Of a stretch of DNA of 64,000 nucleotides, positions 1 to 64,000 are shown piece after piece. The translations under genes and the position numbers were made by a program. Each line of letters starts with the position of its first letter. The stretch's first letter is position 1. The notes below the pieces were generated by a model that saw only the letters and a program-made list of their open reading frames with translations, was not told the DNA's origin and made no database searches. The stretch lies in contig KE159697.1 in assembly GCA_000403415.2 (NCBI GenBank), positions 105,476 to 169,475 of the forward strand. Reading direction: 5' to 3'. This DNA comes from Firmicutes bacterium M10-2 (GTDB lineage: Bacteria > Bacillota_I > Bacilli_A > Erysipelotrichales > Erysipelotrichaceae).

Positions 1-89
1 AAAAAGTATGAATTGGAGTCGTGAAAATAGAAAAATAAAAACGGGCAGCATTCTTACTTCAAGAATACCGCCCGTTTGTCAACAGTCTG
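1..89 (-). mobile_element. End of an IS or MITE-like element (cut by window edge)
   Basis: On the minus strand the sequence CAGACTGTTGACAAA (75-89) starts directly after the terminator hairpin of the MATE gene. It matches the terminal inverted repeat of the two 191-bp elements at 16563 and 46905 (CAGGCTGTTGACAAA and CAGAGTGTTGACAAA). The inner sequence differs from those copies: it carries a hairpin with ACGGGC/GCCCGT arms followed by a T-tract on the minus strand. It may be the edge of a longer, possibly autonomous relative lying left of the window. No transposase is visible. Confidence 0.6.
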
Positions 90-114
90 AAAGGATCAAC
101 TTCAATGATCCTTT
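90..114 (-). terminator. Hairpin after the MATE gene, separated from its T-tract
   Basis: Arms AAAGGATCA and TGATCCTTT form a 9-bp stem just after the MATE stop codon. On the minus strand the hairpin is followed by the element end CAGACTG and not by T residues. This is the same arrangement as the terminator copies next to the 191-bp elements, so the T-tract probably lies beyond the element. Confidence 0.65.
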
Positions 115-137
115 CATTCCACTTCGATTCTTTTTTA

Positions 138-1559
138 TCACATTTGCACAGCCATTTCCTGCTGTTCGGCTTGTTCTTCCTGCGTTTGATCTTTCTGTTT
201 TCTCAAGATCGCCGCTGCCGGTTTCTTTACAAAAAGCGCAATGACCAAAAAGACAGCGGCCAGTCCCAAAGAAATCGGGAATACTGCCATAATCGTAAAA
301 AATGTAGGAGCCAGCGGGAAGATAAAATACACCCAAGTGATCCGTACTCCGCAAATCGCAATCGTCGTTAAGATGGCCGGCAGCAAAGAAATTCCGAACC
401 CGCGCAAATATCCGGAAATCGAGTCGTAAGTCAAAGAAAAAATATAGGCCGGAAAGATAATCAGCATCCGCATATAGCCTGTTTCAATGACTTCCGGATC
501 GCTGTTAAAAATCGACAATAAGCTTTTTCCCATACTTACAATCAGCAAGATGGCCAAAATGGTCAGCACAGCACTTTCGATCCAGCAAACTTTCAACACT
601 TGCTTGCATCGCTCAATTTGATTGGCTCCGTAATTTTGACCGACAAATGTCGTACAGGCTTGTCCAAAAGCCTGAAACACATTGAATGCGAAAATTTCGA
701 TATTCATCGAAGCACTGCTTGCAGCCATAACGATCGTACCTAACGAATTGGTTGCTCCCTGCACGATTACATTCGCCAAAGAAAATACACAGCTTTGGAT
801 ACCGGCCGGTAATCCGATCCGCAATATACGCACAAGCACTCCACGATCCAGGTCAAAATGCTTCAAGTCAAGACGAATCTCGCTCTCGGAACGAAGCAGC
901 TTGAAAAGCAGAATGATCGAACTGATCAAATTGGAAACGACTGTTGCGATTGCCACCCCTTCGACAGTCATGCCCATTCCAATCACGAACACAAGATTCA
1001 AGATCACATTCACAATGCCCGAAAAGGTAAGGACAATCAGCGGCGTTTTTGTATCTCCTGCCCCGCGCAATATGGCAGCTTCAAAGTTATACAGTAAAAT
1101 CACCGGCATCCCAAGCATATAAATACGAAAGTACAACACAGCCATATCCATAACTTCCGGCGGAACATTTAAAGAAGAAAATAACGGAACGGCAATGACT
1201 TCTCCAAGACTTCCCATCACTACTCCGCCAACCAGTGCAAGAATGACCGATGTTCCGATCGCTGAATGAACAACTTTATGGTTTCCCGAACCGAGCGCAT
1301 TGGCAATCACGACATTGCTTCCCAAAGCGATTCCGATAAATAAGTTCAAAAGAAGCGCGACAACAGGTGCGTTGGCCCCTACAGCAGCCATTGCGATTGC
1401 ACCACGTTCCTGAGTAAACTGTCCGACTACCGCAATATCGGCCGCATTGAACAACTGCTGCAAAATTCCAGTTGCCGCAAGCGGTACCGAAAACAACAAG
1501 ACCGGCTTCCACAAAGGGCCTGTCAACATATTCGATTCCAATTTCAAAGATTCTCTCAT
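138..1559 (-). CDS. MATE family multidrug/metabolite efflux protein
   Basis: This 473-aa polytopic membrane protein has the twelve-helix layout of the MATE/DinF-NorM family. The N-terminal half has the typical TGPLWKPVLLFSVPLA start, LFNAADIAVVGQF in helix 2 and the LRGAGDTKTPL segment. The second half repeats the fold, with VGQNYGA and a C-terminal YLRGFG stretch. Family members export cationic drugs or metabolites by Na+ or H+ antiport; the substrate cannot be read from sequence. The tail after the last helix is short and Gln/Glu-rich. The chosen start follows a GGGG-containing ribosome site, and a TATAAT lies at 1593-1598. A later Met at codon 11 is an alternative start. It stands alone, with a hairpin and a mobile-element end at its 3' side. 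Confidence 0.9.
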   Translation of the reverse strand: MRESLKLESNMLTGPLWKPVLLFSVPLAATGILQQLFNAADIAVVGQFTQERGAIAMAAVGANAPVVALLLNLFIGIALGSNVVIANALGSGNHKVVHSAIGTSVILALVGGVVMGSLGEVIAVPLFSSLNVPPEVMDMAVLYFRIYMLGMPVILLYNFEAAILRGAGDTKTPLIVLTFSGIVNVILNLVFVIGMGMTVEGVAIATVVSNLISSIILLFKLLRSESEIRLDLKHFDLDRGVLVRILRIGLPAGIQSCVFSLANVIVQGATNSLGTIVMAASSASMNIEIFAFNVFQAFGQACTTFVGQNYGANQIERCKQVLKVCWIESAVLTILAILLIVSMGKSLLSIFNSDPEVIETGYMRMLIIFPAYIFSLTYDSISGYLRGFGISLLPAILTTIAICGVRITWVYFIFPLAPTFFTIMAVFPISLGLAAVFLVIALFVKKPAAAILRKQKDQTQEEQAEQQEMAVQM

Positions 1560-1652
1560 GATACTTTTCCCCTTTCTCTTTCCTTTATATTTATTATAAT
1601 CGTTTTAAACCCGAACAGAGGCCCACTCTTTGAAATAGAAACAATGTTACGC

Positions 1653-1681
1653 AAAAAAAGCAGGAATTTTTAATCCTGCTT
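1653..1681 (-). terminator. Intrinsic terminator overlapping the DUF1292 stop codon
   Basis: AGCAGGA and TCCTGCT arms are followed by seven T residues on the minus strand. The 5' arm includes the last codons of the DUF1292 gene, whose TAA lies in the loop. Confidence 0.85.
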
Positions 1682-2239
1682 GTTCAAATGCTCGATAAGT
1701 TCCCGAACCGGTTCTTCGATCGATTTCCACTCTTCTTCTGTTTCGATCGCTCCGACTTTTGTCGGTATGCCTTTTTCGTCTTTTTCAAGAAGTTTTCCGA
1801 CCAAGACCTCAACCTTTTCTTCGGTTATGTCTTCAGGCATGTACAAAACGTATTCCACACCATTTTGTTCATCGACCAAAGTTGCCAATACTTTGTATTG
1901 TGCTCCGTTCATTTTAAAAACGGCAGGAGCCGTCTTTTCTTCGATCTCAATCACTTCGTTTTTTTCCGCTTTATTGATCTTTTCCATCAATTCAGCTTGG
2001 AAATCATCCAAAGCTGCGGATACAATTTCCCATTCTTCGGGAGTTTCTACCGCAAGAAGCGGTGAGTTTTCAACTTCCGGATCATAACTTGATACTAAAA
2101 CGTTCACATTTCCCTGTTCGTTGACTGTATCGTCTGTATAAACAACATAATGTTTATCGACCGATTCGTTGTAAAATGTCAGCAACGTACGGAATGTGAT
2201 TTCTTTTCCGTCTTTATTTATTGTAAATGTATCTTTCAT
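1670..2239 (-). CDS. Tandem DUF1292 (YrzB-like) protein
   Basis: This 189-aa acidic cytosolic protein of unknown function contains two copies of the DUF1292 fold. Copy one covers about residues 1-80 (FRTLLTFYNESVDKHYVVYTDD) and copy two about residues 105-185 (YKVLATLVDEQNGVEYVLYMPED). Each copy ends with an acidic EEW segment (TPEEWEIV, TEEEWKSI). Ordinary DUF1292 proteins are single-domain and about half this length, so an internal duplication is visible. The start is set by AGGAGG about nine bases upstream. It is followed by its own terminator, so it is probably monocistronic or the last gene after tgt. No biochemical role is established for the family. Confidence 0.8.
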   Translation of the reverse strand: MKDTFTINKDGKEITFRTLLTFYNESVDKHYVVYTDDTVNEQGNVNVLVSSYDPEVENSPLLAVETPEEWEIVSAALDDFQAELMEKINKAEKNEVIEIEEKTAPAVFKMNGAQYKVLATLVDEQNGVEYVLYMPEDITEEKVEVLVGKLLEKDEKGIPTKVGAIETEEEWKSIEEPVRELIEHLNKQD

Positions 2240-2291
2240 ATGAATTCCTCCTATGTTCCATTATTGAATGGTTCGAAGAAATTTCCTATTG

Positions 2292-3515
2292 TTATGACTG
2301 TCTATTTTTTTGTTTGTAGTAGCGAGCCATGAACTCGTCTTTATATTGCTCGAACCGATCTTCTAATATGGCTTGGCGAATTTCTTCAGTCAGCCGAATG
2401 ATAAATCGCAGATTGTGTTGAGTGGCCAAACGAAAATATTCGTAGCGAATTGCTTTATCATCCGATTTCAACATCGAGTAAAGCTGTTTGCGGGTATATC
2501 CCTTTTTACATGCCGGACAATCGCATCCGACTTCCAGTATTTCATCGCTTTCCTTGAACTTGTTCAGCGCGTAATAGCCATCATGCGTATAGATACGCCC
2601 ATGTCTTGCTTCGCGACTTGGCGCCACACAATCAAATGTATCGGCACCTGTCAGTGCCCCAATCAAGATATCATCCGGATGGGAAAGTCCAAGCAAATGC
2701 CGAGGCTTATCTTCCGGAAGCTCTTCATTGCACCAACGAAGAATATCTTCTAAATTGTTTTTTAAAAACGCGCCTCCCAAGCCGTACCCGTCAAAGTTCA
2801 TCTGCCCCATCTTTTTCGCGGTCGCTCTTCTCAAATCTTCCCAGCGTCCGCCTTGCAGCACACCATACAACGACTGCTTATAGCCTAGATCGTATTCATG
2901 TTTGCGATGTTCCTCCAAAGAAATCCGGGCCCATCGTTCTGTTCTTTCCAACGCTTCCACATTGTATTCATAAGAATCTGCCAGTGAAGTCAGCTCATCA
3001 AACGCCATATGAATATCTGCCCCGATTCGACACTGAATCTCCATCGACTCTTTCGGACCGATAAAATCAAGCTTTTTCGTTACCGGATCGGTAAATTCGA
3101 TTCCGTTGTCCAAAACGATTGCGAGCCGTTCTTCTTTTTTTCGATTGGTCACTTCCTTTTCCCGTTCCATGCTCACAACTTTACCGAGTCCTGATCCCAA
3201 AGACATCACTTGGAATCCGCCTGAATCTGTCAGTGTCGGTCCGTCCCAGCCTGACCAGTTTGCCAAGCCGCCTTGTTCGGCAATTTCGGGCGAAACATTA
3301 CGCAAATGATAGCCATTGGAAAGCATGGCCTGCGCTCCGATTTCATGCAGATCCTCAGGCGATAAAAACGGAACTTGCCCTCTTGTTCCGACACACATGA
3401 AGGCCGGTGTTTTAATATCGCCATGTGGTGTATGGATGATACCGGCACGCCCGAGCTGACCAGGAATCTTTTTTACGATTTCAAAACTAAACTGATTGTT
3501 GTTTTTATATCCCAT
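2292..3515 (-). CDS. tgt: Queuine/preQ1 tRNA-ribosyltransferase
   Basis: TGT exchanges guanine-34 of GUN-anticodon tRNAs for a queuosine precursor. This 407-aa protein shows the substrate loop TDSGGFQ, the AFDELTSL region, GLSHPDD, and the C-terminal zinc site CDCPACKKGY with a later histidine (ATQHN). Compared with the common 370-aa bacterial enzyme it has an insertion of about 20 residues after MSLGSGLGKV, before the IEFTDP segment. Its ATG overlaps the stop codon of yhhQ by one base (TAATG), so the two are translationally coupled. No queA, queG or preQ1 synthesis gene is present. With the transporter next door this points to salvage of imported precursor; whether that is preQ1, preQ0 or queuine is not decided by sequence. 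Confidence 0.93.
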   Translation of the reverse strand: MGYKNNNQFSFEIVKKIPGQLGRAGIIHTPHGDIKTPAFMCVGTRGQVPFLSPEDLHEIGAQAMLSNGYHLRNVSPEIAEQGGLANWSGWDGPTLTDSGGFQVMSLGSGLGKVVSMEREKEVTNRKKEERLAIVLDNGIEFTDPVTKKLDFIGPKESMEIQCRIGADIHMAFDELTSLADSYEYNVEALERTERWARISLEEHRKHEYDLGYKQSLYGVLQGGRWEDLRRATAKKMGQMNFDGYGLGGAFLKNNLEDILRWCNEELPEDKPRHLLGLSHPDDILIGALTGADTFDCVAPSREARHGRIYTHDGYYALNKFKESDEILEVGCDCPACKKGYTRKQLYSMLKSDDKAIRYEYFRLATQHNLRFIIRLTEEIRQAILEDRFEQYKDEFMARYYKQKNRQS

Positions 3516-4141
3516 TAGATATTCCTCAATTTCTTTTCGATAAAAATCTCGAGTGGCGACAGCACAATTTCAAGGATTAATCCAAGCACATAAGCAAATA
3601 CTGCCTGCGCAAGAAACTCATTGAAAGGCAAGACGCCGATAAACGCAATCGTTTCGAATACCGCCGAATCAATAATGTGAGCAAATACCGAAGACCCGAG
3701 CGCTCTGGCAATAAAACTTTTCGCAAAAAGACCATTTCCATTGCGCATTTTCGTAAATAAATGCGTGTTAAGCAAATTCGAGCCAAGATAGCCACACAAC
3801 GATCCGGCAATGATGCGTGGCGAAAAGCCAAGCACCGAAGCAAACGCATCCTGCATTTCCCATCCCGGATAAGGGGGCAATGCGATCACGATATAAAACA
3901 CGACAACTGCGATCACGTTGACAAGAAATCCGGCATAAATGATCGTACGCGCGGTCTTTTGTCCGAATAGCTCTACGATCAGATCCCCAATGATATACGT
4001 CACAGGAAAGAGGACGACTCCGCCATCAACCGCAATACCGCCCAAGTTCCATAACTTGATCGCACAAAGATTGGATATCAGCAAAGCTCCCGCCGATATC
4101 GCGATAAAGTAGATCAACAATTTCAATTTTTTTTCTGACAT
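3515..4141 (-). CDS. yhhQ: YhhQ family queuosine-precursor transporter
   Basis: This 208-aa membrane protein of the VUT/DUF165 family has six predicted helices. Characteristic motifs are SAGALLISNLCAIK near the N-terminus, FPVTYIIGDLIVELFG and GSLCGYLGSNLLN. YhhQ members import preQ0, preQ1 or queuine. It is the first gene of a two-gene operon with tgt, and the coupling supports a common salvage function. A TATAAT (4150-4155, minus strand) lies only eight bases before the ATG, so the transcript probably starts within a few bases of the start codon and may be close to leaderless. Only a short AGG sits in front of the ATG. Confidence 0.9.
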   Translation of the reverse strand: MSEKKLKLLIYFIAISAGALLISNLCAIKLWNLGGIAVDGGVVLFPVTYIIGDLIVELFGQKTARTIIYAGFLVNVIAVVVFYIVIALPPYPGWEMQDAFASVLGFSPRIIAGSLCGYLGSNLLNTHLFTKMRNGNGLFAKSFIARALGSSVFAHIIDSAVFETIAFIGVLPFNEFLAQAVFAYVLGLILEIVLSPLEIFIEKKLRNI

Positions 4142-4302
4142 ACCTGAAAATTATAGTACGCTTTTCGCGAAAAAACCACTAAAAGCAGTGACAGAATCAA
4201 TGATGAAGAAATTGATATATTCAAATCGTATCAAAGTTGATTTGATTAACAGCAATTTAATTTGGTTATGGTACAATCAGATCAAAGAAAGAAGGCAAAC
4301 AT

Positions 4303-4783
4303 ATGCTCAATACGACCTTAGGTTATATCGAAAAAGATGCTTCACCGCATCAAAAAAGAACATGACATCAATAAAGATAAATGGATCGGAATCGGAGGAA
4401 AAATGGAATACGGGGAAAGTGTGCTTGAATGTATGAAGCGAGAATGCAAAGAAGAAACCGGATTGGATTGGCATGATCCGACATTAAAAGGGATCATCAC
4501 GTTCAATTTCCGCAAAGATGAAAAAGACGACTTGTTTTCCGAACTCATGTTTTTATATACCGGTCACGAATATTCCGGAACCCTGATCGAATGCGATGAA
4601 GGGGAGCTTGTCTGGGTAGAAAAAGAAAAAATCAAAGATCTTCCTTTATGGCAAGGAGATCATATCTTTTTAGATCTTATGCAGAAAAACATTCCTGTTT
4701 TCGATTTACGTCTTGACTATATTGCCGACCATCTTGTCAGCGCTTTCTTAAACGGAAATTCTCTGCTCGAAGAAAAAAGTTGA
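4303..4783 (+). pseudogene. Nudix hydrolase (MutT/8-oxo-dGTPase-like), probable frameshift near N-terminus
   Basis: The normal start at 4303 has a good AGAAGG site and encodes MLNTTLGYIEKD, the expected first strand of MutT-like Nudix proteins, but this frame stops at 4363. The rest of the protein (148 aa from 4337, MLHRIKKEHDINKDKW) lies in another frame and is intact. It includes a complete Nudix box (GKMEYGE, seven residues, REXXEE, TGL). Relatives have a few residues joining the two parts (IEKD-xxxx-MLHR), so a short deletion of about 14 bases fits. Translation could start at the internal ATG 4337, but no ribosome site precedes it. The lesion looks recent or could be a sequencing error. 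An extended -10 (TGGTACAAT, 4270-4277) lies upstream. Confidence 0.65.
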
Positions 4784-4786
4784 GCG

Positions 4787-4906
4787 TTTGAATTGGCCCG
4801 ACCATTTGAATATGGTTTAATATGAATGAGCTGAAAAGCTCACTTCATAATCAAATTCCCTTTCTTAAAACTTTCTTGGAAAAAGGCCCGTCGGGGCCTT
4901 TTTTCT
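4787..4906 (+). repeat. Structured 3' repeat, copy A, with intrinsic terminator
   Basis: This roughly 120-bp sequence starts four bases after the Nudix stop codon and is nearly identical to copy B at 6325-6445. It contains three hairpins: ACCAT/ATGGT, GAGCT-GAAA-AGCTC, and a terminator with AAAAAGGCCC/GGGCCTTTTT arms (4880-4904). A stretch of about 50 bases between the last two hairpins is identical in both copies. The terminator stems differ at one base pair (C-G here, T-A in copy B), a compensatory change. Confidence 0.75.
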
Positions 4907-4929
4907 GTTTAATCCGATTTTTTATTTGC

Positions 4930-5072
4930 TATAATGAAAAAAAGGAGAATCAAAGAATGATCTTAGAACTTGCACAAGCTCCATGCAGAGTTTGAGGAAA
5001 CCGCATGGAGCAATAAATCTGATTATTCCTCGGACTTTGCCTTAACAAAAAAAAACGAAGGAGCAAAGTCAA
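4930..5072 (+). promoter_or_regulatory. Leader region of the MFS exporter gene with SD-sequestering hairpin
   Basis: An extended -10 (TGCTATAAT, 4927-4935) is followed by a ribosome site (AAAGGAG), a 12-codon reading frame and two hairpins. Hairpin one pairs GCTCCATGC (4978-4986) with GCATGGAGC (5003-5011). Hairpin two pairs GACTTTGC (5033-5040) with GCAAAGTC (5063-5070), which overlaps the last base of the exporter's AAGGAG and covers the bases just before its ATG. An alternative GAGGAA/TTCCTC pairing (4994-4999 with 5026-5031) is possible. This layout resembles translational attenuation of resistance genes. Confidence 0.6.
4957..4995 (+). CDS. Candidate 12-aa leader peptide (MILELAQAPCRV)
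   Basis: This short frame has its own AAAGGAG site eight bases upstream and lies between the promoter and the MFS gene. Its codons 8-10 (Ala-Pro-Cys) form the 5' arm of the first leader hairpin, and its TGA lies in the loop. In erm- and cat-type systems a ribosome stalled by an antibiotic on such a leader opens the hairpin that masks the next ribosome site. This role is inferred from layout only; the peptide does not match a leader I recognise. Confidence 0.5.
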   Translation: MILELAQAPCRV

Positions 5073-6329
5073 ATGAAAACATCACTTAAAAATTTTTATA
5101 TTCTTTGGAGCACACAATCTCTTTCCAGACTTGGGAGCCAGTCAACCGGCTTCGCCCTGACTTTATGGCTGTTTTCAAGAACCGGTTCTGCTTTGCAGAC
5201 CGCCCTGCTTTCTGTATGTTCCTATGCCCCTTATGTGCTTGTCAGCATCTTTGCCGGCGCTTTATCGGATCGCTGGAACAAAAAAGCAACAATGCTTGGA
5301 TGCGACACATTCGCTTTTTTCACGACAGTCGTATTAGGAATCTTGTTGTATTTTGACCTTCTCGAGCCTTGGCATCTGTATGCGCTCAATGCACTCAACG
5401 GACTTATGGATTCTTTGCAAGGTCCTGCTTGTGAAGTCGCGATCACCTTGATCGTTCCAAAATCGCAATACCAAAAAATCAGCGGTTTACAATCATTTTC
5501 ACGATCTCTTACAACGACATTTCATCCCCTTGTCGCGACATCCTTGTTCGGAATGTTCGGGATCCAAAGTGTCCTGCTGCTTGATGCACTCACTTTTTCG
5601 ATTGCCGCCATTGCCCTCCTATTATTTGTGCCCATTCCGGAATATGGTCGAAAATCTTCATCGTCCGATGTAATCGAATCTGCAAAGCTCGGGATCCAAT
5701 GTTTAAAAGAGCACCGTCTTGTGCTTTTGCTCATTGAATTTCTGGCCGGAGTGAATTTTGTCGCCTCCGCCTATGATGCCGCTTTGCCGGCTTATCTGCT
5801 TTCCGTCCCCCAAGGAGGGAATCAAATTCTGGCTTTTGTGAATATGACAGCCGGAATAGCTATGATTGGCGGAAGTGCATGTGCTTCACTCATTCCGGCC
5901 CCAAAAAACCGCGTCAAAGTCATCGTCGATACAATGCTTATCTCTCTTACCGTATGCAATTTCATGATGCCGCTGCTGAGAACTCCGCTGTGGTGGTGTA
6001 TCGCACAGGCTATCGGTTATTTTCTTGTACCGATCATGAACACAAATTTAGATGTAATTGTGCGCAATGATATTCCGCTCTCTATGCAAGGACGAGTTTA
6101 TGCGTGCCGCAATGCCTTTCAGTTTTTCACAATTCCGCTTGGTCTGATTTTCGGAGGTGTTGCGATTGATAACATTTTCGAACCGCTTATGGCACAGGCA
6201 AGCCCGGAAGCATGGCCTTTGATCTTGTTCGGAAACTTCTATGGTGCAGGTGCCGGAGCGTTTATTTTCGTGCTCGGTCTGCTTGGTTTTCTGCTTTGTC
6301 TTGTTTTTCGAAAAAAGCTGTGCATTTGA
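5073..6329 (+). CDS. MFS exporter, EntS/macrolide-efflux-like (MFS_3)
   Basis: This 418-aa protein has 12 predicted helices. The N-terminal FYILWSTQSLSRLGSQ and the loop-2 motif AGALSDRWNKKATM are typical of the EntS/Mef-type drug and siderophore exporters (motif G-x-x-x-D-R). RVYACRNAFQF before the last helices also fits this group. The likely role is proton-driven export of an antibiotic or other small molecule. The start at 5073 is nine bases after AAGGAG, part of which is paired in a leader hairpin, so expression may be induced by ribosome stalling on the upstream 12-codon frame. The stop codon lies inside repeat copy B, which supplies the terminator. The exact substrate is unknown. Confidence 0.85.
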   Translation: MKTSLKNFYILWSTQSLSRLGSQSTGFALTLWLFSRTGSALQTALLSVCSYAPYVLVSIFAGALSDRWNKKATMLGCDTFAFFTTVVLGILLYFDLLEPWHLYALNALNGLMDSLQGPACEVAITLIVPKSQYQKISGLQSFSRSLTTTFHPLVATSLFGMFGIQSVLLLDALTFSIAAIALLLFVPIPEYGRKSSSSDVIESAKLGIQCLKEHRLVLLLIEFLAGVNFVASAYDAALPAYLLSVPQGGNQILAFVNMTAGIAMIGGSACASLIPAPKNRVKVIVDTMLISLTVCNFMMPLLRTPLWWCIAQAIGYFLVPIMNTNLDVIVRNDIPLSMQGRVYACRNAFQFFTIPLGLIFGGVAIDNIFEPLMAQASPEAWPLILFGNFYGAGAGAFIFVLGLLGFLLCLVFRKKLCI

Positions 6330-6445
6330 ATTGGCACGACCATTTGAGTATGGTTTAATGTAAACGAGCTGAAAAAGCTCACTTCATAATCAAATTCCCT
6401 TTCTTAAAACTTTCTTGGAAAAAGGTCCGTCGGGACCTTTTTTCT
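6325..6445 (+). repeat. Structured 3' repeat, copy B, with intrinsic terminator
   Basis: This is the second copy of the element at 4787-4906, about 1.5 kb away. It begins inside the last codons of the MFS gene, so the gene's TGA belongs to the repeat. Differences from copy A lie mainly in the first 50 bases. The GAGCT/AGCTC hairpin has one extra A in the loop, and the terminator stem (6419-6443) has GGTCC/GGACC where copy A has GGCCC/GGGCC, keeping the pairing. Confidence 0.75.
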
Positions 6446-6453
6446 ATTTCCAT

Positions 6454-6483
6454 AAAAAAAAGAAGCCTGTTTAGGCTCCTTCA
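6454..6483 (-). terminator. Intrinsic terminator after kduI
   Basis: AGCCT and AGGCT arms separated by AAAC are followed by an eight-base T-tract on the minus strand, directly after the kduI stop codon. Confidence 0.85.
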
Positions 6484-7362
6484 TTAACGAATATCTTTGA
6501 ATGCGACTTCATCCATATCATCAAAATCCTGATTTTCGCCAACCATGCCCCAAATAAAGGTATAGTTTCTCGAACCGCTTCCTGCGTGGATCGACCACGA
6601 AGGACTAATGACAGCTTGTTCATTGCGAACCACAATATGACGTGTTTGCTGCGGTTCACCCATATAATGCATCACAAATGCATCTTCCGGAAGATCAAAA
6701 TATAAATACACTTCCATACGTCGATCATGCGTGTGGCAAGGCATCGTATTCCATACACTTCCCGGCTCCAAATGCGTCATGCCCATTTCCAGCTGACATG
6801 ATTCCACTTGTCCCGGCAAAATGTATTTATTGATCGTTCGATGGTTCGAATCTTCCAAAGAACCAAGCTCTTTTTTGTTTTCCGGTAAAATCTCCACATC
6901 GTATTCGTACTCTGCCTTGCGATCCTTCAAAATCCGCTTTGTCGGATACGTCTGATGGGCCGGACCCGAGCATAAATAAAATTTAGCAGGATCGTTTTCG
7001 TCAATGCTCGAGAAAACAATATCACGTACACCCCGACCGATATACAAACCGTCATATGAACCGATTTCATACTCGGTTCCGTCGGCGCAAATTTTTCCTG
7101 CCCCGCCGATATTGATCACGCCAAGTTCACGTCTTTCCAGAAAGTAATCCGCTCGAAGTTCATCTTTTGCTTCCAATTTCAACGCTTCATGGATCGGCAT
7201 GATTCCGCCGAAAATGATGCGATCAATATGGCTGTATACAAGCCTTATTGAATCCGGCATAAAAAGGTTTTCGACCAAAAATTCCTCGCGAAGTCGTTCA
7301 GTATCATAATGTTTCGTATCCTTAGGCGAGCACGCCGTACGGACCTCCATCGTATTTTTCAT
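6484..7362 (-). CDS. kduI: 5-keto-4-deoxyuronate isomerase
   Basis: KduI converts 5-keto-4-deoxyuronate (from unsaturated uronates released by pectin or glycosaminoglycan lyases) into 2,5-diketo-3-deoxygluconate. The 292-aa protein matches the family over its full length: [38 protein letters not shown], and the cupin metal site [12 protein letters not shown] plus SWSIHAGSG. It ends in [18 protein letters not shown], almost the same as the E. coli protein. An AAGGAG site precedes the start; a Met at codon 5 is an alternative. It is the last gene of an operon that also holds kduD, an RpiB-like isomerase and a LacI regulator, which strongly supports the role. Confidence 0.97.
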
Positions 7363-7364
7363 TT

Positions 7365-8009
7365 CTATTTCTCCTTTTCGATTAACATACGAATCAATTG
7401 CGCATATTCTTCATTTTTGCAGTCTTTGAAAAATCGGTTCTGAAAAGAAGGTCTCAAAATAACGCCTTTCAGCAAGTCTTGATCCAACTGCGGCAAAATC
7501 TCTTTAAGATTACGGCAGGTAATCGCTTTCACTTCATCAAGTATGCGCTTGTTGCGCTGTTCGGGAACGGCCCGTTCTCGCGGATAGCCTTGCCCGCTTT
7601 CTTCGCAAAACAGTTTTTCGAAAATATATTCCAGATTCAGGTCGCCGCCCCAGCCGAAACCTTTTGCAAAGGGAATCGCGATCGCGTTCCCATCGTTGAT
7701 TTGAGCAAACGTATACGCATCCAGCGCATCTTCGATATGACCGCAAAGCACGCCGGGAAACGCATTGCAAGCCAGCATTGCGCCCTCGCCTGTTCCGCAT
7801 CCTGTCACCACAAAGTCGGCAGCTCCCGAATTAAGCAGGATTGCCGCTAAAATACCATTTTGTACATACGTCAAGCTGTCATCTTGTTCGTCGAACATAC
7901 CGTAGTTTACGACTTCATATCCGTAAGGCATGACTGCTTTTTTCAAAGCGTTTTCTACGATTGCGTTTTTAGAAGCTTGAGAGTTTTCGTTGATCAATGC
8001 GATTTTCAT
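7365..8009 (-). CDS. RpiB/LacA/LacB family sugar-phosphate isomerase
   Basis: This 214-aa protein has the RpiB fold: [19 protein letters not shown] at the N-terminus, then the ligand loop [19 protein letters not shown]. RpiB/LacAB enzymes interconvert aldose and ketose phosphates. Members of this longer type are found with kdu genes and may isomerise an uronate-derived sugar; the exact substrate is unknown. The gene lies two bases upstream of kduI and twelve bases downstream of kduD, so it is in one operon with them. The C-terminal 70 residues ([18 protein letters not shown]) form an extension beyond canonical RpiB, which is about 150 aa long. Confidence 0.85.
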
Positions 8010-8021
8010 AAAACGCTCCTG

Positions 8022-8831
8022 TTACTGCGGAGTACGGCCCAGACTTGCAAGAATCCCGCCATCCACATACAAAATTTGTCCGTTCACGAAATCCGAAGCC
8101 GCCGAAGCCAAAAAGACAGCCGGTCCTTCCAAATCTTCAGGGCTTCCCCAGCGATGGGCCGGAGTTTTCGCCAAAATAAATGCGTCAAACGGATTGGGGG
8201 AACCATCCGCCTGCGGCTGACGAAGCGGTGCTGTCTGGCTCGTTGCGATATATCCGGGACCGATTCCGTTGCATTGGATATTGTATTCGCCGAATTCCGC
8301 ACAAATATTTCTTGTCAGCATTTTCAATCCGCCTTTTGCGGCTGCGTATCCGGCCACTGTTTCCCTTCCAAGCTCGGACATCAGCGAGCAGATATTGATG
8401 ATCTTGCCTGCATTATTGCGGATCATGCCCGGAAGCACTGCCTTTGCCATGATAAACGGACCGGCTAGGTCAACGTCCACGACTTTTCGAAAATCCTCAG
8501 CTGACATTTCAAGCATACTTTTTCTCTGGATAATTCCTGCGTTATTCACAAGAATATCCACAGTTCCTACTTCGGCTTCGATTTTTGCCATCATCGCATT
8601 CACCTGACTCGTATCTGTCACATCACATACATATCCATGCGCTTCGATGCCCTGTTTGGCATAAGCTTTTCTTGCCTCTTCGTTTTTCGATTCGCTTCGT
8701 CCATTAAAACAAACGGTTGCACCGGCTTTTCCAAGGGCTACGGCAATTCCGAACCCGATCCCGTGGGTCGCACCTGTTACGAGTGCGACCTTTCCGTTCA
8801 GGCTGAACTGGGATTCGATATATGTATTCAT
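8022..8831 (-). CDS. kduD: KduD-type short-chain dehydrogenase (2-dehydro-3-deoxy-D-gluconate 5-dehydrogenase)
   Basis: This NAD(P)-dependent SDR should reduce 2,5-diketo-3-deoxygluconate to 2-keto-3-deoxygluconate, the step after KduI. The 269-aa protein starts FSLNGKVALVTGATHGIGFG (cofactor loop TGxxxGIG), has NNAG, a catalytic Ser in SLMSELG and the YAAAKGG active site. Near the C-terminus is FVNGQILYVDGG. The start at 8831 has GGAGG nine bases upstream, and its ATG overlaps the LacI stop as ATGA. A longer open frame upstream is only the out-of-frame LacI tail. The close relative gluconate 5-dehydrogenase is an alternative name, but kduI in the same operon favours KduD. Confidence 0.9.
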   Translation of the reverse strand: MNTYIESQFSLNGKVALVTGATHGIGFGIAVALGKAGATVCFNGRSESKNEEARKAYAKQGIEAHGYVCDVTDTSQVNAMMAKIEAEVGTVDILVNNAGIIQRKSMLEMSAEDFRKVVDVDLAGPFIMAKAVLPGMIRNNAGKIINICSLMSELGRETVAGYAAAKGGLKMLTRNICAEFGEYNIQCNGIGPGYIATSQTAPLRQPQADGSPNPFDAFILAKTPAHRWGSPEDLEGPAVFLASAASDFVNGQILYVDGGILASLGRTPQ

Positions 8832-9901
8832 AGGTCTTGTCCTCCATTTTCGTTTTCCTTCATTGTTTTTTCCTTTTCTTCTTTTCTTTTTTTTATTTTC
8901 ATTGTCGAACCGCATTCATGCAGCGTGCATTCGAAAATACGGCCCGGCACTTGTTCTTTTTTGTCCATGATCACATCTAGCAGCATACTTGCAGCCTGAA
9001 AGCCTGCCTCATAAGAAGGATGTACGATTGTGGTTACGCTCGGGGTCACCATTTCTGTCCATTCCAGTGAATCAAAACCCATCAAGCCAATATGGTCGGG
9101 CATCCATTCATGATAACGACGCAAAGCAAGAAATACTGCTTTGAGCAATTCAGGGGTTGTTACGAAAAAGCATGTCCGCTCTTCGATTCGAATGTGTTGG
9201 AGCAGCTCGAATTCCAGATGAGTCAAATCATCTGGATCATGTACGTAAATTGTCTTGCTGCGTAAATGGTGTAAATTAATGAAATGATCGAACGCCAGAC
9301 ATCTTTGTGCGATTGTCGCATGTCGGCCGGGTTCTTCTGTCACCATGATCATTCGAGTATATCCTGTTTCGATCATTTGCTCCAACACGTTGTATACTAC
9401 CTCGTAATCATTGAAACGAACCCAATTCCAGTATGGGGAGATGTGGGGCGGATTATACACGACGAGCGGTCTTTGTCCTCCTACAGTTTTCCACAGCAAA
9501 TCAAAACTTTCGCTCGGATTAACAATAAAGCCATCGACATTTTGAGCCTTCATCTTTTCAATTTGACGTCGTTCTTCGTCAAGATCCCAATTCGAGGTCG
9601 CTACAATCATTTGATAGTTGTTTTTTTTCAGGCAATCTTCCACACCATCAATAAACCGAGATTTTTCCCAATTTGCGGACGAGCGCATAATGACCCCAAT
9701 CATGAATGATTGTTTATTGTTCAGCGAACGTGCCAAAACATTAGGAACAAAATCCGTTTCTTCTATTGCTGCCTCGATCTTTGCCCGGGTCTTATTTGAC
9801 ATTTTCTCGAATTTTTGATTGATGTAAAACGATACGGTGGTTCTCGATACCCCGGCTTTTTTAGCGATGTCGGCAATCGTTACTGAATTCTTTTTACGCA
9901 T
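8828..9901 (-). CDS. LacI family regulator, probable KdgR-type repressor of the kdu operon
   Basis: The N-terminal HTH (VTIADIAKKAGVSRTTVSFYIN) is followed by the hinge NVLARSLNNKQSFMIGVI and a periplasmic-binding-protein-like effector domain ending with GLMGFDSLEWTEMVTPSVTTI. The protein is about 357 aa from the Met at 9901. Earlier in-frame Met codons (9910, 9916) are possible starts, but a GAGG motif fits 9901 best. It is the first gene of the kdu operon and is translationally coupled to kduD, so it is likely an autoregulator responding to a keto-deoxyuronate. The Lys/Glu-rich C-terminal tail (KIKKRKEEKEK) is unusual for LacI proteins. Confidence 0.9.
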   Translation of the reverse strand: MRKKNSVTIADIAKKAGVSRTTVSFYINQKFEKMSNKTRAKIEAAIEETDFVPNVLARSLNNKQSFMIGVIMRSSANWEKSRFIDGVEDCLKKNNYQMIVATSNWDLDEERRQIEKMKAQNVDGFIVNPSESFDLLWKTVGGQRPLVVYNPPHISPYWNWVRFNDYEVVYNVLEQMIETGYTRMIMVTEEPGRHATIAQRCLAFDHFINLHHLRSKTIYVHDPDDLTHLEFELLQHIRIEERTCFFVTTPELLKAVFLALRRYHEWMPDHIGLMGFDSLEWTEMVTPSVTTIVHPSYEAGFQAASMLLDVIMDKKEQVPGRIFECTLHECGSTMKIKKRKEEKEKTMKENENGGQDL

Positions 9902-10097
9902 AACTTCCATCCTCATTCTTTCCAATCGGAATCCGAGGAATCCAAAAAGCTTTCCTTCGGTATTTTTGCACAATGGACCTGCAATCCATCATCCAGATTC
10001 ATATTCCGGAAATTTTATTCTTTTTGATTTTACACCTTTTATGTAGAATTCATTGCATTTTTCATCAATCCGGCAAATAAATCTTTATATGAAAGGA

Positions 10098-10129
10098 AAA
10101 GGATGGTGTTCCGGGAATCATCATCCTTT
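10098..10129 (-). terminator. Intrinsic terminator after the permease gene
   Basis: AAAGGATG and CATCCTTT arms with a T-rich tail on the minus strand lie 20 bases after the permease stop codon. It separates the permease from the lacI-kdu unit. Confidence 0.75.
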
Positions 10130-10149
10130 ATTGGAAGTCGTTTTTGCTC

Positions 10150-11508
10150 CTATAACCCCATGCCATACATGAAATAGTTCATGAGTAGCAGCAAGGCACC
10201 GATTACCCAGCCTACAGGAATCGTATATTTCATGAATCCTCTTGAGCTGACTTTTGTATAACCAAGTCCCCAAGCGACCCATGACTGGGTGATATCCAAA
10301 TGCTGAGGAACGATTGTCGTAACCGCAAACAGCGGATAGAGGAATGCGACCGGCAAATCGGCGGCTACGCCCAAAATAACAACTGCGACGGCTGTTCCGC
10401 ATCCGACCAAATTGGTTGGCCCACGGAAGAATCCGGCTGGCAGCAGCACAGCAAGCAGCAATGTCAAACCAAGAGCACTGTGCGGAACGATCCCTCCGAT
10501 AATCGATTCAAAATAAGGACCTGCGTAAACCGCAACATTGTTGAACATGGCCAAAGTCAGCAAGAATCCGATCATCGGAGCCACATCGATCGAACCATCT
10601 GTAAACAGTTTTGAAATGAGCTGGGCAATCTTGTCATATCCGTTTTTCAGTTTGCCGCATGTCAGCAATGCAAATAAAGCTGCCACGAAGAAAGCCGGAA
10701 TGACTTGCAGCTTCAAAAGCACAACAAGCAAGATCGGCAAAATAACCGAAATCCACGAAATAGCCGGCGCATCTCCTTGCGGTTGACTGTTTGGCGTAAC
10801 GGCTGCCCAAGCGTGTGATTTTTCATGACGTGAAAGAGCAATGCAGGAAACAATCATGACGATTACGAAAGCGACTGCGGCCGCGATCGCACCAAAGCGG
10901 AAGTAATCTTGGAACGTGTATGCCACATCGGCAAATTTTCCCGGATCCATACCATCCAAAATTCCCTGATATTGTTTAAAGTTGGTCACATTCGCTAAAA
11001 TTCCGCACATGATCGATCCCATGAAGCTAAACAAAGCAATCGAGGAAGGAATGCCAAGTGCCTGCATAATCGGTAAAGCGATAACCGCCATCGCAATCAC
11101 AGGACCGATTCCGGTCATCGATGTGAAACATAGCAATACGACAAAACACAGTAGCGTCATCGTGATCTTCGGCTTATCGCCGCCAAGTTCGACTACCTTG
11201 CGGATCAATGTAGATGCGATGCCTGTTTCGATCAGGACTCGACCGAAGAAAGCACCAAAGAAAATATTAACGAGAATCGACTTTGCGTACCCTTCCGGAC
11301 CGGCCTGGAATACATTGCCGATAATATCGATGATTGACATGTCTGTCATTTGCGGATTTGGCGCAAATGCATTTCCGATCAAAACCAAAATAAGCCAAAG
11401 TGTTGTGATAATTAAGAATCCTACCATCAGGTTCTTTCCTTTTACGGCATAATAGATCAATCCGACTAGGGAAAGAAGAAGCAGGATACCAATGATAATG
11501 CTACTCAT
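10150..11508 (-). CDS. GntP/CitM-like permease of the ion transporter superfamily
   Basis: This 452-aa membrane protein has about 12 hydrophobic helices. Segments such as FFGAFFGRVLIETGIASTLI, TSMTGIGPVIAMAVIALPIM and a mirrored LLPAGFFRGPTNLVGCGTA fit the inverted-repeat architecture of gluconate/citrate-type secondary carriers. I cannot assign a substrate. It lies between the hydantoinase-like operon upstream and the kdu operon downstream, with its own terminator, so it could serve either. An organic acid or uronate-derived substrate is plausible. AGGAGG precedes the ATG by about 12 bases. An inverted repeat (GGTACG/CGTACC) sits 34 bases upstream of the start. Confidence 0.7.
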   Translation of the reverse strand: MSSIIIGILLLLSLVGLIYYAVKGKNLMVGFLIITTLWLILVLIGNAFAPNPQMTDMSIIDIIGNVFQAGPEGYAKSILVNIFFGAFFGRVLIETGIASTLIRKVVELGGDKPKITMTLLCFVVLLCFTSMTGIGPVIAMAVIALPIMQALGIPSSIALFSFMGSIMCGILANVTNFKQYQGILDGMDPGKFADVAYTFQDYFRFGAIAAAVAFVIVMIVSCIALSRHEKSHAWAAVTPNSQPQGDAPAISWISVILPILLVVLLKLQVIPAFFVAALFALLTCGKLKNGYDKIAQLISKLFTDGSIDVAPMIGFLLTLAMFNNVAVYAGPYFESIIGGIVPHSALGLTLLLAVLLPAGFFRGPTNLVGCGTAVAVVILGVAADLPVAFLYPLFAVTTIVPQHLDITQSWVAWGLGYTKVSSRGFMKYTIPVGWVIGALLLLMNYFMYGMGL

Positions 11509-11541
11509 GATATATGAATCCTCCTATGTAAATTACTTGCA

Positions 11542-11562
11542 GGTACGATATCATCGCGTACC
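11542..11562. promoter_or_regulatory. Inverted repeat upstream of the permease gene
   Basis: GGTACG and CGTACC arms are separated by nine bases. Read on the plus strand it is followed by TTTTTATAT, so it could be a plus-strand terminator. Read on the minus strand it lies between the M28 peptidase gene and the permease start, where an operator or processing hairpin would fit. No regulator is assigned. Confidence 0.35.
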
Positions 11563-11622
11563 TTTTTATATAACATCGACTGATTTCTCGTTTCCCGGAA
11601 TTTTTTAAACGGCATCAGTATG

Positions 11623-12366
11623 TTATCGAATAAATGCTTCCTGTAAATGACAAACCACATTTTCCATACTTTCGGGCATCAAAATGTCAGGATCGTCAAG
11701 CAAGCCTCCATGAATTGTCTGACTAACTTCCAACGAACCGATGACTTCGGCGACATCCGTTGTGAGATCCGGAAAAGCTTCCAGAGCCTTTAAAGCATAA
11801 GCGTCCTTTTCTGGCAAAACGCTCATCCGCATCAATGGCCGCTGCAGCAAACCGAGCACTCGATCATCACTTTCCGGCAGAAAGCAAGAAGAAAGCAAAT
11901 GGTATTTTTTTCGAATCCTTGTGGCAGTCAGCTTCCGAAAAGTTCGGCAAAACCGCCCGCGGCAGATCCAGTACGTCATGCAGTTTCCGTAACCGCACAC
12001 ATCCAGCACGATCATGCACTCGATGCGATCTTTTGGCGCTTCCTGGCAAAAAAGCTTCGCACCTGTATGCCCGCTCTCTTCCCCATCGAGGAATACAGCC
12101 CGGCATCGGCTGGTTTCCAGCAGCTTGATCACGATTGCGATCGAAGCAAGATTGTCGTTGGCTCCCGAACTTTCGGGAACAACATCATGATGGGCACACA
12201 ATAAAGGCTTTTTCTCCTTGTTGTCAAAATCGCCTGCCAGGATATTGACGACATCTTTTGTTTTTTGGATCTGTATAGGGATCTCGTGTTGATCCAAGAT
12301 TTCAATCAGACGGTTGATTCGTTCCGTTTTCGAACATCTGCTCAAATACCGAACGATCTCTTTCAT
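11623..12366 (-). CDS. M28-like zinc aminopeptidase
   Basis: This 247-aa protein has the metal-site pattern of M28/M20-type exopeptidases: PLLCAHHDVVPES (first His), GANDNLASIAI (bridging Asp), LDGEESGHTG (catalytic Glu pair), LDVCGYGN (Asp) and a late His in TIHGGLLDD. It lacks a signal peptide, so it should act in the cytosol. The chosen start overlaps the stop of the preceding HExxH gene as ATGA. It is the last gene of the galM-hyuA unit. The middle of the protein (TATRIRKKYHLLSSCF) matches the family less well, and it is shorter than typical 300-aa members. The substrate is unknown; an N-carbamoyl or amide product of the HyuA reaction is a speculation from context. Confidence 0.75.
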   Translation of the reverse strand: MKEIVRYLSRCSKTERINRLIEILDQHEIPIQIQKTKDVVNILAGDFDNKEKKPLLCAHHDVVPESSGANDNLASIAIVIKLLETSRCRAVFLDGEESGHTGAKLFCQEAPKDRIECMIVLDVCGYGNCMTYWICRGRFCRTFRKLTATRIRKKYHLLSSCFLPESDDRVLGLLQRPLMRMSVLPEKDAYALKALEAFPDLTTDVAEVIGSLEVSQTIHGGLLDDPDILMPESMENVVCHLQEAFIR

Positions 12367-13142
12367 GATTTCCAATCAGGCAAGGAAGGCTTTCGTCCGG
12401 CTGCCTGCATCATTTCGTCGTACAGGGCGCTTCCTGCGATTGGCGAATAGCCGAAAGCAAGGAAGGCGTCAAGCACATAGGCCGAAAAAGACAGACCGTT
12501 CAATCGGCTTGCGAAAGCCATTGCTGCGATTTCGCTAAGTACGGCGACCGGACTTCGATTGACAAACCATCCAAGTTTCCAGAGCTCGACAGTATATGTC
12601 TTTGTCCAAAGTGTCGGATCTTTGAGCTCACATACATGAAACAATTCATGGGCAATCAAAATTTGAGCAAGATCGATCGGTTCCGGCAGGACTTCGTACA
12701 CGCCTTTTTCCGAAAAAAGGGCTTCGCCTTTTTCGATTCCGTCTTGGTAAACATAAATCGTATCCGGTTCTTTGAACTCGGCAAATAAGATGCGGGAACG
12801 GCTTTGGGGCATGTGGGGAAAGCGCACATCCATTCCCATGATCCGAGCCAATTGTTCGGGTGAAATATTTCCGTACGCTGCAAGGCACTCCTCTGCCTTT
12901 TTGTGACCGCAAATCATTGCTTTTTCATACATATCCCGTCGTTGGGTATCTGTGAAACGGCCATTCATAGGTTCTCGCGAAAATGCGTATTTCCACCAAT
13001 CGGCTTCGGGAATTGCCGTCAAATCTTTCATTAGGACTTTTGCGCTTTGTATCGTTGTGTCCGGAATCGAAACTTCCGGCTTCCCTAATAAGGAGCGTGC
13101 GAAACGATGGGCAAAGGAAGGCCGTTCGTTAGAAGATGTCAT
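12363..13142 (-). CDS. Putative HExxH metal-dependent hydrolase
   Basis: This 259-aa protein of unknown function has a zinc-protease motif HELFH in IDLAQILIAHELFHVCE around residue 180. A downstream SEIAAMAFASRL contains a Glu that could be the third ligand of a gluzincin-like site. There is no signal peptide or transmembrane segment. The ATG at 13142 has GGAG seven bases upstream and overlaps the end of hyuA by 14 bases. It is followed by the M28 peptidase gene with an ATGA overlap. The tight coupling to a hydantoinase-type ATPase subunit and a peptidase suggests a joint amide or peptide catabolic function, but the reaction cannot be named. Confidence 0.65.
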   Translation of the reverse strand: MTSSNERPSFAHRFARSLLGKPEVSIPDTTIQSAKVLMKDLTAIPEADWWKYAFSREPMNGRFTDTQRRDMYEKAMICGHKKAEECLAAYGNISPEQLARIMGMDVRFPHMPQSRSRILFAEFKEPDTIYVYQDGIEKGEALFSEKGVYEVLPEPIDLAQILIAHELFHVCELKDPTLWTKTYTVELWKLGWFVNRSPVAVLSEIAAMAFASRLNGLSFSAYVLDAFLAFGYSPIAGSALYDEMMQAAGRKPSLPDWKS

Positions 13143-15267
13143 TGCAGTCTCCAATCACGATAACGGCTTCGTTTGGATCGCGGTCCTGAATATCCAGATT
13201 CATCAAAAGTTCGTTTTGGTTCAAATCCACTGCGCTGTAATCGCATACACGCGGTCCGATGCACAAATAGTAATCCGGCCGCAGAATTGTTTCCGATTTA
13301 TAAATGGCCATATCTTCCCACATGGCTTCGACTGCCTCTTTATAATCTTTTGCCGGAAGGCATACTGCTTTGGCATTTGAACACTGAACACGGATAAAAC
13401 CTTTTTTATCAATGATGCGAATTGGCGTTTTTTCTGCTTTTTTTGCCGTAAACACATAAAAGTGATCTGTTTTGCATGAGCATTCGATATCATGAACTTC
13501 CGTTCCGAAATCTGCTGCTGCCAATTCGAGAGCTTCCTGTTCGGTACATTCTTTAAGCAAATCGGTCGTTTTCACTTCAGTCGATCCAGTTGCGATGGCT
13601 GTGACTTTTCCTGACTGGTTGTCGATTTCGATATGGACTTCCACCGTATCGGCGGCTGCTCCCGAGTCGATGCACGCATCGATGGCTTCCTTTTTCATCG
13701 CTGCGATATCTTGTTCGGTCGGATTCGGGATGACACGTTCGATAACATCGCGTACCATCGCAAGAGAAACACCGATTGAGGAAATAACTTCCGCATTTTC
13801 AGGAATCGAATATTGCAGTCCCATCTTTTTGGCGCAATACGGCACAAGTGATGCTGCGCCGCCTCCACAGCCGACCAACTTCATTGCATCGTGATCAAGA
13901 TGGTATTTTTCAGCCAGTGTGTTGATACATACGCTCACTTTTTCATAGTCTTTCTCCAAAATGTTTTCGGCGAGCTGCTCTATTGTGATATTGAGCTTGT
14001 CTGCGACCGGTTTCATCGCCTTGCGTGCACTTTCTGCGTTTCCGTAAGCAAAATATTTAGGATCGATCAGTCCAAGTACGTTGGCCGCATCTGTATTCGT
14101 GATCGTAATTCTTTTTCCGTTTTTCAGACGAATAACGACATAATCGTTCGGATCGCCTTTCTTGGGTGCAACCAGCTCAATTTGCGGATCTTCGATTTCA
14201 GCCGGATCGGTAAAGCAGGCATAGTCGCATCCAGCGATATGAGCAGAACGCGGACCCACATCGACAACTTCCTTATCGTTGATACGGATCATGGAACCGC
14301 CGGCACATCCTAGGATGCGCACATCAAGAGAATTGATATACGTGTCATGTCCGCCGATATTGGCGTAGTCAACGCCTGGGCGGCCGTTTTTGATGACACC
14401 GATGTTTGTTGTGGTACCTCCTACTTCGAAATAGATGGCGTTGGAAGCACGTAAATACATCAACGATCCCATGACCGAAGCGGCCGGTCCCGACAAAGCG
14501 GTTAAGATGGGGCGTTTACGCATTTCGCTGATTTCCATAACACCTCCATCGCCGCGCATGATCATCAAAGGAACCTTGACACCGGCATTTTTGACCGATG
14601 TTTCGGTTGCGTTCGCAGTTGCAACCATCTTAGGAAGAATCGATGCGTTAATAGCGGCCGTTCGTGTACGACGAGTCAATCCATAAAGCTTTGTGATGTC
14701 GGATCCCATCGTGACCGGCAATCCGAGTTCGGTCGCTTCATTGTAGATCATTCGTTCTTCATCTTGACAATCGACACCGAAAGCCATGGAAGCGACAATG
14801 ACTTCCGAATTCTGACTTGCCAAGTTTTCGATTGCACTATGTATAGTTTGTTTGCATAGTTTCTTTTTAGGAATGTATTCGTTGCAGATTGGAATCTTTT
14901 TTCCGGTTTTTTCGTCAAGAACGACATCTTTCAGGCATAGCTGGCGTTTTGCGAGAAAACCTTCCAATCCGTTGCCGGCGCATCCGATGATGCCTACCGG
15001 TGCCACATCGCCTTCGATAAAAGCGTTGGTTGCCTGCGTTGTGGAATGGGCAACAAATACGACATCCTCCGGAGAGATGTTGTTTTCCCGAAGACAGTTT
15101 TCAAACGACTGAATAACACCGAGAGCAACACCTTCCTTCGCGTCATGTGTTGTTTTTACTTCGTTTTTTCCGATAATCTCATGGGTTTCGTTGTCCATGG
15201 CGACGCATTTGGTGTGCGTTCCGCCAACATCGATACCCATTCTTACCTTGCGAGATGTATTTTTCAT
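13129..15267 (-). CDS. Hydantoinase/oxoprolinase family protein (HyuA-like)
   Basis: This 712-aa protein has the ASKHA-fold ATPase core of HyuA/5-oxoprolinase subunits. It contains MGIDVGGTHTKCVAM (phosphate 1 loop), AHSTTQATNAFIEG, MRGDGGVMEISEM, LSGPAASVMG and a second FEVGGTTTNIGV site, and ends with a C-terminal oxoprolinase-like domain. Family members use ATP to open cyclic amides (hydantoins, 5-oxoproline) or carboxylate ketones. No HyuB-like partner is present; instead two metallohydrolase genes follow in overlapping frames. AAGGAGG precedes the start, and an imperfect GTAAAC-type palindrome lies at 15292-15309 in the gap after galM. The substrate is unknown. Confidence 0.85.
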   Translation of the reverse strand: MKNTSRKVRMGIDVGGTHTKCVAMDNETHEIIGKNEVKTTHDAKEGVALGVIQSFENCLRENNISPEDVVFVAHSTTQATNAFIEGDVAPVGIIGCAGNGLEGFLAKRQLCLKDVVLDEKTGKKIPICNEYIPKKKLCKQTIHSAIENLASQNSEVIVASMAFGVDCQDEERMIYNEATELGLPVTMGSDITKLYGLTRRTRTAAINASILPKMVATANATETSVKNAGVKVPLMIMRGDGGVMEISEMRKRPILTALSGPAASVMGSLMYLRASNAIYFEVGGTTTNIGVIKNGRPGVDYANIGGHDTYINSLDVRILGCAGGSMIRINDKEVVDVGPRSAHIAGCDYACFTDPAEIEDPQIELVAPKKGDPNDYVVIRLKNGKRITITNTDAANVLGLIDPKYFAYGNAESARKAMKPVADKLNITIEQLAENILEKDYEKVSVCINTLAEKYHLDHDAMKLVGCGGGAASLVPYCAKKMGLQYSIPENAEVISSIGVSLAMVRDVIERVIPNPTEQDIAAMKKEAIDACIDSGAAADTVEVHIEIDNQSGKVTAIATGSTEVKTTDLLKECTEQEALELAAADFGTEVHDIECSCKTDHFYVFTAKKAEKTPIRIIDKKGFIRVQCSNAKAVCLPAKDYKEAVEAMWEDMAIYKSETILRPDYYLCIGPRVCDYSAVDLNQNELLMNLDIQDRDPNEAVIVIGDCNDIF

Positions 15268-15291
15268 TGGGTTCCTCCTTGAATTGATTGG

Positions 15292-15309
15292 TTAAGTAGT
15301 TTACTAAAT
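15292..15309. promoter_or_regulatory. Imperfect GTAAAC-type palindrome before hyuA
   Basis: The sequence TTAAGTAGTTTACTAAAT carries the same AAGTA and GTTTACT words as the perfect palindrome before galM at 16352-16373, with a shorter centre. It lies 25 bases upstream of the hyuA start. Confidence 0.45.
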
Positions 15310-15328
15310 GGGGTTAAAAGAAAGAGGA

Positions 15329-16336
15329 TCAATCCTCGTCACTAAGCAGATATTCAATAATTTGTACGGATCGTTTGTTTGCAGGAAGGATCGGTTTCTC
15401 ATGTCCTTCATAATTGATGGCGTTCGGATAATATTCCGGTTCAAAGCAAACCCGTTCATGCTGTCCGTAATTTGTACCGTTATGTCCTGTATAATCGCCA
15501 TTCAAAAAGTTTCCGGTATAAAAATGGATTCCCGGCAAATTCGACCGTGTAACTAGTTTCAATCCGTTTGCTTTACACACAGCCATGTCCCGCAGACCAC
15601 TTCCGGGTACCGCATAATGATGATCATATCCATTCGTCATCCGAATCTGCAAATCATCGCTTTCAAAGTCTGTGCCTATCAATTTTCCTTTTCGAAAATC
15701 AAATGGGGTCCCTTCGCATGAAAGCAGTTGACCGGTTGCTGTACCCGTTTCATCATTTGGCGCATATTGATCGGCAAAAAGTGTTACTTCGTGATCGTTG
15801 ATCGTACCGTTTCCGTTCAAATTGAAATACGAATGGTTCGTGATTCCAAACAACGTTGTCTGATCGGTTTCTCCTTCGCATACGATATGAACGCCTTGTT
15901 CGTCAAGGGTATATGTGATGCGAATGTCCAAAGTTCCGGGATATCCTTCATCTCCATCGGGGCTGGTTGCAGTAAAGACGACTTGATTGTCATGCTCTTC
16001 CCCGTGGAAAAGCATTTTGTCAAAGCCATTCCATCCTCCGTGCAAAGAATTACGACCTTTATTGGCGGACACATGATATGTCGTTTTGTCAAGCGTAAAC
16101 GAAGCGTCTTTGATCCGATTTGCTACGCGTCCGATCATTGCACCGAAATGAGAAACATGATTTACATAGTCTTGGACATCATCAAAGCCTGCCACAATAT
16201 CGATATTTTTCTTGCGATCGATCAACGAAACAAGGGTTGCTCCGTAATCGCTTACACACATCACGAAACGATCGTTTTGAATAATAAATAAAGTAATTGG
16301 ATTTCCTCTTTGATCAATTCCGAATTTTTGTTTCAT
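15329..16336 (-). CDS. galM: Aldose 1-epimerase (galactose mutarotase)
   Basis: GalM interconverts alpha and beta anomers of aldoses in the cytosol. The 335-aa protein shows SDYGATLVSL near the N-terminus, GRVANRIKDASF, NSLHGGWNGFDK, the catalytic His in TNHSYFNLNG and the catalytic Glu region VCFEPEYYPNA. AGGAG precedes the ATG. It appears to be the first gene of a unit continuing into hyuA 61 bases downstream. A 22-bp perfect palindrome lies 15 bases before the start codon. Pairing with a hydantoinase cluster is unusual, and the anomerised sugar is not evident from neighbours. Confidence 0.92.
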   Translation of the reverse strand: MKQKFGIDQRGNPITLFIIQNDRFVMCVSDYGATLVSLIDRKKNIDIVAGFDDVQDYVNHVSHFGAMIGRVANRIKDASFTLDKTTYHVSANKGRNSLHGGWNGFDKMLFHGEEHDNQVVFTATSPDGDEGYPGTLDIRITYTLDEQGVHIVCEGETDQTTLFGITNHSYFNLNGNGTINDHEVTLFADQYAPNDETGTATGQLLSCEGTPFDFRKGKLIGTDFESDDLQIRMTNGYDHHYAVPGSGLRDMAVCKANGLKLVTRSNLPGIHFYTGNFLNGDYTGHNGTNYGQHERVCFEPEYYPNAINYEGHEKPILPANKRSVQIIEYLLSDED

Positions 16337-16351
16337 ATAAACTCCTGTTTT

Positions 16352-16373
16352 TTAAGTAAACTAGTTTACTTAA
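16352..16373. promoter_or_regulatory. 22-bp perfect palindrome, putative operator upstream of galM
   Basis: The core AAGTAAACTAGTTTACTT is flanked by TT and AA, giving perfect dyad symmetry over 22 bases, 15 bases upstream of the galM ATG. A related imperfect copy lies before hyuA. The spacing and AT-rich arms fit a GntR-type or similar dimeric repressor. No regulator gene is adjacent. Confidence 0.6.
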
Positions 16374-16541
16374 TGTTTAAAAATTTTTGATGCCCACGCA
16401 AAAACAAGTTTATCCTTGATTTACTTATATCAGATGCTCTAAACGTTTTGCCGAGCTTACAATGAAGGTGTAAGCCCTTTCACCATGATCATGCACGTGA
16501 TTTGCTCACTTTTTTTATAACATTTTTTTCTTCCGTAAAAA

Positions 16542-16562
16542 AAGGGATCCAAACGATCCCTG
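16542..16562. repeat. Target-site duplication (left) made of a terminator hairpin
   Basis: This 21-bp direct repeat contains AGGGATC and GATCCCT arms. On the minus strand it is followed by a seven-base T-tract, so it is the distal, functional-looking copy of the amtB terminator. Its twin is at 16754-16774. Confidence 0.8.
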
Positions 16563-16753
16563 CAGGCTGTTGACAAAGTCGATTTTTCAAATCGGCTTTG
16601 TCACAGCTTTTTATTTTTCTCCCACAAATGAATAAAAAAAGAGCAATTTGAGGTATTTAAGTACCTAATATTACTCTTTTTTTAGACCTTTTTACCCACT
16701 TTTATTTTATTGAAATTTAATTTTTTCAAAATAGGTAGTTTGTCAACACTCTG
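16563..16753. mobile_element. 191-bp MITE-like element, copy 1, inserted in the amtB terminator
   Basis: The ends are CAGGCTGTTGACAAA and, on the other strand, CAGAGTGTTGACAAA: 15-bp inverted repeats with two mismatches. A 21-bp direct repeat of the host terminator hairpin flanks the element. By eye the copy is identical to the one at 46905-47095. Inside are a hairpin with GACAAAG/CTTTGTC arms and a second long hairpin bounded by A- and T-tracts (about 16634-16684) that could terminate transcription both ways. There is no significant reading frame, so it needs a transposase in trans. Long palindromic target duplications are known for some IS30- and IS1182-family elements; the link to either family is inference. 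Confidence 0.85.
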
Positions 16754-16774
16754 AAGGGATCCAAACGATCCCTG
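16754..16774 (-). terminator. Proximal copy of the amtB terminator hairpin (target-site duplication)
   Basis: Identical to 16542-16562. It lies four bases after the amtB stop codon but is followed by the element end and not by a T-tract, so by itself it should terminate poorly. Confidence 0.75.
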
Positions 16775-16778
16775 TTTT

Positions 16779-18476
16779 CTATTCTTTTCCGTATTGAAGG
16801 GCTGCTTTTCCCGTTTCTCCCGAAGAGATGCGAATAACATTTTCCACATCGTATACGAAGATTTTTCCATCGCCGATCGATCCTGTATAAAGTGCTTTTC
16901 TTGCTGCATCTACAACTTTTTGCACAGGAACTTCCGAAACAACGATTTCCACTTTCATCTTCGGAAGTAGCTTGGAATCGACTTCGGCTCCGCGATAATA
17001 AGTTGTTTGTCCTTTTTGAACGCCCATACCCATAACGTTTGTTACAGTCATTCCGCCAATATTAAGAGTATCCAATTCATTCTTTAAAGCTTCAAAACGA
17101 TCCGGTCTTGTGATAATGGTGACTTGGGATACACGACCGTATCCATCTCTCATATGCACAGGAACTGCATCTTCGACATCAACCACAATTTCTTTGGATT
17201 TCGGAACTTCGACTTGAATCGGGGCATAAGGACTTGTTTCTGTTTCCATCGCAAATCCGGCATATACTGTTTCCAAACCATGTTCTTCTTTATCCAGACC
17301 GGAAATTTCTTCATGGGCAGTTACACGAAGTCCGATTGTCTTTTTGATCACGAAGAAAGTAATAAAGATCGTTACGGCTGTCCATATTCCAATGCAAAGC
17401 AAGCCAAGCAATTGGATCAAAAGCTGATCAAAACCGCCACCATAGAATAAACCGGCCGGAACCGGCATCGTTTCAGTTCCGCAAGCAAACAATCCAACGG
17501 CGATCGTTCCCCACAATCCGTTGGCAAAGTGGACCGCAACCGCCCCAACAGGATCATCGACATGAAGCTTATAATCAAGAAGCCAGACCATAAAGCAGCA
17601 AATCAGACCGGCAACGATTCCGATCACGCATGCACCGAATACATTGACTGCATCACATCCTGCTGTCACAGCAACCAAACCTGCCAATGCCCCGTTCAAT
17701 GTCATCGAAACATCGGGTTTTCCGTAACGAAGCCAAGTAAAGATCATGACTGCACAAGCAGCAAGAGCGGGAGCCACTGTTGTTGTGGCGAAGATCGTTG
17801 CAAGCTGAACCGCACTTTTCGCGGCCGCTCCGTTAAATCCATACCAGCCAAACCAGAGAATAAACACGCCTAATGCGCCAAGCACAATATTATGTCCCGG
17901 AATCCCGTGGGGTTTTCCATCTTGATCGAATTTTCCCAAACGTGCGCCAAGCATTGCAGCACCGATAAATGCACAAATGCCGCCGGCAAAGTGAATGACT
18001 GCCGATCCTGCAAAATCATGAAATCCCATAGCGGTAAGAAATCCGTCCGATCCCCACACCCAATGCGCTTCGATCGGATAGATCAGCAAGCTGATCACAA
18101 ACGAATATATACAATACGAAATGAATTTTGTTCTTTCTGCCATGGCTCCGGAAACGATTGTCGCCGCCGTAGCACAGAAAACAAGATTGAATGTAAAAGT
18201 GGACCAATCCGTATTCACAAAATCTGTCAACGGATGTGCGCCCCAACCGATCAATCCGTTTCCTTGTGTTCCGCATAGCAAGCTGAAACCTAAAACGAGA
18301 AATGCGATCGTTCCCAAACAGAAATCCATCGTATTTTTCATGATGATGTTTCCGGCATTTTTTGCTCGGGTAAACCCTGCTTCGACCATTGCGAATCCAG
18401 CTTGCATAAAAAATACAAGTGCTGCACCAATCAGGAACCAAATGCCAAAAACCTGGCTCAATACTTCTTCAATCAT
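16779..18476 (-). CDS. amtB-glnB: Ammonium transporter fused to a PII signalling domain
   Basis: Residues 1 to about 405 form an Amt channel with eleven helices: FWLIGAALVFFMQAGFAMVE-like start, GSDGFLTAMGFHDFAGS, and the pore His region VAVHFANGLWG. After a linker, residues 455-565 are a PII domain: VTIITRPDRFEALKNEL, the T-loop GQTTYYRGAEVDSK with the Tyr normally uridylylated, and VRISSGETGKAAL at the end. PII proteins plug Amt channels according to 2-oxoglutarate and ATP/ADP. A covalent fusion makes this regulation intramolecular and removes the need for a separate GlnK. AAAGGAG precedes the start, and an attenuator-like hairpin lies 30 bases upstream. The terminator has been split by a 191-bp element. 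Confidence 0.95.
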   Translation of the reverse strand: MIEEVLSQVFGIWFLIGAALVFFMQAGFAMVEAGFTRAKNAGNIIMKNTMDFCLGTIAFLVLGFSLLCGTQGNGLIGWGAHPLTDFVNTDWSTFTFNLVFCATAATIVSGAMAERTKFISYCIYSFVISLLIYPIEAHWVWGSDGFLTAMGFHDFAGSAVIHFAGGICAFIGAAMLGARLGKFDQDGKPHGIPGHNIVLGALGVFILWFGWYGFNGAAAKSAVQLATIFATTTVAPALAACAVMIFTWLRYGKPDVSMTLNGALAGLVAVTAGCDAVNVFGACVIGIVAGLICCFMVWLLDYKLHVDDPVGAVAVHFANGLWGTIAVGLFACGTETMPVPAGLFYGGGFDQLLIQLLGLLCIGIWTAVTIFITFFVIKKTIGLRVTAHEEISGLDKEEHGLETVYAGFAMETETSPYAPIQVEVPKSKEIVVDVEDAVPVHMRDGYGRVSQVTIITRPDRFEALKNELDTLNIGGMTVTNVMGMGVQKGQTTYYRGAEVDSKLLPKMKVEIVVSEVPVQKVVDAARKALYTGSIGDGKIFVYDVENVIRISSGETGKAALQYGKE

Positions 18477-18506
18477 ATCTACTCTCTCCTTTGCGATTGA
18501 TCCAAA

Positions 18507-18559
18507 AAGAAAAAGGTGCTTATCGACCTATCACCTTTGATAAGTTTGTAAGCACCTTT
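18507..18559 (-). promoter_or_regulatory. Transcription attenuator upstream of amtB-glnB
   Basis: An 11-bp terminator stem (AAAGGTGCTTA with TAAGCACCTTT) is followed by T-rich sequence 30 bases before the amtB start. Nested inside is a hairpin ACTTATC/GATAGGT with loop AAAGGT (18526-18545). Two exclusive alternatives exist: CTTATC with GATAAG, and the inner AAAGGTG with CACCTTT. The hexaloop has A at position 1 and G at position 4, as in ANTAR-protein target hairpins, which often control nitrogen genes. The matching first hairpin was not convincingly found. Confidence 0.65.
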
Positions 18560-18690
18560 GCTTTTTTTATTGGATGTCCTAAGATTACACCCCTTTTTAA
18601 AGCATTGCAAGTGTTTTTTTCTATTTTCTGAAAATTTTTTATTTATTTTCTTTCTCTTACATTTTGTTTCTTTATTCGGATTTCAAGACA

Positions 18691-18712
18691 GAAAAAACAG
18701 CTTTGCTGCTTT
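18691..18712 (-). terminator. Intrinsic terminator after the 61-aa gene
   Basis: AGCAGC-AAA-GCTGTT with a six-base T-tract on the minus strand, 25 bases beyond the stop codon at 18738. Confidence 0.65.
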
Positions 18713-18737
18713 TCTTTCTCTCCCTCCATCACTTTTC

Positions 18738-18923
18738 TCAGCTAAAATAAATCGCTGCTGTTTTATCTTCCTCCCGTTTTTGGAAATGATCATTCAACGT
18801 TTTTTTCCATGTCTTTCTACGTACTGGAAGAATAGCAAGTTGTACTTTTCCATGTTCCACCTTTAATGCGGTTTGCTCATTCAGCAAGATCGAACATTTC
18901 GAGTATTGCTCTGACTGTTTCAC
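18738..18923 (-). CDS. Small basic protein of unknown function (61 aa, GTG start)
   Basis: The gene has a complete set of signals: -35 TTGGTT (18978-18983), a 17-base spacer, -10 TATATT (18955-18960), an AGGGAGG ribosome site nine bases before GTG, and a terminator at 18691-18712. The product begins MKQSEQYSKCSILLNEQTAL and is rich in Lys/Arg. The stretch ALKVEHGKVQLAILPVRRK vaguely recalls the second half of AbrB/MazE-type domains, but the first half is absent and no toxin gene is next to it, so no function is claimed. There is no signal peptide or membrane segment. Its -10 region shares the 12-mer AGGTATATTAAG with the ncRNA promoter 330 bases away. Confidence 0.55.
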   Translation of the reverse strand: MKQSEQYSKCSILLNEQTALKVEHGKVQLAILPVRRKTWKKTLNDHFQKREEDKTAAIYFS

Positions 18924-18954
18924 TGCTTTTTGCCTCCCTATTTCCCTTACTCTT

Positions 18955-18983
18955 AATATACCTATGAAAGCAAAAAAAACCAA
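18955..18983 (-). promoter_or_regulatory. Promoter of the 61-aa gene
   Basis: TTGGTT, a 17-base spacer and TATATT. The -10 lies in AGGTATATTAAG, identical to the -10 region at 19281-19292. Confidence 0.6.
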
Positions 18984-19017
18984 CATGAAAACGATTTACA
19001 TTTTTATGATCAGCTAT

Positions 19018-19042
19018 AAAAAAAAGAGAGCTTAAGCTCTCT
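19018..19042 (-). terminator. Intrinsic terminator of the candidate ncRNA
   Basis: The perfect 18-bp palindrome AGAGAGCTTAAGCTCTCT is followed by eight T residues on the minus strand. Confidence 0.8.
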
Positions 19043-19277
19043 GAGTGTAACACAATGATTTCTTCCGTTTTATGTAGAGTATAATTGCTCACACATAATC
19101 AAGACGTTCAGGAATTTCTAACAAATAATTGCGTTGAAAGATAATTCGTGTTACAAGAATATGGTATCAAGGATTGAGTATAGGATAGTATTATTCATTT
19201 GAAAGTATGAAAGTAAATTCCTGATCGCTTTTTTTTATTATTATTTTTTTTACAAGCCGCTTCCCCAAACAACTTGC
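19018..19277 (-). ncRNA. Candidate non-coding RNA of about 260 nt
   Basis: A strong promoter (TTGACT at 19307-19312, 17-base spacer, TATATT at 19284-19289) and a strong terminator (19018-19042) bracket a stretch with no credible reading frame. Inside, CAGGAATTT and AAATTCCTG (about 19109-19222) can form a long-range closing helix. A 15-codon frame starting MNNTILYSIL exists but has no ribosome site. On the plus strand the same helix is followed by a long T-tract and preceded by TATAAT at 19080-19085, so an RNA from the opposite strand is also possible. I do not recognise it as 6S, SRP or another known RNA. Confidence 0.5.
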
Positions 19278-19283
19278 ACACTT

Positions 19284-19312
19284 AATATACCTGAATGTAT
19301 TATCAAAGTCAA
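19284..19312 (-). promoter_or_regulatory. Promoter of the candidate ncRNA
   Basis: Near-consensus sigma-A promoter TTGACT-N17-TATATT on the minus strand, about 90 bases downstream of the azlD stop codon. Confidence 0.7.
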
Positions 19313-19400
19313 TACATTATTTAAGGTTTTCTTAAATGTTTTTTCCGTAAAACTTTGACCGAATTTTTTTGTCCCAACAGAAAACATACGGCTTTGATTT

Positions 19401-19697
19401 TCAGGTCAACTGCATGACCAGAAAAACAACAAGCGCAGCCCCAATCGCAACAACGAGCAAGCTCTTTCCTTTGTACGCCAAAATTACCGCACAAAGTGTT
19501 CCGGCAAGGCATGCAAGAAAATGATCGCATGCATAAAAGATCGCGGGAAATGTCATTGCCGCAAGAACGACATACGGAACATAAAATAAGAAGCTCTGTA
19601 CTCGTTTATTTTTGATCTTCTTTTGAAAGATCAAAAACGGACTGACTCGTATCACATACGTTGTCAATGCCATGACCAGCAGCGCCGAGATTGCCAT
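19401..19697 (-). CDS. azlD: AzlD family branched-chain amino acid exporter, small subunit
   Basis: AzlD is the small membrane subunit that works with AzlC to export branched-chain amino acids; the related BrnFE of Corynebacterium also exports methionine. The 98-aa product from the Met at 19697 has four hydrophobic segments, beginning with MAISALLVMALTTYVIRVSPFL and a typical FLFYVPYVVLAAMTFPAIF. AAAGGAG lies before this Met; an upstream start at 19721 would add eight basic residues. The gene overlaps the 3' end of azlC by 92 bases or more, which is unusually long. It is the last gene of the Met T-box operon. Confidence 0.85.
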   Translation of the reverse strand: MAISALLVMALTTYVIRVSPFLIFQKKIKNKRVQSFLFYVPYVVLAAMTFPAIFYACDHFLACLAGTLCAVILAYKGKSLLVVAIGAALVVFLVMQLT

Positions 19698-20406
19698 CCT
19701 CCTCGCTCCTTTCTTCTTCATCGATCGGCGAAATAAAGCTCATCAGCAAGCTGATTCCGATCGTAATTACAATAATGCTCCAGCCGTTGCTTAAAAACGA
19801 GAAAAAAGGAACATAATAAAAAACACAACTTGCTGTAATTGCCAAAATGATTGCGATAAGCACATTTTTGTGTTTCTTTGCTTCCGGAACAATAATCGCA
19901 ATAAACATGCCATAAAGGGCGATCCCGAATGCACTTGACACAACAGAAGGCAAGATCGAACTTGCTTTGGCTCCTACCAAAGTTCCGAATGTCCATCCTG
20001 CTGCCGCAATCAAAATCACACCCATCATATAAGGAAATGCAAGACATCCTTTTTGCCCCATGGATACTGCGAATATCTCATCTGTTATTCCGAAAGCGAT
20101 CATCATCTTTTTTGGCAAAGAAGTTTTCGGATCCAGCTTTTGAGATATGGATAAAGACATCAGAAAATATCTTGCGTTAATGATCAAGGTCGAAACAAAC
20201 AGCTCCAGCAGACTTCCACGATCGGCAATTAGACGAATGCCCGCAAATTGCCCGGCACTTGTTAAATTGGTCAAAGATATGAGCACCGCTTCCATAACGG
20301 GTCGTTTTAAAACAATTGCCATCATTCCGAATGCGATCGATACCGAAAAATACCCTAAACAAATAGGCAGACCGTCTTTTAACCCGCATTTGAATTGTTC
20401 TTTCAT
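19606..20406 (-). CDS. azlC: AzlC family branched-chain amino acid exporter, large subunit
   Basis: This 266-aa AzlC protein has the usual MKEQFKCGLKDGLPICLGYFSVSIAFG-like start (given here only as its pattern), LISLTNLTSAGQFAG, and the conserved GITDEIFAVS segment. It ends with several hydrophobic helices and a long hydrophilic tail. Relatives are about 230-240 aa and end near LLMSFISP; the extra 35 residues (EEERSEEDGNLG onward) are read across the azlD start, suggesting loss of the original stop codon. The start at 20406 overlaps the serpin stop as ATGA. Together with AzlD it should export hydrophobic amino acids, plausibly methionine in this methionine-controlled operon. Confidence 0.88.
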   Translation of the reverse strand: MKEQFKCGLKDGLPICLGYFSVSIAFGMMAIVLKRPVMEAVLISLTNLTSAGQFAGIRLIADRGSLLELFVSTLIINARYFLMSLSISQKLDPKTSLPKKMMIAFGITDEIFAVSMGQKGCLAFPYMMGVILIAAAGWTFGTLVGAKASSILPSVVSSAFGIALYGMFIAIIVPEAKKHKNVLIAIILAITASCVFYYVPFFSFLSNGWSIIVITIGISLLMSFISPIDEEERSEEDGNLGAAGHGIDNVCDTSQSVFDLSKEDQK

Positions 20407-21629
20407 TCCAGATCCATTACTTGTCCGCAAAATAAGAGCGTTCCGTCACTGGCTTGAAGAGCAAACACGAAAGGACGATCCACTTTCACATCCACTTCTT
20501 CCTGAATCAAACTTGTGGTGTCCATGCCGAACATCGTATATCCTGCAGCTACGATTCCTTCTTCATCGATTTTGACACGTACGCCATGTTCCGCATCCGA
20601 AATATATGCGTCCGTATCGGTGAGCGGAGAAAAATCGGCCTTGTTCGGATCAAACGCATCATTGATTCCCAACTTTTCCAAATCATCTTTGATCGATAAG
20701 GTATTTTGAATATCAAATTTAGGCATCGACAAGTTCACTTGAGCCAATTGTGCCATAGGCGTTTCTGTGCTTTTCCAAACACTTTTTACATTATTTTTCG
20801 GTAATACGATCCAAAAAGTTCCTGAATTTCCCACACCAAGTCCGACGGCTTCATATTCTTTGGCGTCAACATAGCTTGTTTGCAAAGACTGATTCATAAA
20901 TGTTGCTTTCTTGTCTTTTGTCGTTCCGTGAAAAACTTCTTCGGTATTTTCGCTTTTTTCAAAAGAATGGATCCAGCTGCCCTCATAATAAATTGTCGAA
21001 AGAATATTCATAATCTGATCGCTATCCATATGAATTTGTTCGATCGAGTCCTTAAGCAAATTGTTTGTGTTTTCATTCATCCAAGTCTGAAGCTGCCGAT
21101 CAAATTCTTTGCTTCCCATAGTGCCACGGTAAATCGAAGCGTAGTACTCATCTTTGATTTTCGACAATAGAGAATCATTAAAAGTCCTGTCTTGATCAAG
21201 CCATAGAGAATTGTTCAGTTTGCATGTCACAACACCGTCATCTGCATAATTGGCAAGCCACAAAGCATGCGCCTTTTTTTCAAGTTCATCCTTGTCTACG
21301 TGCAAAAGCGATAAAATTTGCGATTGTGTCTGTCCTGAACTCATGGAGCCGACCATCGAAAGACACAAATATAAATTTAACGGCGAAATCGTCCTATTTG
21401 CGTTCGTATCGAAAAACACCTCATCGACTTCCTGAACGAAGTCGTCCAAGCCTTCATTGTATCCTTCGTACTGGTCCGCAAATTTTTCACGATCCTGCAT
21501 CCATTTTTCATAATTTTCTTCGGAATACTTCACAGTTTCGGGATAGTGCGCAACAAACGAATTCGAATTGTTGCATCCTGTCAATACGCTTGCGCAAAGC
21601 ATCGTGGTCCATATTTTCTTGAATTTCAT
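20403..21629 (-). CDS. Serpin lipoprotein (serine protease inhibitor)
   Basis: Serpins trap proteases by cleavage in an exposed reactive-centre loop. This 408-aa protein starts MKFKKIWTTMLCASVLTGC, a lipoprotein signal with lipobox LTGC, so it is anchored on the outer face. Serpin landmarks follow: ISPLNLYLCLSMVGSMSSGQT, LNNSLWLDQ, NILSTIYYEGSW, and the hinge DEEGIVAAGYTMFGMD before the RPFVFALQ strand. Counting from the hinge places the scissile bond near Thr-Ser in DTTSLI. The hinge (GIVAAGY) is less alanine-rich than in strong inhibitors. Gut commensal serpins can inhibit host neutrophil elastase. The gene lies four bases after metA and overlaps azlC, so it is co-transcribed with methionine synthesis genes. 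An AAGGAA site supports this start. Confidence 0.92.
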   Translation of the reverse strand: MKFKKIWTTMLCASVLTGCNNSNSFVAHYPETVKYSEENYEKWMQDREKFADQYEGYNEGLDDFVQEVDEVFFDTNANRTISPLNLYLCLSMVGSMSSGQTQSQILSLLHVDKDELEKKAHALWLANYADDGVVTCKLNNSLWLDQDRTFNDSLLSKIKDEYYASIYRGTMGSKEFDRQLQTWMNENTNNLLKDSIEQIHMDSDQIMNILSTIYYEGSWIHSFEKSENTEEVFHGTTKDKKATFMNQSLQTSYVDAKEYEAVGLGVGNSGTFWIVLPKNNVKSVWKSTETPMAQLAQVNLSMPKFDIQNTLSIKDDLEKLGINDAFDPNKADFSPLTDTDAYISDAEHGVRVKIDEEGIVAAGYTMFGMDTTSLIQEEVDVKVDRPFVFALQASDGTLLFCGQVMDLE

Positions 21630-21633
21630 TATT

Positions 21634-22581
21634 TTATTCCTTCTTCTTTGCAAATTCCTTGACCATCTCGATTTTTGTAAGATCATACGGTGTCGTTTGA
21701 TAAACGATATAATTCAGCCAGTTCGCATACAAAAGATTGGCACTTGATCTCCAAGTCATCAAGATCGGATTTGTATCCTTATCTCCTTCATAATAATTCA
21801 TCGGCACATGGATCGGCAATCCGAGATCTTTATCTCGCAAATATTCTTTTTCCAACGTATTTGCATCGTATTCCGCATGCCCGGTAATAAAGATTTGTCT
21901 TCCGCCTTCTGTCGAGATGGCGAAAACACCGGCTTCCGGACTGGAAGCGAGGATCTTAAGATCCTCTACTTTTTCGATTTCTTCTTTCAAAACCGTCGTA
22001 TGTCTTGAATGGGGAATCATGAATACGTCATCGAATCCCCGAAACAAGATCGATGAATGTCGATCGACATGGTGCGGGTACACGCCAAACAACTTTTCGT
22101 CAAGATCGTATTTAGGAATGCCATAATGATAATACAGTCCGGCTTGCGCGCCCCAGCAAATATGAAAGCACGAATACACATGTTCCTTGGACCATTCCAT
22201 GATTTCACACAGTTCATCCCAGTATTCCACTTCTTCAAATGGCATTTGTTCGACAGGTGCTCCCGTAATGATCAAAGCATCATAATAATTGTTCTTGATC
22301 TGATCGAAGGTCGTATAAAACTTGAACATATGATCTTTCGATACATTTTTCGCTTCATGTGTTTTTGTCTGCATCAGTTCCAGTTCGACCTGAATTGGCG
22401 TATTTCCCAAAAGTCTTGCTAATTGTGTTTCCGTTTCGATTTTTGTCGGCATTAGGTTCAGCAGCAATACATGAAGCGGACGAATATCTTGGGAAAGTGC
22501 CCTCTTTTCGGTCATGACGAAAATGTTTTCCTCTTCCAATGTTTTTGTTGCAGGAAGATCTTCGGGAATTTTGATCGGCAT
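21634..22581 (-). CDS. metA: Homoserine O-acetyltransferase (MetA type)
   Basis: MetA acylates homoserine in methionine synthesis. The 315-aa product starts MPIKIPEDLPATKTL and has LNLMPTKIETETQ, the catalytic Cys in CFHICWGAQ, HSRHT, and the Glu/His pair around ITGHAEYD. In TGAPVEQMPFEEV a glutamate sits where true succinyltransferases have glycine; established work on this family links that Glu to acetyl-CoA use, so acetyl-homoserine is the likely product. This matches metY, whose stop codon ends one base before the metA ATG. The protein is cytosolic. Its 3' neighbour is the serpin gene. Confidence 0.93.
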   Translation of the reverse strand: MPIKIPEDLPATKTLEEENIFVMTEKRALSQDIRPLHVLLLNLMPTKIETETQLARLLGNTPIQVELELMQTKTHEAKNVSKDHMFKFYTTFDQIKNNYYDALIITGAPVEQMPFEEVEYWDELCEIMEWSKEHVYSCFHICWGAQAGLYYHYGIPKYDLDEKLFGVYPHHVDRHSSILFRGFDDVFMIPHSRHTTVLKEEIEKVEDLKILASSPEAGVFAISTEGGRQIFITGHAEYDANTLEKEYLRDKDLGLPIHVPMNYYEGDKDTNPILMTWRSSANLLYANWLNYIVYQTTPYDLTKIEMVKEFAKKKE

Positions 22582-22582
22582 C

Positions 22583-23866
22583 TTAACACTTCTCCAACGC
22601 TTGAGCGATATCGTCAATCAAATCTTGAGAATCTTCCAACCCGCAGGAAAGCCGAACAAGTCCCGGTGCTATGCCGGCAGAGCGGAGCTCTTCATCATTC
22701 ATTTGGCGATGGGTCGTGCTTGCCGGATTGAGCACGCAACTGCGCGCATCGGCCACATGCGTTTCGATTGCCGCAATCTTCAAAGCTTCCATGAATAGTT
22801 TTGCGACTTCTTTTCCGCCTTCCAGCTCAAAAGAAACGACTCCGCAGGATCCGTTTGGTAAATATTTCTGTCCCAGCTCATAGTATTTATCCGATTTCAA
22901 TCCGCAATAGGTGACTTCTTTCACTTTCGGATGCTCGCTTAAAAACTCGGCAACCAGCTGTGCATTTTGACAATGTCTGGGCATACGCACATGAAGCGAC
23001 TCCAAACCCATATTTAAGTAAAATGCATTTTGCGGAGCCTGAATGGCTCCAAGATCGCGCATCAATTGCGCAGTTGCTTTCGTGATATAGGCCCCTTCCA
23101 ATCCGAAGGCTTTTGTATAGGTTACTCCATGATAGCTTTCATCCGGTGTTGTCAATCCGGGAAATTTTTCGGCGTATCGATTCCAATCGAATTTTCCGCT
23201 ATCAATGATGGCTCCACCGACAGCAACACCATGTCCATCCATATATTTTGTGGTGGAATGTGTGACGATATCTGCGCCCCATTCAATCGGACGACAGTTA
23301 ATCGGTGTCGGAAATGTATTATCGATAATTAAAGGCACCCCGTGAACATGAGCAATCTTGGCAAATTTTTCGATATCGAGCACACTCAAGGCCGGGTTTG
23401 CAATCGTTTCTCCGAACATTGCTTTGGTGTTCGGTTTAAATGCGGCCGAAATTTCTTCTTCATCTGCATCCGGATCGACAAACGTGAAGTCGATTCCCAT
23501 CCTTTTGAGCGTAACCGCAAATAAGTTGTATGTTCCTCCGTAAATGGATGTGGAGCACACAACATGATCGCCGCATCCGGCAATATTAAAGATCGCAAAG
23601 AAATTTGCGGTTTGCCCGGATGAAGTAAGCATCGCCGCACTTCCTCCTTCGAGCTCGCAAATTTTTGCGGCAACCGAATCATTGGTTGGGTTTTGAAGAC
23701 GTGTATAAAAGTAACCGGCGGCTTCCAAATCAAACAAAGCGCCCATATCATCGGCTAGATCGTATTTAAATGTAGTAGATTGCACAATCGGCACTTGTCG
23801 TGGCTCGCCGTTTTTTGGCGTATATCCCCCTTGCACACTTATTGTCCCAATTCCTTTTTTGTTCAT
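22583..23866 (-). CDS. metY: O-acetylhomoserine sulfhydrylase
   Basis: This PLP enzyme makes homocysteine from O-acetylhomoserine and sulfide. The 427-aa protein has the family start GTISVQGGYTPKNGEPRQ, the phosphate site SSGQTANFFA, IDNTFPTP, and the PLP-binding Lys in HSTTKYMDGHG. It ends with RLSCGLEDSQDLIDDI. The start at 23866 has AGGGAGG at the right distance; an upstream in-frame Met (23899) lies inside the T-box terminator and is unlikely to be used. It is the first structural gene after the methionine T-box and is followed directly by metA, giving a complete direct-sulfhydrylation route. Confidence 0.95.
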   Translation of the reverse strand: MNKKGIGTISVQGGYTPKNGEPRQVPIVQSTTFKYDLADDMGALFDLEAAGYFYTRLQNPTNDSVAAKICELEGGSAAMLTSSGQTANFFAIFNIAGCGDHVVCSTSIYGGTYNLFAVTLKRMGIDFTFVDPDADEEEISAAFKPNTKAMFGETIANPALSVLDIEKFAKIAHVHGVPLIIDNTFPTPINCRPIEWGADIVTHSTTKYMDGHGVAVGGAIIDSGKFDWNRYAEKFPGLTTPDESYHGVTYTKAFGLEGAYITKATAQLMRDLGAIQAPQNAFYLNMGLESLHVRMPRHCQNAQLVAEFLSEHPKVKEVTYCGLKSDKYYELGQKYLPNGSCGVVSFELEGGKEVAKLFMEALKIAAIETHVADARSCVLNPASTTHRQMNDEELRSAGIAPGLVRLSCGLEDSQDLIDDIAQALEKC

Positions 23867-23886
23867 TTCTATTTCCTCCCTAAAAT

Positions 23887-24085
23887 AAAAAACTTCCATC
23901 CATAGGACGAAAGCCGTGATACCACCTATATTCGCAGATCGAATCTGCCTCGTCGGGAACCGATATTCCCTAGCCCGATAATGGGGGCATCCAAATCGTT
24001 TTACATATCAAACGACCAGCTCCAAGATCATGTTCCTCTTTCTTTTACTAACCTTTCTCACCAACCAAGATCTCTCTGAAAATAA
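23887..24085 (-). promoter_or_regulatory. T-box riboswitch with methionine specifier
   Basis: On the minus strand, AGGTGGTATCACGGC (23913-23927) is the T-box antiterminator sequence. Directly after it is a terminator with stem CTTTCGTCC/GGATGGAAG and a T-tract (23887-23913). About 100 bases upstream, AGGAACATGATC contains an ATG (24029-24031) at the position expected for the specifier codon, giving methionine. Binding of uncharged tRNA-Met would allow read-through into metY-metA-serpin-azlCD. Confidence 0.9.
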
Positions 24086-24227
24086 AGCTGAAAGAGTACT
24101 CTTCTTTTCTTCGCTTTTTTATTTAAAAATACGATAACACAATCAATAAAGATTTGAAAGAATTTTCTGAAAAACTTTATCCTCCTTTCATTTGATATAA
24201 TAAAGCAAAAAAAAAGGAGGATACAAT

Positions 24228-25109
24228 ATGGCGATCGGATTGCTTGCCGGCATACTTTGGGCATTGGATACTGTGATTTTATCGAAAGCTCTCGCTCCCT
24301 TTGAACTGCTTATGATCGCACCGATTGTGGCTGCTGCCATTCATGATACATGCTCTTTTCTTGATTTAAGTTTGTTTCACATCTTTAAGAAACAGCTTGG
24401 ACTCTTGTTCAAAACACTGAGATCGAAAAATGCACGCCGGATCGTTTTTGCCGCACTTCTTGGAGGACCAATCGGAATGAGTGCATATGTGAGCGCCATT
24501 TATTTTATGGGTCCGGCATATACGGCTGCGTTCTCGAGCTTGTATCCTGCCTTCGGTCTTATTTTGTCGTATTTTATTTTTCACGAGCCTATCACGAAAA
24601 AGCAGCTATTCGGAATCGGAATCTCGTTATTTGGCATATTTATGATGTCGTTTGGTTCCACGCAGGAAATGATCAGTCTGCCAATCGGAATGCTGTGTGT
24701 GCTTCTTTGTATCGTTTGCTGGGGTGGTGAAGGTATTCTGGCACAATTCGGCATGAAAGACGGACAACTGGAAAGCAATCACGCCTTGTGGATTCGCCAA
24801 GGTATTTCCTCGCTCACATATGTGATCGTGATCATGAATTTGATTTCCGGATGGGATCTTGCAGGTCAAATGCTCAACGGATCCTCTTTCTTATGGATTG
24901 TTTTGGCTGCTCTTGCCGGATCCAGCTCGTATTTATGCTATTACCATGCCCTGCACCATATCGGAACGAGCAAGGCTATGCCACTGAACATTACTTATGT
25001 GGCATGGGCAATCGTTTTTTCGTTTTTCATTTTACACACGGTCCCCTCAATCGAAGAAATCGGATTCGGAAGCCTTGTATTGATGGGAGCGATTTTGGCA
25101 AGTTCATAG
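24228..25109 (+). CDS. EamA/DMT family transporter
   Basis: This 293-aa protein with ten predicted helices is made of two EamA repeats. The first ends around GPAYTAAFSSLYPAFGLILSY, with the FHEPITKKQLFGIGISLFG signature; the second ends after HHIGTSKAMPLNITYVAWA. DMT transporters usually export amino acids or other metabolites; the substrate is not evident. It is divergent from the T-box/metY operon, so a methionine-related role is possible but unproven. GGAGG precedes the ATG, and an extended -10 (TGATATAAT, 24193-24201) lies upstream. It is monocistronic, with a terminator right after the stop codon. Confidence 0.88.
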   Translation: MAIGLLAGILWALDTVILSKALAPFELLMIAPIVAAAIHDTCSFLDLSLFHIFKKQLGLLFKTLRSKNARRIVFAALLGGPIGMSAYVSAIYFMGPAYTAAFSSLYPAFGLILSYFIFHEPITKKQLFGIGISLFGIFMMSFGSTQEMISLPIGMLCVLLCIVCWGGEGILAQFGMKDGQLESNHALWIRQGISSLTYVIVIMNLISGWDLAGQMLNGSSFLWIVLAALAGSSSYLCYYHALHHIGTSKAMPLNITYVAWAIVFSFFILHTVPSIEEIGFGSLVLMGAILASS

Positions 25110-25140
25110 AAAAAGGTCGGTTTTTGCCGACCTTGATTTT

Positions 25141-25142
<2 letters not shown>
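25110..25142 (+). terminator. Intrinsic terminator between convergent genes
   Basis: AAGGTCGG and CCGACCTT arms are followed by GATTTTTT on the plus strand after the EamA gene; the preceding A-run allows function on the minus strand as well. Confidence 0.8.
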
Positions 25143-26760
<1,618 letters not shown>

Positions 26761-26792
26761 TGTTTCGCATCTTTTTCCGTTATAATAAATAA

Positions 26793-28268
<1,476 letters not shown>

Positions 28269-28299
28269 ATTTTTAAAATTTTGATTTAAAACACGCATA

Positions 28300-28338
28300 A
28301 CGAGCAGCACAACGGCGAATCCGGTTGCTGCTCGTTTT
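28300..28338 (+). terminator. Intrinsic terminator after the plus-strand GH1 gene
   Basis: ACGAGCAGCA and TGCTGCTCGT arms enclose a 16-base loop and are followed by TTTT. The next minus-strand gene ends 14 bases beyond it. Confidence 0.8.
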
Positions 28339-28351
28339 GCTTTGGCACACC

Positions 28352-28951
28352 TCAAAATCGTTTGATCTTCCAATCTTTGAAAAACCCTTCCGTTCCCGTA
28401 TCCACATACAATCCGACTGCTCCGCTTGCGTCTGCCCCATGTTTCAGATCAATCACTTCTAAAACCGGATGATCCATATCCTGCACATAAAAGGTCGCTT
28501 TTTCGTTCATGATCACAGCTTTGACAGCAATCCATTCATCCAGTTGAATATTTACGGGTGCTTCATACCCATCAATCCCAAATTCTCGAAAATAAGCGAA
28601 TGTATATCCCGGATAAGAAAAATATTGGGATCCATGGGCTCTGCGGACAGGGTCCGGATGGTTGCCGTTGGTCGGTCGCACATAATACGATTCGAATTCG
28701 GACCCATCTTGCTTTGACCGAAACACGATTCCGATAAATCCTCTCGCAAAATCGGGAGCATCCGGCAAGAGGCGCGAACGCATCTTCACTTCGATGATCC
28801 CATTATGAAACGGTTGTTCTTCTTCGAAAAGAACGATCGTATTCTCATCAAAGCGATCGATTTTTTCGTTTTTTTCAACACGCAGCACTTGTTCGTTTTC
28901 CAAATTGATCCATTGGATATTTGTATGAATGGCTTTTAATTTTTCGTTCAT
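28352..28951 (-). CDS. Concanavalin A-like (jelly-roll) protein of unknown function
   Basis: This 199-aa soluble protein has no signal peptide. Alternating hydrophobic strands and segments such as NGIIEVKMRSRLL, FARGFIGIVFRSKQDG, FESYYVRPTNG and AVGLYVDTGTEGFFKDWKI fit a LamG/DUF1080-like beta-sandwich used by carbohydrate-binding or hydrolysing proteins. No catalytic residues can be assigned. It is convergent with the GH1 gene and divergent from the sensor operon at 29058; both neighbours suggest carbohydrate metabolism. The start at 28951 follows an AGGAT-type weak ribosome site. Confidence 0.6.
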   Translation of the reverse strand: MNEKLKAIHTNIQWINLENEQVLRVEKNEKIDRFDENTIVLFEEEQPFHNGIIEVKMRSRLLPDAPDFARGFIGIVFRSKQDGSEFESYYVRPTNGNHPDPVRRAHGSQYFSYPGYTFAYFREFGIDGYEAPVNIQLDEWIAVKAVIMNEKATFYVQDMDHPVLEVIDLKHGADASGAVGLYVDTGTEGFFKDWKIKRF

Positions 28952-29057
28952 TTTCTTTTATCCTTTCTTCTTTACTCTATTTTAGTGTATTTTGAACATT
29001 TTTGCTCATTTCCACGCTTATTTGAGTATAATGAAAAAAAGAAGATGGAAAAAGATT

Positions 29058-30008
29058 ATGAAAAAGAGAGTATGTATCCTGTTATTGTGTATCGGAATGC
29101 TGACATTGTTTTTGGCTCCGCTTTATTTTTATAATAAATCTGCTTCATTTACGGAGATCAAACGCTTTGGGGTCACCTATATGACGATGAACAATCCGTT
29201 TTATGAAGTCATCAATAATGAATTGCGCAAAGAAATCGAATCCCGAGGCGATCAGCTTATCGTCAGAGATCCTCTGTTGGATCTTGAAAAGCAAAAAGCA
29301 CAAATCGAGCAATTTGTGGAAATGAAAGTCGACGGAATTTTTATCAATCCTGTGGATTCCAACGGCATTGAGCCGGCATTGGAAAAAGCGAAGGAGGCCA
29401 AAATTCCCGTGATCGCGATTGACGCTTCGATCGCAAGTTCGGATTTTGTAATTTCAACAATTGTTTCCGACAATTACGATGCCGGCGTGCAATGCGCCAA
29501 GCATATCATCAAACATTGCGAGCCCGGACCGATTGCTTTATTGAAGCATTCTACCGTACGTTCGGCCAGTGATCGTATCCAAGGATTTAAAGACACGATT
29601 GTCCAAGATCCGCGTTTTACGATTGTCAACGAAGCCGAATGTTTCGGCCAGCTGGAAATCGCAATGCCGAAAACAAACGAAATGCTTGAACAAACTCCCC
29701 AAATCAAGATCATTATGGCATTGAACGATCCAAGTGCTCTAGGCGCAAAAGCGGCCTTAAAAGTGCTTGATCGCAACGATATTCAAATTTACGGTGTGGA
29801 CGGAACACCTGAAATGAAAGCATTAATCGGCTCCGACCCAAGCATTGTAGCGACTGTTGCACAATCTCCGTATATGATTGGCCGTACAGCTGCCTTCTCG
29901 ATGTATTCTTATTTAGACGGAAACTTTATCGAAAAAAACGTGATGATCGATGTGAATCTTATCGATTTGGAAACGATCGATAAATATTCGAAAGGCGGGT
30001 GGCAGTAA
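29058..30008 (+). CDS. Membrane-anchored sugar-binding protein (periplasmic-binding type 4)
   Basis: This 316-aa protein starts MKKRVCILLLCIGMLTLFLA, a signal-anchor with no lipobox Cys. It continues with a ribose-binding-protein fold: FGVTYMTMNNPFYEVINNEL, DGIFINPVDSNGIEPAL, IPVIAIDASI, ALNDPSALGAKAAL and IYGVDGTPEM. Upstream in-frame Met codons precede or overlap the TATAAT at 29027-29032, so 29058 is the likely start. It is the first gene of a four-gene operon with a histidine kinase, a response regulator and a second binding protein. No permease or ATPase is present, so it probably presents sugar to the kinase and not to a transporter. Its stop overlaps the kinase start (TAATG). Confidence 0.85.
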   Translation: MKKRVCILLLCIGMLTLFLAPLYFYNKSASFTEIKRFGVTYMTMNNPFYEVINNELRKEIESRGDQLIVRDPLLDLEKQKAQIEQFVEMKVDGIFINPVDSNGIEPALEKAKEAKIPVIAIDASIASSDFVISTIVSDNYDAGVQCAKHIIKHCEPGPIALLKHSTVRSASDRIQGFKDTIVQDPRFTIVNEAECFGQLEIAMPKTNEMLEQTPQIKIIMALNDPSALGAKAALKVLDRNDIQIYGVDGTPEMKALIGSDPSIVATVAQSPYMIGRTAAFSMYSYLDGNFIEKNVMIDVNLIDLETIDKYSKGGWQ

Positions 30009-31315
30009 TGTTTTCCTATTTTCGAACTGTTTCTCGTGTACGCAGTGCTTTGATTTTTATCAATTATATGATCATCATGGTATATGCCGGTGTTTTTTTG
30101 ATGGGAACACGTTATTTAGTCGTGCATCAGGAAAGTCTTGCGTTCTTGAGTCAACTCCCCCACATTCCCAAGGATCCGCAAATCGTATTTATAGGCTGTT
30201 TCGTACTTTATATTCTTTTTGCGATTCTTCTTTTAAACAGCAAACAAAATCAAATTTTTCACTTTATCGATTTGATTATCGAATGGGTGATTTCTTTTGC
30301 GATCATTTTACTGCTTGATCTTTCGACACAATCGATTGTGCTTCTTGTGATCTGTGATTGTCTGTACCATGTGCGGGATTTGAAAAACAGCCAAATCTAC
30401 TGTATGCTCACTTTTTCAATCGTACTTTATATGTTTTCCAATTATTCGATTATGAGTCAGATTATTGCCTTAAACAATTTGCAGAGCTATTTTACGGTTT
30501 TTTCACCGACTGTCAATGCATTGCTAAGTTCTGTGCGGACGATACTTGAAGGGCTTAATTTGCTACTGTTTATTTTATTTATCGCCTACTTTACCGTGAA
30601 TCAGTACAAGGAAAAAGAAAATATCGCACAAGAGCTGGAAATGGTCAACGAAGTCAATGCACAGCTGCGCCATTATGCCGCGATAACCGAACAAGCTGCG
30701 GAAAACAATGAACGAAAACGAATTGCCCGGGAAATTCATGATACGCTCGGGCACGCTCTGACAGGAATTGCGGCCGGAATTGACGCATGTCTGATCATGA
30801 TTGATAAAAAACCCGAATTGGTAAAAGGCCAACTACAGCGCATACGAAATGTGGTGACTGAAGGAATCGGCGATGTACGCAATTCTCTCCAGAAATTAAG
30901 GCCCGGTGCTCTTGAACAGCAAAGTTTGGAGGGTGCCTTGAAAAAAATGATCCAAGAATTTGTTTCGGTATCGAATGTAGATATTGTCCTATCTTATAAA
31001 CTTCCGGAACTTGATTTCGAAAAAACAAAGGAAGATGCGTTGTTCCGGATGATCCAGGAATGCATCACAAATTCCATTCGTCATGGGCACGCAAAACACG
31101 TTGCGGTCCGCATAGAAACGGATCAGAATATACCCGATCATATTATTGTGGTTGTACAGGATGACGGTCAAGGGTGCGAAACAATCCATCCGGGATACGG
31201 ATTGATGCAGATGGCCGAACGGATCAGCACGATCCACGGAACTCTTTCTTATGAAGGAAAAGACGGATTTGTATGCAAAGCAATTATTCCGTTGCAGAAA
31301 GGAGAATTGAAATGA
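30008..31315 (+). CDS. Sensor histidine kinase, NarL/DesK type (HisKA_3)
   Basis: The 435-aa protein has about six N-terminal transmembrane helices (for example FIGCFVLYILFAILLLNS). These are followed by the dimerisation/phospho-acceptor helix ERKRIAREIHDTLGHALTG with the conserved His, and an ATPase domain with DDGQGCETIHPGYGLMQM. Little extracellular sequence separates the helices, so ligand information probably comes through a partner such as the flanking sugar-binding proteins. The start TAATG overlaps the upstream stop, and its stop overlaps the regulator start (ATGA). It should phosphorylate the response regulator encoded next. Confidence 0.9.
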   Translation: MFSYFRTVSRVRSALIFINYMIIMVYAGVFLMGTRYLVVHQESLAFLSQLPHIPKDPQIVFIGCFVLYILFAILLLNSKQNQIFHFIDLIIEWVISFAIILLLDLSTQSIVLLVICDCLYHVRDLKNSQIYCMLTFSIVLYMFSNYSIMSQIIALNNLQSYFTVFSPTVNALLSSVRTILEGLNLLLFILFIAYFTVNQYKEKENIAQELEMVNEVNAQLRHYAAITEQAAENNERKRIAREIHDTLGHALTGIAAGIDACLIMIDKKPELVKGQLQRIRNVVTEGIGDVRNSLQKLRPGALEQQSLEGALKKMIQEFVSVSNVDIVLSYKLPELDFEKTKEDALFRMIQECITNSIRHGHAKHVAVRIETDQNIPDHIIVVVQDDGQGCETIHPGYGLMQMAERISTIHGTLSYEGKDGFVCKAIIPLQKGELK

Positions 31316-31971
31316 TCAAAATACTTATTGCTGACGATCAGGAAATGATCCGCAGCTCTTTGGAGCTTGTTTTGTCCTGCGAAGAAGATCTCGATGTAAA
31401 AGGGGTTGCACAAAACGGAGTCGAAGTTCTTGAATTTTTGGAAAAACAGCCAGTCGATGTCATTCTTATGGATATCCGCATGCCGATCATGGATGGAGTG
31501 CTGTGCACTCGAAAAGTGAAAGAGCGCTGGTCCGATACCAAAGTCATCATCTTGACGACTTTTGATGATGATGATTTTGTATTTTCCGCTCTGCAATATG
31601 GTGCCAGCGGCTATTTGCTGAAAGCAGGAGATCTGGATACATTGCATGAAGCCATACAAACTGTCCACAGCGGCGGGGCAATGATCAATCCGGGCATTGC
31701 CCGAAAAGTAGTCGATCTTTTTTCCCGAGTCAAAAATACGCCGATCATCGAAGTTGACGAACAAAACGTAAACAAGATCTCGGATGTCGAATGGGAGGTC
31801 ATACAGCAAATCGGAAAGGGGCTTTCCAACAAAGAAATTGCCGAAACGCTCTTCCTTTCCGAAGGAACAGTTCGCAATTATCTTTCGCGGATTCTCGGAA
31901 AACTTGGTTTGCGTGATCGTACCCAAGTCGCAATATGGGCTGTCGAACACGGATTTATGAGGAAATTATGA
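31312..31971 (+). CDS. LuxR/NarL family response regulator
   Basis: The receiver domain starts MIKILIADDQEMIRSSLELV and has the phospho-acceptor Asp in DVILMDIRMPIMDG and the conserved Thr/Lys positions (ILTTFDDDD, GYLLKAG). The C-terminal LuxR HTH is LSNKEIAETLFLSEGTVRNY. The protein is 219 aa long. AAAGGAG lies inside the end of the kinase gene, seven bases before the ATG. It is the cognate partner of the upstream kinase. The regulated genes are unknown; candidates are its own operon and the sugar genes around it. Confidence 0.93.
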   Translation: MIKILIADDQEMIRSSLELVLSCEEDLDVKGVAQNGVEVLEFLEKQPVDVILMDIRMPIMDGVLCTRKVKERWSDTKVIILTTFDDDDFVFSALQYGASGYLLKAGDLDTLHEAIQTVHSGGAMINPGIARKVVDLFSRVKNTPIIEVDEQNVNKISDVEWEVIQQIGKGLSNKEIAETLFLSEGTVRNYLSRILGKLGLRDRTQVAIWAVEHGFMRKL

Positions 31972-33242
31972 TGGCTTTTTTCAAGAAAAAAGAGTTGCTG
32001 ATTATGATGGTTGTCCTAGGCTTGATTGCTGCTTTAGTTTATGTTCAGCGCCCGGTCGTCTTAAAACTGGGAATTTTTACGGGCGGAAGCTGGAATGTAC
32101 CGTCCGTTACTACTTATGAATTTGTCGATGAGATCATCGAGCGGTTCGAGCAAGAGCATCCGGGCGTCCAAGTAGAGTACGAAGCAGGAATTCGCAGACA
32201 GGACTACCCAACATGGATGGCTGATCGTATTTTGACCGGAAATTGTCCGGATGTATTTTTGATCTTGGATGAGGACTTTTTTCAATATGCGCAGCTTGGT
32301 GTATTGAAAAACTTAAATTCTTATTTGGTTTCAGACCCGCAATTCGATCCTTCCCGATATTTTCCGGGTGCTTTGGAACATGGCTGTTTCGACTCCAAGC
32401 AGTTCGTCCTCCCTCTTGAATCGAGTCCTGAATTGATGTTTGTCAATGTTTCCATGTTGAAACAGGAAGGAATTCCCCTGCCAGATGAAAATTGGACAGT
32501 CGATGACCTTTACGCGATTTGCGAAGCGGTCACAAAAGACATCGATCATAATGGTACCGTGGATCAGTTCGGTATTGTCGGCTACAACTGGAATCATATC
32601 CTGACTGCCTATGGGATTACTATTAACGATAAAGACGGAAAAATAAAACTTGATCATCCGCAATTGCGCAATGCCTTACAGCAGCTCAAAGATCTTGATG
32701 CGCTCAACAAAACGATCACCCCTACTCAGCAAGATCTGGATGAAGGAAAGGTCGCTTTTGCGCCTATGGACTATGCTCAATTTGTCACTTACAATCCGTA
32801 TCCTTGGCGAATCAAACGTTATTCGAATTTCGATTGGCTTTGTATCCCTATGCCTTCACAGGAAGCAGGGAAAAGCAGTTATGGCGGGGCATGGCTTTCT
32901 ATGGGAATTTCAAGCCGTACTCATTACGGCAATCTTTCATGGCAGCTTTTGAAAGAATTTTGCTATAGAGAAGAAAGTCAGAAAAAAATGGTTCTGAACG
33001 GTTCGGGTGTCAGTGCGCTGCAAGGACTTCTGTTTGAAGATGAAATCATCGACTACTATTCGGGAATTGATATTTCTTCTTCGCTGATTAATACAATCAT
33101 GCAAAAAGGGCCTCACAACAGTATTATGCTTGATGATGACCGACAGACATTTCTTGATGTGCAAATCAATAAAATTCTCGATGAAGAGGACGAGCTCGAT
33201 CTTTCTTTGATGGAGCTTGAACGAAAAATCAACAAACAATAA
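31968..33242 (+). CDS. Membrane-anchored extracellular solute-binding protein (family 1)
   Basis: This 424-aa protein starts MMAFFKKKELLIMMVVLG, an N-terminal anchor without a lipobox Cys. It then shows the family-1 oligosaccharide-binding fold: IIERFEQEHPGVQVEYEAG, CPDVFLILDEDFFQYAQLG, VLPLESSPELMFVN, and GGAWLSMGISSRT. It lacks any partner ABC permease. Its start overlaps the response-regulator stop, so it belongs to the sensor operon, which thereby carries two binding proteins of different folds. A role as second sensory subunit or as feedback target is inferred. Confidence 0.85.
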   Translation: MMAFFKKKELLIMMVVLGLIAALVYVQRPVVLKLGIFTGGSWNVPSVTTYEFVDEIIERFEQEHPGVQVEYEAGIRRQDYPTWMADRILTGNCPDVFLILDEDFFQYAQLGVLKNLNSYLVSDPQFDPSRYFPGALEHGCFDSKQFVLPLESSPELMFVNVSMLKQEGIPLPDENWTVDDLYAICEAVTKDIDHNGTVDQFGIVGYNWNHILTAYGITINDKDGKIKLDHPQLRNALQQLKDLDALNKTITPTQQDLDEGKVAFAPMDYAQFVTYNPYPWRIKRYSNFDWLCIPMPSQEAGKSSYGGAWLSMGISSRTHYGNLSWQLLKEFCYREESQKKMVLNGSGVSALQGLLFEDEIIDYYSGIDISSSLINTIMQKGPHNSIMLDDDRQTFLDVQINKILDEEDELDLSLMELERKINKQ

Positions 33243-33244
33243 AA

Positions 33245-33262
33245 ACCGCCATGTGGCGGTTA
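33245..33262 (-). terminator. Intrinsic terminator after rpiR
   Basis: AACCGCC and GGCGGTT arms with TTTTTATT on the minus strand, directly overlapping the rpiR stop codon region and the end of the convergent binding-protein gene. Confidence 0.75.
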
Positions 33263-34078
33263 GCGGTCAATGACTTTCAAGGTCGCATCATAAAGTTTTG
33301 TTTTTCTCGGACGATCGAGTTCCATATAGCTTGCATAAAGCATATCAATAAAGATCAATAGAGGAAATTGGGGAGATATCAAGTTTCCGCGATCTAAATG
33401 CTTGAGCGAAGGCACAAGAACGATTTCATCGCAAAACCGTTCATGAAGCTCATTGTGATTGGCTGTGACAAGCACTGTTGTCGCTCCTCTTTTCTTCGAT
33501 TCTTCAAGAAACACGAGCACTTCCCGACTTTCTCCCGACAAGGAAAAACCGATTGTCACATCTTCTTCCTGGCGCATAATCGCTTGGATCATCATCATTT
33601 CAGGATCAGTGAGCGCGTTGATATCCACACCGATCCGTGTAAAGCGATGGGCCATTTCCATGGCGGCATAACCGGAAATTCCTTTTCCGCAAACCGATGT
33701 TCTTCTTGCTAAGGTGAGCATTTCGGTCACGCGGCTCATTTGATCCTTATCCATGAGCGAGTCACTCTTTGTCAATAAGATTTGGTATGCGTCGAAAACC
33801 GAAGTCGAGCTTTGCGCGACCGTATCGTAAAGTTCGGATTGATTCAAAGATCCTTCATATAAATAGATAAATTCCCGATATCCTCGGAATCCGCATTTTT
33901 TCGCAAATCGGGAAAGGGTCGCTTCAGAGATTGCCAATCGTTTACTCATCGCTTTGGAAGAAAAATCCACGATCTGACGGTTCGTCAGGAAGAAATCGGC
34001 TACATCTTTTTCAAGCTGGGTCAGTTTTTGATAGGCGGATTCGATCTTCGGCAAGATCGATTTATACGGGCTATTCAT
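33260..34078 (-). CDS. RpiR/MurR family transcriptional regulator (sialic acid operon)
   Basis: This 272-aa protein has an N-terminal RpiR HTH (LTQLEKDVADFFLTN, KRLAISEATLSRFAKKCGFRGYREF, here split) and a C-terminal SIS domain (SVCGKGISGYAAMEMAHRF, IGFSLSGESREVLVFL) that binds phosphosugars. It overlaps the ROK kinase gene by eight bases, so the two are co-translated. NanR-type RpiR regulators respond to ManNAc-6-phosphate or related sugars; here it most likely controls the nan genes upstream. Confidence 0.9.
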   Translation of the reverse strand: MNSPYKSILPKIESAYQKLTQLEKDVADFFLTNRQIVDFSSKAMSKRLAISEATLSRFAKKCGFRGYREFIYLYEGSLNQSELYDTVAQSSTSVFDAYQILLTKSDSLMDKDQMSRVTEMLTLARRTSVCGKGISGYAAMEMAHRFTRIGVDINALTDPEMMMIQAIMRQEEDVTIGFSLSGESREVLVFLEESKKRGATTVLVTANHNELHERFCDEIVLVPSLKHLDRGNLISPQFPLLIFIDMLYASYMELDRPRKTKLYDATLKVIDR

Positions 34079-34970
34079 TGCTTTGAGGATGCTTTTTCAA
34101 AAAATTCGCCAACGCACCTTTCATACCTGCATCATTGGCGTGTTGAGCAAACTCGATTCGCGTGTTTTTCGCAATTAGCGGGATCGTATGAGCAGCAAAC
34201 GCATCTTCAAGATCTTGACGCATCTTTTCTCCTTGGGCCATGATTCCTCCACCAAGTACGATGACTTCGGGATTGAGCACAAAGCTGATAAGGGCCATCC
34301 CTTGTCCGAGCACATCGCACATATTTTTAATGGCTTGAATGCAGTCCTGATCTCCTTGATCGGCGCATGCAAAAATCTTTTTTCCGTTCCATAAAGACAA
34401 CGGCTCGTTTTTCTTTTTTGCCACATTGTTAACCAGAGCACTTGTCGCTCCGATATCTTGAAAAGGAATTCCGTTGATTGGCATGTAGCCGACTTCGCAA
34501 GCCGAAAAACAATTCCCGTGAAGGAGATTTCCTTCTTCGATAAAGCAGCCACCGATCCCGGTTCCGATTGTGAGCATCAACATAGAAGCCGCATCTTTTC
34601 CTTTTCCGTTTTGAGCTTCGGCAAGTCCTGCGCAATTTACATCGTTTTCGACTTCTGTCGGCCGCGCGAATTTCTTTTCAAGCCGTTCTTTATAATTGAT
34701 CCCGATATAATTCGGAATCGCATCGGAAGCATGGATAATACAGCCCTTTTCGCTGTCAACTACGCCGGCTGTAGAGATTGCGATTCCTGCGATGTTCTCA
34801 TCTTGTTCAATCATTTGTCTGACAAGATCTTCGACTTTTTCAGCGAGTGCTTCCCCTCCTTTGTAGGCCTGAGTTTCTGTTTCGTTTTTTTGAACAACGG
34901 AACCATTCTCGTTTAAGATTCCGTATTTGATGGCGGTCCCGCCAATATCTATGCATGCAAATGTATTCAT
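34071..34970 (-). CDS. nanK: ROK family kinase, probable N-acetylmannosamine kinase
   Basis: This 299-aa sugar kinase starts MNTFACIDIGGTAIKYGILN (phosphate loop), has VENDVNCAGLAEAQ with the catalytic Asp, TIGTGIGGCFIEEGNLLHGN and the VLGGGIMAQGE adenosine motif. In the nan context the substrate is probably N-acetylmannosamine, giving ManNAc-6-P. The HGNCFSACEVGYM stretch partly matches the zinc site of ROK kinases. The Met at 34970 follows AAGGAG; the earlier open frame is not supported by a ribosome site. A terminator and a new TATAAT (34989-34994) lie just upstream, so nanK-rpiR form their own unit. Confidence 0.88.
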   Translation of the reverse strand: MNTFACIDIGGTAIKYGILNENGSVVQKNETETQAYKGGEALAEKVEDLVRQMIEQDENIAGIAISTAGVVDSEKGCIIHASDAIPNYIGINYKERLEKKFARPTEVENDVNCAGLAEAQNGKGKDAASMLMLTIGTGIGGCFIEEGNLLHGNCFSACEVGYMPINGIPFQDIGATSALVNNVAKKKNEPLSLWNGKKIFACADQGDQDCIQAIKNMCDVLGQGMALISFVLNPEVIVLGGGIMAQGEKMRQDLEDAFAAHTIPLIAKNTRIEFAQHANDAGMKGALANFLKKHPQSNE

Positions 34971-34995
34971 CTTTTTCTCCTTATTTTTATTATAA

Positions 34996-35034
34996 ACCAA
35001 AAACGCACCGCAATGATCAAGCATGTACGGTGCG
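34996..35034 (-). terminator. Intrinsic terminator between nanQ and nanK
   Basis: CGCACCG and CGGTGCG arms with TTTTTGG on the minus strand, eight bases after the nanQ stop codon. A -10 sequence for nanK follows immediately. Confidence 0.8.
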
Positions 35035-35041
35035 AATGGAT

Positions 35042-35494
35042 TTACTGGTCGATCTTAACTTTAAAGATCGCTTTTTTTATTCGTTGCGGATTTCCTTTGT
35101 ACGCAACAGCTGTTCTATGGGCATCCTGAGGATCGCACACTAAGTACGTTCCGGGAGTCATTATAACTGAAGCATTTTCGTTTCCTTCCATTGAAACAAA
35201 ATCAGACGCTTTTTCATATCCTTTGATTTCCATATTCGATATGAAATTTAAATCGATTTGTTCTTCTCCGGAAAGCGGAACATGCACATCCAAGTAGTCT
35301 TTGTGCGCTTCCCAAAATCTTTTTTTTGGCGAAGTTGTTTCATATTCCACGATATTTACAAACAAGTTTTCTCCGTCGATTTCATGACTTCCTTTTTCAA
35401 ATTGAAGCAAGTCGTGGCTTGACGCAAAATCAAGCGCGGCCTTCACACCATGCGATAAAGGTTGTTCGATATGATCGATTTGTCCGAAAATCAT
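35042..35494 (-). CDS. nanQ: YhcH/YjgK/YiaL family protein (NanQ-type sialic acid anomerase)
   Basis: This 150-aa cupin-like protein has the family motifs FWEAHKDYLDVHVPLSGEE and MTPGTYLVCDPQDAHRTAVA, with His residues that would bind a metal. In E. coli the homologue NanQ speeds the conversion of alpha- to beta-N-acetylneuraminate so that the lyase can act faster. Its ATG overlaps the stop codon of the symporter gene by four bases (ATGA), which places it firmly in the nan operon. Confidence 0.88.
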   Translation of the reverse strand: MIFGQIDHIEQPLSHGVKAALDFASSHDLLQFEKGSHEIDGENLFVNIVEYETTSPKKRFWEAHKDYLDVHVPLSGEEQIDLNFISNMEIKGYEKASDFVSMEGNENASVIMTPGTYLVCDPQDAHRTAVAYKGNPQRIKKAIFKVKIDQ

Positions 35495-37047
35495 ACAGCA
35501 CCCTCACTTCCTTTGGAAAGATTTAATTTATTTTGTTTTTTTTCTTCTTTAAAATCCGAATAGGTTGTATATGGGGCGACCACATTTTGTTTGTGGGTTA
35601 CTTTTGTATAGATCCAACTGCAGAGCAGTCCGACGATCAGCGAAATTGCGATCGAAATCAATGAGTAAGACCAGATCGAAATATCCGTGAATTGATATTT
35701 GATCAGGACCATGACAATTGAAGCGGCTCCAAATCCCATGAATGCGCCGAAGGCATTGGCTGATTTGAAGAATACTCCAAGAATGAAGATTCCTACCAAA
35801 ATTCCCAGAACGAGTCCCATGAATCCGTTGAACCATTCATAAGCGCTTGTCACTCCGCCGCTGGCAAGTGCCATCGCAACAACGATCGAGAAAATTCCGA
35901 CAAACAGCGATACATATTGACCGATTTTTGTTTGTTTTTCAAAGCTCATTTCTTTTTTCGAAATTCGCGATTGGATATCGAGCGTCCATGAAGATGCAAC
36001 AGAATTCAATCCGGTCGAAAGGGTGGATTGGCTTGCTGCGTAAATTGCAGCCAGAAGAAGTCCTGTGATTCCTACCGGAAGTTCATAGGCAATATAGCTT
36101 GCGAAGATCTGATCTTGTGCGGCTGCCGGAGGCAAAGCGTTTTGTTGATAAAATACATACAATCCGGTTCCGATCAAGTAGAAGATGGTTGCCATGAAAA
36201 TAGACAGCAATCCGTTCGTACGCATCATCTTATTCAATTTTTTTGTATCTGTCGTGGTCGTGAATCGCTGTACAATATCTTGAGAAGATACATAAGAACC
36301 CATCGTGTTCAGTCCGGCTCCGAAAATCATCAGGAATACCGAATCGCGAAGGATGTTTGCATCAAATATCGGCTGATCCGGAGCTAAGAATTTTTGTTCT
36401 GTCCAAAATGAATTGAAGATTGCTCCGAGTCCACCGTCAATGTGCGACAGCAAATACACACATCCGAAAGTCACGCCGACAATAAGTACGGCTCCTTGGA
36501 TAAAGTCGGTCCAAAGCACAGATTTCAAACCTCCGGTGTAGGAATAAATAATTGCGATTACACCCATGATCAAAATGAGGATATTGACATGAATACCGGT
36601 CAAAGATGCGAGCACCATGCATGGCAGATACATAATGATCGACATACGTCCGACTTGGTAAACGATAAACATGATCGCTCCGAGTATACGAAGTGCTTTT
36701 GATCCGAAGCGAAGTTCCAAATAATGATAAGCTGTATCGATATTCAATTTCGCATACACCGGCAGGAAGTAGCGGATGGTCAGCGGAATCGCAATGAGCA
36801 TTCCCAATTGGGCAAACCACATGATCCATGTTCCGGCATAGGAGTTTCCGGCAAGCGATAAAAACGAAATCGGCGAAAGCAGTGTGGCGAAAATCGAAAC
36901 GGAAGTAACCCACCAAGGAATGGTTCCATCCCCTTTGAAGTATTCTTTTCCTTTCATATCCTTTTTCGCAAAGAACAATCCGGCAACAAGAACAGCTCCG
37001 AGGTACGCGACTAAAATGATAAAATCAATGATCGTAAATCCCTGCAT
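35491..37047 (-). CDS. Sodium:solute symporter, probable sialic acid transporter
   Basis: This 518-aa SSS-family protein with about 13 helices starts FTIIDFIILVAYLGAVLVAG and contains TPIxFLSLAGNSYAG-type and GSYVSSQDIVQRFTTTTD segments as well as AAIYAASQSTLSTGLNSVAS, where the second Na+ site lies. SSS proteins in nan operons (SiaT of Proteus and relatives) import N-acetylneuraminate with Na+. Its position between nanA and nanQ supports this. The C-terminal tail is charged (KEEKKQNKLNLSKGSEG). The intergenic distance from nanA is 19 bases. Confidence 0.9.
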   Translation of the reverse strand: MQGFTIIDFIILVAYLGAVLVAGLFFAKKDMKGKEYFKGDGTIPWWVTSVSIFATLLSPISFLSLAGNSYAGTWIMWFAQLGMLIAIPLTIRYFLPVYAKLNIDTAYHYLELRFGSKALRILGAIMFIVYQVGRMSIIMYLPCMVLASLTGIHVNILILIMGVIAIIYSYTGGLKSVLWTDFIQGAVLIVGVTFGCVYLLSHIDGGLGAIFNSFWTEQKFLAPDQPIFDANILRDSVFLMIFGAGLNTMGSYVSSQDIVQRFTTTTDTKKLNKMMRTNGLLSIFMATIFYLIGTGLYVFYQQNALPPAAAQDQIFASYIAYELPVGITGLLLAAIYAASQSTLSTGLNSVASSWTLDIQSRISKKEMSFEKQTKIGQYVSLFVGIFSIVVAMALASGGVTSAYEWFNGFMGLVLGILVGIFILGVFFKSANAFGAFMGFGAASIVMVLIKYQFTDISIWSYSLISIAISLIVGLLCSWIYTKVTHKQNVVAPYTTYSDFKEEKKQNKLNLSKGSEGAV

Positions 37048-37066
37048 CTTTATTCTCCTTTAATTA

Positions 37067-37984
37067 TTATAGATATTTCTTTTTTGCGTTATTGATCATT
37101 TCGGCTGCTTCTTCAACAATGGCCATGTCTGCTTCGCATAGTGGGGCTAGCGGAGCTTTTACGCTTCCCAGATCAAGATTTTCGTTCTTTTTCAAAATTG
37201 CTTTGATAACTGCATACATATTTCCGTGTGCAGAGCACATTTTGTAGATGATCTCATTCACATCATATTGAATGGCACGTGCTGTATCGAGATCTTTGTT
37301 TTTGAGGCATTCATCCATTTTCAGGAAGAGTTCCGGCATGACTCCGTATGTTCCTCCGATTCCGGCTTTCGCGCCCATAAGACGTCCGGAAATAAATTGT
37401 TCATCCGGTCCGTTGAATACAATATGGTCGTCTTTTCCGTCAGCGCAGAACATTTGAATATCTTGTACCGGCATAGAGGAGTTTTTTACTCCGATGACGC
37501 GTGGGTTTTTACGCATTTCGGCATACAGCGACGGAGTTAACGCAACTCCGGCAAGCTGCGGAATATTGTAGATCACAAAATCCGTATTTGGGGCCGCACT
37601 TGAAATGTCGTTCCAGTACTGTGCAATAGCGTATTCCGGAAGCTTGAAATAAATTGGCGGGATGGATGCGATCGCATCGACTCCGAGCTGTTCGGCATGA
37701 CGTGCAAGTTCTTTGGATTCTTCAGTTGAATTGCATGCTACATGGGCAATAACTGTCAAAGATCCATCGTTGACTTTCATCACGTTTTCAAGCACTTTTT
37801 TACGTTCCGGAACAGTAAGGTAAATGCATTCTCCGCTTGATCCGTTTACATAAATTCCTTTTACACCTTTTTCGATAAAGTAACGTGTTAAGGCTTGCAC
37901 GCCTTCTGCATCCACTTGACCGTTTTCATCTAAGCAAGCATAAAACGCAGGGATAACTCCTTCATATTTTTCTAAATTTCTCAT
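37067..37984 (-). CDS. nanA: N-acetylneuraminate lyase
   Basis: NanA splits sialic acid into N-acetylmannosamine and pyruvate. The 305-aa TIM-barrel protein has the family GSSGE loop (YVNGSSGECIYL), the catalytic Tyr in IYNIPQLAGVAL and the Schiff-base Lys in VIGVKNSSMPVQD. GGTYGVMPELF and the final AEMINNAKKKYL also fit. It is the promoter-proximal gene of nanA-symporter-nanQ. The ManNAc-6-P epimerase NanE, needed after the kinase, is not in the window. Two cre-like sequences lie upstream, suggesting CcpA repression by preferred sugars. Confidence 0.92.
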   Translation of the reverse strand: MRNLEKYEGVIPAFYACLDENGQVDAEGVQALTRYFIEKGVKGIYVNGSSGECIYLTVPERKKVLENVMKVNDGSLTVIAHVACNSTEESKELARHAEQLGVDAIASIPPIYFKLPEYAIAQYWNDISSAAPNTDFVIYNIPQLAGVALTPSLYAEMRKNPRVIGVKNSSMPVQDIQMFCADGKDDHIVFNGPDEQFISGRLMGAKAGIGGTYGVMPELFLKMDECLKNKDLDTARAIQYDVNEIIYKMCSAHGNMYAVIKAILKKNENLDLGSVKAPLAPLCEADMAIVEEAAEMINNAKKKYL

Positions 37985-38030
37985 ATTTTCTCCTTCTTTA
38001 ATTCTTAATGAACAATTTTAGCTATTATTT

Positions 38031-38149
38031 AAAAATATATATATTTTTCATTTCAGAAAGATTTTTATCTCGCTGAAGCCACTTTCAAGTATACATAAAA
38101 AGAAACAAGATTCAAATACATTATATATTTTAGAATGCACTTTCACGAT
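38031..38149 (-). promoter_or_regulatory. Upstream region of nanA with cre-like sites and an AT palindrome
   Basis: On the minus strand TGAAAGTGGCTTCA (38074-38087) and TGAAAGTGCATTCT (about 38136-38149) each match the CcpA cre consensus except near the centre. A perfect 18-bp palindrome of A/T bases lies at 38031-38048, closer to the gene, and could be a regulator site. No clear -35/-10 pair was chosen in this very AT-rich stretch. Confidence 0.45.
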
Positions 38150-38314
38150 TTTCGCCTAAAACTTACTGTTTTTTATAAAATGTAAGAATTTTATGAATTT
38201 TCTTTCATGAGAAATAGTTTTCTTAGAATATTCTTTCAATCAAATAGATAAACTTTGTATTATTTTGTGTGATTTTTTATAATACAAATGAAATGACCTA
38301 AAAAAGTTCAAAAG

Positions 38315-38343
38315 AAAAAGGCGCTATATTTCAACGCCTTTTT
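38315..38343 (-). terminator. Terminator at the end of the sortase gene
   Basis: AAAAAGGCG and CGCCTTTTT arms, with the sortase stop codon inside the loop. Confidence 0.75.
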
Positions 38344-38806
38344 GGGGTATTTGTTCTTTTTCGACCACTCCACAAAGTCTGGCTCGTATGGTCACACGCT
38401 CTTTTCCTAAATATGTACACGTAAAAAGGGTGAGTGCATAATCGGTATCGACCATACGGTCAATTTCGGTCGGCTGCAATTGTTCAATCTTTTCAACCTC
38501 ATACCTATAGCGATTTTCTTCTGTTTCAAGATAGATAAGATCTCCAAATACAAGCTGATCGAGATGTCCGAAATGGTCATTTGCATTGTGTGCGCAAATG
38601 ATTATATGTCCTTCTTTATTCGAATATAAACATGGTGCAAGATCAAGTGCTTGCTGAGAATAGCTGGATTGCACCGGCAAATTTAATTCAAGGTGAGGAA
38701 TTTGAAGGATTCCGATATAATTCGGATCAATCTCACCTGTTTCGAGTTCGGATATTGTTTTTGTGGCAATTTCAGAGCGCTCACGCTCCTGCTTTGTTTG
38801 TTTCAA
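38324..38806 (-). CDS. Sortase, N-terminally reduced
   Basis: This 160-aa sortase domain has the catalytic His in IIICAHNAND, the catalytic Cys in ALTLFTCTYLG and the Arg in ERVTIRARLCG. It starts at a TTG that overlaps the stop of the upstream fragment. A normal sortase needs an N-terminal membrane anchor. In this frame only a piece of one, CLLVGCALFLSL, is readable upstream of the TTG, and a TGA stops the frame before it. The true start and part of the anchor therefore seem lost, or initiation uses an unusual CTG. The catalytic part is complete. It would join sorted surface proteins to the wall; one candidate substrate lies at the right end of the window. Confidence 0.75.
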   Translation of the reverse strand: MKQTKQERERSEIATKTISELETGEIDPNYIGILQIPHLELNLPVQSSYSQQALDLAPCLYSNKEGHIIICAHNANDHFGHLDQLVFGDLIYLETEENRYRYEVEKIEQLQPTEIDRMVDTDYALTLFTCTYLGKERVTIRARLCGVVEKEQIPQKGVEI

Positions 38807-38994
38807 AGACAGAAAAAGTGCGCATCCGACCAGTAAACATCAGTAAGATGGTCATTCAACTCTTTTGGACCTGCTACAAGTTCTTGGTTTTCTGCATATA
38901 CCCGACCTACCGGAACACATAAGAAAAGAGATACAAAGATGACAAACCATGTTCGCAAATGGCGAGCCATCCGTTTGGGGAAATTGTAAATCAT
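38803..38994 (-). CDS. Short exported protein or truncated gene before the sortase
   Basis: The 63-aa product has a clear signal peptide (RTWFVIFVSLFLCVPVG, cut after VYA) followed by only 33 residues (ENQELVAGPKELNDHLTDVY onward). An AAAGGA site precedes the ATG. It ends in a TGA overlapping the sortase TTG as TTGA. It may be a small secreted protein or the remaining N-terminus of a surface protein joined to the sortase gene by a deletion; the incomplete sortase anchor supports the second view. Confidence 0.5.
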   Translation of the reverse strand: MIYNFPKRMARHLRTWFVIFVSLFLCVPVGRVYAENQELVAGPKELNDHLTDVYWSDAHFFCL

Positions 38995-39008
38995 AAAATT
39001 CCTTTCAT

Positions 39009-39175
39009 AAAAAAAATTCGGAAAGACTTCTGTCGTTCCGTGCGAGAATAATGCTTATACAACTTGTTAGGGGGATAAAGCAAAAGCCACATCGAACGAC
39101 CATCCGAAACTCTCGTACGCAAAAAGCGGAACGCCAATCGAAGTTCCGCAGAGAAAGCCACCTATCCTATTTTTA
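39009..39175 (-). other. Structured intergenic region upstream of the exported/sortase pair
   Basis: On the minus strand a terminator-like hairpin (CGGAA-GAC / GTC-TTCCG, 39019-39040, then eight T) lies 15 bases before the exported-protein ATG. Upstream are a hairpin with GCGGAAC/GTTCCGC arms and a possible closing helix GGATA/TATCC (about 39070-39169). This looks like a leader with an attenuator, but I cannot assign it to a known riboswitch. The 39176-39426 stretch is AT-rich and shows no convincing gene. Confidence 0.4.
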
Positions 39176-39426
39176 TTTTTTCCCTTTAAAATAACCTTCC
39201 CTACTCAAAACTTTCGATTTATCGGATCGAGTTCTTTGTTCGTACTTTCATTGTATGCGTTTTCAATCGATGTGTCACTTTAACAAGGGAATTGTTATAT
39301 AAACGACCAACTTTTCTACTTTTTCGACTGAAAATACCGTTTACCCAAGTAACGTCATCCGTAGATCGCAAGAAAATAAAACCTAATTGGTATGGTTGAA
39401 AAACAGATGATTTTATAAAAAACAAA

Positions 39427-39474
39427 ATGTTCGAACATAAATTATTGCGATTGCTTTGCTTAATTTTTTATAAT
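39427..39474 (+). promoter_or_regulatory. Promoter and palindromic operator of the peptide/ABC operon
   Basis: TTGCGA (39445-39450), an 18-base spacer and TATAAT (39469-39474) form a promoter. The 12-bp perfect palindrome ATGTTCGAACAT (39427-39438) lies just upstream of the -35, a usual place for an activator of the Rgg/ComR kind. A small hairpin TGCAAG/CTTGCA lies in the leader. Confidence 0.6.
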
Positions 39475-39544
39475 TAAATTGTTTTAAATAATTCAGAGCT
39501 TTTGCAAGAATCATGCTTGCATGAAACATTAGGAGGACAAAGAG

Positions 39545-39703
39545 ATGGCAAAGGTATATAGAAATTCAGTTTTCACAAAATTTTACGATTTATCAAACGA
39601 TTATTTTGCTTATGACGCATTGAAAATTTTCGATAAATTAGGGGAATTCATAGTTTCCGGACAATACGGAAAACTTGTAAAACATATAGCTGGCGGATAT
39701 TAA
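39545..39703 (+). CDS. 52-aa peptide, putative signal peptide or leaderless bacteriocin precursor
   Basis: The reading frame begins MAKVYRNSVFTKFYDL and ends YGKLVKHIAGGY. It has an ideal AGGAGG site nine bases before the ATG and its own promoter, and its stop codon is one base before the ABC exporter start. No Sec signal or double-glycine leader is present; the only Gly-Gly is two residues from the C-terminus. The peptide is aromatic- and Lys-rich, slightly basic, and its second half could form an amphipathic helix. The size and C-terminal KHIAGGY faintly recall aureocin A53-like leaderless bacteriocins, but this is not homology I can assert. Context suggests it is the exported substrate of the ABC protein. 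Confidence 0.6.
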   Translation: MAKVYRNSVFTKFYDLSNDYFAYDALKIFDKLGEFIVSGQYGKLVKHIAGGY

Positions 39704-39704
39704 T

Positions 39705-41384
39705 ATGCATAAACTTATCAAAAACAAAGCTCTTTATTATTTTACTGTTTTATCGATTTTAACTTTTTCAATGCTTGATCTTTTTAAATCAATTATTTTC
39801 GGTAGCTTTTTCAACACATTGGAAAATGAAAGAGAACTCAATCAGCTGGCAAAATGGATCGTTGCTTTTGTGATCTTGATGTTTATTATCGAAATGATCA
39901 TGAAAGGTCTTATGGTTTATTTTAAATATTCGCTGCGCGAAAAACTAAGCAAGGATTTATATGAATCTTGGCTGAATTTATCACCGGACGAATTTCAAAA
40001 GACAGATACGAGTGCGCGGATCAACAAACAAACGAATGAAATCAATACGATCATCGATCAATATATCACTTCAAAGCTGAATATTTATCGTTATGGATTT
40101 CTTTTTATAATCGGAAGTTTTTATATCGGAATGAATAGTCGCATCCTTCTTTTGTTCATTTATGTATGTGCAATTTCCCTATCCTTATTTAATCGGACAT
40201 TTAAAGGTCGGCTGGAAAGTAATCAAAAAAATGTTTTAAACCAGCAAAAACAGTGGATTGGTGTGCTGAAAGGATTTTGTTCCAACTTTCTGACAATCAA
40301 AGATTATGATTTGGACAAAACATATTCTTCTCGCCTGCAAAGCCAAAATAAAACATTGAATAAAATCACAATTCGCAATGAATGGTTGAAACAAGGTGTA
40401 TTAGCCATAAATGATTTGGGTGTAAATATTATCTTTTTCGGAGAATCTTTGATTGGATTTTATATGATTAATCAAGGCTATATTTCTTTGAGCGTATTCA
40501 TGGCAATCATTCAAGCGAGCAACATGGTCATCAACCCGATTGGCTGGTATATGGAGATGTACAATAATGTGCAGTCATCAAGCGTTGTGGTCAATGAATA
40601 TCTAAAAGAAGTTCAAAAAGAAAAAAGTCCGAAAGAAAAATTAAATGAACCGATTTCTTCTTTCTCAATAAAAGATCTGATATTCAAAAGAAAAGAAAAA
40701 ACGATTTTCGATCATTTTTCCTTGCAAATTCAAAAAGGGAAAAAATACTTAATTGTCGGAGAAAGCGGATGCGGAAAAAGTACATTGCTCGAATTGTTAA
40801 GCGGAACAATTACTCATTCCGATGTTTTTGCCAATGATGTGCCGATGAATTCCATAGAGCACACATCAATTGCCCATCAACTGACGTATTTACGTCAACA
40901 CCCCGATCTCCTTCCGGGAACTTTAGAAGAAAACATTACGTTATGGGAACCGGCTGATGCCGAAAAGTTGAATTGTGTTCTGGATCAAGTTCATCTGAAT
41001 AGTTTAAAATCACGACTTTGCGAGCTTGTACAAGAAGATAGTTTGGAAATCAGCGGCGGAGAATTACAACGACTTTCTCTTGCTAGAGGCTTGTATAATT
41101 TAAAAGACTGGCTGTTTTTGGATGAAGCATTTTCAGCATTGGATGAAGAAAATGCCAAACAAATCGAAAATGATATTTTGAAAAATTATGACATCTCGAT
41201 TGTTTCGATTTCACATAAACTTTTTGAAGAAAACATTTTGTTGTATGATGAAGTCATCGAATTCACGAAAAACGGGGTGCATTTCCTATCCCCTTCGGAA
41301 TATTTGCAAAAAAGGAAATGCAGCACGCACACAATCAAAAATCAAACTTCAAATAATGAATTAGTTTTTCCTGATAAAGAATAA
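39705..41384 (+). CDS. ABC exporter half-transporter (membrane domain + ATPase)
   Basis: This 559-aa protein has about six helices in residues 1-300, without an N-terminal peptidase domain. A C-terminal ATPase follows: Walker A GESGCGKST, signature ISGGELQRLSLARGL, Walker B DWLFLDEAFS, and switch His in SISHKL. It resembles peptide, lipid or drug exporters that act as homodimers. Direct coupling to the 52-aa peptide gene (one-base gap) makes that peptide the likely substrate or the exporter its immunity factor. The DNA is clearly more AT-rich than flanking metabolic genes, a sign of horizontal transfer. The 3' end overlaps the convergent regulator gene by 50 bases. Confidence 0.88.
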   Translation: MHKLIKNKALYYFTVLSILTFSMLDLFKSIIFGSFFNTLENERELNQLAKWIVAFVILMFIIEMIMKGLMVYFKYSLREKLSKDLYESWLNLSPDEFQKTDTSARINKQTNEINTIIDQYITSKLNIYRYGFLFIIGSFYIGMNSRILLLFIYVCAISLSLFNRTFKGRLESNQKNVLNQQKQWIGVLKGFCSNFLTIKDYDLDKTYSSRLQSQNKTLNKITIRNEWLKQGVLAINDLGVNIIFFGESLIGFYMINQGYISLSVFMAIIQASNMVINPIGWYMEMYNNVQSSSVVVNEYLKEVQKEKSPKEKLNEPISSFSIKDLIFKRKEKTIFDHFSLQIQKGKKYLIVGESGCGKSTLLELLSGTITHSDVFANDVPMNSIEHTSIAHQLTYLRQHPDLLPGTLEENITLWEPADAEKLNCVLDQVHLNSLKSRLCELVQEDSLEISGGELQRLSLARGLYNLKDWLFLDEAFSALDEENAKQIENDILKNYDISIVSISHKLFEENILLYDEVIEFTKNGVHFLSPSEYLQKRKCSTHTIKNQTSNNELVFPDKE

Positions 41385-42591
41385 CTTGTTCCAATTGAGA
41401 TTTTTCAGAATAGTACTCAACAAGAACTTTGTAAAACGGAATTTCCAATTGAACGCTTTTGAAATTCGGAAGCTGTTGTTCGATTTGTTGTTGCTGCTTT
41501 TCAAAATGAACACTATCCGTTAAACGGAAACGAAGCAATTGTAAAAACGAAGCGATAAATCGTCCTCTGGCATTTAAATGAGATTTTTTTAAAAAATCAG
41601 AAATGTAGTCAAGACAAATCGTTTCGTTTTTTAATCGGTAAGAGCTGTATGCCAAAACAATATAAATGTCCGGAAATTCACTTCCTTCTTTTAAAGCAAG
41701 CTTGGCATACTCCATAGCTTTTTCGTCTTGTTCCAAAAGAAAATAGCACCAAGCCAGATTATCGTAAATGGCACATAAAAAATCAGATTTATTATGAATT
41801 TGCTGACCGGAACGAAGCAGCTCATCAAAAGTAGCGATTGCCCGTGAATAAATGTGCATCTGAAACAATAAGATCCCTTTATTCAAAGTAACATACAACA
41901 TTCGGCGATATGCTCCCGCTTTCTGGAAAGCATTTTCGCAGCTTTCAATTAATTCATATGCCTCTATTGTTCGATAAGCATTTGCCAAGCGATAAATTTG
42001 ATGATACAAAATCAATCCATACAATCCCGGATCATGGGCGATCGAACAATACCCTTGTGCCAAGCGTAAATAATACATGGCGGCATCCACAGAAAGCGAA
42101 GGACGCATGCTCATAAAATCATTTAAAATAATCTGATAAAAGGGCTCTGTAAAAAAATTGCTCTCATATAACTTGATAATTTCGTGTTCGCATTTCCGAT
42201 TTTCGAACTTCATCACATAGACAGAGAGTAATCGGTGATGGAAGTATCCGAATCCATTGGAATCGGAACGTGATAAAAAGGCTTTGAGAGGGTCAAGAAT
42301 TTCTTCCGTTGTCAGGTGAACAAAATGGTATGCGCATTCATGCACCCATTGATCATACTCTTGTAAGATTTCTTTATCTTTTAAGAAAACAAAACTCGGA
42401 TCGATCGTATGCACAAATTGCAGGATATCCTCAAAAAGATAAGAATCCATTTCCTGTGCATTGGATTCCATTTTGCTTAAAGTACTTCTTGAAATATGGA
42501 TGGCATTGGCCAGATCGATTTGTTTGATTTCATATATTTTGCGAAGTTGTTTCGTATACAAACCGTAGAATTTTTTAAAATTAAATTGCAT
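41335..42591 (-). CDS. XRE-TPR (Rgg/PlcR-like) transcriptional regulator
   Basis: The 418-aa protein from the Met at 42591 starts with a Cro/CI-type HTH (LYTKQLRKIYEIKQIDLANA, then HISRSTLSKMES). A long array of TPR-like helical repeats follows, such as RAIATFDELLRSGQQIHNK, LAWCYFLLEQDEKAMEYAKL and DIYIVLAYSSYRLKNETI. This is the layout of RRNPP-type regulators that bind small peptides. CAGGA precedes the start. It converges on the peptide/ABC operon and is divergent from an MFS gene. It most likely controls one or both, in response to a processed form of the 52-aa peptide or another peptide. Confidence 0.82.
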   Translation of the reverse strand: MQFNFKKFYGLYTKQLRKIYEIKQIDLANAIHISRSTLSKMESNAQEMDSYLFEDILQFVHTIDPSFVFLKDKEILQEYDQWVHECAYHFVHLTTEEILDPLKAFLSRSDSNGFGYFHHRLLSVYVMKFENRKCEHEIIKLYESNFFTEPFYQIILNDFMSMRPSLSVDAAMYYLRLAQGYCSIAHDPGLYGLILYHQIYRLANAYRTIEAYELIESCENAFQKAGAYRRMLYVTLNKGILLFQMHIYSRAIATFDELLRSGQQIHNKSDFLCAIYDNLAWCYFLLEQDEKAMEYAKLALKEGSEFPDIYIVLAYSSYRLKNETICLDYISDFLKKSHLNARGRFIASFLQLLRFRLTDSVHFEKQQQQIEQQLPNFKSVQLEIPFYKVLVEYYSEKSQLEQVILYQEKLIHYLKFDF

Positions 42592-42670
42592 AATTATATT
42601 TCCTGAAAAAATAATATCATAACCAATCAGAAAAAGAAAAGCATAAAAAATAAATAACAGAGGCTCATTT

Positions 42671-42694
42671 GAATCAATCAAAATGGATTGATTC
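42671..42694. promoter_or_regulatory. Inverted repeat between the XRE-TPR and MFS genes
   Basis: GAATCAATC and GATTGATTC are perfect 9-bp arms with a six-base centre in the divergent intergenic region. It could be an operator; a T-rich stretch on the plus-strand side also allows a terminator reading. Confidence 0.4.
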
Positions 42695-42800
42695 TTTTCT
42701 TTTTCCATTCAGAAATCACATAGATAACTATTCAATATAGGAATTAGTCATATTTATTAACATTCGATATACTGAATCCGTAAAGAAAGGAAAAGAAATC

Positions 42801-43991
42801 ATGAAGCTCAAAAAAGAATTTACATCTCTTCTTATGATCGTATTTGTCATAATAAATTTTGTCTTGTCTTTATCCGGGACATTGTTTAACGGGATCTTGG
42901 ATCATATCGCAAAACTGCTGCAAATCAGTGTCGCAAGCACAGGCTCGCTGACTTCGTTTTACGCATACGGAGCAATCGGGGCTCCGGTTCTTGTCTTTGC
43001 TTTCGGGCAAATCAAACGGGCGACATTGCTGAAAGGAACTCTTTTTTTTACATTATTATTCGGAATTCTTTCTATTTATACAAAAAGTTTTCCGGTCCTT
43101 CTTTTTGCCCGTTTTATGTCCGGACTTTTCGCAACAGCGTACAATGTACTTGCGACCACAACCATTGCCGCTCTGTCATCCGAAGATAAGGTAGGGCGCA
43201 ATATTGCGCTGCTCATTACCGGCGCATCAGCATCTTTGATGGTTGGCGTTCCGTTATGCAGGATTTTGATCGAATACCTTGCTTGGCAGACCATCTATCT
43301 GATTCTTGTGATCTTCATGATAATAGGACTTCTTTTACTCAACTTCCTGCTTCCGGATATAAAAACACATGGGGATTCGATCCATTTGAAAAAAGAGCTT
43401 AGTATGCTTTTTTCAAAAAAAGTATTTTCAATCGTGATGATCTCGTTCATTGCTTTTGCAGGCTACGGAGCCTTCTACACATATTTGACACCTTATCTTG
43501 TGGCTATGTTTCCGCAAGTCGAACAATACACAAGTTTGCTTCTCGTTCTTGTGGGCGCTTTTGCTCTGTTCGGAAATTATATCGGCGGAATTTTCTGCGA
43601 TAAGATCGGATTCAAAAAAGCCTTGTTTTTCGGAACTGTGATCCAGCTTTTTATCGGGATCCTGATCTTTATAACGCAAAACAGCACATTCATCAATATT
43701 GTGTTTGTCATGGTCTGGATGCTCGTTGGCTGGTTTATCGGTTTGCAGCTCAATACAGGGATTAATATTGTTACCCAAAACAAATCAAGCTTTCTCGTTT
43801 CGCTCAACGGATCGATCATACAATTTTCGCAAGCGATCGGTGCTTCTATGGCTGCACTTGTGATCGCAAATACAGAAATTTCATTCATTATTTTCGTTTC
43901 GATTTTCACTTCGGCATTGAGCGTCGTTCTTTTGATCCCGCTCCTTAACAAAAAAGAAAATCAATCTTCCGTTCTGGCTAAACAAGCTTAA
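42801..43991 (+). CDS. MFS exporter (DHA1, AraJ/YdhP-like)
   Basis: This 396-aa protein with 12 predicted helices begins MKLKKEFTSLLMIVFVIINF. It has FARFMSGLFATAYNVLATTT, the loop residues SSEDKVGRNIA, ITGASASLMVGVPLCRIL and a central SIHLKKELSMLFSKK linker. This matches the DHA1 drug/arabinose-efflux type that exports sugars, nucleosides or drugs. AAAGGAAAAG lies before the ATG. It is divergent from the XRE-TPR regulator, so it may belong to the same regulon, for example as a resistance function, although it has its own terminator. Confidence 0.85.
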   Translation: MKLKKEFTSLLMIVFVIINFVLSLSGTLFNGILDHIAKLLQISVASTGSLTSFYAYGAIGAPVLVFAFGQIKRATLLKGTLFFTLLFGILSIYTKSFPVLLFARFMSGLFATAYNVLATTTIAALSSEDKVGRNIALLITGASASLMVGVPLCRILIEYLAWQTIYLILVIFMIIGLLLLNFLLPDIKTHGDSIHLKKELSMLFSKKVFSIVMISFIAFAGYGAFYTYLTPYLVAMFPQVEQYTSLLLVLVGAFALFGNYIGGIFCDKIGFKKALFFGTVIQLFIGILIFITQNSTFINIVFVMVWMLVGWFIGLQLNTGINIVTQNKSSFLVSLNGSIIQFSQAIGASMAALVIANTEISFIIFVSIFTSALSVVLLIPLLNKKENQSSVLAKQA

Positions 43992-43993
43992 CA

Positions 43994-44022
43994 AAAAAAG
44001 GGCACCTCTTTCGAAGTGTCCT
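43994..44022 (+). terminator. Terminator between convergent MFS and trigger-factor-like genes
   Basis: A-run, AAGGGCAC and GTGTCCTT arms, then a T-rich tail; it may serve both strands. Confidence 0.65.
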
Positions 44023-44029
44023 TCCTTTT

Positions 44030-45244
44030 CTATTTCGAGTTGTTTTTTGTCAAAAAATCCAAAGTCTTTCGTTGAATGATCTGAGGGCGAATCACATCGT
44101 CAGAAATGAACATTTGAAGTTGTTCTTTCGGCATACGATATACATTGCTCATGACTTCGTACTCTTGGGCAATTTCTTCTTGTGAAGCTTCAATCTGTTC
44201 TTTTTCGGCAATCGCAATCAAAATCAAAGCTTGTTTAATTTGCATGATTGCTTGCGGCTCGATTTGTTTTTTGAGATCTTCTTCTGTTGTTTGGGCCATC
44301 TCCAAATACTGATCGAACTGCATACCATATTGCTGAATTTGCTGTTTGAGCTGTCCGAGTTCCTGATCGACCTGCTGATCGATCATTGCTTGAGGAACAT
44401 CAACTTTTGCATCCTCAACAACTTTATCCAAAATCTCAAGAGCTTGTTTATTTTTCGCTTCTTGTTCTTTGACTTCATGCATATGTTCTTTGGCTGCTGC
44501 TTTGAAATCTTCGACCGTCTTTACATTTTCCATGCCTAATTTTTCAACAAATGCATCATTTAATTGCGGTTTTACTTTTTCCTGTACCGCATGGCAAGTA
44601 ATCTGGAACACAACAGGTGCTCCTGCCAAAGAAGGTTCAAAATAGTCTTCAGGGAAAGATACATTGACTTCTTTTTGTTCTTCTTTCTTGATTCCGATCA
44701 ATTGTTCTTCAAATCCCGGAATGAATGAATGAGAACCTAAAACCAAAGGATAGTTTTCGGCACTTCCTCCGTCAAACGGAACTCCGTCTTTGACACCGAT
44801 AAAGTCGATCAGTACTTGATCGTTTTCTTTAGCTGCCCGATCAACATCTTCCCACATTTCCTGCGAATTGACTTGCTGCATGACATATTCGAGAACTTCT
44901 TCATCGCTTACATTGACTTCTTCTTTCAATACATCGAATCCGGTGTATTTTCCCAGATCTACATCCGGAACTAATGTGCAGATAATCGTAATCAATACAT
45001 CTCCATCTTTTTCGTCTTTGAATTTTATTTCCGGCTGTGTCGCAAGCTTTAATCCTTCTTCCGTTACAGCTTCCTGAATCAGCTGCATTGCCTCGAATTG
45101 AAGAGCCGCTTCACGATTGGCTGCTTCATCTTCGGAACCTTGTTTTTCGGTAACTGTCTTGATTACTTCATCAAGATCTGCTTTTGCGACAACCGCTTCG
45201 ATCACAACTGTATCTTTATTTTCTTTTCTAAGTTTTTTATCCAT
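44030..45244 (-). CDS. Trigger-factor-like chaperone/PPIase without the ribosome-docking motif
   Basis: This 404-aa protein matches trigger factor in its FKBP-type PPIase domain (NDQVLIDFIGVKDGVPFDGG, LVLGSHSFIPGFEEQLIG) and its helical C-terminal chaperone domain (VDVPQAMIDQQVDQELGQLK). The N-terminal domain is short: between AKADLDEVIKTVTEK and EAMQLIQEAV the usual ribosome-binding GFRxGKxP loop is absent. It may therefore act off the ribosome, as a second trigger factor or folding factor. It has no signal peptide. The upstream open frame to 45301 has no ribosome site. A normal tig is expected elsewhere in the genome. Confidence 0.8.
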   Translation of the reverse strand: MDKKLRKENKDTVVIEAVVAKADLDEVIKTVTEKQGSEDEAANREAALQFEAMQLIQEAVTEEGLKLATQPEIKFKDEKDGDVLITIICTLVPDVDLGKYTGFDVLKEEVNVSDEEVLEYVMQQVNSQEMWEDVDRAAKENDQVLIDFIGVKDGVPFDGGSAENYPLVLGSHSFIPGFEEQLIGIKKEEQKEVNVSFPEDYFEPSLAGAPVVFQITCHAVQEKVKPQLNDAFVEKLGMENVKTVEDFKAAAKEHMHEVKEQEAKNKQALEILDKVVEDAKVDVPQAMIDQQVDQELGQLKQQIQQYGMQFDQYLEMAQTTEEDLKKQIEPQAIMQIKQALILIAIAEKEQIEASQEEIAQEYEVMSNVYRMPKEQLQMFISDDVIRPQIIQRKTLDFLTKNNSK

Positions 45245-45350
45245 GATGATCCATCTTCTTTCTATAAATTTATTATAAACACATTTACCAAAGCGTGACA
45301 ATTATTTGACTCATTTCACACCATACGTCCTACTTTGGGATAGCGGCGCT

Positions 45351-46862
<1,512 letters not shown>

Positions 46863-46884
46863 TTACGTCTTTTTTCATTCAAAA

Positions 46885-46904
46885 AAAGAAGCTTTCGCTT
46901 CTTC
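46885..46904 (-). terminator. Distal copy of the GH1 terminator hairpin (target-site duplication)
   Basis: This 20-bp direct repeat with arms GAAGC and GCTTC is followed on the minus strand by a seven-base T-tract. It is identical to 47096-47115. Confidence 0.8.
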
Positions 46905-47095
46905 CAGGCTGTTGACAAAGTCGATTTTTCAAATCGGCTTTGTCACAGCTTTTTATTTTTCTCCCACAAATGAATAAAAAAAGAGCAATTTGAGGTATTT
47001 AAGTACCTAATATTACTCTTTTTTTAGACCTTTTTACCCACTTTTATTTTATTGAAATTTAATTTTTTCAAAATAGGTAGTTTGTCAACACTCTG
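46905..47095. mobile_element. 191-bp MITE-like element, copy 2, inserted in a GH1 terminator
   Basis: It has the same length, orientation and, by eye, same sequence as copy 1 at 16563-16753, including the CAGGCTGTTGACAAA end and the internal hairpins. It is flanked by a 20-bp duplication of the terminator hairpin of the GH1 gene at 47121. The target sequence differs completely from that of copy 1 except for being a hairpin at a transcription terminator. Identity over 30 kb distance indicates recent movement or gene conversion. Confidence 0.85.
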
Positions 47096-47115
47096 AAAGA
47101 AGCTTTCGCTTCTTC
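47096..47115 (-). terminator. Proximal copy of the GH1 terminator hairpin, without T-tract
   Basis: Identical to 46885-46904. It lies five bases after the GH1 stop codon and runs directly into the element end on the minus strand, so the T-tract is missing. Confidence 0.75.
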
Positions 47116-47120
47116 GATTT

Positions 47121-48617
<1,497 letters not shown>

Positions 48618-48630
48618 TCACTGTAGCACA

Positions 48631-48644
48631 AGAAAGCGCTTTCC
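48631..48644 (-). promoter_or_regulatory. cre (CcpA) site upstream of the GH1 gene
   Basis: AGAAAGCGCTTTCC matches the palindromic cre consensus at 12 of 14 positions, including the central CG, and lies in the promoter region of the GH1 gene at 47121. Confidence 0.65.
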
Positions 48645-48672
48645 AAAAGAGGAAGTGCGAATGGGATCCGGG

Positions 48673-49320
48673 CTAACTTAAAGAACTTGCGTACTGAACA
48701 ATTCCGCTTTTCTTTGATAAAGCAACAAAACGGCCAACGAGTACAGCGGCCATGATCGTTCCTGCCCCAACTCCTTGAAAAGATCCGAAACAAACGATTG
48801 ATAAAATCCCGGAAATAAGCATCAAGCTCAGATCGAAACAATTCTTGATCGTGGCAAATGATTTATTCGTCACTTTGGTCATCGCATGGACGATTCCTTC
48901 TCCGGGAACCATGATGACTTGAGGGGCGACCTCCAAGCTCACACCAAATCCCAAAAAGGCACATCCTGCCACAAGGCAAACGATTTTACTGATCAAACGG
49001 CTTGGTTCAAGGAACACCAAGAGTGTCATTGCCAAATCAATTAATGCACTGAATACGATATTTACGATAATTTGAAACCACTGTATTCGTTCAAATTCTT
49101 TTTTCAATAAGATCATCTGAATCACAATAAACCCCATGTTGATCAAAAAAGTCCAGAGTCCAAAGGAAAGATGGGCAAATGACAGGGATAAAACATAAGG
49201 AACCGAAGAGATTGGACTGGTTCCTATTCCGGCTTTCGTGATAAGGGCAATCCCAAATGCATTGATTAATAAACCACATAGAAAAAGCGCATATCGTTTA
49301 ATCATTGTTTGATTCATCAT
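48673..49320 (-). CDS. YczE family membrane protein
   Basis: This 215-aa protein has five to six helices. It begins RYALFLCGLLINAFGIALITKAGIGTSPIS after a short hydrophilic stretch (only the pattern is given here) and includes GFGVSLEVAPQVIMVPGEG, a signature of the YczE/YitT-like group. The function is unknown; B. subtilis YczE affects surfactin/bacillaene synthesis. It overlaps the end of the marR gene, so the MarR protein probably regulates it. Starts at 49320 or 49317 follow GGAGGGG. Confidence 0.8.
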   Translation of the reverse strand: MMNQTMIKRYALFLCGLLINAFGIALITKAGIGTSPISSVPYVLSLSFAHLSFGLWTFLINMGFIVIQMILLKKEFERIQWFQIIVNIVFSALIDLAMTLLVFLEPSRLISKIVCLVAGCAFLGFGVSLEVAPQVIMVPGEGIVHAMTKVTNKSFATIKNCFDLSLMLISGILSIVCFGSFQGVGAGTIMAAVLVGRFVALSKKSGIVQYASSLS

Positions 49321-49735
49321 ATTTCCCCTCCATATTTTTTTGTACTTTGCGAAGCAATCGGAAAAGCTCGCCAACTTCTTCTTGCGAAAATTCGTTTAAA
49401 GCGATCCGATCAACGTTTGCTCCTGCTTCAATTACTTTTTCGGCAAGTTTCTTTCCTTTTTGGGTCAATTCGATCTGATGCGATCTTCGATCTTCCAGGC
49501 TGGCTCTTTTTACTACGAGTCCTTTTTCAATCATTCGATAGCATAGCGAAGTCATTGTTGATTTATCCTGACAACATATTTTTGAAATTTCTTTTGGAGT
49601 CAAACTTCCTCTTTCATAGAGGGTCTGCAATATTTTAGGCTGCCCCGGATAAAGGTCGAATGCAGCACAAAGAGCCACCATTTTTCGATTCGTTTGATAA
49701 AAGGTCTGCATCAACAAAAAATGAAATTGTTCCAT
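49298..49735 (-). CDS. MarR family transcriptional regulator
   Basis: This 145-aa winged-helix protein contains QPKILQTLYERGSLTPKEIS, the recognition helix DKSTMTSLCYRMIEKGLV, and the wing DRRSHQIELTQKGKKLAE. It is coupled to the yczE gene downstream by a 23-base overlap. Two perfect inverted repeats with an AGTTT/AAACT core lie directly upstream and are likely its own operators. AAGGAGG precedes the ATG. The ligand is unknown. Confidence 0.92.
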   Translation of the reverse strand: MEQFHFLLMQTFYQTNRKMVALCAAFDLYPGQPKILQTLYERGSLTPKEISKICCQDKSTMTSLCYRMIEKGLVVKRASLEDRRSHQIELTQKGKKLAEKVIEAGANVDRIALNEFSQEEVGELFRLLRKVQKNMEGKYDESNND

Positions 49736-49747
49736 ATATCCTCCTTG

Positions 49748-49808
49748 AAAATAGTTTTAATTCAAACTATTTTATCTTACTCTTTATTTAGTTTGTATGC
49801 AAACTAAA
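49748..49808. promoter_or_regulatory. Two MarR-type operators
   Basis: Operator 1 (49748-49773): AAAATAGTTT and AAACTATTTT arms, six-base centre. Operator 2 (49787-49808): TTTAGTTTG and CAAACTAAA arms, four-base centre. Both contain AGTTT/AAACT and lie between marR and the divergent YoaK gene, 12-73 bases upstream of marR. Confidence 0.75.
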
Positions 49809-49870
49809 TTGAAACCGTTTTCTTAAAAATTCATCCGCAAAAATCCGAAAACATGAGTATAATGAGAGGC

Positions 49871-50674
49871 ATGAACGAAAAAATAAAAAAAATCAATCAA
49901 CAAATCGACGAAGAAATGGAAGAAGAAGAAACCGAAGAGACAAAAGAAATAGAAGAAGAAAATTCTTTTGATCTTGAATTTCTGGAATGTGAAAAAAGGC
50001 ATGTTTTTTTAATCTTGATGTTTGTGGGCGGCTTTTACGGAGCCTATACATATTCTATTCGCGGTGGTGTATTCTGCAATGCACAAACAGCCAACTTTGT
50101 TTTATTTGCGATGTCGATAGGAAACGGTCAATTAATGAAAGGACTTTATTATTTGGTTCCGATGACCGCCTATTTGTTAGGAACCATCGTATCGGAAGCC
50201 CTTCCTTCCCCGATTAAGCGACATCACATATTTCGCTGGGATACCCTCTTGATTGCGATTGAAATTCTCGCAGTCATCCTTTTAGGGTTTATTCCGGATA
50301 GTGCTCCTTTTCAGATTACTCAGATCACGATCAATATTCTTTGTTCAATGCAGTATAATACATTTCGGCAAGCACGCGGCATTCCGATGGCTACGACATT
50401 TTGCACCAACCATGTGCGTCAACTTGGAATTCATATTGTCAAAGCGATCAAGCATCCGGAAAACAAAGGATTTTCCAATCGGGCCATTCTCCATTTGGGA
50501 ATGCTGCTCATCTTTATTTGCGGTGGTGCTGTATCCGCTTGGTTGTGTTCCGTTTTTTCGGGAAAAGCGATTTGGTTTGCGCTCATTCCTCTGATTTTTT
50601 TATTTGTACAACTTGTTTATGCGGATCTGATCAAAGAAAAAGAAGTCTTAGATATGACCCCGAAAGGTCATTAA
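49871..50674 (+). CDS. Yo-aK type DUF1275 membrane protein
   Basis: This roughly 267-aa protein has a very acidic N-terminal segment (EEMEEEETEETKEIEEEN) followed by six helices of the YoaK/DUF1275 type: GGFYGAYTYSIRGGVFCNAQ, TANFVLFAMSIG and MQYNTFRQARGIPMATTFCT are family hallmarks. The function is unknown. A TATAAT at 49858-49863 lies only eight bases before the chosen ATG, so the mRNA could be leaderless; ATGs at 49853 and 49862 and a later one at 49916 are alternatives. It is divergent from marR across the two operators and may be MarR-controlled. Confidence 0.8.
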   Translation: MNEKIKKINQQIDEEMEEEETEETKEIEEENSFDLEFLECEKRHVFLILMFVGGFYGAYTYSIRGGVFCNAQTANFVLFAMSIGNGQLMKGLYYLVPMTAYLLGTIVSEALPSPIKRHHIFRWDTLLIAIEILAVILLGFIPDSAPFQITQITINILCSMQYNTFRQARGIPMATTFCTNHVRQLGIHIVKAIKHPENKGFSNRAILHLGMLLIFICGGAVSAWLCSVFSGKAIWFALIPLIFLFVQLVYADLIKEKEVLDMTPKGH

Positions 50675-50688
50675 GACTTCTTTTTTTT
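50643..50688 (+). terminator. Terminator embedded in the 3' end of the DUF1275 gene
   Basis: AAGTCTTA and TAAGACTT outer arms and ATGACC/GGTCAT inner arms are followed by eight T residues. The stop codon is inside the 3' arm, so the last codons double as terminator. Confidence 0.8.
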
Positions 50689-50804
50689 CGCATATATGAA
50701 ACAAAAAGATTTTTTGTGTTTATGCGCATATACAGAAGATTCTATCCCCTTACTTCCATTGTACGCTTTTATTTTGAAATCTCTACCCTAAAATCGCGTT
50801 TTTT

Positions 50805-51830
50805 TCAACTTTTTGCTTCTTTTTTCGATTTTTCTCCCCAAAATCGCTCTTTTTGCTTTTTGCTCAATTTGTCCATATAGGTTTGCTTGCATTGAACAAA
50901 TTCATCCAGATCCATAAGAATGTGGAACAAATAAGCTCGGCTTTCAAATTCTTCCCGCGTTTTGGGCAAAGGTTCTTCCTCCATTGCCTTTAATAAGTGA
51001 CGAAGCTCCTTTTGCTGTTTGTACGGCGCATTGGTTTCGGTTACATATCGTGCAAGATAGCGAATATAATGTACGACGATTTTGGTTTGCTCAGGCTGCA
51101 TAGGCATATGGGAAAGCTCCCATACTATATTTTTCAGCCTATGGCTTTGCATGAACCGCATTCGAAAATAATTCACATAATAATTCGTATGCCTGGAAAA
51201 TGTGTTTTCTTCAAAGTCTTTGGCAAGATCATACGCCTGCCGTAAAGTTTCTTCGTATGTTTCCAAGCTGACTTTCCGATCAGAGCTGTCGGAAAGATAA
51301 TCGGCAATCTGACCTAAAAGATCGATAAGTTTCTGTTCGCTTTCTTTAACATACAAGCCTAATTGTTTTTGTACTGCATGTTTTGTATACAATTGATTGA
51401 TGATCAAAGCACAAAGCACGCCGATCAATACAATCAAAAACTCATGAATGATCATTTCCACGCTAAAATCCGTATAGGTCATGAAATGAGAACAAATGAC
51501 TCCATTCACCGCAAGCGTGGACATGAGATTGAACGCTTTGCAAAACCAGTATAAAAAGGCCATACCGATCCCAAATGATATTATAGGTTGTCTGCACAAT
51601 GTATAGACAAACCAAGAAATAAAAACAGTTACAAAATAAGTCAAAAGGCGGTATAAGGTCAGCCGAAGCGTATCCCATCGGCTTGAAAGAAGCGTAATCA
51701 GTGCAATGCTTCCTGCAGCATACGGTGTCATGATGTTCAATTGTTCACAAATAAGGACGGCTGCCATACTGCCAAGGAACAATTTGAATCCGATGAATAA
51801 CGTTTGTTTTTGGTTAAAGGACAAATGCAT
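50805..51830 (-). CDS. Aromatic acid exporter family member 1 (YqjA-like, ArAE_1)
   Basis: This 341-aa protein has four to five N-terminal helices (GFKLFLGSMAAVLICEQLNI, MTPYAAGSIALITLLSS) and a C-terminal cytosolic helical domain of about 180 residues with RLKNIVWELSHMPM and TREEFESRAYLFHILMDLDEF. This is the ArAE_1 plus ArAE_1_C layout of B. subtilis YqjA. Such proteins are thought to form oligomeric exporters. It lies four bases downstream of an SDR gene, so the two are likely co-expressed. It ends with a Lys-rich tail. Confidence 0.82.
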   Translation of the reverse strand: MHLSFNQKQTLFIGFKLFLGSMAAVLICEQLNIMTPYAAGSIALITLLSSRWDTLRLTLYRLLTYFVTVFISWFVYTLCRQPIISFGIGMAFLYWFCKAFNLMSTLAVNGVICSHFMTYTDFSVEMIIHEFLIVLIGVLCALIINQLYTKHAVQKQLGLYVKESEQKLIDLLGQIADYLSDSSDRKVSLETYEETLRQAYDLAKDFEENTFSRHTNYYVNYFRMRFMQSHRLKNIVWELSHMPMQPEQTKIVVHYIRYLARYVTETNAPYKQQKELRHLLKAMEEEPLPKTREEFESRAYLFHILMDLDEFVQCKQTYMDKLSKKQKERFWGEKSKKEAKS

Positions 51831-51834
51831 AATA

Positions 51835-52632
51835 TTACGGACGTTGACCCAAACCTCCCTCTAAGGTAATCGTTTCTCCGGTCATATATTTCAATGATGA
51901 AGACATCAAGGTAACGCACGCTTTTCCGATATCATTCATCGGATCGCCGAAATATCCTATTGGCGGCATATGAACGTTTTTCTCATACGCTTGCGGATAT
52001 TGTTCTTTGAATTTTTCCAGTTGACCGGTCCATGCCAGCGGACAAACAATATTTACATTGATTCCGTCTTTGGCCCATTCTGTGGCGGCTACACGGGAAA
52101 GTCCGCGAATGCCTTCTTTTGCGGCAGCATAGCTGCATTGTCCCTGGTTTCCGAACAAAGCGGCTCCCGATCCGAAATTAATGACCGATCCTTTTGTTTT
52201 TTTCAAATAAGGATAAGCGGCTTTCATATAAAAATACGTTGCATAAAGTCCGGAATAGATCGCAAGATCAAATTGTTCGAGCGTTTGCTCTTGCAATGAA
52301 ACTCCGGAAGCGCTCGCTTGAGCACAATTGACGAGTCCGTCGATTTGTCCGAATGTCTTGATTGTTTCGTCAATAACATGCTGTACGGTCGCCTGATTGT
52401 CTTTTCCGGCTTCTACATCGGCTTGAACAGGCAAAACACAAACTCCGTATTGAGCTTCGATATTTTTCTTTGCCTCATTCAGCTTGTCCGTATTTCTTCC
52501 GGTAATGACAATATTCCATCCTTCTTGAGCGAAGGCGCAAGCGACACCGTAACCGATCGCCCCGGGACGTCCGTTGCTTAACAAAACGCATCCTCCCCCG
52601 GTAACAATCACTGTTTTTCGTTGCGTTTCCAT
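51835..52632 (-). CDS. Short-chain dehydrogenase with an extended glycine-rich loop
   Basis: This 265-aa Rossmann-fold oxidoreductase has catalytic YAAAKEG, Ser in NFGSGAALFG, NCAQAS in place of NNAG, and C-terminal TGETITLEGG. The cofactor loop is unusual: between TGGG and AIGYGVACAF about eight extra residues (CVLLSNGRPG) are inserted compared with TGxxxGIG. The Met at 52632 is better placed than the upstream one. The substrate is unknown. It precedes the ArAE exporter gene by four bases and is divergent from the HD gene. Confidence 0.82.
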   Translation of the reverse strand: METQRKTVIVTGGGCVLLSNGRPGAIGYGVACAFAQEGWNIVITGRNTDKLNEAKKNIEAQYGVCVLPVQADVEAGKDNQATVQHVIDETIKTFGQIDGLVNCAQASASGVSLQEQTLEQFDLAIYSGLYATYFYMKAAYPYLKKTKGSVINFGSGAALFGNQGQCSYAAAKEGIRGLSRVAATEWAKDGINVNIVCPLAWTGQLEKFKEQYPQAYEKNVHMPPIGYFGDPMNDIGKACVTLMSSSLKYMTGETITLEGGLGQRP

Positions 52633-52706
52633 ATTTGGTACCTCACTTTTTTCCACATTATCATGATTTTAGGATACAATCAAATTAAACGTTGGAGGAG
52701 AAAAGG

Positions 52707-53303
52707 ATGAATGAAGAGCGTCGACTACAAGCACAAATTAATTTTTCGAAAGAAATCGATAAGGAAAAACAAATCGAAAGAAAGACTTTGATTTCAGGTG
52801 CTTCTCGCTTTGAAAATGATGCCGAGCATGCTTGGCATGCCGCATTGATGGCTATCGTACTGCATGAATACGCAAACGAAGAAATTGATCTTTTAAAAAC
52901 GGTTTGTATGCTTTTGATCCATGATATCGTGGAAATTGATGCAGGTGACACCTATGCTTATGATGAGCAAGGACAGATCAATCATTACGAACGAGAAGAA
53001 AAAGCGGCCAATCGAATTTTCGGTCTACTTCCCGATGACCAAAAGAAACAGTTTATCGCATTATGGAAAGAGTTTGAGGAACGTTCAAGCGCGGAGGCCC
53101 GCTTTGCACGCTGCTTGGATAACTTTCAACCGACGATGCTCAATGATGCGACCGGCGGTGAAATGTGGAAACGAAACGAAATCAAACTTTCTCAAGTTCT
53201 GAAACGTAACGAGCCATCTAAAACGGGATCTCAAACTCTTTGGGATTATGCGTTGGAGCAATTTATTACGCCTCATATTGGCAAAGAATTAAAAAATGAA
53301 TAA
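52707..53303 (+). CDS. HD domain hydrolase (YfbR/HDDC2-like)
   Basis: This 198-aa protein has the HD metal site: DAEHAWHAALMAI (first His), LLIHDIVEIDAGDT (His-Asp) and a later Asp in CLDNFQPTML. YfbR/HDDC2 proteins are 5'-deoxynucleotidases with this arrangement, but other phosphohydrolase activities are possible. The start at 52707 follows GGAGGAGAAAAGG. The gene is divergent from the SDR and followed by DAHP synthase with its own promoter. Confidence 0.85.
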   Translation: MNEERRLQAQINFSKEIDKEKQIERKTLISGASRFENDAEHAWHAALMAIVLHEYANEEIDLLKTVCMLLIHDIVEIDAGDTYAYDEQGQINHYEREEKAANRIFGLLPDDQKKQFIALWKEFEERSSAEARFARCLDNFQPTMLNDATGGEMWKRNEIKLSQVLKRNEPSKTGSQTLWDYALEQFITPHIGKELKNE

Positions 53304-53370
53304 ATTTTCATTATTTTCAATTTGTTTCATCTTTTGTATAATAGATGAGTCGAATTAAGGAGAGATTATT

Positions 53371-54402
53371 ATGTCATTTACTATCAATCATGAACTTCCC
53401 AGTCCGGATGTCTTGAAAGAGCTTATTCCGCTTGATGAAAGATCCAGGCAAGTCAAGGAAACACGAGATCAGGAAATCAAAGATATATTTACAGGAAAAT
53501 CGGATAAATTTATTTTAATTGTCGGACCATGCTCTGCTGATAACCCGGAAACGGTGATCGAATATGTGCATCGTTTAAAAAGCATTGAAGAGAAGATCAA
53601 AGATAAAATTTTGATCATTCCTCGTGTGTATACGAACAAGCCGAGAACGACGGGAGATGGCTACAAAGGAATGCTTCATCAACCGGATCCAAACGAACCA
53701 AGTGACTTGTTGTCGGGAATCATGACAATTCGGCGCATGCATTTGAGAATCTTGCAGGAAACCGGTCTTTCTGCGGCCGATGAAATGCTGTATCCAAGCA
53801 ACCGTGATTATTTAAATGATTTGCTCAGTTATGAAGCGGTGGGTGCACGCTCTGTCGAAAACCAGCAGCATCGCTTAGTTGCCAGCGGAGCGGACAATCC
53901 GGTGGGAATGAAAAATCCGACCAGCGGTGATTTCTCGGTCATGATCAATTCGGTCACCGCAGCGCAGCATCCGCATAATTTCATTCATCGTTTATATGAT
54001 GTAGAAACAAGCGGCAATCCGTTGGCCCATACGATTTTACGTGGTGGTGTCGATAAATTCGGTACAGCGATTCCAAATTATCATTATGAAGATTTGATGC
54101 GTCTTTTGAATGAATACAAAAAAACAGACCTCAAAAACCCTGCTGTCATCGTGGATTGCAATCACTACAATTCCGGGAAAAAGTACAAGGAGCAAATTCG
54201 CATAGCCAAAGAAGTGCTTCATTCGAGAAACTACAATCCGGAATTAAAAGATCTTGTAAAAGGATTAATGATAGAAAGCTATTTGGAAGAAGGACGCCAA
54301 GATATTTGCGAAGATATGGTTCCGGGAAAATCCATCACAGATCCTTGCCTTGGCTGGGAAGATACGGAACGGCTTATTTACGAAATTTACGAAAAATGCT
54401 GA
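53371..54402 (+). CDS. aroF: 3-deoxy-7-phosphoheptulonate synthase (class I DAHP synthase)
   Basis: It condenses phosphoenolpyruvate and erythrose-4-phosphate in the first step of the shikimate pathway. The 343-aa protein has VGPCSADNPE (metal Cys), RVYTNKPRTTGDGYKG, GARSVENQQHR, DCNHYNSGK (metal His), IESYLEEGRQD (Glu) and ITDPCLGWEDTE (Asp). It is of the AroF/AroG/AroH type, which is usually feedback-inhibited by an aromatic amino acid; which one cannot be told. TTGTATAAT lies upstream and AAGGAGAG before the ATG. It is followed by a terminator. The symbol is by family. Confidence 0.95.
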   Translation: MSFTINHELPSPDVLKELIPLDERSRQVKETRDQEIKDIFTGKSDKFILIVGPCSADNPETVIEYVHRLKSIEEKIKDKILIIPRVYTNKPRTTGDGYKGMLHQPDPNEPSDLLSGIMTIRRMHLRILQETGLSAADEMLYPSNRDYLNDLLSYEAVGARSVENQQHRLVASGADNPVGMKNPTSGDFSVMINSVTAAQHPHNFIHRLYDVETSGNPLAHTILRGGVDKFGTAIPNYHYEDLMRLLNEYKKTDLKNPAVIVDCNHYNSGKKYKEQIRIAKEVLHSRNYNPELKDLVKGLMIESYLEEGRQDICEDMVPGKSITDPCLGWEDTERLIYEIYEKC

Positions 54403-54404
54403 GA

Positions 54405-54440
54405 TCAGGATCGTTGTCACATAGACTCGATCCTTTTTTT
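54405..54440 (+). terminator. Intrinsic terminator after aroF
   Basis: AGGATCG and CGATCCT arms followed by TTTTTTT. Confidence 0.85.
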
Positions 54441-54507
54441 CAGCGGTTTCTTCTCTGCAATTTTCCGTTTTCGTGCCTTATGCAACATAACTTTCTGCTG
54501 AAAAACT

Positions 54508-54527
54508 TATAATGTTGTTTAAAACAA
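54508..54527 (+). promoter_or_regulatory. hcp promoter -10 and overlapping palindrome
   Basis: TATAAT (54508-54513) is followed by the dyad TTGTTTAAAACAA (54515-54527) at the expected transcription start. Repressor binding there would block hcp. The motif is Rex-like (TTGT...ACAA), and Rex or a nitrosative-stress regulator is plausible. Confidence 0.5.
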
Positions 54528-54542
54528 ATAAGGAGGAAAAAG

Positions 54543-56189
54543 ATGGAACCAAAAATGTTTTGTTTTCAATGTCAAGAAACAGCCGGATGCAAAGGCTGTA
54601 CGATAAGGGGTGTATGTGGGAAAACGCCTGATGTTGCAGCGATGCAAGATTTGCTTGTCTATGTAAGCAAAGGAATCTGTGCTGTAACGACCATGCTTCG
54701 CAGCGAAGGAAAAGAAGTCAGTGCAGATGTCAATCATCTTATTACATTAAACCTTTTCACAACAATTACCAATGCCAATTTCGATAAAAAAAGCATCGAA
54801 AAAAGAATTGCGGATACACTGGAGGCAAAACGTATCCTGCTTCAGGAAATTGATGATCTTTCCTCTTTACCGTCAGCCGCCTTATGGGATGGAACGGATG
54901 ACTGGGAAGAAAAAGCAAAAACTGTCGGAGTCCTTTCGACAACAGATGAAGACATTCGTTCGCTTCGCGAATTGATCACTTACGGACTCAAGGGCTTATC
55001 GGCTTATTCCAAACATGCCAATGTACTGCTTCATGACAACGAGGAAATAGATGCTTTCCTTCAAAGAGCTCTTGCCGCTACACTTGACGACACCTTAAGT
55101 ATTGACGATCTTATCGCTCTTACTTTGGAAACCGGAAAATACGGTGTTGCCGGTATGAAGCTTCTTGATGAAGCCAATACCGGGACTTTCGGAAATCCGG
55201 AAATCACAAAAGTAAACATCGGGGTTCGAAACAATCCGGGAATCCTGGTTTCCGGTCACGACTTGCAGGATCTTGAAATGCTTCTTGAACAAACGCAAGG
55301 AACCGGAGTTGATGTATACACGCATTCGGAAATGCTTCCTGCCCATTACTATCCTGCTTTTAAAAAATACCCGAATTTTGCAGGCAACTACGGAAACGCA
55401 TGGTGGAAACAAAATGAAGAGTTTGAATCATTTAATGGTCCGATCCTTATGACGACCAATTGTATCGTCCCTCCGAAAGCAAGTTACAAAGATCGTCTTT
55501 ATACGACGGGTGCTGCCGGCTATCCGGGATGCACACACATTGAAGGAGAAATCGGAGAAAAGAAAGATTTCACCGCATTGATTGAACATGCCAAAAATTG
55601 TCCGGCTCCCACTGAAATCGAAACCGGAGAAATTGTCGGCGGCTTTGCTCATGCTCAGGTCGTTGATCTTGCCGATCAAATTGTTGATTGTGTAAAGAGC
55701 GGTGCAATCAAAAAATTTGTTGTGATGGCCGGTTGTGATGGCAGAATGAAAAGTCGTGAATATTACACGCGGTTTGCCAAACAGCTTCCTGAAGATGTCG
55801 TGATCCTTACTGCAGGATGTGCAAAATACAAATACAATAAGCTCAACTTAGGGGATATTAACGGAATTCCTCGCGTACTTGATGCGGGACAGTGCAATGA
55901 TTCCTATTCTCTGGTCGTGATCGCTCTCAAGCTTAAAGAAATTTTCGGACTTGATGATATCAACGATCTGCCAATTGTATACAATATTGCCTGGTATGAA
56001 CAAAAAGCTGTTATCGTTTTACTTTCACTATTGTATTTGGGTGTGAAAAACATTCATCTTGGTCCGACTCTTCCGGCTTTCTTAAGTCCGAATGTCATCA
56101 AAGTGCTTGTGAAAAACTTCGGTATCGCTCAAATCGGAACAGTGGAAGACGATCTGAAACTGTTTTTCAAAAATGATTCGAAATTTTAA
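54543..56189 (+). CDS. hcp: Hybrid cluster protein (hydroxylamine reductase)
   Basis: Hcp carries a [4Fe-4S] and a hybrid Fe-S-O cluster and protects against NO and hydroxylamine. The 548-aa protein starts [20 protein letters not shown], with the N-terminal Cys set continuing into VCGKTPD. Hybrid-cluster ligands are seen in [28 protein letters not shown] and [12 protein letters not shown], and in the late Glu of [18 protein letters not shown] precedes the ATG. It is monocistronic. No Hcr reductase lies beside it, as is common in strict anaerobes. Confidence 0.96.
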
Positions 56190-56232
56190 TTTTCTCAACA
56201 TCTCTCCTCTTTTTAAAAAGCAGGAATTGATT

Positions 56233-56440
56233 TAAAGTGAACCCCAAAATGAGGTGGTTCACTTTTTCTATGTCTAAAATAAACGATCAACAGCGATCGG
56301 AAATATCGGATCCGGCTGCTTGATTGTCATGGAAAACTTTTTATCGAGTATTGCAATAACACAAAAATTAAAAGGATTAACTCCTATCGAATATAGGAAT
56401 CAATCCTTTCGTTGAAACAAATTTTTATAGTGTCCAAGGC
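56233..56440 (+). mobile_element. Internally deleted IS3-family insertion sequence remnant
   Basis: The left part holds AGTGAACCCCAAAATGAGG and an OrfA-like start (MSKINDQQRSEI, then a stop at once). The right part encodes KLKGLTPIEYRNQSFR and a stop (about 56369-56416), the typical end of an IS3-group OrfB transposase, followed by the usual AGTGTCCA end. The middle of the element is gone. Two hairpins inside can serve as terminators: AGTGAACC/GGTTCACT for hcp on the plus strand, and AAAGGATT/AATCCTTT for the oleate hydratase gene on the minus strand. Confidence 0.7.
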
Positions 56441-56449
56441 TTTTTTATA

Positions 56450-58270
56450 TTACATTACTTGTCCTTTTGGTAATTCTTCGGCAAGCTCTTCATCATCGAT
56501 CACTCCGTATTCAACCAATTGATTGTATACGTCTGTTCCTTTGAGCTTGTTCAAGACAAGTTTCAATCCGGCTTTTTCGACTGGGTTCATTTCCATGTCG
56601 GTAATCGGTTTTCCGTCTCTAAGTTTTGTGGTCGCATTCAACAGACATCTTGTATCGTATACACTTCCCCAAACTTCTGGAACACCACGATCGATATTGC
56701 ACAATGTATAAACTGCTTCCATACCTGTACGCATTGAATATTCTGTCGTAAAGATCGTATCGCGAGGGGTTTCGGCAAACTGACCGAGGAACGCAAAGTT
56801 CTTTGCTCCGTCCGGAACGACATTCGGACGATCGTCTTTTTGTCTAGGCATAAAGAACGCTGTAATATACGGCATCATACATGGTATGGTGTTGGCACTT
56901 TTTTCAGCCAATTCTTCGATTTGATCTTCAGGAACTCCCATATGATAAAGCCATTCCATACAAATTTCTTTTCCTGTGCAATCTCTCATTGGTTTCTTTA
57001 CATAGTTTCCAGGAACATCAGTAAACAGACCATAGATCCATCCTACCAGCTGTCCTTCCGGTTGGCTTCTGAATTGAGGCTGACGATTGAATGTCCAAGA
57101 AAGCAGCCAGTTCGAATCTTTAACCGAAACGATACCTCCTGTTACAACTTTTCCCGAGAATGGATTTCGTTTTGTGATTTTTTCGATATATGGAGGAATC
57201 TTATCGTCTAATGTCGTAACGGTTGCCGACATCCAGTTGGTTTTTTCAGGAGTCGAGCAGAATTTATGAGGATGTCCAAACGATTTATCTTGGGCTGCGA
57301 TATTTTTCCACATATCCCAAACGCCCCCTGGTTTCAATTCTGTATTGAACTGTGCAGGCTCATTTTGACTTCCGAATGAAGAGTTTTCGACACAACTTCC
57401 GTTTGTAATGAATACCAAATCATTTTCAGTTAAATTGATTTGTTCTTGTTTTCCGTCTTTTGTGATTTGTAAACCGGTCACGACTTTGTTTCCTGGTTCG
57501 ATTTCAAACTGCACATCATCGACTTTTACGCCATATTGGAAATCAACACCATGGTCTTTCAAGTAATTGACCATAGGCAATATCATCGATTCGTATTGAT
57601 TATATTTGGTAAACCGCAATGCTCTGAAATTAGGAAGTCCTCCTATATGATGAATAAAGCGCTGAATATAGCGTTTCATTTCCAGTGCACTATGCCAGTT
57701 TTCAAAAGCGAACATCGTACGCCAATATAACCAAAAGTTCGAATCAAGTACTTCTTCGTCAAAGTATTCTGTAATGAGCTTGTTTTCCAATTCTTTTTCA
57801 GGTGTAAAGAACAATTTCATAATTTCCATTTGTCCTTTATCAGAAATGTCGAACTTGTCATCTGTATGGGCATCTTGTCCGCGGTTCACTGTCGCACGAC
57901 ATAAAGAATAGTTTGGATCCTTCTTATTCAAATAATAATAATAGTCCAAGACTGACATCTTCGGATCTTCAATAGAAGGGATATCTCTGAACAAATCCCA
58001 CATTACTTCAAAGTGATTATCCATTTCACGACCGCCACGCATCGTATACCCTAGCTGTGGATAATCCCATCCATCGCAAGCTCCGCCAGGCAAAGCATCC
58101 TTTTCTAAAATATGAATCTTACTGCCTTCCATTTGGGCATCTCGCACCAAATAGCAAGCAGCGGTCAGTCCAGCTAAACCAGAACCAATAATATAAGCAG
58201 ATTTGTCTTCAATTCCTTCAGGTTTCAAAGGATGAGCAAATGCTTCATAATTTCCACTTGAATAGTACAT
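56450..58270 (-). CDS. ohyA: Oleate hydratase (myosin-cross-reactive antigen family)
   Basis: This FAD enzyme hydrates cis-9 double bonds of oleate and linoleate to 10-hydroxy fatty acids, a detoxification common in gut bacteria. The 606-aa protein begins MYYSSGNYEAFAHPLKPEG and has the FAD site SAYIIGSGLAGLTAACYLV with ILEKDALPGGACDGW. The conserved loop YTMRGGREMDNHFE carries the catalytic Glu, and QFAETPRDTIFTTEYSMRT lies near the C-terminus. GGAGG precedes the ATG at 58270. The open frame continues upstream to 58435 but that part lacks a ribosome site and overlaps metK. Confidence 0.95.
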   Translation of the reverse strand: MYYSSGNYEAFAHPLKPEGIEDKSAYIIGSGLAGLTAACYLVRDAQMEGSKIHILEKDALPGGACDGWDYPQLGYTMRGGREMDNHFEVMWDLFRDIPSIEDPKMSVLDYYYYLNKKDPNYSLCRATVNRGQDAHTDDKFDISDKGQMEIMKLFFTPEKELENKLITEYFDEEVLDSNFWLYWRTMFAFENWHSALEMKRYIQRFIHHIGGLPNFRALRFTKYNQYESMILPMVNYLKDHGVDFQYGVKVDDVQFEIEPGNKVVTGLQITKDGKQEQINLTENDLVFITNGSCVENSSFGSQNEPAQFNTELKPGGVWDMWKNIAAQDKSFGHPHKFCSTPEKTNWMSATVTTLDDKIPPYIEKITKRNPFSGKVVTGGIVSVKDSNWLLSWTFNRQPQFRSQPEGQLVGWIYGLFTDVPGNYVKKPMRDCTGKEICMEWLYHMGVPEDQIEELAEKSANTIPCMMPYITAFFMPRQKDDRPNVVPDGAKNFAFLGQFAETPRDTIFTTEYSMRTGMEAVYTLCNIDRGVPEVWGSVYDTRCLLNATTKLRDGKPITDMEMNPVEKAGLKLVLNKLKGTDVYNQLVEYGVIDDEELAEELPKGQVM

Positions 58271-58335
58271 ATTTAAATCCTCCGTATTGATTTCATTATA
58301 GATTTGCCTAGAATAAATTTCTTCTTTCGTGCACG

Positions 58336-58362
58336 AAAAAAAAGCGGAAGTTCTCCGCTTTA
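58336..58362 (-). terminator. Intrinsic terminator after metK
   Basis: AAAGCGGA and TCCGCTTT arms with an eight-base T-tract on the minus strand. Confidence 0.85.
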
Positions 58363-59463
58363 ATATGACTGATTTTCTTTTAATTCTTTCACTTGTTCCC
58401 AGCTGAACTGCGGATCTCCGAAATGCCCGTAGCAACTTGTTTTTTTATAAATCGGTTTTCTCAGATCGAGCTCCCCGATAATATTGTTGACATCGAAGTT
58501 AAAGTTTTTCTTTACGATTTCCAACAGTTCTTCATCGCTCATCACACCGGTTCCGAATGTATCGATGCAAATACTAATTGGTTCTTTCTTCCCGATAGCA
58601 TACGATACTTCGACTTCAGCACGCTTGGCAAGACCGTTCGCTACAATGCTTTTTGCCACTTTTCGTGCGTAATATGCGGCTGAACGATCGACTTTTGTCG
58701 GATCTTTTGAGGAGAAGCATCCTCCGCCAATACGTCCTCGTCCACCATACGTATCGCAAACTATTTTTCGTCCTGTCGTTCCGGAATCTCCGAAACTGCC
58801 TCCAACCACAAAACTTCCCGATGGATTGATGAAGTATTTTGTGTTTTCATCCAAGAGTTGTTTGTCAATGACCGGTCGAATCACTTTTTCCATAATAATT
58901 TCTTTCAGCTCTTCTTGCGTTAATGTTACATCATGTTGAGAGCTTACTACAATCGTATCGATACGAACTGGAATATCGTCTACATATTCGACGGATACTT
59001 GCGTTTTTCCATCCGGTTTCAATCGCGGATCTTGTTTTCTCACTTTTGCGAGCTGCATAGCGAGTTGATGCGCATAGTATATCGGCATAGGCATATATTC
59101 GGGAGTTTCATCACATGCATAACCGAACATGATTCCTTGATCGCCTGCACAGATTTCATCTTTATTCACTGCGTTGTGAATTTCAGGCGATTGTTCGTTC
59201 ACAACAACTGTTACCTTGTATTCTTCATCATATCCGATCTTTTTTACTGTATCGAGTGCGATTTTTTCATAATCAATCTTTGCTTTGGTATTCGCTTCCC
59301 CATAGATCAAAATGAAATCATCTTTGATTGTTGCTTCTACTGCCATATTGGAATACGGGTCCTGACTTAACGCTTCGTCAAGAATCGCGTCAGCAATTTG
59401 ATCGCAAATTTTATCAGGATGTCCTTCCGTAACACTTTCACTTGTAAAAATGTAATTTTTCAT
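58360..59463 (-). CDS. metK: S-adenosylmethionine synthetase
   Basis: MetK makes SAM from methionine and ATP. The 367-aa protein has FTSESVTEGHPDKICDQIAD, the GAGDQGIMFGY-like loop written here as CAGDQGIMFGYACDE, and DPTKVDRSAAYYARKVAKS. It ends with HFGDPQFSWE. The ATP loop reads GGRGRIGGGCFSSKDPTK where most enzymes have a His-Gly-Gly-Gly-Ala-Phe-Ser-Gly-Lys-Asp pattern, so His, Ala and Gly are replaced by Ile, Cys and Ser while the Lys is kept. It is also shorter than the usual 380-400 aa. GAGGAGG precedes the ATG and a SAM-I riboswitch lies upstream. Confidence 0.95.
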   Translation of the reverse strand: MKNYIFTSESVTEGHPDKICDQIADAILDEALSQDPYSNMAVEATIKDDFILIYGEANTKAKIDYEKIALDTVKKIGYDEEYKVTVVVNEQSPEIHNAVNKDEICAGDQGIMFGYACDETPEYMPMPIYYAHQLAMQLAKVRKQDPRLKPDGKTQVSVEYVDDIPVRIDTIVVSSQHDVTLTQEELKEIIMEKVIRPVIDKQLLDENTKYFINPSGSFVVGGSFGDSGTTGRKIVCDTYGGRGRIGGGCFSSKDPTKVDRSAAYYARKVAKSIVANGLAKRAEVEVSYAIGKKEPISICIDTFGTGVMSDEELLEIVKKNFNFDVNNIIGELDLRKPIYKKTSCYGHFGDPQFSWEQVKELKENQSY

Positions 59464-59480
59464 TTGTTCCTCCTCTTATA

Positions 59481-59607
59481 AAAAACGCATGCCAAGAAGC
59501 ATGCGTAAAGTAACAGTACTTCTTATCGATGTTAGCAGGACCACCTTAATTTCCATCAGGTTGGTGTGAGGTCAACGAGCTAACTCTCTACCTCATCTCT
59601 TGATAAA
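59481..59607 (-). promoter_or_regulatory. SAM-I (S-box) riboswitch with terminator
   Basis: On the minus strand TTATCAAGAGA begins the aptamer (59597-59607), followed by AGAGAGTTAGCTCGTTGAC, ACCAACC, AAGGTGG, TGCTAA and the closing GATAAG (59522-59527). Downstream a perfect terminator CGCATGC/GCATGCG with a T-tract (59481-59505) precedes metK. SAM binding should stabilise termination. Confidence 0.88.
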
Positions 59608-59649
59608 TGATCGATTGTAGTTCTATTTAAACAAAATTCTTTAAAGATT

Positions 59650-59838
59650 TCAATCCTTATCGTGAAGGTTGTCAATGAATTTCTTGATCATGAAAAATCG
59701 AATAATTCCAAACACCAACACGCCTAAGCCGATGTAAAATATCGGTTTTCGATCGGCAATCAATCCGACCGCTCCGATCACGATTCCAAGTCCGGCAAGC
59801 TGAAGCTGCCGAAAAAGCACTTTTATTTCATCGTTCAT
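59650..59838 (-). CDS. Small membrane protein (62 aa)
   Basis: The product MNDEIKVLFRQLQLAGLGIV continues with two hydrophobic segments separated by ADRKP and ends in a charged tail (KKFIDNLHDKD). Its ATG overlaps the metG stop codon as TGATG, so it is translated by coupling. I do not recognise a family. It is likely an inner-membrane protein of unknown role that depends on metG expression. Confidence 0.6.
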   Translation of the reverse strand: MNDEIKVLFRQLQLAGLGIVIGAVGLIADRKPIFYIGLGVLVFGIIRFFMIKKFIDNLHDKD

Positions 59839-61799
59839 CAGCGAACAGTCGTTCCATTGCTCATTTCTTTAGCCGGCGTAATAAACGCAAGATCTTCGTC
59901 ATTGGCAGCACAAAGCAGCATACCTTGCGATTCCACACCGCGAAGTTTGACCGGCTTTAAGTTTGTCACCACGATCACTTGTTTTCCCACAAGCTCTTCC
60001 GGTTTATAGTGCTGGGAAATGCCGCTTACGATTTGGCGGGTTTCATTGTCAAGATCAATTTGTTCCACAAGCAGACGATCCGCTTTCGGATGTGGTTTAC
60101 ACTCAATGATCGTTCCTACTTTCAGCTCGACTTTTGCGAAATCATCGATCGATATTTCCGGTTTTGTTTCTTCCGATTTCTTTTCTTCCTTCTTCACCGC
60201 TTTTTTCTCTTCTTTTTCGAGTTTTTCACGGTCTTTTTCAAGTTGGTCGAAAAATTCTTTTTCGTCAATACGCGCAAAGAGAACCGGTGCTTTCTTGATT
60301 ACGTGCTGCCCCGTTTCCAAATGGCCGAACGATTCTGTCGAAGAAAGACTTCTTTGATTTGTATTGAGCATATCGAGGATCTTTTGGCTTGTTTCTGGCA
60401 AATAGCTTTCCAGCAATACTGCAGCAATTCGTATCGATTCGAGCAAGTTATAAAGAACGGTAGCCAGACGATCGCGATCTTCTTCGTGTTTTGCAAGAAC
60501 CCAAGGTTCCGTTTCGTCAATATATTTATTCGTTCTTCTTAACAATTTGAAGATTTCATCTAATGCAGCTCCAACTTGAAGCTCTTCCATTTTTTCTTCT
60601 ACTTTTTCTTTTGTAGCCAATGCCGTGGAAATCAATCCTTCATCTACAGGATCGTAAATTTTCGGATTTGTCACTTCTCCGTCAAAATATTTATTGACCA
60701 TGGAAATAGTTCTGGAAACCAGATTTCCCAAAACGTTCGCTAAATCGGAATTTATGCGCTCGATCAACAATTCCCAAGTAATTGTTCCATCATTGGCAAA
60801 AGGCATTTCATGCAGGCAATAATACCGTACAGCATCGACTCCAAAATATTTTACGAGTTCTTCCGCATACATTACATTGCCTTTTGATTTAGACATTTTC
60901 CCATCACCGAACAAAAGCCACGGATGACCGAACACTTTTTTCGGGAGCGGAAGATCCAATGCCATCAGGAAAATAGGCCAATAGATGGTATGAAAGCGTA
61001 GGATATCTTTTCCGATAATATGGGTTGCCGGCCAGTATTTGTTGAATTTTTCCGGCTGTTCTTTCGCTTCCGCATCATATCCCAAGCTTGTGATATAGTT
61101 GCTTAACGCATCGACCCATACATAAATGACGTGTTTCGGGTCAAAATCTACCGGAACACCCCAAGTAAAAGATGTTCTTGATACACAAAGATCTTGAAGT
61201 CCCGGACGCAAGAAGTTGTTAAGCATTTCATTCTTGCGGGATTCAGGCTGGATAAAATCAGGATGATCCTCAATATATTGAATCAGGCGATCTGCGTACT
61301 TTTGCATATTGAAGAAGTAAGCTTCTTCTTTCGCTTTTTGAACCGGACGGCCGCAATCCGGACATTTCCCATCCACTAATTGGCTTTCCGTCCAAAAAGA
61401 TTCGCAAGGAGTACAGTACCATCCTTCATATTCTCCTTTATAAATATCTCCTTGTTCATAAAAACGCTTGAAGATTTTTTGAACCGCTTTCACGTGATCC
61501 TCATCGCTTGTGCGAATAAAATAATCGTAGCTTGTGTTCATAAGATCCCAATTCGCTCGAATTTGAGCAGCGATGTCATCCACGAATTGCTGTGGGGTCA
61601 CTCCTGCCGCTTGCGCTTTTTCTTCGATTTTGATTCCATGTTCGTCTGTTCCGGTCTGAAAATACACATCGTATCCCTGCGCTCTTTTAAAGCGGGCAAT
61701 CGCATCCGATAAAATGATCTCATATGTATTTCCGATATGAGGACGGCCTGACGTGTAAGCAATGGCCGTCGTTAAATAATAAGGTTCTTTTGTACTCAT
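59838..61799 (-). CDS. metG: Methionyl-tRNA synthetase
   Basis: The 653-aa enzyme has class I motifs RPHIGNTYEI (HIGH) and GDGKMSKSKGNV (KMSKS), a zinc knuckle with Cys pairs in CTPCESFW and CPDCGRPV, and an anticodon-binding domain. After a Lys/Glu-rich linker (about residues 530-560), a C-terminal tRNA-binding OB-fold domain (FAKVELKVGTIIECKPHPKA, GMLLCAANDE) follows. The start at 61799 has AGGAGGGAG just upstream; the earlier open frame belongs to the overlapping end of the RDD-PHP gene region. It is co-transcribed with the 62-aa membrane protein. Confidence 0.97.
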   Translation of the reverse strand: MSTKEPYYLTTAIAYTSGRPHIGNTYEIILSDAIARFKRAQGYDVYFQTGTDEHGIKIEEKAQAAGVTPQQFVDDIAAQIRANWDLMNTSYDYFIRTSDEDHVKAVQKIFKRFYEQGDIYKGEYEGWYCTPCESFWTESQLVDGKCPDCGRPVQKAKEEAYFFNMQKYADRLIQYIEDHPDFIQPESRKNEMLNNFLRPGLQDLCVSRTSFTWGVPVDFDPKHVIYVWVDALSNYITSLGYDAEAKEQPEKFNKYWPATHIIGKDILRFHTIYWPIFLMALDLPLPKKVFGHPWLLFGDGKMSKSKGNVMYAEELVKYFGVDAVRYYCLHEMPFANDGTITWELLIERINSDLANVLGNLVSRTISMVNKYFDGEVTNPKIYDPVDEGLISTALATKEKVEEKMEELQVGAALDEIFKLLRRTNKYIDETEPWVLAKHEEDRDRLATVLYNLLESIRIAAVLLESYLPETSQKILDMLNTNQRSLSSTESFGHLETGQHVIKKAPVLFARIDEKEFFDQLEKDREKLEKEEKKAVKKEEKKSEETKPEISIDDFAKVELKVGTIIECKPHPKADRLLVEQIDLDNETRQIVSGISQHYKPEELVGKQVIVVTNLKPVKLRGVESQGMLLCAANDEDLAFITPAKEMSNGTTVR

Positions 61800-61812
61800 A
61801 AGAATCTCCCTC

Positions 61813-63354
61813 CTAATATGTCTTATTTGCTGCTTTTGTAAATATGCGTACCAGTGCAAGTCCTTTTTCAGGACAATTGGTCACGCCGAGCTCACGTCCC
61901 GGACGACTTGGTCCGTGGAAATCACTTCCGGCAGAAACAAATAATTTATTCTTTTGTACTAATTTCAACAAGGCGGTCATCGTCTGTTTATGAATGCCCG
62001 GCGAGAAGCATTCAACTCCATCAAGACCTAGCCCGATCAGTTCTTCGATCGTATGATCATCGATATAATCCAAGTGCCAGCTCGATAAAATCGCAATTCC
62101 ATTGGCATCATGAATCGCATCCAAAATTTCTTTTGCGCTTGGATACTTTCCTTCCACATAACATGGTCCGTGTTTTCCGAACATCGCGTTTTTAAAGCGT
62201 GCCATCGCTTCTTTTTCATTTGCCGATGATTCTATGTATTTCTTCACAAAAGACAGATTTTTCGTTTGATGATTTCGGAAGACCATCTCGGTAATTTGCT
62301 GAGCTGTAATTGTTTGAAAACGCGAATTCGTCATGAGCGAATCCAGATCGATCACTATGCCGGTATACTTTTCAAACTTTTTCACACGTTCAATCGACAT
62401 TTCTTTTTCGCGACGCAGGCTTTCCTGCTCTAGGATATTAAAAATTTCCTGGTTCCAGTCAATGTAATATCCTAAAATACGGATGCGTTCCCCATTGTAT
62501 TGGCAGTCAAATTCCACACCCGGAATATATTGGATATCATACAGATGCGCAAATCGCGGAGCTGCTGCATTGACTCTGGCACAATTATGGTCAGTAATCG
62601 AGATCGTTTCCATACCAAGTTTTTTCGCTTGTTTGAAAATTTCTTCAACATCATAATAGCCGTCATCACTGTAATTGGAGCGAATATGCAAATCAATCGG
62701 AGAAATTTCCTTTCTCACTTCGATTTCCTCTTCTGCGATTTCCCGCTTATTCGATATTTTCGGCTTATTGTTTTTTTCCTCTGAAATTTGAATATTCGAT
62801 TCTGTTTCGCGGACAACGACCAATTGAAAAACAAGATCGAAAATCGTTTGTTGATTCGGCGTGATCAAAGCACACGCTCCGTTCACGAGCCACCATCCGA
62901 TCATTCCGTATGTTTTGAAAAAAAAGCCAAGGACCATGGTTGGAATACCAAATCCGAAGACCTGGCGCATAATCAAATGCAGGGGGGAAGCTTCTTTTTT
63001 ATTACGTCCGACAAGGCGCAGCCCCATCGCACTATATCCAATGGTCTGCCCTTGAAATCTTGCAGTAACAATTGGCAAAACGATCACACACGTAACAAAT
63101 AGAAGGGCATACATTAAATAAAATAGCAAGTCGAAAAAGTGTGGGGGAATCAGTCCGCACAAAATCAACAAAAATTCAATGACCCATATATAGACCGGAA
63201 GGAGACATATATTGACATCAATCAAAAAAGCAAATAAATGCGATTGATAATCTTCAATTGTTCGCGTGAGAGGTTTTGCGTTCTTATATCCGCCGTTGCG
63301 GTAGAGTTGCGCTCGTTTTAAAGCGAGTCCGATGTATTGTTTTATTGAGTTCAT
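61813..63354 (-). CDS. RDD membrane domain fused to a PHP phosphoesterase
   Basis: Residues 1 to about 190 hold four hydrophobic helices of the RDD family (AFLIDVNICLLPVYIWVI, RFQGQTIGYSAMGLRLVGR, TPNQQTIFDLVF). After a charged linker, residues 225-510 are a PHP domain of the YciV/TrpH type: IDLHIRSNYSDDGYYDV, ISITDHNCARV, YIPGVEFDCQYN, AILSSWHLDYI and SAGSDFHGPSRPG. Soluble members hydrolyse 3',5'-bisphosphonucleotides or short 5'-phosphorylated RNAs. The usual first His-x-His is HIR here, so one ligand is changed. The fusion would place the nuclease at the membrane. It ends 14 bases before metG. Confidence 0.85.
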   Translation of the reverse strand: MNSIKQYIGLALKRAQLYRNGGYKNAKPLTRTIEDYQSHLFAFLIDVNICLLPVYIWVIEFLLILCGLIPPHFFDLLFYLMYALLFVTCVIVLPIVTARFQGQTIGYSAMGLRLVGRNKKEASPLHLIMRQVFGFGIPTMVLGFFFKTYGMIGWWLVNGACALITPNQQTIFDLVFQLVVVRETESNIQISEEKNNKPKISNKREIAEEEIEVRKEISPIDLHIRSNYSDDGYYDVEEIFKQAKKLGMETISITDHNCARVNAAAPRFAHLYDIQYIPGVEFDCQYNGERIRILGYYIDWNQEIFNILEQESLRREKEMSIERVKKFEKYTGIVIDLDSLMTNSRFQTITAQQITEMVFRNHQTKNLSFVKKYIESSANEKEAMARFKNAMFGKHGPCYVEGKYPSAKEILDAIHDANGIAILSSWHLDYIDDHTIEELIGLGLDGVECFSPGIHKQTMTALLKLVQKNKLFVSAGSDFHGPSRPGRELGVTNCPEKGLALVRIFTKAANKTY

Positions 63355-63404
63355 TTGTTCACAAACCTTTCTGCTATCTTATATTATATAAAAAATAACA
63401 AACG

Positions 63405-63430
63405 AAAAAAAGAGCCATAAGACTCTCTTT
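63405..63430 (-). terminator. Intrinsic terminator after the surface-protein gene
   Basis: AAGAGAG and CTCTT arms with a seven-base T-tract on the minus strand, overlapping the stop codon region. Confidence 0.7.
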
Positions 63431-64000
63431 AAAATTCTTTTCGTTTTGTGAATAAATATCCTAAGATTGCTGTTGCCAATCCGCAAAGCACTCCATAAAA
63501 TCCTGCATGGGTCGTGCTTGCTGTATTGATTCGCGGCATTTGGCGGACCTGTAAGGTATTTCTTGAAGTAAACTGGATCGATTGTGCTTCCTGAAGAAGT
63601 TTCTGATATGTTTTTCCGCCAGCTTGCTGCAATGAAGCATTGACTCCATCCTTATCTTCCTTGCTTAATCTGTTCCATGAAGAAAGCCCGGAAATGATTT
63701 TTGAATAGTTCATCTGGGTCGCGCTTTTATAAGTCATTCCGTTTTCGCTCACATAAGTCTTGATAAATTCTTGAGCTGCATCGGAAAGCGAGTTAGACGT
63801 TGTCGTTTGAGCGGGCTGAGGAACAACCGTTTCCTGCACTGATGATTCAGGAGTGATCGCAGCTGTTTCTTTCGGCTCGGTATTTTCTTCATTTGTACGG
63901 GACAGCGTTTCGATCAGCGACTGAGATTGCTCCGGTTTTTCTTCTGTTTGGGAAGCGACCGGTTCGTCGATTTTCGGATTCGCTACCGATAATGGATCGA
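63429..64000 (-). CDS. C-terminal part of a sorted surface protein (runs off the window)
   Basis: The frame is open from the window edge to the stop at 63429 (about 190 residues visible). The first part is rich in Glu, Pro, Ser and Thr (EKPEQSQSLIETLSRTNEEN), typical of a wall-spanning region. A folded stretch (LSDAAQEFIKTYVSENGMTY) follows. The end is QMPRINTASTTHAG, a hydrophobic helix (FYGVLCGLATAILGYLF) and the basic tail TKRKEF, the layout of a sortase signal. The pentapeptide is not classical LPxTG but resembles a variant around MPRIN or PRINTA. The start is outside the window. Confidence 0.7.
   Translation of the reverse strand, partial: DPLSVANPKIDEPVASQTEEKPEQSQSLIETLSRTNEENTEPKETAAITPESSVQETVVPQPAQTTTSNSLSDAAQEFIKTYVSENGMTYKSATQMNYSKIISGLSSWNRLSKEDKDGVNASLQQAGGKTYQKLLQEAQSIQFTSRNTLQVRQMPRINTASTTHAGFYGVLCGLATAILGYLFTKRKEF

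Follow-up and report, generated by a model that had tools for sequence, protein, structure and literature searches.

The 64 kb window (the whole stretch of DNA analysed here) contains a block that is probably a decayed, RRNPP-linked RaS-RiPP locus, in which the ABC exporter has been kept and the last codons of a radical-SAM/SPASM maturase gene remain in front of it as a translationally coupled leader. An earlier note on this DNA had described a 52-aa peptide gene, an ABC exporter, a convergent XRE-TPR regulator and a divergent MFS gene, and all of these are present as described (Table 1). The regulator overlaps the end of the exporter by exactly 50 bases (41335-41384), as claimed, and the block is indeed AT-rich, with a GC content of 0.325-0.349 across 38-43 kb versus 0.417 for the whole window. 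The proposal that the 52-aa ORF encodes a new signal or a leaderless bacteriocin is not supported: the ORF has no free-peptide relatives and is homologous to the 3' end of radical-SAM maturase genes. Judged from sequence comparison, it most likely is the leftover tail of a lost gene for a peptide-modifying enzyme. The MFS gene probably stands outside the system, because no MFS gene lies beside the paralogous regulators examined. In G142, a sister species, part of the trigger-factor neighbourhood is kept, but the block is missing.

Table 1. Features of the exporter block, with positions in the window
Feature	Position	Strand	Remark	Basis
12-bp perfect palindrome ATGTTCGAACAT	39427..39438	.	directly 5' of the -35 box	read from the sequence
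Sigma-70-like promoter TTGCGA-18-TATAAT	39445..39474	+		consensus scan, 10/12 matches
52-aa ORF	39545..39703	+	residues ~13-52 most likely left over from the C-terminus of a radical-SAM/SPASM maturase	fixed-register alignment
TATGCATAA	39704..39712	+	where the maturase frame putatively ended (Y A stop), overlaps the exporter start	codon alignment with L098/L099
Peptidase-less ABC exporter	39705..41384	+	TMD-NBD half transporter, intact, RaS-RiPP-exporter clade	Pfam, tree, motifs
XRE-TPR regulator	41335..42591	-	RRNPP type, 418 aa	HTH/TPR, profile matches, AF2 + Foldseek
Terminator-like hairpin and T-run	42671..42694	+	between regulator and MFS gene	
MFS transporter	42801..43991	+	DHA1-like, divergent from the regulator	Pfam MFS_1

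The translation signals of the 52-aa ORF are as good as had been stated: an ATG start with AGGAGG at 8 nt, a Shine-Dalgarno match of 6/6 that no other intergenic ORF of 40-119 aa in the window has, and an end (39703) that is followed after one base by the exporter start (39705). Its coding signal, measured against stop-free shuffles and open wrong-frame pieces as controls, is moderate: the frame beats 99.6% of the former, while 17% of the latter match or exceed its score. The product is predicted to be helical, with a pI of 9 and a net charge of about +1.6; it carries neither a Sec-type N-terminus nor a hydrophobic N-terminal segment, and Cys residues, including the SPASM cysteines, are absent. 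Conservation of the peptide wherever the ABC gene occurs had been named as a decisive point, and no relative of the peptide was found in 273 family genomes, nor in plasmids, phages or viral contigs. Conceivably a maturase-derived ORF was co-opted as a functional exported peptide, antimicrobial or toxic, with the ABC protein as its immunity pump, and the consensus Shine-Dalgarno sequence, the plausible promoter, the precursor position immediately 5' of the exporter and the helical, basic product would all suit such a role. We nevertheless consider this quite unlikely: besides lacking relatives, the ORF drew no hit at E<=1 from Pfam, NCBIfam or PHROGs, whether to a bacteriocin family or to any other, the moment of its helices is overall not above that of shuffles (p 0.28-0.32), so that an amphipathic antimicrobial helix was rejected, and homology to the maturase tail accounts for the ORF.

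That homology covers residues ~13-52, which align gap-free and in frame with the maturase tails of L098 and L099, the only two loci from which a related tail is known, and the alignment keeps an equal distance to the exporter start in the window, L098 and L099. In the strongest test, where the register is fixed to the exporter start codon with zero free offset, the scores are 36 for L098 (shuffle p 1e-5) and 41 for L099 (0 of 100000 shuffles), two tests that are not independent since the two tails are themselves related. None of 290 other gene upstream regions attains these scores; other frames and the upstream regions of other exporters score 2-14. Smith-Waterman comparison of the ORF gives p ~5e-4 to 1e-3 with the L099 tail and ~5e-3 with that of L098, and in a C-terminus-anchored comparison none of 583 other protein ends matches the tail score. 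At the DNA level, identity with L098 at register 0 is 45/90, the best of 61 registers (p 2e-5); with L099 it is 37/90, below the 38/90 found at +3. Identity of the ORF to the maturase tail is low, about 25-30%.

The codons at the junction are informative in the same register: they read AAA TAT GTT TAA in L098, AAA TAT GTC TGA in L099 and TAA-TAT-GCA-TAA in the window. The stop codon of the 52-aa ORF (TAA, 39701-39703) thus occupies the place of the relatives' AAA (Lys), three codons before the old maturase stop, which persists just past it. The C-terminus IAGGY, previously singled out as a feature of the peptide, loses its significance here, as it aligns with FEGTV of the maturase and is followed at the next codon by the Lys-to-stop change. 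The first ~12 residues probably stem from the junction of a deletion or from a start taken over from the precursor gene, as at L099, whose precursor start leads out of frame into the maturase tail. Several other origins of the ORF were tried. Membership in the family of Cys precursors found at the sister loci was rejected, N-termini (MKE[LI]...) and cores being unalignable (p > 0.5), and no alignment was obtained with the precursors of L089, L092 and L098. An origin from the tail of an XRE-TPR gene was rejected as well (p ~0.8). The maturase N-terminus gave one gapped alignment at p ~0.04-0.05 (L092) and others at 0.3-0.9, and was dropped because the C-terminal tail is preferred.

The exporter itself has an intact frame of 559 aa with the Pfam domains ABC_membrane and ABC_tran, recognisable catalytic motifs (Walker A GESGCGKS, ISGGELQR, LFLDEA, ISHK) and, in agreement with the earlier note, no C39 peptidase domain. 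Its own Shine-Dalgarno sequence, GGCGGA, is weak; the relatives have GAAGGT at a nearly corresponding site inside the maturase tail. Among curated NCBIfam models CydD comes first (137.5 bits) and NF050039 GggC second, at 134 bits against a cut-off of 750; relatives from intact loci reach no more than this, L092 for example 134.7. In the tree the exporter falls in a ten-member clade (support 100/99) drawn from just five genomes of the order, as sister to the exporters of L098, L099 and L100 (in G011, G009 and G169; support 94/96). Its placement among peptide exporters thereby holds, the clade being one often found at loci with Cys-rich peptides and radical-SAM enzymes (RaS-RiPP). The linkage of regulator and exporter in relatives also holds, an XRE-TPR gene lying close to every exporter locus of the clade, although the one linked at the sister loci is of another subtype than the window regulator.

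Intact loci of the clade carry a short Cys-rich precursor gene and a radical-SAM/SPASM maturase gene 5' of the exporter. L098 consists of an intact XRE gene, a precursor (MKELSFDINLNVAVACGGMACGNVIC), a maturase of 414 aa and then the exporter, whose start is overlapped by the maturase end by 8 nt; L092, from the same genus, has in order the regulator, a divergent peptide with the pattern C..HH..D.CW, the maturase, the precursor and the exporter. Precursor and maturase genes, or their remains, are also present at L088 and L089. L099 has lost maturase residues 1-374 and kept 375-414 in front of an intact exporter. The window has no RaS-RiPP precursor and, of the maturase, only the last ~40 codons. 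The block could instead be an ordinary efflux pump for drugs or antimicrobial peptides under local XRE control, with the upstream ORF spurious or an attenuator leader and the likeness to RaS-RiPP loci mere gene-family background. Pairs of XRE and ABC genes without a peptide gene are common among more distant exporters and occur within the clade too (L087, L093, L094 and L100); yet precursor and maturase genes, whole or in remnants, occur at the nearest relatives, L098 and L099, and in the clade also at L088, L089 and L092, which together with the tail homology of the 52-aa ORF makes such a pump, in our estimation, rather unlikely.

Decay of the modifying enzyme with survival of the exporter recurs within this genome, where none of the four detectable maturases is whole, each being broken or lost, and the exporters are intact. 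At C16 the SPASM part of the maturase is deleted and the rest fused to the end of the precursor; at C22 the maturase is frameshifted; at C21, whose exporter lies outside the ten-member clade, it is truncated. The break at C22, like the other maturase breaks, could be an assembly error. At all three loci the exporter is full length with largely recognisable catalytic motifs. That maturases decay while exporters stay intact points to a use for the exporter in the absence of a RaS-RiPP product, and immunity or efflux would be the simplest reason.

From this we derive the following scenario. A deletion would have taken the precursor gene and the body of the maturase gene, placing the remaining maturase tail behind a strong ribosome-binding site. 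The promoter upstream would drive a two-cistron message, on which ribosomes recruited at the strong site would translate the remnant's 52 codons and stop a single base short of the exporter start. The main role of the short ORF would then be that of a leader to which exporter translation is coupled. The exporter would expel a peptide or a related compound. It may have been retained as orphan immunity, protecting the cell from peptides of related strains or pumping them out, or alternatively may export the product of another locus. The adjacent RRNPP receptor would be without its own pheromone gene, through loss or from the outset; it may, to judge only from its adjacency, regulate the block, possibly by sensing a pheromone whose gene lies at another place in the genome. 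It has also been considered that the tail, present both here and in G009, was kept on purpose to control or assist the exporter, with inducible immunity through eavesdropping on the C..HH..D.CW peptides; this we judge unlikely. The tail would then act as a free small protein or as a coupled leader, and RaS-RiPP non-producers would keep regulator and exporter against peptides made by their siblings.

Of the regulatory elements, the promoter assigned to the peptide gene can be read in the sequence as a near-consensus pair of boxes, but promoter-like matches in the region number 14 against 17.4 in shuffles. Likewise the palindrome at this promoter exists, but the window holds 30 perfect palindromes of 12 bp, so that finding one close to a particular promoter says little. 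Because the exact 12-mer occurs as a single copy in the 2.4 Mb genome, it was rejected as a regulon-wide site. The promoters of the peptide gene and of the regulator share no words longer than 9 bases.

The regulator was predicted mechanically as an ORF of 457 aa (41335-42708); its actual start, at 42591 and with a Shine-Dalgarno sequence, gives an intact frame of 418 aa, beginning MQFNFKKFYG. Its Pfam matches to HTH_3 and TPR are weak, below gathering scores. Its profile matches structures of Rap3T, RapF and NprR across 300 and more residues, and the AF2 model (pLDDT 92.7) finds Rap3T and NprR as best Foldseek hits (probability 1.00, TM up to 0.73). By profile and predicted fold, then, it is an RRNPP-type receptor, and the layout proposed for it is confirmed to that extent. 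Relatives number at least five in this genome (E<=1e-6); none was found in viral contigs. With the exception of C1:380455, the paralogous regulators examined are accompanied by a divergently oriented small ORF whose product has a hydrophobic N-terminus and the pattern C..HH..D.CW; a search with one such peptide hits eight places in this genome, and no Pfam or NCBIfam model covers these peptides. A gene or remnant of this kind was sought beside the window regulator in all six frames and not found, nor was any other short exported precursor resembling a pheromone. Such a vacancy, next to a regulator of RRNPP type, would leave the 52-aa ORF as the candidate pheromone precursor of a self-contained quorum-sensing circuit. 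We hold this to be most improbable, as the signal-peptide-bearing C..HH..D.CW peptides of the paralogous regulators are unlike the ORF, which has no Sec-type N-terminus, no conservation and homology to the maturase tail.

Revealing what the ORF is composed of removes a false lead to a new signalling peptide and leaves a worked case of a quorum-sensing-linked modified-peptide locus in decay with a surviving exporter. Should the exporter confer immunity, this bacterial family would offer a natural setting in which to study "losing the weapon, keeping the shield". The more promising lead is the combination of RRNPP receptors with undescribed, divergent, exported C..HH..D.CW peptides outside the streptococci.

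Among known systems, leaderless bacteriocins with an ABC transporter, such as EJ97 or LsbB/LmrB, have in common with the block a leaderless small ORF immediately 5' of a peptidase-less half ABC transporter; the window ORF differs in having no family match and in its homology to the maturase tail, and the exporter has no relatives in plasmids (E<=1e-30) or in viral contigs. With NprR and Rap proteins (PDB 5dbk, 4gpk, 8rst) the regulator shares the TPR superhelix fold and, as in NprR, an N-terminal HTH, whereas identity is about 15% and no pheromone gene adjoins it. Orphan or shared ABC-transporter genes are described as bacteriocin immunity for enterocins (PMC10598978); such a role is proposed for the window exporter too, which belongs to another transporter family. 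An SHP or LCP pheromone is a short exported hydrophobic precursor or a leaderless peptide of 8-10 aa beside its receptor (PMC13361665), unlike the window ORF with its 52 aa, no hydrophobic N-terminal segment and maturase-tail homology. Closest are the Rgg/SHP-regulated RaS-RiPP loci of streptococci, for example the GGG locus making streptosactin (PMC13361665), represented by the models NF050039 (exporter GggC) and NF050038 (maturase GggB). Compared with that locus the window is without precursor, maturase and SHP, belongs to another bacterial family, has its regulator convergent with the exporter and stays at 134 bits against the GggC cut-off of 750. Its relatives share with the streptococcal loci the RRNPP-type regulator, the precursor, the radical-SAM/SPASM maturase and the peptidase-less ABC exporter, and the layout of L092 runs parallel to theirs (PMC13361665).

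ORFs of 45-52 aa that combine a signal-like N-terminus with the motif C..HH..D.CW form a family in the window's own genome (G000) and in a sister species (G142); most members lie divergently to an XRE-TPR gene of the RRNPP type. The family is covered by no model in Pfam or NCBIfam, and we consider it a candidate new pheromone family. Behind one such peptide, at locus L106 (1495-2708; G000 contig C21), are two small ORFs that look like a bacteriocin and immunity pair, one of 90 aa, hydrophobic and rich in Gly, the other encoding a membrane protein of 85 aa.

Near-identical blocks are common to paralogous regulators at several compared loci, while the remainder has diverged: the L087 and L090 regulators are 94% alike in the DNA-binding end, the two of L088 100% alike in the C-terminal part, and the three of L101 96-99% alike in the C-terminal quarter. 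This pattern suggests domain shuffling or gene conversion among the receptors. One and the same truncated regulator end is present on G142 contig C1 in three copies (2285926, 2356932, and 2427938; E 1.4e-26 for each), equally spaced at ~71 kb and adjoined by repeated transposase-like genes; either large duplications or an artefact of assembly may account for them. Within the window, one sortase gene is broken across two frames (38324-38994, minus strand), a frameshift or pseudogene.

Positions of the C..HH..D.CW ORFs and of the split sortase gene
Feature	Location	Position	Strand
C..HH..D.CW ORF	G000 C21	47542	
C..HH..D.CW ORF	G000 C21	49581	
C..HH..D.CW ORF	G000 C1	609932	
C..HH..D.CW ORF	G000 C16	170990	
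C..HH..D.CW ORF	G000 C16	177928	
C..HH..D.CW ORF	G000 C16	197065	
C..HH..D.CW ORF	G000 C12	589996	
C..HH..D.CW ORF, degenerate	G000 C1	189108	
C..HH..D.CW ORF	G142, L092	~8990-9130	
C..HH..D.CW ORF	G142, L095	7672-7827	
Sortase signal part	window	38803-38994	-
Sortase catalytic part	window	38324-38806	-

An apparently intact locus of the RaS-RiPP (radical-SAM-modified peptide) type lies in G142 (L092:7629-12317), comprising an RRNPP regulator, a divergent C..HH..D.CW peptide, a radical-SAM/SPASM maturase, a Cys precursor (MKELVIGRNIQEKIQAKLNYMNGGAGGHNCHCGS), and an ABC exporter; its layout parallels that of the Rgg/SHP RaS-RiPP loci of streptococci.
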